Source of the DNA: a virus
Length of the DNA stretch: 31,503 nucleotides
Virus record (IMG/VR): IMGVR_UViG_3300032331_000622
Location: 1 to 31,503 of that record
Reading direction: 5' to 3' (one strand)
Shown: positions 1 through 31,503 of the stretch, piece by piece
How positions within the stretch are numbered: position 1 is the stretch's first letter
How the letters are laid out: each line of letters opens with the position of its first letter
The notes under the pieces: generated by a model
What the model was told of the DNA's origin: nothing
Seen by the model: the letters and a program-made list of their open reading frames with translations, nothing else
Database searches by the model: none
Translations under genes and position numbers: made by a program

Positions 1-618
1 CTCAATCGTGCAGGTGGCCTCCTTGCAACTGACATGCCTAATGCAAAAGTTGAAAAACTTGCGCCTACGATTCCTCCAGATTTATTCCGAGAAATTCAAG
101 AAATAGATGCCATGTTTGAAGAGGCCTCGGGCATTGTCTCTGTGCTGCAAGGCAAGGGAGAAGCCGGGGTACGCTCCTCTGGTCACGCCTCACAACTGGC
201 AAGACTTGGCTCATCACGTGCAAAGAAACGTGCCCTCATCATTGAGGACAGCTTAGAGAAGTTGGCTACGCTGTATTTGAAAGCCATGCAGGTGTATGAC
301 AACACCCACTTTACAGACTCAAAAGGCAACAAATTTATTGCTGAACAGTTTACAAAAGATTTTGTGGTAAAGGTGGATGCCCACTCTAACTCGCCTATCT
401 TTATGGAAGACCTGCGCCAGCTTGCATTCAATTTGTTTGATAAAAAAGTTATCGACAAAGAATCTTTGCTTGACTTGCTAGAGCCTCCAATGAAACAATT
501 ACTCAAAGACCGTCTGAAAAAGATGGAAGAGAAAGAGCAGGAGGCAGCGCAGCAGCAGCAAGCTCAGCAAGCACAAGCGCCAGCCAAAGGTAAACCAGAC
601 TTGAAACAGGTGGGATGA
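1..618 (+). CDS. Portal protein, C-terminal part (5' end outside window)
   Basis: The frame is open from base 1, so this is the end of a longer gene; the first ATG at 34 is internal. The visible 205 residues are mostly helical and charged, and end in a Gln/Ala/Lys-rich tail (runs of Q near residues 175-185). This fits the C-terminal crown/barrel region of a podovirus portal, the dodecameric ring through which DNA is packaged and ejected. The position supports this: it lies directly upstream of scaffold-like and capsid genes, and the terminase closes the window at the other end. The N-terminal portal core is not visible, so the call rests on context and composition. It overlaps the next small gene by ATGA (615-618), implying coupled translation. 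Confidence 0.6.
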   Translation, partial: LNRAGGLLATDMPNAKVEKLAPTIPPDLFREIQEIDAMFEEASGIVSVLQGKGEAGVRSSGHASQLARLGSSRAKKRALIIEDSLEKLATLYLKAMQVYDNTHFTDSKGNKFIAEQFTKDFVVKVDAHSNSPIFMEDLRQLAFNLFDKKVIDKESLLDLLEPPMKQLLKDRLKKMEEKEQEAAQQQQAQQAQAPAKGKPDLKQVG

Positions 619-773
619 TGGCAGAAGCTAAACAAGTTGCACCAAAAAATGACCAGCCAAGGTTCAACACAAAAGATTTGTCTAGGGGTGAGCAGTCACC
701 TAACTTGACATATCGCACCCAAGGTATTAAAACCTCAACTGGGCGTGGTCAAAGAGACTATACCCGCCGTTAA
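615..773 (+). CDS. Small basic hypothetical protein (52 aa)
   Basis: ATG at 615 overlaps the portal stop (ATGATG, with a second in-frame ATG at 618), so translation is probably coupled to the portal gene. The product is short, hydrophilic and basic, ends in TRR, and has no membrane segment or recognisable domain. Short Lys/Arg-rich proteins of this kind are common beside head genes in aquatic phages, and their function is unknown. The start overlap and lack of a gap support it as a real gene, but its length gives little statistical weight. Confidence 0.55.
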   Translation: MMAEAKQVAPKNDQPRFNTKDLSRGEQSPNLTYRTQGIKTSTGRGQRDYTRR

Positions 774-789
774 TTAACTGGAGAATCAG

Positions 790-828
790 ATGTACAAATC
801 AAAACGTGGCCGCAAGGCTCGTAGGTAA
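790..828 (+). CDS. Micro-ORF 1: 12-residue Arg/Lys-rich peptide
   Basis: The ORF encodes MYKSKRGRKARR and stops at TAA. A clear Shine-Dalgarno site (GGAG at 780-783) sits six bases before the ATG. Seven of its twelve residues are Lys or Arg. It shares six identical positions (M1, K3, G7, R8, K9, R11) with micro-ORF 2, which lies 111 bp downstream. Possible roles are a nucleic-acid-binding peptide or a leader peptide coupled to the hairpin just downstream (828-846). No function is known, and the call rests on RBS, duplication and conservation between copies. Confidence 0.5.
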   Translation: MYKSKRGRKARR

Positions 829-900
829 TTCCCCTTAAAAAGGAATCGGGTGTGGCTTATTTCCCGTTAAAAGTTCGCCGCCTTCAACATGGAGAAGACT

Positions 901-939
901 ATGCGTAAAGCTCGTAAAGGTCGTAAGAGCCGTAAGTAA
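901..939 (+). CDS. Micro-ORF 2: 12-residue Arg/Lys-rich peptide, paralogue of micro-ORF 1
   Basis: The ORF encodes MRKARKGRKSRK, then TAA. GGAGAAG at 891-897 is the RBS for ATG 901. An in-frame ATG at 889 overlaps this RBS and is less likely to be the start. Eight of twelve residues are Lys or Arg. The TAA stop lies at the foot of a strong hairpin with a GCAA loop (938-965), so a ribosome terminating here would disturb that structure, as in leader-peptide control. Function is unknown. Confidence 0.5.
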   Translation: MRKARKGRKSRK

Positions 940-965
940 TTAAACGGGGGCAACCCTGTTTAATT
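938..965 (+). other. Strong hairpin with GNRA-type loop after micro-ORF 2
   Basis: A long stem (core arms 940-949 TTAAACGGGG and 954-963 CCCTGTTTAA, extended by A-T pairs at 938-939/964-965) closes a GCAA tetraloop. One G-T wobble is present. No U-tract follows, so it is not a classical intrinsic terminator. RNA stability, processing or attenuation are more likely roles. Confidence 0.6.
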
Positions 966-988
966 GCGGTTTGACCGTTAAAATTCTT

Positions 989-1015
989 TGAAGGGCTGAA
1001 TTAAAATGCCCTTCA
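989..1015 (+). other. Hairpin upstream of the 1020 promoter
   Basis: Perfect 8-bp arms TGAAGGGC (989-996) and GCCCTTCA (1008-1015) surround an 11-base loop. No T-tract follows immediately. It may end or process the upstream transcript before the promoter at 1020. Confidence 0.45.
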
Positions 1016-1019
1016 CTTG

Positions 1020-1049
1020 TTGACAAGCTGTTTGTAAATTGTTACAAAC
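1020..1049 (+). promoter_or_regulatory. Sigma70-like promoter overlapped by a perfect dyad
   Basis: TTGACA at 1020-1025 is a perfect -35 and is followed after 17 bases by TACAAA (1043-1048, four of six matches to the -10). A perfect inverted repeat GTTTGTAA / TTACAAAC (1030-1037 and 1042-1049, 4-base spacer) covers the -10 and looks like an operator. It would drive 1070 onwards, the scaffold and capsid genes. Inferred from sequence only. Confidence 0.5.
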
Positions 1050-1069
1050 GGCAAATAAGGAGTTTTTTT

Positions 1070-1546
1070 ATGGCTGTTCCTGAAGATAAATTGATGGAGT
1101 TAATGCGTGGCCCTCGCTCAGGCGGTGGTGGCAATCCTTCCGGTTTATCTATGCCCGGTGCTGCGACACCCGGTGGCGAAGGAATGTCAGATGCAGAAAC
1201 TCCCCCAATGGCTTCCCCAATGTCTACGCCTGAACCCAAGATGGGGTCAAAAGAAGCTGCCATGATTAACTTAGGCATGGCTATGGACTTGTTGGAGCAG
1301 TCTCTCCCCGCTTTAGGCTCAGAATCAGAAGAAGGACAGAAAGCATTGAATGCTATTCGTGTCCTGAACGGCATTCTTGGTCAACGCAAGAACAAAACAA
1401 ACGAATTACAGCAGTCTGAAATTCTCCAGATGTTGCAAACACTTCCTCAAGCTGGTGGCGCATCGCCTGAAGGAAGAGCTATGGCTCAAGCGCCGATTCC
1501 CGGTATGCCCCCTGCAGGTGGTATGCCACAACCTTCCCCAATGTAA
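1070..1546 (+). CDS. Hypothetical Pro/Met/Gly-rich protein in head module (158 aa)
   Basis: The gene starts at ATG 1070 behind AAGGAG and a T-rich spacer. The first ~65 residues are low-complexity Gly/Pro/Met-rich (GGGG near residue 18). A helical central segment (about 70-120) contains a conserved-looking stretch of leucines, and the C-terminus is again Pro/Met/Gly-rich. No enzyme motif, signal peptide or membrane helix is visible. Its place between portal and scaffold suggests a role in head assembly or portal attachment, which is inference from position. It is the first gene downstream of the 1020 promoter. Confidence 0.65.
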   Translation: MAVPEDKLMELMRGPRSGGGGNPSGLSMPGAATPGGEGMSDAETPPMASPMSTPEPKMGSKEAAMINLGMAMDLLEQSLPALGSESEEGQKALNAIRVLNGILGQRKNKTNELQQSEILQMLQTLPQAGGASPEGRAMAQAPIPGMPPAGGMPQPSPM

Positions 1547-1555
1547 GGAACTATC

Positions 1556-1738
1556 ATGGACTTGTTTAAACCCCGTGGCGCAGCATCACCCCGCCGTCCT
1601 ACTGACAACAATCAGCAGAATGGCGTGATTACAAACACACCTCGTTATTCCCAGCTGGGCGGCTTGTCTGCCCCCAATAAAGTTGGCAAAACAGGTATGG
1701 CTGTTCAAAAGCCCGGTGACGGTAAAAAAGTTATCTAA
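1556..1738 (+). CDS. Small hypothetical protein in head module (60 aa)
   Basis: ATG at 1556 follows AAGGA by six bases and lies nine bases after the previous stop. The product is short, basic, and rich in Pro, Gly, Asn and Lys, with no predicted helix or membrane segment, so it is probably flexible. It sits between the 158-aa protein and the scaffold candidate. It is not recognised; a minor capsid-associated role is possible from location alone. Confidence 0.55.
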   Translation: MDLFKPRGAASPRRPTDNNQQNGVITNTPRYSQLGGLSAPNKVGKTGMAVQKPGDGKKVI

Positions 1739-1759
1739 TTCAGATAAGAGGGTAATACT

Positions 1760-2290
1760 ATGTCACTAGAAAATGTCTCAATGGAAGCACGTGATGAGCT
1801 TGCAGCGTTAGCGCAGCAGCTTGCGGATAATCCTGCAACACGTAAAGACTTCCTGCGCATGACCAAAAAGGTCAAGCCTGACCTGCCTATTCCAGAACTG
1901 GACATGGAAGACTACACGCACAATGCAGTCAACAAGTCTGAGCAGAGAGTGCAAGCACTTGAAGCTAAGTTGCGGGAGAGGGATGCCGTTGAAGAGCTGC
2001 AGAAACGCAGACAATCTTTGATGAAAAAAGGTTTGATTGCTTCAGAAGATGAAGTACAAGACGTTGAAAAAATTATGCTGGAGCGTGGTATTACCAATCA
2101 CGAGACAGCGGCAGAATTTCACCAGTGGATGAAACAAGCAGCAGTGCCTACTTCTTCAGGATACAACCCTTCACCTGTCAAACAATTTGACTTGAACAAG
2201 TATTGGAAGAACCCGGTCAACGCTGCTCGTGATGAAGCTGCAAGCGCACTCAGGGATTTGCGTAAACCGCAACGCCCTATTGGGTTGTAA
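1760..2290 (+). CDS. Putative capsid scaffolding protein (176 aa)
   Basis: The protein is highly charged and mostly helical. A heptad-like segment at residues ~58-95 (SEQRVQALEAKLRERDAVEE) resembles a coiled coil. A basic helix near the C-terminus (AASALRDLRKPQRP) resembles the capsid-binding end of podovirus scaffolds. It lies directly upstream of the major capsid gene, where T7- and P22-like phages carry the scaffold, and its size is smaller than but compatible with that family. The start at 1760 has GAGGG upstream. Scaffolds diverge quickly, so composition and position are the main evidence. It could instead be a non-scaffold head protein. Confidence 0.6.
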   Translation: MSLENVSMEARDELAALAQQLADNPATRKDFLRMTKKVKPDLPIPELDMEDYTHNAVNKSEQRVQALEAKLRERDAVEELQKRRQSLMKKGLIASEDEVQDVEKIMLERGITNHETAAEFHQWMKQAAVPTSSGYNPSPVKQFDLNKYWKNPVNAARDEAASALRDLRKPQRPIGL

Positions 2291-2303
2291 GAGGGTAAAT
2301 GGT

Positions 2304-2323
2304 GAGAACGAAAGTTCTCTTTT
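2304..2323 (+). terminator. GAAA-loop hairpin with short U-tract before capsid gene
   Basis: GAGAAC (2304-2309), GAAA loop, GTTCTC (2314-2319), then TTTT. This is a small intrinsic-terminator-like or mRNA-stabilising hairpin in the 55-bp gap before the capsid gene. With six base pairs and four T it is weak, so partial read-through or 5'-end protection of capsid mRNA is plausible. Confidence 0.45.
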
Positions 2324-2345
2324 AATACGTTCGTAAGGAGGCCTT

Positions 2346-3356
2346 ATGGCTATTGGCGGCGGCATCATACCAGCTACGGGGTCATCTCAGTTTAATGAAC
2401 TGACTTACGTAACTCGTAGAGCCTTTATTCCCAAGCTGGTTGTCCAGCTATACAACTCGACACCTTTAATGGCGGCATTGATTGCAAACAGTCAACAAGC
2501 CAGCGGCGGTGTCTCTTCTGTAACCGTTCCTGTGCAAGGCGCACAGTTTGTGAACGCTCAATGGTCTGACTACAGCGGCTCGTTCGCTCAGCCTTCAGTC
2601 CAGCAGGGTGCTTACAACGCTGAATTCGACCTGAAACTGATGATTTCTCCCGTACCGTTCCTCGGTATGGAGGGCGCAGTTCAGCAAGATGCAGCTATTA
2701 TTCCGTTGATTGAAGCTCGTATGAACGATGCAACCAACGTGATGATGGATGCAATGGCGACTGCCTTGTACAACAACACAACCAACACTCAACAGTTTAT
2801 CGGTTTGCCCGGTGCTGTTGACGATGGCACAACCTTGGCTACCTACGGTAACATCAACCGTAGCACCTACACATGGTGGAAGTCAAAGCAATATGCTGCT
2901 GGCGGTGTAAACCCAACTCGTCAAAACATCCTGCAATACATTTCTGGTACTGTTAAAAACGGTGCTGAAATGCCTTCATTCGGTGTTTGCGGATTTGGTA
3001 CATGGACATTGTTGGCTCAAGACTTTGTAGGTCAAGAGCAATATGTCATCACACCCGGTTCTGGTTTTGATTCTGACCCCAATGGCCCTCAAGCTGCATT
3101 CCGTGCATTGATGGTTGCTGGTGTGCCAATTTATCCCGACCCGTATTGCCCAGAAGGTACTGTGTACTTCCTGAACACTAACTACTTGTCTCTGTACATC
3201 CACGAGCAAGGTTCGTTTGTGTTTACGGGCTTTGAGTCCACACTTCCTAACTGGCAAATTGGCTACGTTGGTGCAGTTTTGATGATTGCCGAATTGGTAA
3301 ACGTCAAGCCTAAAGCAATGTCCAAGGTGACGGGTTACAACTACCTCTCACTGTAA
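2346..3356 (+). CDS. Major capsid protein (336 aa)
   Basis: Length, composition and position identify the shell protein. It lies directly after a scaffold candidate and before head-completion genes, behind a strong RBS (AAGGAGGCC) and a hairpin. The N-terminal helix-containing region (FNELTYVTRRAFIPKLVVQL) is followed by beta-rich segments, a central Met/Ala-rich helix (about 125-145, ARMNDATNVMMDAMATALYN, the likely HK97-fold spine helix) and a C-terminal beta region ending VTGYNYLSL. It has no Cys clusters or signal peptide. HK97 fold is inferred from general architecture of tailed-phage capsids. The protein should assemble on the scaffold around the portal. Confidence 0.8.
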   Translation: MAIGGGIIPATGSSQFNELTYVTRRAFIPKLVVQLYNSTPLMAALIANSQQASGGVSSVTVPVQGAQFVNAQWSDYSGSFAQPSVQQGAYNAEFDLKLMISPVPFLGMEGAVQQDAAIIPLIEARMNDATNVMMDAMATALYNNTTNTQQFIGLPGAVDDGTTLATYGNINRSTYTWWKSKQYAAGGVNPTRQNILQYISGTVKNGAEMPSFGVCGFGTWTLLAQDFVGQEQYVITPGSGFDSDPNGPQAAFRALMVAGVPIYPDPYCPEGTVYFLNTNYLSLYIHEQGSFVFTGFESTLPNWQIGYVGAVLMIAELVNVKPKAMSKVTGYNYLSL

Positions 3357-3366
3357 GGAGTCAAAC

Positions 3367-3696
3367 ATGTCATTAAGTGCAAATAAAATCCTACTGGCGA
3401 ATGCCGCCACCAACACCGCTGGCGCATACATTCAAACGTATGCTCTCGGTAACGCTACTGCCGTTGTTCCTGCTGGTTTCTATCAGGTTTTGGCTACAGC
3501 AAACGTCACAATCGAGATGAACACATCCAACAACATTTCCTCCCCAACATGGGTGGTTTCGTTGGCTAATAACACTAGCGGTTTAATTATCTCTGACGGT
3601 GTAAACTTCCGTGCCAACGTGTTGGCTGGAACACCTACTATCACGTTGTACGCAACCAATGGCGGTCAAAACGCTACTGGTACTTACAACTCTTAA
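3367..3696 (+). CDS. Putative small virion (head decoration-like) protein (109 aa)
   Basis: The gene starts with GGAG seven bases upstream, ten bases after the capsid stop. The product is rich in Ala, Thr, Asn and Val with alternating beta-strand patterns and almost no charge, typical of small beta-sandwich virion proteins. Capsid-adjacent genes of this size often encode decoration proteins, but no family was recognised. It probably shares the capsid transcript. Confidence 0.6.
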   Translation: MSLSANKILLANAATNTAGAYIQTYALGNATAVVPAGFYQVLATANVTIEMNTSNNISSPTWVVSLANNTSGLIISDGVNFRANVLAGTPTITLYATNGGQNATGTYNS

Positions 3697-3708
3697 TAGG
3701 GACACACC

Positions 3709-4122
3709 ATGAATGCGAATCATGTAGGGGCTTTGTACCCTGACAACTTTGGCAGTTTTGCTGTCTGTGCGCCTAAAGCTCCAATTTTTTTGGGTGCGAC
3801 AGGTAACGCAGTAGCAACTCTTGCTCAAAGTAACAATACGTCATTCATTGTTCGCCGTGTAACCGTTTGTCAAGCAAGCGGCAGTGTTGCTCTCGCAAAT
3901 GTAACTATTCTCACCAGCAATGATGGAAATACGAGCAATGCGGTAACCAATGCTGCTGCTCTAACTACCATTACAGGTTCTACTAAATTTCAAGATTTGC
4001 CTTTGGCGACAACGGCAACAACTACGATTTATAGTAATTCTCTGTATGTGTATGTTGGAACAGCAGCCGCAGCCAACAACTCTGTTGAAATTACGGTTTA
4101 CGGCGACATTGTGACGTTATGA
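3709..4122 (+). CDS. Hypothetical beta-rich virion protein (137 aa)
   Basis: A second low-charge, Thr/Asn/Ala/Val-rich protein with repeated beta-strand patterns. The N-terminus (residues 1-25) is different and contains NHVGALYPDNFGSFAVC, and an RRVTVCQASGSVAL strand follows near residue 48. It ends four bases into the next gene (ATGA at 4119-4122). Decoration or head-fibre function is possible from context and composition. No family is recognised. Confidence 0.6.
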   Translation: MNANHVGALYPDNFGSFAVCAPKAPIFLGATGNAVATLAQSNNTSFIVRRVTVCQASGSVALANVTILTSNDGNTSNAVTNAAALTTITGSTKFQDLPLATTATTTIYSNSLYVYVGTAAAANNSVEITVYGDIVTL

Positions 4123-4460
4123 GTACAGTAATTTATGTAACTAATACTGGCGACACTAAACTCAAAGATGGGTGTGGTGGCGTCTTTTATGACTTTCCTA
4201 AAGATACAACGGTAGAGATACCGTTAGAGGCAGCAAAGCATATCTTTGGTTACATGAATCCAAACAAAGAACCGTATCTTTCCCGTCTGGGTTGGATACG
4301 GTCTTTTGCAGAAATTGAAAAAGGTTATGAGAAGTTGTCAGAGTTTAAAATCTCTGAGCAGCCTCCTGAACAGAATCGCTCGTTACCCTCGGCGGTTGGC
4401 GTAGTAGCTCTTCACGTTGAAAAACGTGTTGAGCGAAAAGTCATCCAAAGGGCAGCTTAA
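4119..4460 (+). CDS. Hypothetical head-completion-region protein (113 aa)
   Basis: It begins with an ATGA overlap on the preceding gene. The N-terminal ~75 residues form a compact mixed domain (VIYVTNTGDTKLKDGC then a strand/helix pattern ending GWIRSF). The C-terminal third is charged and basic (EKRVERKVIQRAA) and probably disordered. It lies between capsid-associated genes and the adaptor, a place usually held by head-tail joining or closure proteins. Function is unproven. Confidence 0.6.
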   Translation: MSTVIYVTNTGDTKLKDGCGGVFYDFPKDTTVEIPLEAAKHIFGYMNPNKEPYLSRLGWIRSFAEIEKGYEKLSEFKISEQPPEQNRSLPSAVGVVALHVEKRVERKVIQRAA

Positions 4461-4472
4461 TATGGATGCTAA

Positions 4473-5315
4473 ATGGCAACTCTCTCTTCCTACCTCACGG
4501 AAGTGCAGCGACTCTTGCATGATGCAAACGCTGTCTTCTGGTCTACCTCGGAATTAACGGACTACATCAATGATGCCCGTGAACGAGTAGTAAGAGATAC
4601 TGGCTGTTTACGAACCCTACAAATTACTAGTACGCCACTCTCCAGCACTGGAGTAGTTGCAATCCCTTGGTCTAACGGCCTAGCTGTCACTGCAGGACAG
4701 TTTATTTTCTCAAATGTGTTCATCTACCAAGTCATTACAAGTGGCACATTGAACACGGACGCATCGCCTTACCCTTCTTCTGGTAGCGCATTCCCTCCGT
4801 CAACAGTATTTACCAACGGCACAGCCACACTGCAATACTCTAGCAACGCTGAAGTTATCAGTCTTGCTGCTTTGCCTAACGGAATTCAAACGCTTGATGT
4901 ATTGAACGTCACCCTGTATTGGGGTAATAGCCGGATTCCACTACGTTATTTGCCTTGGAGTAACTTTAACGCTCAGCTGCGTTATTGGCAAAACTACGTA
5001 GGCAGACCCATTTGCTTCTCTTCATACGGTCAAGGCCAGCTGTACATAGCGCCTGTGCCTGACCAGTCTTATTCTATTGAAGTAGATACGGTCATCTTGC
5101 CTACAGCATTAAGCACCAACACGCCCAATGCGGTAGACGTTATTGTTGACCCCTACACCACGCCCGTTGCTTTCTACGCTGCTTACAAAGCCAAGTACAA
5201 AGAGCAGAGCTATGGTGAGGCAGAAATCTATAAACAAGAATACGCTAAGCAAGTGCAAGCCGTTCTTAATTCGGTTTACACCCGCCGTATCCCCGACCCC
5301 TATTCATCCTTCTAA
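4473..5315 (+). CDS. Head-tail adaptor / tail tubular A-like protein (280 aa)
   Basis: The N-terminus (SYLTEVQRLLHDANAVFWST, then ELTDYINDARERVVRDTGC) is the typical opening of podovirus adaptor proteins: a helix, a turn with W, and a second helix. The middle is beta-rich, and the C-terminal helix (FYAAYKAKYKEQSYGEAEIY) resembles the adaptor family that docks on the portal ring. Length is between T7 gp11 (about 196 aa) and larger aquatic-phage homologues. The next gene encodes the nozzle, the normal partner, in the standard order. Start chosen at 4473 because it gives the conserved N-terminus; the RBS is weak. Confidence 0.7.
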   Translation: MATLSSYLTEVQRLLHDANAVFWSTSELTDYINDARERVVRDTGCLRTLQITSTPLSSTGVVAIPWSNGLAVTAGQFIFSNVFIYQVITSGTLNTDASPYPSSGSAFPPSTVFTNGTATLQYSSNAEVISLAALPNGIQTLDVLNVTLYWGNSRIPLRYLPWSNFNAQLRYWQNYVGRPICFSSYGQGQLYIAPVPDQSYSIEVDTVILPTALSTNTPNAVDVIVDPYTTPVAFYAAYKAKYKEQSYGEAEIYKQEYAKQVQAVLNSVYTRRIPDPYSSF

Positions 5316-5317
5316 CT

Positions 5318-7549
5318 ATGGCAGCAGCAGAGCAAAAAAAGTCCTATGCTGTTATCAAAAACTTTGCTGGCCTAAACACCAAAGCGAATAGAACAGCTAT
5401 TAAGGAAGAAGAGTTTGCATGGATTGAGAATGCCATGCCGATTGGCTTTGGCAACATCAAAATTGTTCCTGCACAGTCCACGGTCAAAGACTCCGGCAAT
5501 ACTGCTGTCTCATTTGCCAACACGGTTACTACTTTTGTATCTGCAAACATTGGTCTCAATGACTACGTTGTTGCATTTGAAAACAACGGCAGGGCTGAGT
5601 ATTTCAAAATTGATACGGCAACAAAAGCAAACGTAGCTGTCACTAGCACGTTCTCTAACACTGGCGTAACCGTTGCTCAGTACAAAAACGAACGAATTAT
5701 TATTGGCGACCCAAGCAAAGGCGTGTCATCTTGGGATGGCAATAGTGTTGTCACGATAGGCTCTGTTGGCGTTATTGGAATTACAAACCCCGGCAATGGG
5801 TATTTGTCTTCACCTAGCGTTACTATCAGCGCCCCCAATGATGCCAATGGAGTACAGGCTACAGCAATTACCACCATAACTACAGGTGCTGGCAGCGTTG
5901 CCAACATCAATGTTACGGCTGGTGGCGCTGCTTACACAGCTGTTCCGGGCGTTACGTTAAGCGCACCCAATGTTTCTGGTGGAACGCAAGCCCAAGCTGT
6001 AGCCACAATTTCTGGCGGTGCGGTTGTTGCTGTGTCTGTAACCGTTGCTGGCTCTGGTTACACAACTGCACCCAGCGTGACTTTCTCATCTGGCGCAGCT
6101 GCGGCTACTGCCGTGTTAAATACAGGCCAAGTCAGCAGCGTTTTTCTTACAAATGCAGGAACAGGTTATACGGCTCAACCTACGGTTACCATTTCTGCAC
6201 CACCTAGCGGTACAACTGCCACAGCAATAGCGTCTTACAACACTTTCGCAACTGGCACGTTATCTGTTTTGGTAACCAATGGCGGTACAGGATACGGCGC
6301 TAGTGGCTCATTTGCCGTGAGCTTTGCGGGTGGTGCTGGCGGGTCTGGTGCTGCGGGTACTGCGATTGTCAGCGGTGGTGCGGTTACAGAAGTCATTATG
6401 ACCAACGTAGGCTCTGCATATACGTCTGCACCTACCGTCAGCTTCTCTGGAGGCTCTGGCTCTGGTGCTGTTGGTACAGTAGTGCTGAACAGTGACACCA
6501 TCGTTGACGTAGCCACGTTTTCAGGCCGTGCATGGGTTGCGGCAGGGCGTACTATCTATTACAGCGCTGCAGGGTCTTATAGCGACTTTACAAGCGTTTC
6601 TGCAGGGTCTTTTGTACTTACTGACTCCACGCTACACGGCAACATTCAAGGATTGTTGTCTGCCAACAACTTTTTGTACATCTTTGGTGACGATAGCATC
6701 AACGTGTTTTCTGACTTGAGAGTAGACAGCACGGGTAGAACGCTATTTACAAACACCAACGTCAGTGCATCTATTGGTACTAAACGGTTATATGGGGTTT
6801 TCCCTTACTTCCGTTCTGTGTTGTTTATGAACGACTACGGTATGTATGCCCTAGTGGGTTCTACTACCAGCAAGATTTCAGACCAGCTTGATGGCATCTT
6901 CCCGTTTATTGATTTCAGCTTACCAATAACGGGCGGTCAGGTATTGCTAAACAATATCTTGTGCGCTGCCTTTAATTTCACCTATAACGACCCTTTGCAA
7001 AGCGGTACACCACGGCAGATTCAGTGCGTTTTCTTTGACAAGAAGTGGTTTGTGACCAGCCAAGGCGGTTTGGACTACATCACTTCTGTTCCTGTTAGCG
7101 GACTAATTCAGCTTTATGGCGTAGATGACAAAGCGTTATACAAACTATACGCCAGCACAACTGCCAGCATCAACACAACTATCAGAACGGCTTTGATGCC
7201 CTTAGGTGACCCCATCCGAACCAAGCAAGCGTTAAAATTTGGCATTGAGGCTACGTTAAATACTGGTGTGACGATGAATGTCACCGTGGATAGCGAATCT
7301 GGCTCTAGTCCTAACTATGTTTTGACCAATACTTCTGACGTTTATTGGGTTAACGACAATAACGTCACAATTACGTGGACAAATAACGCAAGTGCAACTA
7401 TTGGCTGGTTATCCTCAACAGGGTATTTCCTTTATAAGTCAGATGCACAACAATATGGGAAGTATTTGGGCTTAACTTTGACTAGCTCAAATCCTGCTTT
7501 TGTGGTAAATACGTTCGAGATGGAACATGAACTTAGAGTGAGGTTTTAA
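5318..7549 (+). CDS. Tail nozzle / tail tubular B-like protein with inserted repeat domain (743 aa)
   Basis: The N-terminal ~140 residues (NFAGLNTKANRTAIKEEEFA, then an early beta-rich region) and the C-terminal ~340 residues (YGVFPYFRSVLFMNDYGMYA and following) look like the beta-propeller-type nozzle that follows the adaptor in podoviruses. Between them, residues ~152-390 hold six degenerate repeats of ~40 residues, each with a GxGY/GxAY turn followed by xxP.VT[IL]S (for example TNAGTGYTAQPTVTISAP). Such repeats form small beta domains and could face outward from the tail for surface binding. The gene is longer than T7 gp12 chiefly through this insert. TAA is immediately followed by the next ATG (7549/7550). 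Confidence 0.7.
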   Translation: MAAAEQKKSYAVIKNFAGLNTKANRTAIKEEEFAWIENAMPIGFGNIKIVPAQSTVKDSGNTAVSFANTVTTFVSANIGLNDYVVAFENNGRAEYFKIDTATKANVAVTSTFSNTGVTVAQYKNERIIIGDPSKGVSSWDGNSVVTIGSVGVIGITNPGNGYLSSPSVTISAPNDANGVQATAITTITTGAGSVANINVTAGGAAYTAVPGVTLSAPNVSGGTQAQAVATISGGAVVAVSVTVAGSGYTTAPSVTFSSGAAAATAVLNTGQVSSVFLTNAGTGYTAQPTVTISAPPSGTTATAIASYNTFATGTLSVLVTNGGTGYGASGSFAVSFAGGAGGSGAAGTAIVSGGAVTEVIMTNVGSAYTSAPTVSFSGGSGSGAVGTVVLNSDTIVDVATFSGRAWVAAGRTIYYSAAGSYSDFTSVSAGSFVLTDSTLHGNIQGLLSANNFLYIFGDDSINVFSDLRVDSTGRTLFTNTNVSASIGTKRLYGVFPYFRSVLFMNDYGMYALVGSTTSKISDQLDGIFPFIDFSLPITGGQVLLNNILCAAFNFTYNDPLQSGTPRQIQCVFFDKKWFVTSQGGLDYITSVPVSGLIQLYGVDDKALYKLYASTTASINTTIRTALMPLGDPIRTKQALKFGIEATLNTGVTMNVTVDSESGSSPNYVLTNTSDVYWVNDNNVTITWTNNASATIGWLSSTGYFLYKSDAQQYGKYLGLTLTSSNPAFVVNTFEMEHELRVRF

Positions 7550-8818
7550 ATGACAGTACCCTATACATTTGCTGGCGCAACGTCTGCCATTCCTTTGTCC
7601 CAACTGGACAATAACTTTGCTACAACTATTACGTTGGGCAACACCGCTATTCAACTAGGTAACACCGTTACTACGCTGAATAACATGACCCTTGCTAATG
7701 TCACTATTAGCAGCACATCAACAGCAGTTACTCCTGCACAAGGTGGTACGGGTGTTACATCATTAACTGCTAATAATGTTATTTTGGGTAACGGCACTGC
7801 AAACGTAACTTTTGTTGCACCCGGAACATCCGGCAATGTGCTTCAATCAAATGGAACAACATGGACTTCTGTTGCCGCTAGTGGAGGTTCTACAGCCAAT
7901 GTACAAACATTTATTACATCTGGTACGTGGACAAAACCTTCTGGCGTAACTTTTGTTCAGGTCTGCTTGTGGAGCGGCGGCGGAGGCGGGGGTAGTGGGC
8001 AGTTTAATAGTGGGGCTGTTTCTCGTTCTGGTGGAGGCGGTGGCGGTGGAGGCGCTAGGGCTAGACAATTATTTGTTGCCGCTTGTTTACCAAGCACTGT
8101 AACCGTAACTGTTGGTGCTGGAGGCAATGGCGGTGCGGCAAGAACAACAAATAACAACGGTGTAAACGGTGATACAGGAGGAATTTCTAATTTTGGTTGT
8201 TACATAAGAGCATTTGGCGGCTCTGGCGGAAGTGGAGGTCGATGTACTTCAACCAGTAATTATGGCGGTGGTGGTGGAGGCACAGGAGGTTGTGGCTCTG
8301 GAAGTACCGCTGGATGCCCTCGTACTTGTCAGATGGGTAGAGCTGTATCTGGATACCAAAACAATGTTGGGGGTGGCGGCGGTGCTGGTAGTACATCAGT
8401 AAGCTGTGTAGGCGCTGCTGAGTATGGCGGTGGTGGCGGTGGCACGGGACAATTAGCTGCGAATGGCGCTAATGGAGGCGGTTCTCTTTATGGCGGCGCT
8501 GGCGGTGGCGGTGGCAATGGTATGGATAGTGGTGGTAATAGGGGTGCGTATGGCGGTCAAGGCGGTACTAATTTTTATCAGTCAGGTTGCGGCGGCAATG
8601 GTGGAACAACCGGTGTTGGTACTGCTGGCGCTGTAAGACCAAGCGGTTCAGGTTCTGGCGGTGGGGGTGGCGGTGCTGTTAATAATGGTGCTGGTGCAAC
8701 TGGAGGTGCTGGAGGTGCTTATGGCGGTGGCGGTGGCGGTGGCGGGGCAGCTAAAGCTACTACTTCTGGTGTTGGTGGTGCTGGTGGCTCTGGTGGCGTT
8801 AAAGTTTACTCTTGGTAA
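7550..8818 (+). CDS. Tail fibre with glycine-rich receptor-binding domain (422 aa)
   Basis: The N-terminus (TFAGATSAIPLSQLDNNFAT) is a fibre-attachment type segment, followed by Asn/Thr-rich repeats (to about residue 115) with PAQGGTGVTSLTANNVILGN, a phrase frequent in phage fibres. From the phrase FITSGTWTKPSGVTFVQVCL (starting near residue 122) onward the protein is dominated by poly-Gly stretches with scattered Cys and Tyr, ending GGVKVYSW. This pattern matches glycine-rich fibre tips in which Gly helices present variable loops to the host surface (similar in principle to T4-like gp38 adhesins). It contains an unusual set of cysteines near residues 220-265. It should determine host recognition. 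Confidence 0.75.
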   Translation: MTVPYTFAGATSAIPLSQLDNNFATTITLGNTAIQLGNTVTTLNNMTLANVTISSTSTAVTPAQGGTGVTSLTANNVILGNGTANVTFVAPGTSGNVLQSNGTTWTSVAASGGSTANVQTFITSGTWTKPSGVTFVQVCLWSGGGGGGSGQFNSGAVSRSGGGGGGGGARARQLFVAACLPSTVTVTVGAGGNGGAARTTNNNGVNGDTGGISNFGCYIRAFGGSGGSGGRCTSTSNYGGGGGGTGGCGSGSTAGCPRTCQMGRAVSGYQNNVGGGGGAGSTSVSCVGAAEYGGGGGGTGQLAANGANGGGSLYGGAGGGGGNGMDSGGNRGAYGGQGGTNFYQSGCGGNGGTTGVGTAGAVRPSGSGSGGGGGGAVNNGAGATGGAGGAYGGGGGGGGAAKATTSGVGGAGGSGGVKVYSW

Positions 8819-8826
8819 GGAGCATT

Positions 8827-9066
8827 ATGAGATACGCAATTATTAAAAACGGTAAAGTTGTTAATACTGTTGAGTCAGAACCTGATTTTGCGGAAAAGCA
8901 AGGTTGGGTTGAATGTCCTGTTGGCGGGATTGGTTGGGACTTTGATGGAACAAATTTCATTGATAATCGTCCTGAACCTGTTGCACTAGCTGCTCCTACT
9001 CCAACAAATGAAGAATTGTTGCAACAGCTTCAAACTTTGACTCAACAAATTCAATCACTTACATAA
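8827..9066 (+). CDS. Small fibre-associated protein, possible chaperone (79 aa)
   Basis: AAGGAG four bases upstream selects ATG 8827; an in-frame TTG at 8812 would overlap the fibre gene and lacks an RBS. The product opens MRYAIIKNGKVVNTVESE, a phrase typical of small genes that follow tail-fibre genes, has a compact middle with GIGWDFDGTNF, and ends in a Gln/Leu-rich helix (LLQQLQTLTQQIQSL) likely to form a coiled coil. A fibre assembly helper or a small fibre subunit is the best guess from position. Confidence 0.6.
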   Translation: MRYAIIKNGKVVNTVESEPDFAEKQGWVECPVGGIGWDFDGTNFIDNRPEPVALAAPTPTNEELLQQLQTLTQQIQSLT

Positions 9067-9076
9067 TAGGGTAATT

Positions 9077-9766
9077 ATGTGCGCTGCAAACCAAAAAGAA
9101 GTTCAAGAGAAACAACAAGATGTGCTAAATGCCAACTTGTATTTTCCTACTATTGTTTATCAGATAGAAAAACTTGAATTTCTGGATGCAGTAAACAAAA
9201 TTGCCAATGCTGAGTTAAAAAAGATTGAAAAGAAACAAGACTTAAACGAGATTTATCCCGTCTACATGACGGGTAACTTGTTTGATAAAGAGGCAATTTT
9301 GCCGTTTCAGTATTACGTGGGTGGCACAGCAAGGAATTTGCTTGTTGAGCAGGGCTATAACCTTGACGGGTTTGAAACGTACTTTTCTGAAATGTGGTGT
9401 CAAAAACACTACAAACATTCAGCAATGGAACAGCATGTTCATGGAGCTGGTTCTCAAGTAATTGGATTTTATTTTCTGGAGTGCCCAGAAGATTGCTCAA
9501 AAGTTGTGTTCCACGACCCAAGAGCAGGAAAGCCTTTGGTTTCTTGGACAGAAAAAGATATGTCTGCAGCAACATTTGCTAGTAATGCAATTAACTTCAC
9601 GCCTAAACCCGGAATGTTAATGTTTACTAACTCTTGGTTGCCTCATAGTTTTAGTAGACACGAATCTAAAAAGCCAATGAAGTTTATTCATTTCAACATT
9701 GGCTTACGCCCTTCAATGAACATCTCACTCAATCAATGCGTTGCACCAGCCGCAGAGATTGTATGA
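9077..9766 (+). CDS. Putative 2-oxoglutarate/Fe(II)-dependent oxygenase (229 aa)
   Basis: The central and C-terminal halves fit the phage 2OG-Fe(II) oxygenase family of the TIGR02466 type. Seen are MEQHVHGAGSQVIGFYFLEC with H120 and H122, VVFHDPRAG (about 144-151), then PGMLMFTNSWLPHSFSRH with H190 as the distal iron-binding His, and a closing strand MKFIHFNIG. The HxH...H order and the PGxLxxFxxWLPH block are characteristic. Such enzymes hydroxylate proteins or nucleic acids using O2 and 2-oxoglutarate; the substrate is unknown. Its location among fibre genes raises the possibility of modifying virion protein, but such genes also travel widely in aquatic phages. Confidence 0.7.
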   Translation: MCAANQKEVQEKQQDVLNANLYFPTIVYQIEKLEFLDAVNKIANAELKKIEKKQDLNEIYPVYMTGNLFDKEAILPFQYYVGGTARNLLVEQGYNLDGFETYFSEMWCQKHYKHSAMEQHVHGAGSQVIGFYFLECPEDCSKVVFHDPRAGKPLVSWTEKDMSAATFASNAINFTPKPGMLMFTNSWLPHSFSRHESKKPMKFIHFNIGLRPSMNISLNQCVAPAAEIV

Positions 9767-9987
9767 GCAAGTTTTTGATTCGCTTTAATAAGAGTAGAGG
9801 TCAAGAAGGTCGTGGGTCACTAGAACATACTTGGCGGGTATTTGAAGATGGGAAAGAATACCTTGTTAAGCATTTGAAGATTAGTGTTCCTGTCTGGGAT
9901 GAAACAGACGGGATAGATTGGAACATAGCTTGCGAAGGCAAGTTAAATTTAGACAGAAGTACATCAACCGCAATTATTGAGGCATAA
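9763..9987 (+). CDS. Conserved-looking small protein downstream of the oxygenase (74 aa)
   Basis: ATG 9763 overlaps the oxygenase stop (ATGA) and gives MSKFLIRFNKSRGQEGRGSL; a start at 9736 in the same frame is possible. The sequence is compact, with strands around FLIRFN, HTWRVFEDGKEYLVKH, and DGIDWNIACEGKLNLD, suggesting a small beta fold. It has no membrane segment. Coupling to the oxygenase suggests a functional link, perhaps a partner or substrate. Function unknown. Confidence 0.65.
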   Translation: MSKFLIRFNKSRGQEGRGSLEHTWRVFEDGKEYLVKHLKISVPVWDETDGIDWNIACEGKLNLDRSTSTAIIEA

Positions 9988-9988
9988 C

Positions 9989-10318
9989 ATGGGAATACAA
10001 GCATTTTCTAAAACAGGTAACACGGTAGTTTTTACCGCTGCTACATCTGCGCCTACGCCCGTTCAAGCCTTGTCCACTACTCTTGGTGGCAATCAGTACC
10101 GCATCATCAATAGCGGTAATGTCACAGTGTTTTTAGGATACGGAGCAGATGCAGCAAATGCCACGTCCAACTCTGTTGTTGTAACCTCCACACAGGGCGC
10201 TTATCCACTATTGGCGGGTACAGATGAAATTCTTACTTTCATGCCTAACGCTTATTTTTCAGGTATTACAGGCAGTGGCTCAGCTGCTGTCTACATTACG
10301 CCCGGTGACGGGCTATGA
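9989..10318 (+). CDS. Beta-rich virion protein, paralogue of the 19482-19823 gene (109 aa)
   Basis: ATG at 9989 is preferred over the in-frame TTG at 9977. The product is Ala/Thr/Val-rich with few charges. It shares an NQYRI.N motif near residues 42-47 (NQVRIHN in the paralogue), a LG.GADAA turn and the same ending, AAVYITPGDGL against AIVYVTPGEGL. This points to a duplicated small beta-sandwich, probably a fibre-tip or capsid-surface protein. It follows the fibre/oxygenase cluster and precedes another fibre-like gene. Confidence 0.6.
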   Translation: MGIQAFSKTGNTVVFTAATSAPTPVQALSTTLGGNQYRIINSGNVTVFLGYGADAANATSNSVVVTSTQGAYPLLAGTDEILTFMPNAYFSGITGSGSAAVYITPGDGL

Positions 10319-10326
10319 GGTAAATC

Positions 10327-10968
10327 ATGTTAAAGACGGTACAGATTACAGCTGGTGGTGGTAGCAACGGTACAGTTACCAACGTAGCAACAGGAACTGG
10401 TTTAACTGGTGGCCCGATTACGACCACCGGAACTATCAACCTTGCCAACACCACTGTAACTGCCGGAACTTATGGCAATGCCACAACCGTACCGCAAGTA
10501 GTTATTGACGCACAGGGACGCATTACTAGCGCCAGCAACGTAGCTATTTCTGGTGGCAGCAATGGCACGGTCACAAATGTGGCTACTGGCACAGGACTTA
10601 CTGGTGGGCCAATTACCACTACAGGCACAGTAAGCCTTGCAAACACTGCCGTTACCGCAGGTGCTTATGGAAGTGCCAACACTGTTGCTACCTTTACTGT
10701 AGATGCGCAAGGCCGTTTAACTGCTGCAGCCAACACAACTATTGCTATTGCTAACACTGCCGTGTCCGGTCTGGGCACTATGTCTGTTCAAAACAGCAAT
10801 AACGTCACAATTACTGGTGGCAGCATTAACGTGCAAGCCTCAAACTTAATTAGTACAACTAGCTCTAACGCTACGTTTGCTACTGCCAGTTTGCCTCTTG
10901 TTCCTGCTGGATACATCCAAGTTAACCTGAACGGTACAGTTGTAAAAGTACCCTACTACGCTGTCTAA
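10327..10968 (+). CDS. Tail fibre stalk-like protein with two 65-residue repeats (213 aa)
   Basis: Residues ~13-142 are two tandem copies, each running from SNGTVTNVATGTGLTGGPIT to VDAQGR(I/L)T(S/A)A. This module (GTGLTGGPITTTGT...VDAQGRLTAA) recurs in fibres of many aquatic phages and is thought to form trimeric beta-structured shafts. The C-terminal ~70 residues are distinct, with TGGSINVQASNLI and ending VVKVPYYAV, and could form the tip. ATG 10327 has a GAGG-containing upstream site. Confidence 0.65.
   Translation: MLKTVQITAGGGSNGTVTNVATGTGLTGGPITTTGTINLANTTVTAGTYGNATTVPQVVIDAQGRITSASNVAISGGSNGTVTNVATGTGLTGGPITTTGTVSLANTAVTAGAYGSANTVATFTVDAQGRLTAAANTTIAIANTAVSGLGTMSVQNSNNVTITGGSINVQASNLISTTSSNATFATASLPLVPAGYIQVNLNGTVVKVPYYAV
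10363..10752 (+). repeat. Two tandem 195-bp coding repeats in fibre gene
   Basis: Direct repeats of 195 bases (65 codons) start at AGCAACGG (10363) and AGCAATGG (10558). Most differences look synonymous or conservative, so the copies have been kept at protein level. Confidence 0.7.
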
Positions 10969-10970
10969 CC

Positions 10971-11309
10971 ATGAACATGGAAAACCTCTCTTACGTACAG
11001 TTCGGCGACAGGGACGGACTAGGAGAGATGTTGTTTGAAAATGGTGTGCAGCACCAGTTGTTCTACGAGATTCTTGCTGACCAAGGAATACTTGTTCCTA
11101 AGTATCCCCTGACAGATGCAGACCCGGCTAACCTAGATGATTGGCTTTTTGTACATAACCAAGAGCATCAACGCTTGGCTAGTTTGCTGAACTTGGACAA
11201 CCCTTTTCAGCTGCTAGATGCAGACTGGCAAGTAGAGGATGACTTTTATGATTGGATTGGTGTGCATCAATCTATTCACCAACAAATTGCAGCAGCGTTA
11301 AAGGTGTGA
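10971..11309 (+). CDS. Hypothetical acidic, His-containing protein (112 aa)
   Basis: It starts three bases after the previous stop. The product is acidic and helical with two similar segments, DDWLFVHNQEHQRLASLL (about 56-73) and DDFYDWIGVHQSIHQQIAAA (about 90-109). This suggests an internal duplication of a D-D-W...H...H helix that could bind metal or pack as a small helical hairpin. It precedes the internal virion proteins and is probably expressed with them. No family recognised. Confidence 0.6.
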   Translation: MNMENLSYVQFGDRDGLGEMLFENGVQHQLFYEILADQGILVPKYPLTDADPANLDDWLFVHNQEHQRLASLLNLDNPFQLLDADWQVEDDFYDWIGVHQSIHQQIAAALKV

Positions 11310-11310
11310 T

Positions 11311-11601
11311 ATGGCTCAAACTAAAAAGCAAATGCAAGTACAGACTGCCAAAAATGAAGTCAGAAACATGATTCGTCAGACAGGGATTAGCGCATCTCAA
11401 GTTGTTCAACTAGGAAAGATGGCAAAAGAAACTTTACAGCAAAGAACCATGTATCCCGCCTTTCGCAACCAAGTCCTTGCCACACGCATAGCTGATAAAA
11501 GCGATATTCCTGAAAGATTTAACCCCTCCATCTTGGGTATGTTTTACACAATGGGCAAGCTGGCTAACGAAATGCAGATAAACGGCGAATTAGGAGCTTG
11601 A
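11311..11601 (+). CDS. Hypothetical helical protein of the internal-core region (96 aa)
   Basis: ATG 11311 follows the previous TGA by one base. The product is helical and basic in its N-terminal half ([20 protein letters not shown]) and contains [20 protein letters not shown], followed by a more hydrophobic C-terminal helix ([13 protein letters not shown]). It has no signal sequence. The position immediately before the long internal virion proteins suggests a small core component. Confidence 0.55.
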
Positions 11602-11602
11602 C

Positions 11603-13543
11603 ATGGGATGGTTTAAAAAGTTATTTAAAGCACTAGCTCCAGTCATTATGATTGTTGTGGCTGTTTTTGCGCCTGAAATTTTGCCTATGATGGGCAATGC
11701 TATTGCAGCAGAAGCAGGAATTGCTGTTAGCGCAGAAGTAGCCACGGCTATGGGGACGGGGGCGCTGACAACTACATCTCAGTTATTAGCTGGCGCTTCT
11801 CCAGAAGATGCTCTTAAAGCTGGAATTACCGCTGGTGTTTCTGTCGGTGTTGGCGGCGCTGTTACCACTGGCGTAACAGAAGCTACAGGTTCTAGCGTTA
11901 TTGGTTCAGCTGCTGGCTCTGCAACTAAAGGTTTTATTGGCTCTGGTGGTGATTTAACTGCTACGTTGACAAGCGCTGTTGCTGGTGCTTCTGCTACTGC
12001 CGTTGCCAGTGCCACTGATAGCACTGTAGCTGGTAAAGCTGTCGGCGCTGTTATTGCTTCTGGGGGTGTTAATGCTAATGCTTTGCTTAACTTTACAGCA
12101 AGTGTTGCGCCAGAAATTCGTGCTGCCAATGGTTTAGATGTTGGCACAAGTCAGTCTACTTCCGGTGCTGGTGGCACAAAACTTAAAGCTGATATTTCTG
12201 CTTCTGACGCTGCAAACATAGTTGCTAATGTTGCCGAGCAAGGCGGTGCGACACAAGATGAAATTACGCAAAAAGTTCTTAATGTTATTGGCGGTCAAAC
12301 ACAAGGCACAGATGTAGCGTTGTTGCCAGCCGCTGTTTATGGCGGTATTGCTCTTGCACCTGCATTACAGGCGGGTGCTGCTGTTGCGTCTACAGCTATT
12401 ACTGGCGCTATTGGTTACTTGATGAGCTTGGTTGGAGGCGGTGAACCGTTGCCAGCCAGTGAACAACAAAAGAACATTGGTAGTGCTATTGTTGAAATGA
12501 TTAAAGCAAACCCTACGGCAAATACTGCCGAGGTAACCGCAGAAATACAAAAATTATTTTCGGGTGTAACACCAGCCCAAGTTCTTGCATTGCAACAAAA
12601 TTTGCCTACTCTTATTGGAAATTTGCCTGAAGAGATTGTGATTACTGCTCAGCGTCCTGAAAAAGCAGATGCTGGTGGAGGAGGCGGTGGCGGTGGTGGA
12701 GGCGGAGGTACGACTTTCAACGCCATTGTTATGTCTGTTGACCCGTCAACGAAAACAGCTAAAGTTGTTAATAACAGCGGTCAAGTTACAAACGTCACAA
12801 CCACTGGAGACACAAAAGTAGGCTCAGCAGTAAGCGTTACTGGTGGAGCTATCTCCGGCACAGCTGGCGCAACAGCTGGTGCAGGTACAGGCATTACGGT
12901 TGGCAGCACGGGCACGGGAGCAACTGGCACAACGGGAACTACAGGCGCATCAACCACGTTGGGTGATGTTATTACTGGTGGTTCGGGAACGGGCACATTT
13001 ATAAGCGGTGGAACTGGAGATGGAACTGGTGGAACTGGCACGGGCGGCACAGGAACAGGTGGTACAGGTACGGGTGGAACTGACGGTACTGGCGGCACTG
13101 GTGGTGGTGACGGTACTGGAACTGGAACTGGCACAGGTACAGGAACAGGTGACGGGTCGGGCACAGGCACAGGTGGTGGTACAGGCGGTGGTACTGGTGG
13201 AGGAACTGGCAGCGGAACAGGAGATGGAACTGGTGACGGTTCTGGCGGGGGAACTGGTGGCGGTGTAGGAGATGGAACTGGCACTGGAGTAGGTACAGGC
13301 ACAGGCACGGGAACTGACACAAAAGTAACGAAAACAGACCCCACAATTACCGTTGTAGCCCCCAAAAAAGTTACTCCTAAGCCAATTTATCCCACAATCA
13401 CTGGCGCTGGACGCTCTCCCCTTGCACAGGCATTGACAGCATTCCGTCCTGCTGGTGAAATTGAGGGTGAAGCAACAGGCAGACCCCGTGAAGACGTTTG
13501 GAATGAGGCATCACTGCGTTTAAAAGACGCTCTAGGACTTTGA
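11603..13543 (+). CDS. Putative internal virion / membrane-channel protein with Gly-Thr repeat region (646 aa)
   Basis: The N-terminus ([20 protein letters not shown]) is a basic amphipathic start followed by a hydrophobic helix. Residues ~15-175 are rich in Ala, Gly, Val and Thr with several membrane-compatible stretches, as expected of podovirus proteins that are ejected from the head to form a channel in the cell envelope (role comparable to T7 gp14, by analogy). Another hydrophobic segment lies near residues 240-275. A poly-Gly linker (about 357-367) leads to a Gly/Thr repeat region (about 468-572) and a Pro/Lys-rich tail. The gene starts the block of four internal-protein candidates ending at 18695. 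Confidence 0.55.
13008..13317 (+). repeat. Gly-Thr coding repeat (GGHACN-type tandem repeats)
   Basis: Degenerate 6-, 9- and 12-base repeats of GGA/GGC/GGT with ACT/ACA/ACG encode alternating Gly-Thr with a few Asp/Ser. The varied third bases show selection for the peptide and not a recent slippage microsatellite. It probably forms a long flexible linker. Confidence 0.7.
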
Positions 13544-13544
13544 C

Positions 13545-14504
13545 ATGGCAACATCATTAGACACAATTTCGGGTATTGGCGCTAACGCACGTAAGCTGGC
13601 AAAGCTGCTGCAAGCAAAAGCGCCTGAAGGTCACATGCTGGCCTATATCAACCCACGTGAAGCTGCCTTGCTGAAGTCCCAAGGAGGTTCTGGCAAACCC
13701 CATGCTGATACTGGCATTCCGTCTTTTGAGGAAGTTCCTCCACCTGATTTTGGTTCAGAAGGCACGTTTGAAACCGTAGAAGCAGCACCTGTAGATTCCA
13801 CATTTACTACGTACACGCCAGAAGGCTTGTCATACGCTGGTCAACCCGTATCTACTGGCGCTCCCGGCATGGACATGCAGTTGTCTAGTTTTCCGCAACC
13901 CGTAGAAACACCTGCAGCCCCTACATTTGGTGCAGACATTGCCGCCGCACAAAAACAATTAACGGGATTAAGCGACAAATCTCCAGAAGAAAGGTCTTTA
14001 ATCAAACAAGTCTCAGAAAAGACGGGCTTGAAAGAAGACACGCTAGGACGTTTAGGTATTGCTACCGTTATGGGCTTGTTAGGCTCTAAAGCCGCTGGTG
14101 CAGCCGCTAGGTCAGGTCAAGCTGGCGCTCAGCAAATACAAGCTCTGGCTACACCTTACCAACAACAAGGCCAACAACTACAGGCACAAGCTCAGCGTGG
14201 TGAGTTGACTCCACAAGCTATGCAGTCCCTGCAAGCCGCACAAGCACAGGCCGCACAAGGCATTGAGCGCCGTGGTGGTGTTGGTGTTGCTCAAGCTCAA
14301 ATGCAGATTGAACAGTTGCGCCAGCAGCTGTTACAGCAACAATATGATTACGGCCTCAAGCTCTCCGGCATTGGTGACAACATTGCTTTGGGTGCTATCA
14401 AAACTGGTTTGGAAGCTGACAGATACGTGCAAGGTATTAACAACTCGTTCTATCAGAACATGGCATACATTGCATCTGGCATGACACCAGCACTGAGGGC
14501 TTAA
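13545..14504 (+). CDS. Putative internal virion protein, Gln/Ala-rich coiled coil (319 aa)
   Basis: Residues ~33-65 contain AYINPREAALLKSQGGSGKP and TGIPSF, a motif set that I associate with virion-core proteins of aquatic podoviruses (memory, unverified). The middle (65-140) is Pro/Thr-rich and probably extended. From about 135 onward the protein is helical, with a Gly/Ala-rich possible membrane segment (IATVMGLLGSKAAGAAA, about 172-188) and a long Gln/Ala-rich coiled coil (200-262). Two bases separate it from the previous gene. A core or ejection role is inferred from context. Confidence 0.55.
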   Translation: MATSLDTISGIGANARKLAKLLQAKAPEGHMLAYINPREAALLKSQGGSGKPHADTGIPSFEEVPPPDFGSEGTFETVEAAPVDSTFTTYTPEGLSYAGQPVSTGAPGMDMQLSSFPQPVETPAAPTFGADIAAAQKQLTGLSDKSPEERSLIKQVSEKTGLKEDTLGRLGIATVMGLLGSKAAGAAARSGQAGAQQIQALATPYQQQGQQLQAQAQRGELTPQAMQSLQAAQAQAAQGIERRGGVGVAQAQMQIEQLRQQLLQQQYDYGLKLSGIGDNIALGAIKTGLEADRYVQGINNSFYQNMAYIASGMTPALRA

Positions 14505-14505
14505 T

Positions 14506-15945
14506 ATGGCAGAAGAACTAGCAACACTACCCAAACCAGAAATGCCTGCGGCAGGAGGACGTATAGGGTTTAAAGAAGCTCTGGGCGTATCTGAGCCATT
14601 CTTGCAACGCAAAGCTGAATTGCAACCGCAGATTGCTGCGGCAGAAGCCGACATTGCAAAAGCAAAACAAGCACAAGCAGAAAAATTATCTTCTGGCAGA
14701 CTTGCTTCTCAACAACAGTTTGGCAAAGAAGAAGCTGCAGCTAAAGAGGCTTATCAAGGCAGGTTGGAAGCTGAGCCTTTACCTGCTTTTGTGCCAACTA
14801 AAGATACAGCACAAGACATTGCTGGTTTGTTCTCTGTCATTGGTGTGATGGGAATGTTAATTGGCGGTAGCGGCAAGCTGGCTGGTCAGCGTGCGATGGG
14901 CGCTATGAACGGCATGTTAGAAGGCTACCGCAAAGGCCGTGCTGACTTGTACAAACAAGAGCGTAATGAGTTTGATGCCAACTTCAAGACCATGTTGCAA
15001 AAGCATCAAGAGTTTCGTAAAGAAATGGAAGATGCTGTTAAGTTAGCGGCAACTAACAAAGAAGCTGGAATGGCGGCGGCTGAGTTAGCTGCAACCAAAG
15101 CTGGCAGTGAAATTGGTAAAGCGGAGTTACGTAAAGGTAATCTGCTTGGGTTTTATAAAACTTTAAGTGAGTCAGAAACCCTTTACCAAAATGCCTTAAA
15201 ACTAGAAGGCAAGGCCCGTGAAGCAGAAATTGCTGCAGCAGCACGCAAAGAAGAGGCTGCACAACGTGAGCGCCGCCATCGTGAAGACATGGCGCAACGT
15301 GAACGAATAGCAAGTCAACAAAATGCTTTGCGAGAAAAATTGGCAAAAGCTGCTGCCGAGGCAAAAGGCAAAGGCGGTACGCTCAAGCCCGGAGCAAAGA
15401 TTACCGAGGGTTATGTTGCTGACACAATCTTACGTGCAGACGTAGATGGTTTGAGGAAGGATTTGGAGAATCCTAAGTTACAACAGCAAATTACAAAATA
15501 TCGTGTAGAAGCGTTTTTGACAGAAGAAGGTAAAGTTTTAAATCAACTTATTTCCGGTGATATTCCGACAGAGTTGCAACAGTTTTTGACAAAAGTTAGA
15601 GACATTCGTAACAATTACTATTTAAACATTTCAGGTAAAGCTGTGACGGGTGGAGAAGCATTACGTAACTACGGTACAGTTCCGCAGCCGGGTGATGATT
15701 TTAAAGAAATGCAAAACAAGCTAACGGGCATGTCTGGACGTATTGGTGATTCAATTACTCTCAAACAGCAGTTGTTTGGTCTGCCTGAATTAAATCTTAA
15801 TCCCGGCACAAGACCAAATCTTAAGCCCGGAGAAGATTACGCTATTGGAAGTCAATCCGGTAAATATGAAGTTGGTAAAATTTACACAGACGCTTCTGGA
15901 AACAAAGCTAAATATTTAGGTGATGGTAATTGGGAGGAGCAATAA
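14506..15945 (+). CDS. Putative internal virion protein with long charged coiled coil (479 aa)
   Basis: The protein begins with a helical region (residues ~25-85), then a hydrophobic segment (AGLFSVIGVMGMLIGGSG, about 106-123) that could cross or insert into a membrane. A very charged Ala/Glu/Lys/Arg helix follows (145-290, for example AREAEIAAAARKEEAAQRER). After ~300 it changes to a folded-looking domain, ending in a short beta-type repeat (KYEVGKIYTDASGNKAKYLG). It is probably one of the proteins ejected with the DNA. Its stop and the next start overlap by one base (TAATG at 15943-15947). Confidence 0.5.
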   Translation: MAEELATLPKPEMPAAGGRIGFKEALGVSEPFLQRKAELQPQIAAAEADIAKAKQAQAEKLSSGRLASQQQFGKEEAAAKEAYQGRLEAEPLPAFVPTKDTAQDIAGLFSVIGVMGMLIGGSGKLAGQRAMGAMNGMLEGYRKGRADLYKQERNEFDANFKTMLQKHQEFRKEMEDAVKLAATNKEAGMAAAELAATKAGSEIGKAELRKGNLLGFYKTLSESETLYQNALKLEGKAREAEIAAAARKEEAAQRERRHREDMAQRERIASQQNALREKLAKAAAEAKGKGGTLKPGAKITEGYVADTILRADVDGLRKDLENPKLQQQITKYRVEAFLTEEGKVLNQLISGDIPTELQQFLTKVRDIRNNYYLNISGKAVTGGEALRNYGTVPQPGDDFKEMQNKLTGMSGRIGDSITLKQQLFGLPELNLNPGTRPNLKPGEDYAIGSQSGKYEVGKIYTDASGNKAKYLGDGNWEEQ

Positions 15946-18695
15946 TGGCTTTTGACCCATCTACTGCATCAGAAGTAACGGCTGAAAAAAAACCAAAGTT
16001 TGACCCATCTTCAATACCAGACGTTGAACCCAAATCAGAAAAAAAATCTGAACCTACATTGCTAGAACGTGGCAAAGAGGTTGGCAAAGAAGCTCTGACA
16101 GGTTTTGGTATGGGAGCTATTGCTCCAGAGTTGTTGACTTATGGTGTTGCACCAGCAATGATGATGACACCCATGACTGCGCCTTTTGCGCCTTATGTTG
16201 CTGGTACAGGTCAGGCTTTGCGTGGTTCTAGGTTAGCAAGCGCTTTGTCTGGAGGTATTGGTGGTGCTATAGGAGAAACAGCTGGTCAAGCTGTTGAATC
16301 TAAATATGGCCCGGGCATGAGCGCAGAAGCCGCAAGATTAGTCGGCGCTACTGTTGGCCCGATGCCATTTGAGTATCTTGGCACAAAAGCAGGTGGGTTA
16401 ATTGGCACGTTGGCGGGTAAAATTATTCCCGGCATGTCCACAGCAAAAACAGTTGGTCAGTTGTTGCAAGAAGCCGATGTTAAACCGCAAAGTTTAACGG
16501 CAGAGCAAACACGCTTTATTGAGAAAAAACTTAAAGACATTCGTGGTGGTCAACCAAGTCTTGAGGCTCAAAAAGAAATTTCAGACATGCTCAAAAAGGG
16601 TGTGTCAAAAATATCTCAAGAAGCAGAAACAAAGGCTTTGCAATTTGAACAGGACGCACAAAGAGTTTTGCAAGAAGCGCAAACCTCTGGGGCAAACATT
16701 AGCAGAGAGCTTGAACAAAGAATTAGCCGTTTACAGGGGCAATTTGAGTCTGCTGCTGACAATGTTCGCAAAGGCGCTCAAGACCAATCACAAAAGATTT
16801 TGTCTCAAGCTCAAGAAAAGGCTCAGCGCATTCGTACTAATGCTGAGCAACAAACTCCGGGTGTTCGTCAGATTGCCGAGACAGACGCAAAGGCTGCAAT
16901 AAATGAGGGAAGAAAACAGGCCGACCAGATTATTCAGTCTGCTGAAACCCGCATTAACAAATTAAAGCAGACTAGAGATAGTTTGCAAAAAAGCATTCCA
17001 AGACGTATGGAGGCGGCAAAAGGTCAAGTAGCCGCCGTTGGTCAAGCTCAGACTCCTACACAAACAGGAAGTTCTATTCGTGATGCTGTAACTCCTATCT
17101 TTGATAAATTGAAAGCTGACCGTGCTGATAACGCAGTAAAAAACAAAGCCGAAGCATTTGGCAAAGCCTTGACAAAAGAGCAAACTGGTCAGAGAGTTAA
17201 AGATACTCAATCTTTTGTAAAAGCAATTAACGAGATTGATGCGGCAATTACAAATCCAGAAACAAAGTTAACAAATATCTCTATTGATGAAGTCAAAAAT
17301 CAACTGTTAAAAGTCAAAAAAGCATTAGACCCCGTTGTTGTTGATAAAGAAACAGGTGTTGTTGTTGGCAAGCCTATTAGCTTTGAGGGTCTGGAGAATC
17401 TACGCAGGTTCTTGCGTGACCGTTCTTATGGTTTGCCAGCAGAAGGCTTTGACGCTATTGGTCAGCAACAAGCGGGTAAGTTGGCAGATGCTGTAGAAGC
17501 AATCCAGCGTGAGTTTTCTCCTACTATCGGAAAATTCTTGGAACAATACAAGAAAGATTCTGAACCACTAAGAGTTTTCAAAACAAAGCTGGGTGAGGCT
17601 GTTGTTGGCAAAGAAGAGTTTGACATGGCAAGGTTTGCCACTGACCCTGCTACTTTAGGCAGCAAGTTTTTTAAATCCGAAACAGGCGTTAAAGACTTGG
17701 TAACAATTCTTGGCGGTGATGTATCTAAAGCAGAAAGCATTGCTAGAGGATATGCCGCTGACAGATTGCGTGACGCATCCGCAAAAGATGTTGCAAAGTT
17801 CTTGAGTGATTCTCGGGATTGGATTGGTCAATTTCCTGCATTAAAACAACAACTTACATCTGCCGCACAACAACTTTCTGCTGCTGAAAAGGTCTCTGGC
17901 AAACGCTCCACATTGTCACAATCCTTGCGTACAGAAATTCAGACATTGCCTATAAAAGCTCAAACAGGAATGACACGTGCTGAGCAAGATGCTTCACGAA
18001 TTGCTGAGTCAAGGTTAAAAGAGGGCGAGCGTCAAGTTGGTAAGATTACTACTGTTGCCGAGCGTGAGGCTGGCGCTGCTCTGGGTGCGGGTGAAACACA
18101 AGCTGCACGAGCATTGACGGATGCTGAGCGTCAATTGGCGCAGTCAGGCAAGTCTGTTGAAAAACAAAAAGGCCGCTTGGAAACAGAAGCAGAAAAACTT
18201 ATTAGTGAGAAGACACAAGCTGCACAAACAGAGGCTGGTCAATTAACAAAAGTAGCTGAAGGTGTGCGTAAAGAAGCCCAAGAGAAAGCTCAGATTATTC
18301 TTGGCGGTACAACAGACGCTACACGTATCAAAGACATTATTCTCGGTAAAAATGCTGAGGTTTGGAACGAAACTGCAAAAATCATTCTTGCCACACCCGG
18401 CGGTAAAGAAAAGTTTGGTGAAGCTGTTGGTCAAGTTATTGCAGATGAAGCGTCTAAGAGCCTTAAAGGTGCAATCTCTAACATGAAGTACATTGGTGAC
18501 AACCTAACGACTTATGGTTTGATGGATGCCAAAGCTGTTCAGCAGCTGCAAACCAAATTAGAAGAAATCTTTGTTGCGCCAATTAACTTGCAAGAAAAAA
18601 CAACACTGGCACAACGAGCAGTACGTAATGCTATTGTTTCTTATGTTGTACCGGGTGTAGCCCGTGGCGGTCAATATTTACTAGGAGGTCAATGA
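15945..18695 (+). CDS. Large internal virion protein, coiled-coil rich (916 aa)
   Basis: ATG 15945 has GGAGGAG upstream and overlaps the previous TAA; an in-frame TTG at 15930 is disfavoured. The first ~45 residues are charged, residues ~50-160 are hydrophobic and Gly/Ala-rich (AIAPELLTYGVAPAMMMTPM; LSGGIGGAIGETAG), and the rest is dominated by long Lys/Glu/Gln/Ala helices (200-380 and 680-800) separated by more compact segments. No lytic transglycosylase motif was found. Size and build match the largest ejection protein of podoviruses (compare T7 gp15/gp16 in role only). It ends the internal-protein block. Confidence 0.55.
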   Translation: MAFDPSTASEVTAEKKPKFDPSSIPDVEPKSEKKSEPTLLERGKEVGKEALTGFGMGAIAPELLTYGVAPAMMMTPMTAPFAPYVAGTGQALRGSRLASALSGGIGGAIGETAGQAVESKYGPGMSAEAARLVGATVGPMPFEYLGTKAGGLIGTLAGKIIPGMSTAKTVGQLLQEADVKPQSLTAEQTRFIEKKLKDIRGGQPSLEAQKEISDMLKKGVSKISQEAETKALQFEQDAQRVLQEAQTSGANISRELEQRISRLQGQFESAADNVRKGAQDQSQKILSQAQEKAQRIRTNAEQQTPGVRQIAETDAKAAINEGRKQADQIIQSAETRINKLKQTRDSLQKSIPRRMEAAKGQVAAVGQAQTPTQTGSSIRDAVTPIFDKLKADRADNAVKNKAEAFGKALTKEQTGQRVKDTQSFVKAINEIDAAITNPETKLTNISIDEVKNQLLKVKKALDPVVVDKETGVVVGKPISFEGLENLRRFLRDRSYGLPAEGFDAIGQQQAGKLADAVEAIQREFSPTIGKFLEQYKKDSEPLRVFKTKLGEAVVGKEEFDMARFATDPATLGSKFFKSETGVKDLVTILGGDVSKAESIARGYAADRLRDASAKDVAKFLSDSRDWIGQFPALKQQLTSAAQQLSAAEKVSGKRSTLSQSLRTEIQTLPIKAQTGMTRAEQDASRIAESRLKEGERQVGKITTVAEREAGAALGAGETQAARALTDAERQLAQSGKSVEKQKGRLETEAEKLISEKTQAAQTEAGQLTKVAEGVRKEAQEKAQIILGGTTDATRIKDIILGKNAEVWNETAKIILATPGGKEKFGEAVGQVIADEASKSLKGAISNMKYIGDNLTTYGLMDAKAVQQLQTKLEEIFVAPINLQEKTTLAQRAVRNAIVSYVVPGVARGGQYLLGGQ

Positions 18696-18835
18696 TGAGC
18701 GAAAACAGAAAAGAAACTTTGGAAGAGAGAGATACCCGCAGAGGTGGTGAGAATGAGTTACGTGGCAGCAGAGATGCTCAACGTGCCCTAGCGCCCAAAG
18801 CTCCCCGTAAAGACTATCGCAAGACAAAACGGTAA
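18692..18835 (+). CDS. Small charged hypothetical protein (47 aa)
   Basis: ATGATG at 18692-18697 overlaps the preceding stop and is preceded by GGAGG. The TAA overlaps the next ATG (TAATG). The product is very hydrophilic, rich in Arg, Glu and Lys, with a basic C-terminus (APRKDYRKTKR) and no hydrophobic core. It resembles the 615-773 product in size and style. Tight coupling on both sides supports expression; function unknown. Confidence 0.55.
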   Translation: MMSENRKETLEERDTRRGGENELRGSRDAQRALAPKAPRKDYRKTKR

Positions 18836-19041
18836 TGGCTAGAAAAGACAAGGGTATCAACCCAGACCTAGAGAAAGCAATCTCTGACTTGCTGAAATCA
18901 ACCATGCTGGATGAAACCGCATCGCTGACAGACAAGACTAAGATTCTTGACCGTGCCCTCAAACTTGAGCAGCTGAAGCTCAAAATGAGTGATGACGAGT
19001 GGGGTTCTGGTTTTGGATTAGACGATGATGAAGAGAAGTGA
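18835..19041 (+). CDS. Small helical protein, packaging-associated candidate (68 aa)
   Basis: The sequence has a helical segment (DLEKAISDLLKSTM) then DKTKILDRALKLEQLKLKMS and an acidic end DDEWGSGFGLDDDEEK. I associate the L-K-M...DDEWGSGF pattern with small proteins near terminase genes in aquatic phages, so a small-terminase-like or packaging accessory role is conceivable. Here it is far from the large terminase (29703). Identification is weak. Start overlaps the previous stop by one base. Confidence 0.55.
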   Translation: MARKDKGINPDLEKAISDLLKSTMLDETASLTDKTKILDRALKLEQLKLKMSDDEWGSGFGLDDDEEK

Positions 19042-19045
19042 TAAT

Positions 19046-19078
19046 ATGGTTATTCCAACACTAAGGGGGTATAACCAT
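19046..19078 (+). promoter_or_regulatory. Hairpin that can sequester the start codon of the 19077 gene
   Basis: Perfect 8-base arms ATGGTTAT (19046-19053) and ATAACCAT (19071-19078) enclose a 17-base loop containing the purine-rich RBS (AAGGGGG). The right arm includes the first two bases of ATG 19077. In mRNA this would mask the start while leaving the RBS in the loop, a plausible control on a membrane-active protein. Confidence 0.45.
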
Positions 19079-19298
19079 GGAAGCAGCTCAAATCATTCGT
19101 CTAGCGTTAGGGGTCATCTCCGACCGCTTAATTACCATACTGGCCTTGTTGACTTCATGTGGCCTGACATGCTACACGTTGTGGGCAGGAGGCTGGGAGC
19201 GAGTGGCAACACTAGCAATTTTTGTGGTTTTCGCTTATCTTACGGTAAGTTCAAAGGAGAAAAGCAATGCAGTACATTCCCAAAGTAAAGACGGTTAA
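19077..19298 (+). CDS. Small membrane protein, holin/pinholin candidate (73 aa)
   Basis: Two hydrophobic segments are visible, about residues 18-37 (RLITILALLTSCGLTCYTLW) and 43-58 (VATLAIFVVFAYLTVS), followed by a short polar tail with Lys and Ser. Size and topology fit a class II holin or another small inner-membrane protein. It lies 1.3 kb upstream of a better holin candidate (20577) and the endolysin, so it may be an antiholin or an unrelated membrane protein. Its end overlaps the next gene by 32 bases. Confidence 0.55.
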   Translation: MEAAQIIRLALGVISDRLITILALLTSCGLTCYTLWAGGWERVATLAIFVVFAYLTVSSKEKSNAVHSQSKDG

Positions 19299-19479
19299 AG
19301 TTGTTTCTGGAATTTCGTCCGGCATGATTGAAGACAAGCTCTGCCCTAGAGGTGAGTTTAGTCCCGGCAAGCTGCCCTCTGGTGGCTTTAATCCCGTGTG
19401 GAACTTCAAAAACAATGAGCCTAATGATTACTTCACACGCAAACAATCACCTACATCTGGTGGTAGCAAGAAGAGTTAA
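19267..19479 (+). CDS. Small hypothetical protein (70 aa)
   Basis: An excellent RBS (AAAGGAG at 19254-19260) precedes ATG 19267, although the start lies inside the end of the membrane-protein gene. The product is polar and rich in Gly, Ser, Pro, Lys and Asn (GEFSPGKLPSGGFNPVWNF), likely flexible, and ends GGSKKS. No family recognised. It is followed two bases later by the fibre-like paralogue. Confidence 0.6.
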   Translation: MQYIPKVKTVKVVSGISSGMIEDKLCPRGEFSPGKLPSGGFNPVWNFKNNEPNDYFTRKQSPTSGGSKKS

Positions 19480-19481
19480 TC

Positions 19482-19823
19482 ATGGCAAACAATATAGCGT
19501 TTCAAACGCAGGGTAAAACTACCCGTATTAACGTATCAACTACAGCTAATACAGTATCCATTTTGTCTGACAGCCCTTGTAATCAGGTCAGAATTCACAA
19601 TGGTTCGGCAGCTGAAGTGTTTATTCGTTTGGGCACAAGCGCAACAGATGATGCGGTAATTCCTGTAGCGGGAACGCCAGCATACGGAACAATCTTGCAC
19701 AACAACCAGACTGTATTGTTTACTGCGCCTAGACAGACAACAAACGTAGCTTCTCTGTATGTCTCTGCCATTGTTTCTACGGGTACAGCAATCGTTTATG
19801 TAACACCCGGCGAGGGGTTGTAA
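19482..19823 (+). CDS. Beta-rich virion protein, paralogue of the 9989-10318 gene (113 aa)
   Basis: The sequence is strand-rich with low charge. It shares NQVRI.N, a V(F)I.LG..A block and the terminal VYVTPGEGL with the 9989 gene product (NQYRI.N, VFLGYGADAA, VYITPGDGL). This places a virion-type protein inside the otherwise lysis-related region. Both copies may be small fibre heads or capsid-surface proteins. The two are too diverged for a recent copy. Confidence 0.6.
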   Translation: MANNIAFQTQGKTTRINVSTTANTVSILSDSPCNQVRIHNGSAAEVFIRLGTSATDDAVIPVAGTPAYGTILHNNQTVLFTAPRQTTNVASLYVSAIVSTGTAIVYVTPGEGL

Positions 19824-19829
19824 TGTGTG

Positions 19830-20099
19830 ATGCGGTGGGCACTAATTGCGCTGCTTGCCGCATCTTTGCTGGTGTCTGCCCAGAGTAGATGCGTAGTATC
19901 TGAGTTATACAGAATAGGTTACACGCTGCATGACCCCACAGAGCGTCATGCACGAATGGTTAAATGGCTGGAGAGCGAAGGAAAGCACTGCAGCAAGGAA
20001 CAGTTAGCGGTTATCTGGAACAACTTGGCAGAGTGGGCAGGTACGGCAGATAGCGCAGAGTTACGGCAGAGGGTCATTGATTTATATAAAAAGCAATGA
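19830..20099 (+). CDS. Exported small protein with Sec signal peptide (89 aa)
   Basis: ATG 19830 (a GTG at 19827 is equally in frame) gives MRWALIALLAASLLVSAQSR, a short basic start, a hydrophobic core and a plausible cleavage after SAQ. The Cys that follows is not in a lipobox. The mature ~70 residues are hydrophilic, with two Cys (CVVSEL and HCSKEQ) that could form a disulphide in the periplasm and two helices with conserved Trp (AVIWNNLAEWAG). Its place just before the lysis cassette makes a periplasmic lysis accessory possible, but no spanin pattern is evident. Confidence 0.6.
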   Translation: MRWALIALLAASLLVSAQSRCVVSELYRIGYTLHDPTERHARMVKWLESEGKHCSKEQLAVIWNNLAEWAGTADSAELRQRVIDLYKKQ

Positions 20100-20332
20100 T
20101 AGACAAGATACGTCTGTTTCCTATTGTGGATGCCACTGGCTACCCCGATAAGACTGATGCCACAACCAAAAGAATAGAAAAGCATCAAGAGGAATACAGG
20201 CTTGCTCTGAGGGCTAAAAAAGTTGAGCAGCAGGTAGACGAATTGTTGCTAGAGTTGTATAACAAGAAGGCTGCTAAACGGCAGCTAGAGCTTGAAATCT
20301 TCAACAACCGCAAGTTGGATATTTATGTATGA
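20096..20332 (+). CDS. Small coiled-coil protein of the lysis cluster (78 aa)
   Basis: Start and stop both overlap neighbours by ATGA (20096-20099 and 20329-20332). After a short N-terminal segment (DKIRLFPIVDATGYPD) the rest is a long charged helix with heptad-like leucines (QQVDELLLELYNKKAAKRQL), likely a coiled coil. No membrane segment. Function unknown; it is co-translated with holin-like genes. Confidence 0.6.
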   Translation: MIDKIRLFPIVDATGYPDKTDATTKRIEKHQEEYRLALRAKKVEQQVDELLLELYNKKAAKRQLELEIFNNRKLDIYV

Positions 20333-20580
20333 CCAAGAAACCAGAGATGCCCGATACGAAAGAAAGACTGACGCTGTATGTAACCTTGATGGTAAGCACA
20401 ACCCTGTGCATCTCTGTTTTGGCTATGGTCACAGCCTTTCTCTTTGGTTTGTGGGCCAAGGAAGTAGACAACGCAGAGATATTCAAAATGATTTCACCCG
20501 CTTTTTCTACTCTTATCGGCGGCATGATTGGCTTCCTGAGTGGTATCAAACTGATGGCAAATGAGGATGATAAGAAATGA
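20329..20580 (+). CDS. Two-TM membrane protein, holin-like (83 aa)
   Basis: A charged N-terminus (TKKPEMPDTKERLT) is followed by TM1 (about residues 17-43, LYVTLMVSTTLCISVLAMVT) and TM2 (about 54-74, ISPAFSTLIGGMIGFLSGIK), then a charged tail (ANEDDKK). This is a classical class II holin layout. It is joined by ATGA overlaps to both neighbours, including the other holin candidate, so the two may act as holin and antiholin. No signal peptide. Confidence 0.65.
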   Translation: MTKKPEMPDTKERLTLYVTLMVSTTLCISVLAMVTAFLFGLWAKEVDNAEIFKMISPAFSTLIGGMIGFLSGIKLMANEDDKK

Positions 20581-20984
20581 TGGGACTAGACGCATTACTG
20601 CAAGTGGGCGGCAAGCTCATTGACAAGCTCATTCCAGACCCAGAAGCAAAAGCTCGGGCGCAGCTGGAGTTAACCAAGCTGGCGCAGGACGGTGAGTTAG
20701 CAAAGATGGCTAACGAAACCAAACTGTTTGAGGTTGAGCAGGAAAACGTCACCAGACGAGTTGAAGCTGACATGGCTAGTGACAGTTGGCTTTCCAAAAA
20801 TATACGCCCTATGACGCTTATATTTCTTTTGGTGGCCTATTCTGGCTTTGCCATTGCCTCTATCTTTGAATTAGAGACACGTGGAGCATACGTAGAACTA
20901 CTAGGGCAGTGGGGAATGCTGGTCATGTCCTTCTACTTTGGTGGCAGGACTATGGAAAAGATTGCAGACAGGGTTAAGAAATGA
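20577..20984 (+). CDS. Holin of the 3-TM / GTA-holin type (135 aa)
   Basis: The N-terminal phrase GGKLIDKLIPDPEAKARAQL followed by an amphipathic charged helix (35-70), then SWLSKNIRPMTLIFLLVAYS and a second hydrophobic segment WGMLVMSFYFGG, is characteristic of the Holin_3TMs family (Pfam PF11351), known from gene transfer agents and tailed phages. The conserved D-W/x-x-x-x-RP junction is present as SKNIRPM. It lies directly before the endolysin gene with ATGA overlap. It should form the inner-membrane lesions that release the peptidase. Confidence 0.75.
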   Translation: MMGLDALLQVGGKLIDKLIPDPEAKARAQLELTKLAQDGELAKMANETKLFEVEQENVTRRVEADMASDSWLSKNIRPMTLIFLLVAYSGFAIASIFELETRGAYVELLGQWGMLVMSFYFGGRTMEKIADRVKK

Positions 20985-21409
20985 ACTTGACAGAACACTT
21001 TACCCTTGAAGAGTTGACGCACACAGACCACAGAGAGTTTGAGAATGTCCCCAATGAACAAGAGCTGGAAAACCTTAAAAGACTTGCAGCCTTCCTTGAA
21101 GAAGTCAAAACAGCACTTGGAGGAAAGCCCATCATGGTTAACTCCGCTTTTAGAAGCAAGCAAGTCAATGATGCTGTTGGCTCTAAAGATACTAGCCAGC
21201 ATCGTCTTGGTTGTGCTGTGGACATCAGAGTTCCTCAACTAACCCCTGACCAAGTTGTTAAGACCATCATGGCTGCTGGCTTAGCTTACGACCAGCTTAT
21301 CCGTGAGTTTGACAGGTGGACACACGTGAGCATTCCCAATACCATAGAGGCTAAGCCACGCAAGCAAACGCTCATTATTGACAAGCAAGGTACTAGAAAC
21401 TATGCCTAG
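20981..21409 (+). CDS. Endolysin: M15 family peptidase (L-Ala-D-Glu / D,D-carboxypeptidase type) (142 aa)
   Basis: Peptidase M15_3 features are clear. EHFTLEELTHTDHREFENVP is the conserved N-terminal block, VNSAFRSKQVN (53-63) the substrate-loop region, SQHRLGCAVDI (72-82) supplies zinc ligands H74 and D81, and RWTHVSI (112-118) supplies H115. Length matches compact phage members. It would cut peptide bonds in peptidoglycan after holin pore formation. ATGA overlaps with the holin gene, and an eight-base overlap links it to the next gene. It has no signal peptide, so holin-dependent release is expected. Confidence 0.85.
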   Translation: MNLTEHFTLEELTHTDHREFENVPNEQELENLKRLAAFLEEVKTALGGKPIMVNSAFRSKQVNDAVGSKDTSQHRLGCAVDIRVPQLTPDQVVKTIMAAGLAYDQLIREFDRWTHVSIPNTIEAKPRKQTLIIDKQGTRNYA

Positions 21410-21629
21410 AAAGAAACCTAATCTCTCTGTTGGCAGAGGCGAGAAGCAATCTGTCAGGGCTGGTGGAGGCCTTACTGCTAAAGGCAGAGCCAAGTACAAC
21501 AAAGCCACTGGCAGCAAGTTAAAAGCGCCTACCAAGTCCGGCCCTCGTCATAAATCATTCTGTGCCAGAAGTAAAAGCTGGACAGGAGAAAGAGGAAAAG
21601 CCGCAAGAAAGAGATGGGGATGCAGATGA
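21402..21629 (+). CDS. Small basic conserved phage protein, DUF6321-like (75 aa)
   Basis: Strongly basic. The sequence LSVGRGEKQSVRAGGGLTAK then GRAKYNKATGSKLKAPTK, GPRHKSFCARS and RKRWGC matches my memory of the DUF6321 family in phages (not verified by search). It starts inside the endolysin end (ATG 21402, stop of endolysin 21407-21409). Two Cys (in SFCARS and WGC) may bind metal. Function is unknown; nucleic-acid binding is plausible from charge. Confidence 0.65.
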   Translation: MPRKKPNLSVGRGEKQSVRAGGGLTAKGRAKYNKATGSKLKAPTKSGPRHKSFCARSKSWTGERGKAARKRWGCR

Positions 21630-21769
21630 AGACACCTAAAGCTAAACGTGGTTTGTACTACAACATTAACAAACGCAGGAAAGCTGGCCTTCCAGCAAAA
21701 AAGCCCGGACAGAAGGGTTATCCAACTGCACGAGCTTTCAAGAGAGCAGCCAAGACTGCTAAGCGTTAA
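21626..21769 (+). CDS. Small basic protein (47 aa), last gene of + strand operon
   Basis: ATG 21626 overlaps the previous TGA; in-frame ATGs at 21614 and 21620 are also possible. The sequence (GLYYNINKRRKAGLPAKKPG, then GYPTARAFKRAAKTAKR) is very basic and matches a small recurring type (GLY.NIN..R, KPG..GYPTA.AFK.AAKTAK) I recall from aquatic podoviruses. It may bind DNA. Its TAA and the stop of the convergent gene share TTAA (21766-21769). Confidence 0.65.
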   Translation: MKTPKAKRGLYYNINKRRKAGLPAKKPGQKGYPTARAFKRAAKTAKR

Positions 21770-22578
21770 GGTGCTGGCAGTAAGCCGCCTTCAAACAAGT
21801 ATGTCCCGAAGTGTCCTAGCGACACCCAAGGAGCTGCCCAGATTTTAATTCCGTTGTCACGGGCAATCTTGCAAAACGCATAGTCCTCAGACAATAGGCG
21901 CTCTGTTTCCTTCTCAATAAACACGGGGAAGAATTCAGAGATTCGGTTGGCAGCCAGCTGACCAGAGGTGTCGCCCACATCATTGATGTAGCTTGCCACC
22001 ACAGGCTTTAACTTTTCAAATACCTTACGCTTGATGAGCATGAAACCAGTACCCCCGGCAAAGATTTCCACAGGTTTGTCACGAGGTACAGTCACTTCCC
22101 CTTTGTAGTCCACAAGGTTGACCACCATGCTGCCAGTGAAGTGGCGTAGGTGTTCAGGTGCATACCCTTTCTTCACAGCCATGTCCACAGTTCTCCAGTT
22201 GATTTCCTTCTTGGGATATATCCCGCAAATAATGTCTTTGTCTGCTTCCATCATGCTGATAATGTCGGCAGGATTAAAGCGAATATCTGCGTCAATAAAC
22301 ATCAGATGAGTGCATTCCTTGCGCTGCATAAAGCCATGCACGAGGCCATTACGGGCACGTTGTATCAGGCTTTCGTTGAACATGAATGAGAAAGATACGT
22401 CAATATCTTTTTCCTTCAGCATCCCCGGCAGCGGGATTAAAGACTGACAAAAGAATCCTGTTGTCATGCCACCATACATAGGTGTGGTGACAAAGAGGTG
22501 AGGCTTCTTTTTGGCCTTTGGTTTCTTTGGAGGTGTGTACTCCAAGACTATTTTCTTTGCTGCTTTCTTAGTTGCCAT
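21766..22578 (-). CDS. GT-A fold glycosyltransferase-like protein (270 aa)
   Basis: A Lys-rich N-terminus precedes a compact domain: HLFVTTPMYGGMTTGF (27-42), NGLVHGF (77-83), then HLMFIDADIRFNP (91-103), whose D96-x-D98 is the metal/nucleotide-sugar site of GT-A enzymes. Further conserved-looking blocks are GGTGFMLIKRKVF (175-187), SEDYAFCKIARDNG (230-243) and SLGHFG (253-258) with a late His, typical of phage-encoded members. It could modify DNA, capsid or cell-surface glycans; the acceptor is unknown. A strong RBS (AAAGGAG) overlaps the stop of the preceding gene, which suggests co-translation at the end of the - strand operon. Confidence 0.7.
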   Translation of the reverse strand: MATKKAAKKIVLEYTPPKKPKAKKKPHLFVTTPMYGGMTTGFFCQSLIPLPGMLKEKDIDVSFSFMFNESLIQRARNGLVHGFMQRKECTHLMFIDADIRFNPADIISMMEADKDIICGIYPKKEINWRTVDMAVKKGYAPEHLRHFTGSMVVNLVDYKGEVTVPRDKPVEIFAGGTGFMLIKRKVFEKLKPVVASYINDVGDTSGQLAANRISEFFPVFIEKETERLLSEDYAFCKIARDNGIKIWAAPWVSLGHFGTYLFEGGLLPAP

Positions 22579-22581
22579 TTT

Positions 22582-22767
22582 TTACTCCTTTGTGATAAAT
22601 GACATACCATCTTCAAACCCTGCTTTGTATGCCAAGTCCCAGATTTGTTGGATGGTCATATTGATAAGTTCTACGATATGTTCTCTATCCTCAGAACATA
22701 CTTGCCCGTCTTGGAGGATTTCCTCCAACCGTGGACATGAATTTTGATGTTGGCTTTCCTTACCCAT
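22582..22767 (-). CDS. Small acidic hypothetical protein (61 aa)
   Basis: The C-terminal helix (REHIVELINMTIQQIWDLAY then KAGFEDGMSF) looks coding and its TAA lies inside the RBS of the glycosyltransferase. The start chosen (22767) overlaps the upstream nuclease-like gene by 97 bases, with only a weak GAGAG RBS. A shorter form from an internal start is possible. Three Cys/His in the N-terminal part (SQHQNSC..C) hint at metal binding. Unrecognised. Confidence 0.5.
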   Translation of the reverse strand: MGKESQHQNSCPRLEEILQDGQVCSEDREHIVELINMTIQQIWDLAYKAGFEDGMSFITKE

Positions 22768-22994
22768 GCAACACTCTCGCTTTCTTGTATCTTTTTAATA
22801 CGGGAGGAGACACCAGATGCGGTTACCTGCACAGCCAGTATCTCCTCTCCCCGTAAACATAGTAGGTCACACCACCCCCAGAGGTCTTTGCGCACACGTG
22901 CAAAAGGATTCCAGTGTTCAACTATCTCCACCAGATAACCCTCTTCTCTGAGGTATGCCAGTGACCGCTGAGTAGGTGATGTTTTAGTAGCCAT
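22671..22994 (-). CDS. PD-(D/E)XK nuclease-like protein (107 aa)
   Basis: ATG 22994 overlaps the previous stop (TGATG). The order of a helix (TQRSLAYLREEGY), a strand, then RKDLWGWCDLLCLRGEEILA and VQVTASG resembles small PD-(D/E)XK or VRR-type nucleases: D43 could be the first catalytic acid, and AVQVT replaces the usual (D/E)xK strand with Q56. Loss of the Lys means it may be inactive or use a shifted residue. In this operon it would fit a Holliday-junction resolvase or repair nuclease. The assignment is structural guesswork from pattern. Confidence 0.5.
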   Translation of the reverse strand: MATKTSPTQRSLAYLREEGYLVEIVEHWNPFARVRKDLWGWCDLLCLRGEEILAVQVTASGVSSRIKKIQESESVAWVRKANIKIHVHGWRKSSKTGKYVLRIENIS

Positions 22995-23302
22995 CAAAAG
23001 GGCACGTCATCATCGCTGACTTTAGGCTTTGTAAACGTAGCTTTCTTCTCATAGCTTGGCTGCACTTCACGAGGTGTCTCCCGCTGCTTCTTACTCCAGT
23101 TGTCTTCAGACAAAGACAGTAGGTCTACGCCTCTACTGGTAGGCTTTTTCCACGCACCAATCTTGAGTTTCTCCCCTGCTTTGTAGTCCATCTCAAGTAT
23201 GAGAAAACCTTTAAAGTCAGGTGCGGAGGGGGACTTGCGGTTTTCTTCAAACTCCCAATACATGACACCCTTGCCGGGCATTTCTTTGTGTAAGTTACTC
23301 AT
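22994..23302 (-). CDS. Putative ssDNA-binding-type protein with DDDVPF tail (102 aa)
   Basis: ATG 23302 has GGAAAG upstream and is favoured over an in-frame ATG at 23425, which would cover the HTH gene. The body (GKGVMYWEFEENRKSPSAPD, then FKGFLILEMDYKAGEKLKIG, AWKKPTSRG) is beta-rich, as in small OB-like or single-domain phage proteins. The C-terminus ends KVSDDDVPF, nearly identical to the acidic tip (DDDIPF) by which bacterial SSB recruits partners. Placed between annealing, HTH and nuclease genes, it may coat ssDNA or recruit host SSB-binding enzymes. OB fold not proven. Confidence 0.55.
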   Translation of the reverse strand: MSNLHKEMPGKGVMYWEFEENRKSPSAPDFKGFLILEMDYKAGEKLKIGAWKKPTSRGVDLLSLSEDNWSKKQRETPREVQPSYEKKATFTKPKVSDDDVPF

Positions 23303-23480
23303 TTCTTTCCTTTCGTAAGTGATAACGGGCATACTCTCGCCCACCTTCTTTAACCATCTCTGTAAAGATATGGTGTCCCTGCCTTCGCAGATATTCGATA
23401 TGTGCTGCAAGTCTGAAGCTCCCATAGTTTTCTAGGGCATCCCTTGGTGTAAGTGCCCCTATGTTGGTAAGATGGTTCAG
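23295..23480 (-). CDS. Helix-turn-helix protein with no canonical start codon (61 aa from CTG)
   Basis: The frame encodes a winged-HTH type domain: ILNHLTNIGALTPRDALENY, then GSFRLAAHIEYLRRQGHHIF and REYARYHL. This matches the phage helix-turn-helix family I know as HTH_55 (PF14090), whose members end in (E)YARY+L. Family-like sequence starts as GTQRGNILNHL, upstream of any start, and the open frame runs back into the RecT-like gene without ATG, GTG or TTG. CTG 23480-23478 forms CTGA with the RecT-like stop, spaced six bases from GAGGA; ATT two codons before it is the other option. A frameshift fusion with the annealing protein is an alternative. End overlaps the next start by eight bases. 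Confidence 0.6.
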   Translation of the reverse strand: MNHLTNIGALTPRDALENYGSFRLAAHIEYLRRQGHHIFTEMVKEGGREYARYHLRKERNE

Positions 23481-24325
23481 AATATTTCCTCGCTGCGTCC
23501 CGTGTCGGGATAACCCGCTGGGGACTGTTCGGGCTTTGGGGAGAGGGATACTCCCGCTTCTACAAGCAGTGAACGTATCTTGATTTTCTGCATACTGTCC
23601 AAGCTCTCCAACATGTTCATGTTGACTGCTTTGAGACTGTCCAGCTTCTCTGCCTTCACATCGTCTGGCAGCTTGTCAGCTTTGTGTAGTCTCGCCACCA
23701 TGTTGACGTAACCTGCTACCCATTCTTCTTTGGTATGAAAGGCTGAGTAAGGCTCTTCATTGCCGGGGATGTAGAGTTTGAAAGCCCCGTCATCCACTAC
23801 CAGTTCGGTAACATCTACCCTCTCTGCTGTGCCCATATCTTTTGCTGGTGTAGGCGTAAAGTCCTGTACTTCCTCTGGCGTGTAGACACCCACAACACAG
23901 CCGGGGTAGACGCTTCTAATACCCTCACTGGCAACTCTTGCTCTGAGCATTGCTCGGGGATAGTTCTTCCAGTTGTCTTTGTTTGCAATGCCAATAGCTT
24001 TCGCCTTGGCAAGTGTCCAGCTAACTTCAAGAGTTCCTCCCGATGGATGGCTGAATACGCCCGTGACTTTTTCATCTGTGTAATCCTTCCACTGCACGCT
24101 GCCACCAGCTTGCTGAAACCTTGCAAGCATTGCATCTGCCTTCAGAGCAGGTCGACCTTGTATGACATGGTAGTCACGCATGGCTACTGCTGGGTGCAGG
24201 TTCTCAGCTTGGCACAGCAGCATGATTGCCATCGCCTCTTGAGGGTTCTTAAACCCGAACATCTTGCTACCAGCAGCGACTTCTGCCATAGCTTGTACTT
24301 CTGAAAATGGAACTAGATTTGACAT
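23477..24325 (-). CDS. RecT-like single-strand annealing protein (282 aa)
   Basis: The N-terminal 180 residues follow the phage RecT-type pattern: AIMLLCQAENLHPAVAMRDY (33-52), VIQGRPALKADAMLARFQQAG (54-74), the FSHPSGG and EVSWTLAKAKAIGI blocks, then NWKNYPRAMLRARVASEGIR (117-136) and VYPGCVVGVYTPEEV. These are the signatures of annealing proteins that pair complementary ssDNA. The C-terminal 100 residues are variable and acidic. The exonuclease gene directly upstream is the usual partner. AAGG lies upstream of ATG 24325, two bases after the exonuclease stop. Confidence 0.75.
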   Translation of the reverse strand: MSNLVPFSEVQAMAEVAAGSKMFGFKNPQEAMAIMLLCQAENLHPAVAMRDYHVIQGRPALKADAMLARFQQAGGSVQWKDYTDEKVTGVFSHPSGGTLEVSWTLAKAKAIGIANKDNWKNYPRAMLRARVASEGIRSVYPGCVVGVYTPEEVQDFTPTPAKDMGTAERVDVTELVVDDGAFKLYIPGNEEPYSAFHTKEEWVAGYVNMVARLHKADKLPDDVKAEKLDSLKAVNMNMLESLDSMQKIKIRSLLVEAGVSLSPKPEQSPAGYPDTGRSEEIF

Positions 24326-24327
24326 GA

Positions 24328-25227
24328 TTAACCTTTCACCAAGAATCGGCGTGAGCCGGGGGTTTCTACTTCAAACTGCTTGTAAATGTCAGGCATGGCT
24401 TGTTGAAAGAGTGTGCTGCTGAACCTGTTACTGGATTTAGCGTTCTTCCACGTGGCGAGGACTTTCCCATCTACTGCAGTCAGCAGGGCTTTGTCTTGCA
24501 TGTAACCTTGGATAAGGGTCTGGTAAGCGTCTTCACGCTCTTCTAGCGCCTTTATTTCCCCTTTAATGAGGGCTAGGGTGCGGCAAGCATCTTCTACTGC
24601 TTGTGAGGCTGTTTTTGAATTGCCATCATCATGCTTGTACATGACCTTTGCTTGGTCAGTATTCTCGGGCGGCATGGGTTGTCTTGTCTGAACACGTGCC
24701 CAGTACTGAGCCATGTCAGTAATCAGCATGGTTTTATCTATTTCTTTAATTTCAAAAGGAATGAGGACAAACTCCTGACCACCAAAAAGGACAGCCAGAT
24801 AAATCTTGTCCACACCAAAGACCGCTGCTTCGTGGACGAGCTGAGCGTAATCCGCAACAGGTATATTTCCAGTCTCAGCATCAAACTTATTGCGGACACC
24901 AGCGTTATAGTTCTTACATTCCACGAGGATTGTTTTGCCATTCTCAGTTCCTGCAAAGTCAAAGTGAGACTTGAGCCATGTTTCTTTCTTGTGGGTTAGA
25001 GCCTCTTCTACCTTGTGTAGCTCAACCTTGAGTTTGTCTTGAGCCAGTCTTCCGATGACAGGTTCAAGAACGTGCCCCATCTGTACAGCTTCTATGCCGG
25101 ACAAGTCGGGTATGTCCATCATGCCCAGTTTGGTGAGGATGACTTCGTTGGCCTTACCGTTGGCAGCCTTGCGACTATCGCCTGACCACCAAGCAGAGTT
25201 ACGGGTTTGTGGGGAGAAATCAGACAT
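24328..25227 (-). CDS. YqaJ/lambda-exo-type viral recombination exonuclease (299 aa)
   Basis: Start ATG 25227 is chosen because GGAAAG sits just upstream and the family N-terminus follows (QTRNSAWWSGDSRKAANGKA, residues 7-26); a longer frame to 25311 lacks an RBS. Motifs of the PD-(D/E)XK exonuclease family are present: GHVLEPV (E55), SHFDFAG (D90) and ILVECKNYN with E103 and K105. It should degrade dsDNA 5'-3' to leave ssDNA for the RecT-like partner encoded next. The C-terminal segment is helical. Conserved W and R at the start match the YqaJ family (PF09588). Confidence 0.75.
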   Translation of the reverse strand: MSDFSPQTRNSAWWSGDSRKAANGKANEVILTKLGMMDIPDLSGIEAVQMGHVLEPVIGRLAQDKLKVELHKVEEALTHKKETWLKSHFDFAGTENGKTILVECKNYNAGVRNKFDAETGNIPVADYAQLVHEAAVFGVDKIYLAVLFGGQEFVLIPFEIKEIDKTMLITDMAQYWARVQTRQPMPPENTDQAKVMYKHDDGNSKTASQAVEDACRTLALIKGEIKALEEREDAYQTLIQGYMQDKALLTAVDGKVLATWKNAKSSNRFSSTLFQQAMPDIYKQFEVETPGSRRFLVKG

Positions 25228-25441
25228 GGTTACTTTCCTTTTCTGTAAAGAGAAGCGCAGCAAGGCCGCACTCTTTGTTGTGGGGCATACGCATAACGCT
25301 GCACCATTCAAGTTGGTCTATGGGGGTTGGTTTCCCGTCTACGGGAGAGATGACAGAGAGAGCTGTGCATTTTGCTAAATGCGTCTTCTCTTTTTCTGTG
25401 CCTACCAAATGGTAATGCTTGCAGTTGATACACAGTTTCAT
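25220..25441 (-). CDS. Small Cys-containing putative zinc-binding protein (73 aa)
   Basis: The N-terminus KLCINCKHY has a CxxC (C4, C7). A further C25 and C47 or C58 could complete a zinc site. The remainder is polar. Proteins beginning with CxNCxxY-like blocks are frequent in early phage regions and are of unknown role. It is the first gene after promoter 25471-25521, and its end overlaps the exonuclease start by eight bases. RBS AAGG is about eleven bases from ATG, so efficiency may be low. Confidence 0.6.
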   Translation of the reverse strand: MKLCINCKHYHLVGTEKEKTHLAKCTALSVISPVDGKPTPIDQLEWCSVMRMPHNKECGLAALLFTEKESNHV

Positions 25442-25470
25442 AATGGGTGACTACCTTTCCGTTTTGTTGA

Positions 25471-25521
25471 GAGCAACATGCTCAGTGGTGATTATACAGT
25501 TATGTGATTAGAGTTTGTCAA
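25471..25521 (-). promoter_or_regulatory. Promoter and operator of the recombination operon
   Basis: On the - strand, TTGACA (25521-25516) and a perfect TATAAT (25496-25491) are separated by 19 bases. The perfect dyad GAGCA-ACA-TGCTC (25471-25483) is at the expected transcription start near 25484, as an operator would be. The -35 lies in the end of the 48-aa gene (25508-25654). Drives 25441 to 21766. Confidence 0.6.
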
Positions 25522-25654
25522 GTGCTTCTTTTATCCTTTCATTAAGTTTTTGTAATCTTTTGGCATTTGCTATGTAGGGCGCTACTGCCCAAGCGTAGTG
25601 GTTGTTCTGTCTAAGGTTTGACAGGGTGCGTCTTTTGTTTAATCTAACCTTCAT
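25508..25654 (-). CDS. Small basic hypothetical protein (48 aa)
   Basis: ATG 25654 has a clean RBS (AGGAG, six-base spacer). The product (KVRLNKRRTLSNLRQNNHYA, then AKRLQKLNERIKEALDKL) is basic and helical, possibly DNA- or RNA-binding. Its last codons contain the -35 of the recombination promoter. Its start overlaps the end of the upstream gene. Unrecognised. Confidence 0.55.
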   Translation of the reverse strand: MKVRLNKRRTLSNLRQNNHYAWAVAPYIANAKRLQKLNERIKEALDKL

Positions 25655-25901
25655 GCTTATCTCCTATTTGCCTCTTACGCCATCCCCCGTGATAACCATT
25701 GCTTGCAGTATTGTTTGGGGGTGCTGCGTGACGCCCTCCCTCTGCATGGCTAGTATCTTCTGGGCTTGGTGCAGGGTCATGCTTGGATAGCTTTGAGAGT
25801 ATGAGTACAACTTCTCTGAGTCTTGCGTATGTAGAGAGGCTGGGGTTTCTTTTGTAGGCATTTGTTAACTTCTCTTTTCTCTTTAAAAGTATTTCTTTCA
25901 T
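25644..25901 (-). CDS. Small hypothetical protein (85 aa)
   Basis: AAAGG precedes ATG 25901 by seven bases. The first ~42 residues are basic and helical (EILLKRKEKLTNAYKRNPSL, then REVVLILSKL), the remainder is polar, rich in His, Gly, Pro and Asn and probably disordered. The end overlaps the next gene by 11 bases. No family is recognised. An early regulatory role is possible from position next to the DnaA-box region but is not shown. Confidence 0.55.
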   Translation of the reverse strand: MKEILLKRKEKLTNAYKRNPSLSTYARLREVVLILSKLSKHDPAPSPEDTSHAEGGRHAAPPNNTASNGYHGGWRKRQIGDKHEG

Positions 25902-25951
25902 TGATAAACCTTTATTCTTTCACGCATAGAGTATTCACCCGAAGCGCAGCT

Positions 25952-25982
25952 TGTGGGTAAGTTATCCACAGTGTTATCCACA
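25952..25982. other. DnaA-box cluster, possible replication origin
   Basis: Two perfect TTATCCACA boxes are at 25962-25970 and 25974-25982, only three bases apart. An inverted near-match TTACCCACA (- strand of 25952-25960) precedes them. This matches the binding site of host initiator DnaA. With no polymerase or helicase gene in the window, a DnaA-dependent origin or DnaA-controlled promoter is plausible. No strongly AT-rich unwinding segment is obvious next to it. Confidence 0.55.
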
Positions 25983-26046
25983 GGGATAGAAGCTCTCGTT
26001 TATCTAGGCTATTCAACGCAAGTGCAGCACTCTTGTTAAACCCGAC

Positions 26047-26157
26047 TTATCTCTCACCCGAAAGATGCTCACTTAGGGATGACAAGGCCAGTTCGCCACG
26101 TTTATCGTACTTGGTCGCTTCAACCGCATACAGGGGCGGGTGATACCCCCGTGTCAA
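26047..26157 (-). CDS. Doubtful short ORF (36 aa, TTG start)
   Basis: Reading from TTG 26157, the frame gives LTRGYHPPLYAVEATKYDKR and ends HLSGER, with protein-like codon choice, but there is no ATG and no RBS. The frame continues past its TAA with another open stretch through the DnaA boxes to 25919, which contains no normal start. It could be a decayed gene remnant in the control region. Otherwise 25902-26168 appears non-coding apart from the DnaA boxes. Confidence 0.2.
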   Translation of the reverse strand: MTRGYHPPLYAVEATKYDKRGELALSSLSEHLSGER

Positions 26158-26168
26158 GCAAGAAACAA

Positions 26169-26270
26169 TAAAAAAAGCCGCTTACAACTGCCCTCGGTGA
26201 GAACCCTTAAGTTATGACCAAGGGCGAGAGCATGTGTAAACGGCTTCAATAAATTGCTTCTCACGGCAAC
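26169..26270 (-). ncRNA. Putative free-standing structured RNA (about 100 nt) with intrinsic terminator
   Basis: On the - strand, a 12-bp outer stem (26246-26235 with 26186-26175, AAGCCGTTTACA / TGTAAGCGGCTT) encloses a 9-bp inner stem (26225-26217 with 26198-26190, GCCCTTGGT / ACCGAGGGC) and an 18-base loop. The run of T encoded by A 26170-26176 follows immediately. The single imperfect pair in each stem is U-G only when read on the - strand, which supports that strand. The leader GTGAGAA (26264-26258) is complementary to loop bases TTCTCAC (26203-26197), allowing a pseudoknot. A promoter lies at 26277-26307. Family unknown. Confidence 0.6.
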
Positions 26271-26276
26271 AGCCCG

Positions 26277-26307
26277 TTTATATCACGGGCGTATAGGGGT
26301 TTGTCAA
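26277..26307 (-). promoter_or_regulatory. Promoter of the structured RNA, with dyad
   Basis: TTGACA (26307-26302) and TATAAA (26282-26277) on the - strand, 19-base spacer. The -10 is flanked by perfect arms GCCCGT (26272-26277) and ACGGGC (26285-26290), an operator-like dyad. The -35 overlaps the stop codon of the 26304-26507 gene. Start of transcription expected near 26270. Confidence 0.55.
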
Positions 26308-26507
26308 GACATTAGAATTTTTGGGGCTTCTTGTGTCAGATTAGCAACAATCATTTCTGCCATCGTTTTGCAGTCTTCTATCTCCTCCGGCTTGAGTAGG
26401 GTAGTCAGAGGGTAAACAAGGTCTGTCATGCACTTGGCATGTTGTTCCTCATCTGGTGCAGTTATTGCCAACACTAGAGCGTTGACCATTAGCAAATCGG
26501 GTTTCAT
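26304..26507 (-). CDS. Small hypothetical helical protein (67 aa)
   Basis: ATG 26507 has AAGGA five bases upstream (in the preceding gene's end); the longer frame to 26582 overlaps that gene and lacks an RBS. The product is helical and acidic with several Met and Leu (KPDLLMVNALVLAITAPDEE, then LVYPLTTLLKPEEIEDCKTM) and two Cys. No family recognised. Its stop codon lies in the -35 of the ncRNA promoter. Confidence 0.55.
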   Translation of the reverse strand: MKPDLLMVNALVLAITAPDEEQHAKCMTDLVYPLTTLLKPEEIEDCKTMAEMIVANLTQEAPKILMS

Positions 26508-26515
26508 GTTTGTCC

Positions 26516-26656
26516 TTAAAGAGTCATTACAAGATAGCAAACAACATAGCCAGCAAACCATGCCAGACAAATGTTGAACCAACCCTCATCTGGGGGCGTA
26601 TATGGGCCTTCTAACAAGGGCGGCATGTGTGGGCGTATAGGGGTTTTTGTAGTCAT
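26516..26656 (-). CDS. Small membrane protein (46 aa)
   Basis: ATG 26656 has AAAGG upstream. The first ~25 residues are Pro-rich and polar (KTPIRPHMPPLLEGPYTPPD), and the rest is one hydrophobic helix (WFNICLAWFAGYVVCYLVMT) that should cross the inner membrane. Early phage microproteins of this sort may block host functions or superinfection, which is speculation. The beginning contains a 16-bp sequence repeated in the ncRNA promoter spacer. Confidence 0.55.
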   Translation of the reverse strand: MTTKTPIRPHMPPLLEGPYTPPDEGWFNICLAWFAGYVVCYLVMTL

Positions 26657-26666
26657 CGGGTTACCT

Positions 26667-26870
26667 TTAAATGTAGTCAGGCATGGTTAGCATAACGTGA
26701 GAGTTGGCAGCATGATAGGCCTCTATGTAGACCATTGTTGACATGCCGTCACGGTAGGTTGGAAAGTGTCTAATCTCTCCCTTAGCCCTTGTTTTGCCTA
26801 TGCTGGGGGCTTTACCCTTGGGGGCTTTTTTGGCCTTTACTATCGTGCCCGTTGTGGTGATTGTGGTCAT
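26667..26870 (-). CDS. Small basic hypothetical protein (67 aa)
   Basis: GAGGT six bases before ATG 26870. The N-terminal half is Lys/Thr-rich and extended (TIVKAKKAPKGKAPSIGKTR), the C-terminal half is a compact segment (FPTYRDGMSTMVYIEAYHAA and following). ATGA overlap with the upstream gene. Possibly nucleic-acid binding because of charge; no family recognised. Confidence 0.6.
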   Translation of the reverse strand: MTTITTTGTIVKAKKAPKGKAPSIGKTRAKGEIRHFPTYRDGMSTMVYIEAYHAANSHVMLTMPDYI

Positions 26871-27031
26871 GCTGTTACCTCTTTTATGGTTTCAATGTCA
26901 ACAGAATAAACGTGATTGCTTTTGGCAATTTCATAGTAACGGCGGAAAATATCCATCTGACATGTTGTCTCGCCGTATTCCCGCCGTGTGTGCCCGTATG
27001 TGGAACAGTTGTAAGTTATCCAATAACGCAT
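26867..27031 (-). CDS. Small hypothetical protein (54 aa)
   Basis: ATG 27031 is two bases after the preceding stop with GGGAG upstream. The stop overlaps the next ATG (ATGA). The product (RYWITYNCSTYGHTRREYGE, then MDIFRRYYEIAKSNHVYSVD) has aromatic residues, two Cys and two His and looks like a small folded domain. Not recognised. Confidence 0.6.
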   Translation of the reverse strand: MRYWITYNCSTYGHTRREYGETTCQMDIFRRYYEIAKSNHVYSVDIETIKEVTA

Positions 27032-27033
27032 GA

Positions 27034-27231
27034 TTAGTCTCCCAATTCGACAATGGTTTGAACGGTAGCTTTTGTATTTGCACCTAACCGGAAACTCACC
27101 GCTAGGTTTTCATCTTGAGTAGTGAATTGGAAACCGTCCGGCATGGTGACTACAAAAGTAACGCCGTACTCATACAAATTATGTTTTTCACAAAACGCCG
27201 TTAGTTCTGGTGACATAGCTAAAGTTTTCAT
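27034..27231 (-). CDS. Small hypothetical protein (65 aa)
   Basis: AAAGG nine bases before ATG 27231. The sequence (KTLAMSPELTAFCEKHNLYE, then YGVTFVVTMPDGFQFTTQDE) combines a helix with beta strands, likely a compact alpha/beta domain. Acidic C-terminus (VELGD). No motif recognised. Co-transcribed with the ArdC gene and the 101-aa gene unless hairpins between them interfere. Confidence 0.6.
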   Translation of the reverse strand: MKTLAMSPELTAFCEKHNLYEYGVTFVVTMPDGFQFTTQDENLAVSFRLGANTKATVQTIVELGD

Positions 27232-27275
27232 GGTTACAAACCTTTATGGTTAACAGTATCAAAAGCGATACCGCA

Positions 27276-27296
27276 AAGCCCTAACCCGTAGGGCTT
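27276..27296. other. Perfect 7-bp hairpin in intergenic gap
   Basis: AAGCCCT (27276-27282) and AGGGCTT (27290-27296) with a 7-base loop, between the 101-aa and 65-aa genes. No strong T-tract on either strand, so RNA stability or weak termination is more likely than a full terminator. Confidence 0.4.
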
Positions 27297-27308
27297 CACG
27301 TTACGGCC

Positions 27309-27614
27309 TTACAGATTGTGTGCAAGTATTGGTAAACGTCCTACACGTGATTTCACCCACTGGAAATAATTAGAGTACGGCACATTACACCGTAACCCCT
27401 CTCCGGTAGCTAACACAAACCCGTCCGGTGCGTTTGCGCTATCGGGTACAAGCTGCAACACGCCGTTTTGTGTAGGCGTACTGGGTTTGTAATACAGATA
27501 CAGTGCGTCCATGTTTCCCATAATTGCCAAACCTTGCGACAATTTTTGTCCGGCGTTTGCACAATCGTTGACCATTTCCATAATGGTTTTCTCATACTTT
27601 GCAAGTGTTGCCAT
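27309..27614 (-). CDS. Hypothetical protein (101 aa)
   Basis: AAAGGA nine bases before ATG 27614. A helical N-terminal part (ATLAKYEKTIMEMVNDCANA) is followed by a mixed domain (MDALYLYYKPSTPTQNGVLQ, then DGFVLATGEGLRCNVPYSNY). Two Cys. It has no membrane helix. It follows the ArdC gene by 78 bp that contain several inverted repeats. Unrecognised. Confidence 0.6.
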   Translation of the reverse strand: MATLAKYEKTIMEMVNDCANAGQKLSQGLAIMGNMDALYLYYKPSTPTQNGVLQLVPDSANAPDGFVLATGEGLRCNVPYSNYFQWVKSRVGRLPILAHNL

Positions 27615-27638
27615 GATTACTAATCCTTTAAAGTTGAC

Positions 27639-27689
27639 GATTGACCGATTGTCAATCCACTAGCCCACTGTCACTAGGCTAGTAGGTGA
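27639..27689. other. Cluster of overlapping inverted repeats between ArdC and 101-aa gene
   Basis: GATTGAC (27639-27645)/GTCAATC (27651-27657), ACTAGCC (27659-27665)/GGCTAGT (27677-27683) and TGTCAC (27669-27674)/GTGACA (27686-27691 region) are present in ~50 bp. The second and third pairs cannot both fold, so alternative structures are possible. No U-tract. Confidence 0.45.
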
Positions 27690-27692
27690 CAA

Positions 27693-28550
27693 TCACGCCG
27701 CTATAGCTTCGGCGGTAGCATCTAACCCGTTGAGATAATCGGCGGCCTTTTGAGCTAGGGCGGCGGCCTTGAATACGGCCTTAGAATCATCCCGTAAAGC
27801 CTTGAGCCAAGATTGAATGTATCCGGCGTGACGTAGTTCGCCCTGAATACCGTAGTCTTGGCATAAGAACGCCGCACCCATTTCCGCTACTAACTCTTCA
27901 AAAGCGTATGCTGGGTTACCGAAACGGCCTTTATCAAGGTTACGGTCTAACCTATGCTTCGCACCAGTCCAATGCACTAACTCATGGAAGGCCGTAGCGT
28001 AATAGTTCGCTTCACTGTTAAAAGTTCCCTTATTAGGTAATTGGATACGGTCAACACTGGGAGCATAAAATGCCGCATCGCCGCCGTGTGTTAAGGCCGC
28101 ACCAGTTTTCACGATTCTAGTTTCTGCGTACTCTATAGGGGTGAACGGTTTGTCAACGGTAGCGGCGGGAACTATATCAATGCCGTCAATTTGTGAAGCA
28201 TTGAAAACCCAGTAGGCCTTGAGTACAGAATAAGACTCTGTATCGCCGGTAGTCTTATTTTCTTTGCTAACCTTAGAAAAGAAAACAATCCTAGTGCCCT
28301 TTTCACCCTTGCGAACATTGCCGCCGATACTCTCCCATTGTTTGTAGCTTGCCCATACTGGAACATCGTACCTATTGACCATGCCGGATAGACCTAAGAT
28401 TAGTCTATTGATACCCTGATACGGTTTTTGTGAGAGTAGGTTTTTATCGGCGCTACTATCGGCCTTCCAAGGTTTAACCCACGGTATAGCGCCGTTTTCT
28501 AATTGTTCAATGATGCTATTTGTAACATCTTGATAGACTGTATTTGACAT
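27693..28550 (-). CDS. ArdC-like antirestriction protein (ssDNA-binding + metallopeptidase domain) (285 aa)
   Basis: The N-terminal ArdC domain is clear: DVTNSIIEQLENGAIPWVKP (8-27) W-kPW pattern, PYQGINRLILGL (43-54), ASYKQWESIGGNVRKGEKGT (67-86) and VFFSK. The C-terminal half is a zincin: ATAFHELVHWTGAKHRL with H189-E190-x-x-H193 and the following FEELVAEMGAAFLC with a Glu as likely third zinc ligand. Similar proteins (PF08401 with the MPTase domain) protect incoming DNA from restriction. It is the first gene of the - strand transcription unit behind a consensus promoter, as expected for an early counter-defence gene. Ala codons favour GCC/GCG/GCT, unlike neighbours. Confidence 0.85.
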   Translation of the reverse strand: MSNTVYQDVTNSIIEQLENGAIPWVKPWKADSSADKNLLSQKPYQGINRLILGLSGMVNRYDVPVWASYKQWESIGGNVRKGEKGTRIVFFSKVSKENKTTGDTESYSVLKAYWVFNASQIDGIDIVPAATVDKPFTPIEYAETRIVKTGAALTHGGDAAFYAPSVDRIQLPNKGTFNSEANYYATAFHELVHWTGAKHRLDRNLDKGRFGNPAYAFEELVAEMGAAFLCQDYGIQGELRHAGYIQSWLKALRDDSKAVFKAAALAQKAADYLNGLDATAEAIAA

Positions 28551-28571
28551 GGATACTATCCTTTAAATGTG

Positions 28572-28622
28572 CATCACGATGATGTGATGATGTAATTATA
28601 CGGTTAGTTGCGCTAGTGTCAA
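28572..28622 (-). promoter_or_regulatory. Consensus sigma70 promoter and operator for ArdC
   Basis: On the - strand a perfect TTGACA (28622-28617) and perfect TATAAT (28600-28595) are separated by 16 bases. A dyad CATCAC-6 nt-GTGATG (28572-28589) sits on the expected start site near 28588. This should be the strongest early promoter of the window. Confidence 0.75.
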
Positions 28623-28672
28623 TAGCTTTTTATCAATTATTTTCTAGGTGTTTGTACTGTAATACTAAAGTT

Positions 28673-28701
28673 AAGACACACGTATAAGACTATGGTATAG
28701 T
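28673..28701 (+). promoter_or_regulatory. Divergent + strand promoter candidate
   Basis: AAGACA (28673-28678, four of six) and TATAGT (28696-28701, five of six) with a 17-base spacer. It would transcribe toward the terminase genes through the palindrome cluster. The terminator at 29072-29099 implies some + strand transcript starts here or nearby. Confidence 0.4.
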
Positions 28702-28765
28702 TACAGTCTATATAGACTAAGACTATCTGTCTTATAGACTGACTATCTGATTGACTATCTATAGC
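28685..28765. repeat. Palindrome and direct-repeat cluster built on GACTATCT / AGTCTATATAGACT
   Basis: GACTATCTG at 28721-28729 and 28741-28749, GACTATCT at 28753-28760, a 14-bp perfect palindrome AGTCTATATAGACT at 28705-28718, and TAAGAC-TATCT-GTCTTA at 28718-28734. This density in 80 bp between divergent promoters suggests multiple protein-binding sites or iterons. Confidence 0.6.
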
Positions 28766-28901
28766 ACTGGGTTTATGTCAGAAAGAAAGTCAGGGAGAGT
28801 CTCACACTTTTCTCACTGACGAAAAGGGAAAAGGGGCACTGGGGTTTGACGCCTACCCGCCTACTGTAAACACTAGTCAACCCATGCCATGCACTAGGGT
28901 A

Positions 28902-29033
28902 ATGGGACAATGGTCACCTAGCACGATACAGCATCACATCACAAAAGAACGGCGCACCGAGTTGGGTTTGGATATCCTAAAAGACGTGCCCCCAACATCT
29001 CCCCCCCATAAAAAATTTACTGTTTTCTGGTAG
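28902..29033 (+). CDS. Doubtful small ORF (43 aa) in the divergent control region
   Basis: ATG 28902 (or in-frame ATG 28884) encodes a polar peptide with HHITKERRTELGLDILKDVP, ending in TAG 29031-29033. No convincing RBS is present. It may be a real small + strand gene, or the segment may be untranslated leader. The rest of 28551-29134 holds promoters, repeats and a terminator. Confidence 0.25.
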   Translation: MGQWSPSTIQHHITKERRTELGLDILKDVPPTSPPHKKFTVFW

Positions 29034-29071
29034 ATTGCTGACAGGCTTAGCAGTTGCCAATGCGAGTCTTT

Positions 29072-29099
29072 AGGCCAGCACTTGTGTTGGTCTTTTTTT
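29072..29099 (+). terminator. Intrinsic terminator (+ strand)
   Basis: AGGCCAGCA (29072-29080), loop CTTG, TGTTGGTCT (29085-29093) form a 9-bp stem with two G-U pairs, followed by seven T (29093-29099). It precedes the terminase-proximal genes and could close a short + strand transcript from the control region or act as a leaky attenuator. Confidence 0.6.
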
Positions 29100-29134
29100 A
29101 GATGTACTATATGGTTATTGATAGAGGGGTAGAG

Positions 29135-29359
29135 ATGGCTATACAAGAGATTGAATTAGAGCGTGGTATTGAAATGCCTACTGCGAGGGTTGTGTACGCC
29201 TACCCTTATGAGGAGATGGATGTGGGGGATAGCTTCACTGTCCCCGTCTCTGCTCGGCAGAAGGTGCTGAATGCCAATTACAGGGCTTCTAAGAGGCTTG
29301 GGTGCAGATATATGGCAAAGACTGAGGGTGAGGTCATCAGAGTGTGGAGAACGCACTAG
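29135..29359 (+). CDS. Small conserved-looking phage protein (74 aa)
   Basis: GAGGGG five bases before ATG 29135 selects this start over ATG 29102. The segment PYEEMDVGDSFTVPVSARQK, followed by NYRASKRLGCRYMAKTEGEV and the end RVWRTH, is typical of small phage proteins with a Y-P..EM.VGDSF..P block (from memory). It is probably a compact beta domain. Function unknown. First gene of the terminase-side operon. Confidence 0.65.
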   Translation: MAIQEIELERGIEMPTARVVYAYPYEEMDVGDSFTVPVSARQKVLNANYRASKRLGCRYMAKTEGEVIRVWRTH

Positions 29360-29369
29360 GGAGGTTTGT

Positions 29370-29579
29370 ATGGAAGCTGAGTTGTTGTGGATGGAGGAAG
29401 AGGACTTGAGGTCAACGTGTTTGACCTTATCTACGCTACTGCAGTTGTCACAGATGAACACGGTCAGGGCTGTTAATGAGGCATTGCAATATGGATACAG
29501 ACAAGGATACACAGACGCAGCTGTACGAATCTCGGTTACGGCTAAAGAGGGAGATGCAGAGAGCTTTGTCCTGCATTAG
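29370..29579 (+). CDS. Small hypothetical helical protein (69 aa)
   Basis: GGGAGG upstream fixes ATG 29370 (a longer frame to 29271 runs through the previous gene). The product is helical (AELLWMEEEDLRSTCLTLST, then NTVRAVNEALQYGYRQGYTD), with an acidic start. The last third of the gene overlaps the next gene in another frame (from 29491). Not recognised. Confidence 0.55.
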   Translation: MEAELLWMEEEDLRSTCLTLSTLLQLSQMNTVRAVNEALQYGYRQGYTDAAVRISVTAKEGDAESFVLH

Positions 29580-29706
29580 TCCTAAAGCAAAGAGGATGTT
29601 GGCAGCTGAGTGGGAAGAGAAGTATTCCGCTATTTTTTACAAAGAGTTGCTATCCTGTGCCAAGAACAAGGAAGCGGCAAAAAGCATCGCTGATTGGCAA
29701 CTATGA
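29491..29706 (+). CDS. Small helical protein directly before large terminase; TerS candidate (71 aa)
   Basis: ATG 29491 is used (ATG 29476 in the same frame is also possible). It overlaps the terminase start by ATGA (29703-29706). The sequence (YESRLRLKREMQRALSCISP, then KAKRMLAAEWEEKYSAIFYK, ELLSCAKNKEAAKSIADWQL) is all-helical with basic patches. Small terminase subunits sit in this position and are helical, but are usually longer and carry an HTH, which I cannot identify here. It overlaps the preceding gene by 89 bases. Confidence 0.55.
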   Translation: MDTDKDTQTQLYESRLRLKREMQRALSCISPKAKRMLAAEWEEKYSAIFYKELLSCAKNKEAAKSIADWQL

Positions 29707-31457
29707 ATTTTGACTTGAAGAAGTTTTACAAGTTCTGCTCTGAACTCAAGATTGAGACTAAGGAGGAGGGCTTGAAGAAGATGGGTAATCTTCTGGGGAC
29801 GCAGACATATGTGATGCAAGAGATTAAAAAGGGGTTGGAAAATGACGTTCACTTCTTTGTCATTCTCAAAGGTCGGCAGCTGGGTATCACAACTGTTTCG
29901 CTGGCCCTCGATTTATATTGGCAGTTCACACACCCGGGTTGGCAGGGAACACTGGTTGCGGATACAGAAGAGAATAGAGATATGTTCCGGTCAACCTTGG
30001 GAATGTACATGGACGGATTACCGAAAGAGTACAAGATTCCTTTGGTGGCACATAACCGTAATCAGATGGTACTTAAAAACAGAAGTCGCATCTTTTACCA
30101 AATTGCAGGAAACAAGTCCCGGCTTGGACAAGGCAAAGCCATCACCTATCTTCACGGAACTGAAACTGCGTCTTGGGGTAACGAGGAAGGCCTAGCCTCC
30201 CTGATTGCTTCTCTTGCAGAAAAGAACCCTGAACGGCTTTACATGTTCGAGTCTACAGCGCAAGGCTTTAACATGTTCCACGACATGTATAAGACCGCCA
30301 AGTCTGCCAAGACCCAACACGCTATCTTCTGCGGCTGGTGGCGTAATGAGTATTACACCGTAGACCCTGAGAGCAACATCTACAAAGTGTATTGGGATGG
30401 CAAGCTCACGGGTGAGGAGAAAGAGTGGGTCAAAGACATTAAGAAGATGTATGGCTTTGAGATTAACTCCCGTCAGATGGCATGGTGGAGATGGAAGATG
30501 CTGGAGGGCATTAAGGACGAGAGCTTGATGTATCAGGAATTCCCGCCTACTGAAGACTATGCCTTTGTGATGACGGGAACTTCTTTCTTTTCTAACAGCA
30601 GATGCACAGAAGCTGCCAAGGCCGCTAAGAAACTAAACCCTGACCACTACCGCTACGTCTTTGGTCAACTGTTCCAAGACACCGAGGTTATCCGTTCTAC
30701 CGAGCGCTTGGGGACACTGCGTATCTGGGAAGAGCCTGTGGACACGGCCTACTATGTCATCGGTGCTGACCCTGCTTACGGCAGCTCTGATTGGGCAGAC
30801 CGCTTCTGTATCCAAGTCTTCCGTGTGTACGCAGACGGTATGGAGCAGGTTGCTGAGTTTGCTACCAGCGAGATGAACACCTACCAGTTTGATTGGGTCA
30901 TCGCCCACCTTGCTGGCGCTTACAAAAACTCTACGCTAAACCTTGAAGTCAATGGCCCGGGTCAGGCAGTGATTAACGAGATACGGAACTTAAAACGCAT
31001 GGCTGTAGCGATGGGGGGCGTTGTAGGCCACGGCTTGATGGACGTGCTAGGCAGCATGACCAACTACATCTGGAGAAGGAACGACACCCTTGGCGGCCTG
31101 TCCAACTCCATTGGCTACATCACTACGAGCCAAACCAAAGAACGCATGTTGAACTACATGAAAGATTACTTTGAGCGAGGGATGATGGACATTAAGAGCA
31201 TGGAAACTCTGGAAGAGATGAAGAGCATCGTCAGAGAGAATGGTTTTATTGGCGCACCCGGCAGGAACAAGGATGACCGTGTGATTGCTACTGCGCTGGC
31301 AACCGTATGCTGGGCTGAGCAAGTGCAGCCAAGGCTTGTAGCCCAAAAGATTACCAGAGACATTAGCAAGTCTCAGGAAGACTTCACCCCTGAACAACTG
31401 TCTGTTGGAAGAAACGTCAGCGATTACTTAAAAAGGATTGGCATGTATGGTTCTTGA
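29703..31457 (+). CDS. Terminase large subunit (584 aa)
   Basis: ATPase: Walker A-like VILKGRQLGITT (53-64, deviant form with Q59), LVADTEENRDMFRS (84-97), and the Walker B/catalytic block RLYMFESTAQGFN (178-190) with E183. Nuclease: IGADPAYGSSDWAD (353-366) with D356, NLEVNGPGQ (413-421) with E415, and NKDDRVIATALA (522-533) with D524/D525. Both domains are intact, so it should package DNA through the portal and cut genome ends. ATG 29703 is coupled to the previous gene (ATGA); an in-frame TTG at 29694 is disfavoured. Confidence 0.9.
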   Translation: MNFDLKKFYKFCSELKIETKEEGLKKMGNLLGTQTYVMQEIKKGLENDVHFFVILKGRQLGITTVSLALDLYWQFTHPGWQGTLVADTEENRDMFRSTLGMYMDGLPKEYKIPLVAHNRNQMVLKNRSRIFYQIAGNKSRLGQGKAITYLHGTETASWGNEEGLASLIASLAEKNPERLYMFESTAQGFNMFHDMYKTAKSAKTQHAIFCGWWRNEYYTVDPESNIYKVYWDGKLTGEEKEWVKDIKKMYGFEINSRQMAWWRWKMLEGIKDESLMYQEFPPTEDYAFVMTGTSFFSNSRCTEAAKAAKKLNPDHYRYVFGQLFQDTEVIRSTERLGTLRIWEEPVDTAYYVIGADPAYGSSDWADRFCIQVFRVYADGMEQVAEFATSEMNTYQFDWVIAHLAGAYKNSTLNLEVNGPGQAVINEIRNLKRMAVAMGGVVGHGLMDVLGSMTNYIWRRNDTLGGLSNSIGYITTSQTKERMLNYMKDYFERGMMDIKSMETLEEMKSIVRENGFIGAPGRNKDDRVIATALATVCWAEQVQPRLVAQKITRDISKSQEDFTPEQLSVGRNVSDYLKRIGMYGS

Positions 31458-31503
31458 AATCTTTGTGCAAGCACCCAATGGTGAAAATGACAGAGACAGA
31501 ATC
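31447..31503 (+). CDS. Start of a gene cut by the window end
   Basis: ATG 31447 lies inside the terminase end (stop 31455-31457) in another frame. The 19 visible codons (VLEIFVQAPNGENDRDRI) are open to the edge. In podoviruses the gene after the large terminase often leads to the portal, whose C-terminus begins this window. Confidence 0.4.
   Translation, partial: MVLEIFVQAPNGENDRDRI

Follow-up and report, generated by a model that had tools for sequence, protein, structure and literature searches.

Locus and transcription unit

The window analyzed here, a 31,503-base IMG/VR contig taken at its full length, carries a small-RNA unit on its minus strand. The unit is flanked by leftward ORFs, including those encoding a RecE-like exonuclease (24328-25311) and a RecT-like protein, and the window phage has an ordinary large terminase with a Terminase_6C domain. 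An initial annotation had placed the unit between two early operons; we find leftward ORFs on both sides of it, forming one leftward block in which two operons are not clear. The annotation had also described DnaA boxes adjoining the unit. Two boxes are indeed present at 25962-25982, but at least two strict boxes within 800 nt downstream were found in just 5 of 145 homologous loci. Farther upstream of the small RNA, positions 27693-28550 (minus strand) encode an ArdC-type protein with an MPTase-PolyVal domain, for which an anti-restriction role is likely.

Upstream of the predicted RNA, the minus strand carries a -35 element TTGACA (26302-26307) and, after a 19-nt spacer, an extended -10 element TATAAA (TGaTATAAA; the hexamer is at 26277-26282), confirming both elements of the promoter described in the initial annotation. 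The -35 assignment is based on the sequence and on the best -35/-10 placement in homologues. In 99 of 110 distinct upstream homologue sequences, this best placement puts the end of the -10 element 6-7 nt before P1, the first hairpin of the fold. On this positional evidence, the predicted start is the first base of P1 or a neighboring one, and probably that first base itself. The T-tract (26170-26176) lies at the 3' base of the outer stem, as had been proposed; its first two T residues pair in helix P2, and it is conserved in the family. With the start taken from the promoter and the end from the T-tract, the predicted transcript is approximately 101 nt in length (26170-26270). By its sequence, the promoter is sigma-70-like and set at a fixed distance from the fold, and the terminator is of the intrinsic type. 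A 26-nt direct repeat (26287-26312 and 26631-26656, 85% identity, GGGCGTATAGGGGTTT...) overlaps the promoter region with its first copy. Close relatives also conserve a stretch downstream of the terminator, at 26000-26140 (minus strand, GGTTGAAGCGACCAAGTACGATAAA), of which one frame is coding-like in the window and interrupted by a stop in locus L013.

Homologues of the small RNA

Relatives of the exonuclease gave 80 viral loci, and the RNA unit was found in 39 of these 80 RecE loci, so that some close relatives lack it, although many of the loci are cut short. BLASTN likewise detected the unit in many exonuclease-relative loci, and in several of them conservation forms an island bounded by the predicted transcript ends. 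Using a degenerate search pattern that consists of P2, the internal loop and the terminator only, we found homologues in at least 119 viral contigs. Nearly all of these matches also carry P1 and the pseudoknot, neither of which is part of the pattern. A scan for P2 variants added 53 contigs, 52 of which have the pseudoknot pairing, while 18 of 51 matches to a pattern made from P1 alone show both the pairing and a terminator. These two scans yielded diverged subtypes with other P2 and P3 sequences and an unchanged layout. Two relatives from Manatee Spring, L201 and L202, have no match to the covariance model described below.

A structure descriptor that demanded P1, an exact pseudoknot of 7 nt, and P2 together with its T-tract matched 153 loci in 1.82 Mb of sequence and none in 1.82 Mb of dinucleotide-shuffled sequence; since most of the matching loci had been preselected as family matches, it is the shuffled side of the comparison that carries the information. 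Chance is therefore excluded as an explanation. No conserved ORF was seen in the units by inspection without a formal coding-potential score. The unit thus has the general features of a phage small RNA: its own promoter and terminator, no conserved ORF seen, and a location in a phage. On comparative sequence evidence we consider it near certain that this is a real small-RNA gene.

Secondary structure and covariation

To compare the homologues, a first MAFFT alignment was used to build a covariance model (R1) that does not include the pseudoknot, and 100 homologues were aligned with this model to give alignment A3. Because A3 is fitted to the nested helices, counts for those helices lean toward the model, and counts for the pseudoknot are free of this bias. 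The model matches the window at 26171-26270 with a cmsearch score of 93.9 bits, the window copy being among the sequences from which it was made.

The family fold comprises hairpin P1, a P2-P3 helix with an internal loop, and hairpin P4; in addition, the P1 loop pairs over 7 bp with the strand joining P4 to P3, forming a pseudoknot. In the window, all of these elements are on the minus strand. P1 (26253-26270) is a 5-bp hairpin, GTTGC/GCAAT, with an 8-nt loop, CGTGAGAA, that contains the 5' strand of the pseudoknot, GTGAGAA (26258-26264). The linker J1/2 (26247-26252) is A-rich across the family, comprising 6-12 nt before a GCC with 53% A among 129 distinct units. The arms of P2 are AAGCCGTTTACA (26235-26246) and TGTAAGCGGCTT (26175-26186), assigned from paired-cell counts in A3. 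Those of P3 are TGCTCTCG (26225-26232) and CGAGGGCA (26189-26196), assigned from the family comparison together with these counts. P4 (26204-26224) is a hairpin, CCCTT...AAGGG, whose loop varies in the family, and it is followed in junction J4/3 by the 3' strand of the pseudoknot, TTCTCAC (26197-26203), identified from pair counts and changes on a tree. The combined length of P2 and P3 is nearly fixed, at 20-21 in 99 of 129 units. Among distinct units, linker length shows no correlation with helix length, where tabulated helix lengths of 26-27 look like mis-parses.

The outer stem of 12 bp in the initial annotation corresponds to P2, with one U-G pair. Its 9-bp inner stem, GCCCTTGGT/ACCGAGGGC, did not hold up: it is paired in 61.6% of cells across the 100 homologues, and P3 and P4 are conserved in its place. 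The switch between pseudoknot and inner stem that had been suggested is unsupported, since that inner stem is not conserved. The proposed pairing of GTGAGAA with TTCTCAC is an exact complement and proves to be a covarying 7-bp pseudoknot, although what had been taken for a leader is the P1 hairpin with its 8-nt loop. Selection on the minus-strand RNA, also part of the initial annotation, is borne out by the nested helices of the family, which contain 281 G-U cells versus 33 A-C or C-A cells. Folding energies are -41.5 kcal/mol for the minus strand (z = -5.0 versus shuffles) and -30.1 kcal/mol for the plus strand (z = -3.3).

Across A3 the whole structure has 95.9% of its cells paired and 491 double-change cells, and 0 of 500 shuffles was as good. 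Paired cells amount to 98.6% in P1, 98.4% in the P2-P3 helix, 77.6% in P4, where the alignment register is uncertain, and 100% in the pseudoknot. Covariation is thus seen in every helix, and the fate of the stems in relatives, where disruption would have spoken against a small RNA, favors one. RNAalifold, which does not predict pseudoknots, independently recovers P1, P2 and most of P3 from A3. Unpaired columns are weakly conserved, including the linker and the P4 loop; the internal loop is the exception.

The pseudoknot is the most strictly paired element. All 699 of its 699 cells in A3 are Watson-Crick pairs with no G-U, in comparison with G-U shares of 4.9-14.4% in the other helices (13-14% in P1 and P3), and six of its seven pairs show double changes. 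Its covariation score is 0.711, versus 0.155 when shuffled and at most 0.20 when slid. On a tree made without the pseudoknot columns, parsimony gives approximately 90 state changes in its pairs, each from one Watson-Crick pair to another. This corresponds to a turnover of approximately 13 pair-state steps per pair, never through a G-U or a mismatch in the 100 aligned homologues. Loci L083 and L143 differ in A3 solely by one compensated A-U/U-A pair, which lies within the pseudoknot. Among the exceptions to perfect pairing, locus L147 has one mismatch.

Relationship to known RNAs

We searched Rfam 15, as the initial annotation had recommended. The window has no match at the gathering threshold, the unit has none at E values up to 5, and the units of ten further loci have none at E values up to 1. 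The RNA was also not found in 50,697 isolate phages by DNA similarity, and the family consensus gave no match there; short matches between the window and isolate phages lie on the DnaA-box stretch or otherwise outside the structure of the unit. Two plasmid matches were set aside as 26-nt partial matches. We found no prior description in the literature searched, a scope that leaves subscription journals and most preprints aside. The large family, the promoter at a fixed distance, the covariation and the absence of an Rfam 15 match together strongly support the initial suggestion that this is a small phage RNA, so far undescribed, that has a pseudoknot and a promoter of its own, although an earlier description may exist outside the searched literature.

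The phi29 pRNA is a small phage RNA whose loops are held together through complementarity and not through sequence. The RNA described here is likewise a small phage RNA, but its layout differs, it has no Rfam match at gathering, and the window phage has a large terminase of the Terminase_6C type. A search for a gp16-type packaging ATPase (PF05894) gave no match in 12 carrier contigs and none in the control genomes either. Lambda PreS (approximately 88 nt) and VP882 VpdS are trans-acting phage small RNAs that base pair by way of Hfq (PMC12197685); they resemble the new RNA in being small and phage-encoded, and the new RNA differs from them in lacking a conserved seed and in having a pseudoknot that covaries. 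That review of phage small RNAs nowhere uses the word "pseudoknot". The Racrs are small noncoding RNAs, encoded in viral genomes, that counter a host protein complex and mimic CRISPR repeats (PMC10651486). Both they and the new RNA are small viral noncoding RNAs, but no CRISPR repeat family in Rfam matched the unit.

Carriers and likely host

We clustered the proteins of 11 long carrier contigs together with those of the window, judging protein sharing at BLAST sensitivity; the carrier contigs are possibly fragments, and three of them (G003, G004 and G005) were covered to 60,000 of approximately 62,000 bases. The window has 26-27 protein families in common with G007 and G008, and each of the other nine carriers shares 0-3 with it. 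No protein family is common to all 12, the widest occurring in 7 of the 12, and BLAST finds no significant similarity between the large terminase of the window and the terminase-like proteins (cluster 22) that lie beside other copies of the RNA. Given this low protein sharing, the RNA sits in several unrelated gene backgrounds. Its neighbors vary by locus and include single-strand annealing proteins (SSAPs; ERF, Sak), a PD-(D/E)XK nuclease, RusA and a P22-Cro-like protein. The downstream gene differs in identity between loci, with 91 of 135 such genes on the same strand and the other 44 on the opposite one. What appeared to be the commonest downstream protein cluster (cluster 0) was discarded, being in part a translation of the RNA itself. 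In one terminase-like ORF, of 940 aa at oriented position 4749 of locus L156, a long insert (ANCLAGDTELLVM...HNC) looks intein-like by eye.

With the degenerate pattern used for the viral contigs, 84,980 genomes yielded two matching contigs, both from betaproteobacterial MAGs. When 401 and 399 genomes were sampled from the family and the order of these MAGs, the two starting MAGs were again the sole matches, so the RNA is not commonly found in chromosomes or prophages. With regard to lysogeny, Phage_integrase has no match in the 12 carriers, which does not in itself prove its absence. Locus L134 carries a second structured RNA: RF02932 (Betaproteobacteria-1 RNA) is found at 1155-1277 on the plus strand with 92.8 bits, and the new RNA, at 692-791, precedes it by approximately 360 nt. 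RF02932 is a structured RNA of approximately 120 nt with three hairpins, occupies a separate locus, and has no match to the new RNA. The two MAG contigs and the RF02932 match in one carrier suggest that the host is probably betaproteobacterial, and sample names read as a freshwater setting.

Possible function

We propose, with a probability of about 0.6, that this is a stand-alone early RNA that acts in trans, is read by its shape, and has a host component as its target. The fold, the promoter and the terminator come from comparison of homologues, and the rest we infer. The fixed position of the promoter before P1 argues for a gene of its own, and early transcription by the host RNA polymerase would be expected because the neighbors are recombination- and replication-type genes. 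Since the 12 carriers have no universal protein family and the neighbors vary, the RNA would act in trans and be host-directed, and the lack of a common phage protein points to a host partner. Recognition through three-dimensional shape, and not through an antisense seed, is suggested by the weak conservation of unpaired positions apart from the internal loop, by diverged subfamilies that keep the fold with other P2 and P3 sequences, and by the pseudoknot 7-mers, for which their own genomes show no enrichment (mean z = -0.1; the G004 value is an artefact of a contig whose end was not covered). The target may be a conserved component of the host, itself probably betaproteobacterial; RNA polymerase, an RNA-binding protein, a nuclease and a defence protein are examples, and the RNA would occupy or inhibit it. 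Adenovirus VA-I RNA, a compact, pseudoknot-anchored, virus-encoded RNA that occupies a host protein (PMC6599070), offers a model for such action by analogy only, as its sequence, fold and host are unrelated. Antisense action or dependence on Hfq is common among the known phage small RNAs. Here, a compact pseudoknotted RNA is the only gene found to be common to several otherwise unrelated phages, and an RNA shared without a common phage protein partner would point to an RNA that serves as weapon or decoy against some conserved part of the host. With the alignment, the covariance model and the promoter rule, this proposal can be tested directly.

Other readings account for part of these data. 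A regulatory RNA of the Hfq or ProQ type, like lambda PreS, could use the linker, or a region that opens transiently, to pair with mRNAs of the host or the phage; the U-tailed terminator and trans-acting layout would suit it, and several catalogued phage small RNAs pair via Hfq (PMC12197685). We nevertheless think it unlikely, as a conserved unpaired seed is absent, the linker and P4 loop are weakly conserved, almost every member has its P1 loop paired, and the 7-mers are unenriched. Antisense control of replication, raised in the initial annotation, shares the lack of a conserved unpaired seed and is unsupported because proximity to DnaA boxes is not a family feature. As to mimicry of a host RNA, also raised there, no host counterpart was found in the 84,980 genomes. 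A CsrA-type decoy was rejected, GGA being present in some P1 loops only. That the unit is a cis-acting, attenuator- or riboswitch-like element controlling read-through into the downstream gene, as the terminator at its end and the same-strand neighbor in 91 of 135 loci might suggest, is highly improbable: a promoter immediately precedes the fold, the downstream gene belongs to no fixed family and is often on the opposite strand, and we noticed no conserved antiterminator pairing, the alternative stem of the initial annotation not being conserved. The 3' end does look like an intrinsic terminator, with a stem and T-tract, but a strong terminator with incidental extra pairing is contradicted by the covariation, by conservation of the promoter, P1, P3, P4 and the pseudoknot, and by the 153 descriptor loci against none in shuffled sequence, and its probability is negligible.

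The pseudoknot itself invites a different thought, namely that the loop of one molecule pairs with the junction of another, giving dimers or rings that serve in packaging or act as a scaffold. Its complementarity is perfect yet variable and free of G-U, and the phage-associated GOLLD and ROOL RNAs form homo-oligomers (PMC12286853). The near-fixed length of P2 plus P3 and the 6-12-nt linker fit an intramolecular dock by our own rough geometric estimate, and the terminase of the window phage is an ordinary one with a Terminase_6C domain, so that we hold self-assembly to be improbable. Returning to a shape-read, host-directed RNA, the strict Watson-Crick rule of its pseudoknot may result from contacts that the A-rich linker makes in the groove, or from selection on recognition. 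More speculatively, and with rather low expectation, the pseudoknot could be a fast-changing Watson-Crick pairing code under diversifying selection on RNA-RNA recognition, either through self-assembly that excludes the RNAs of co-infecting phages or through escape from a host factor that reads this strand. One locus, L285, combines a P1 loop GTGAGAA with a J4/3 strand TTTCCAC from two subtypes, giving one mismatch and one G-U; such a member could serve as a natural test of the pairing, unless it is a chimera produced by assembly.
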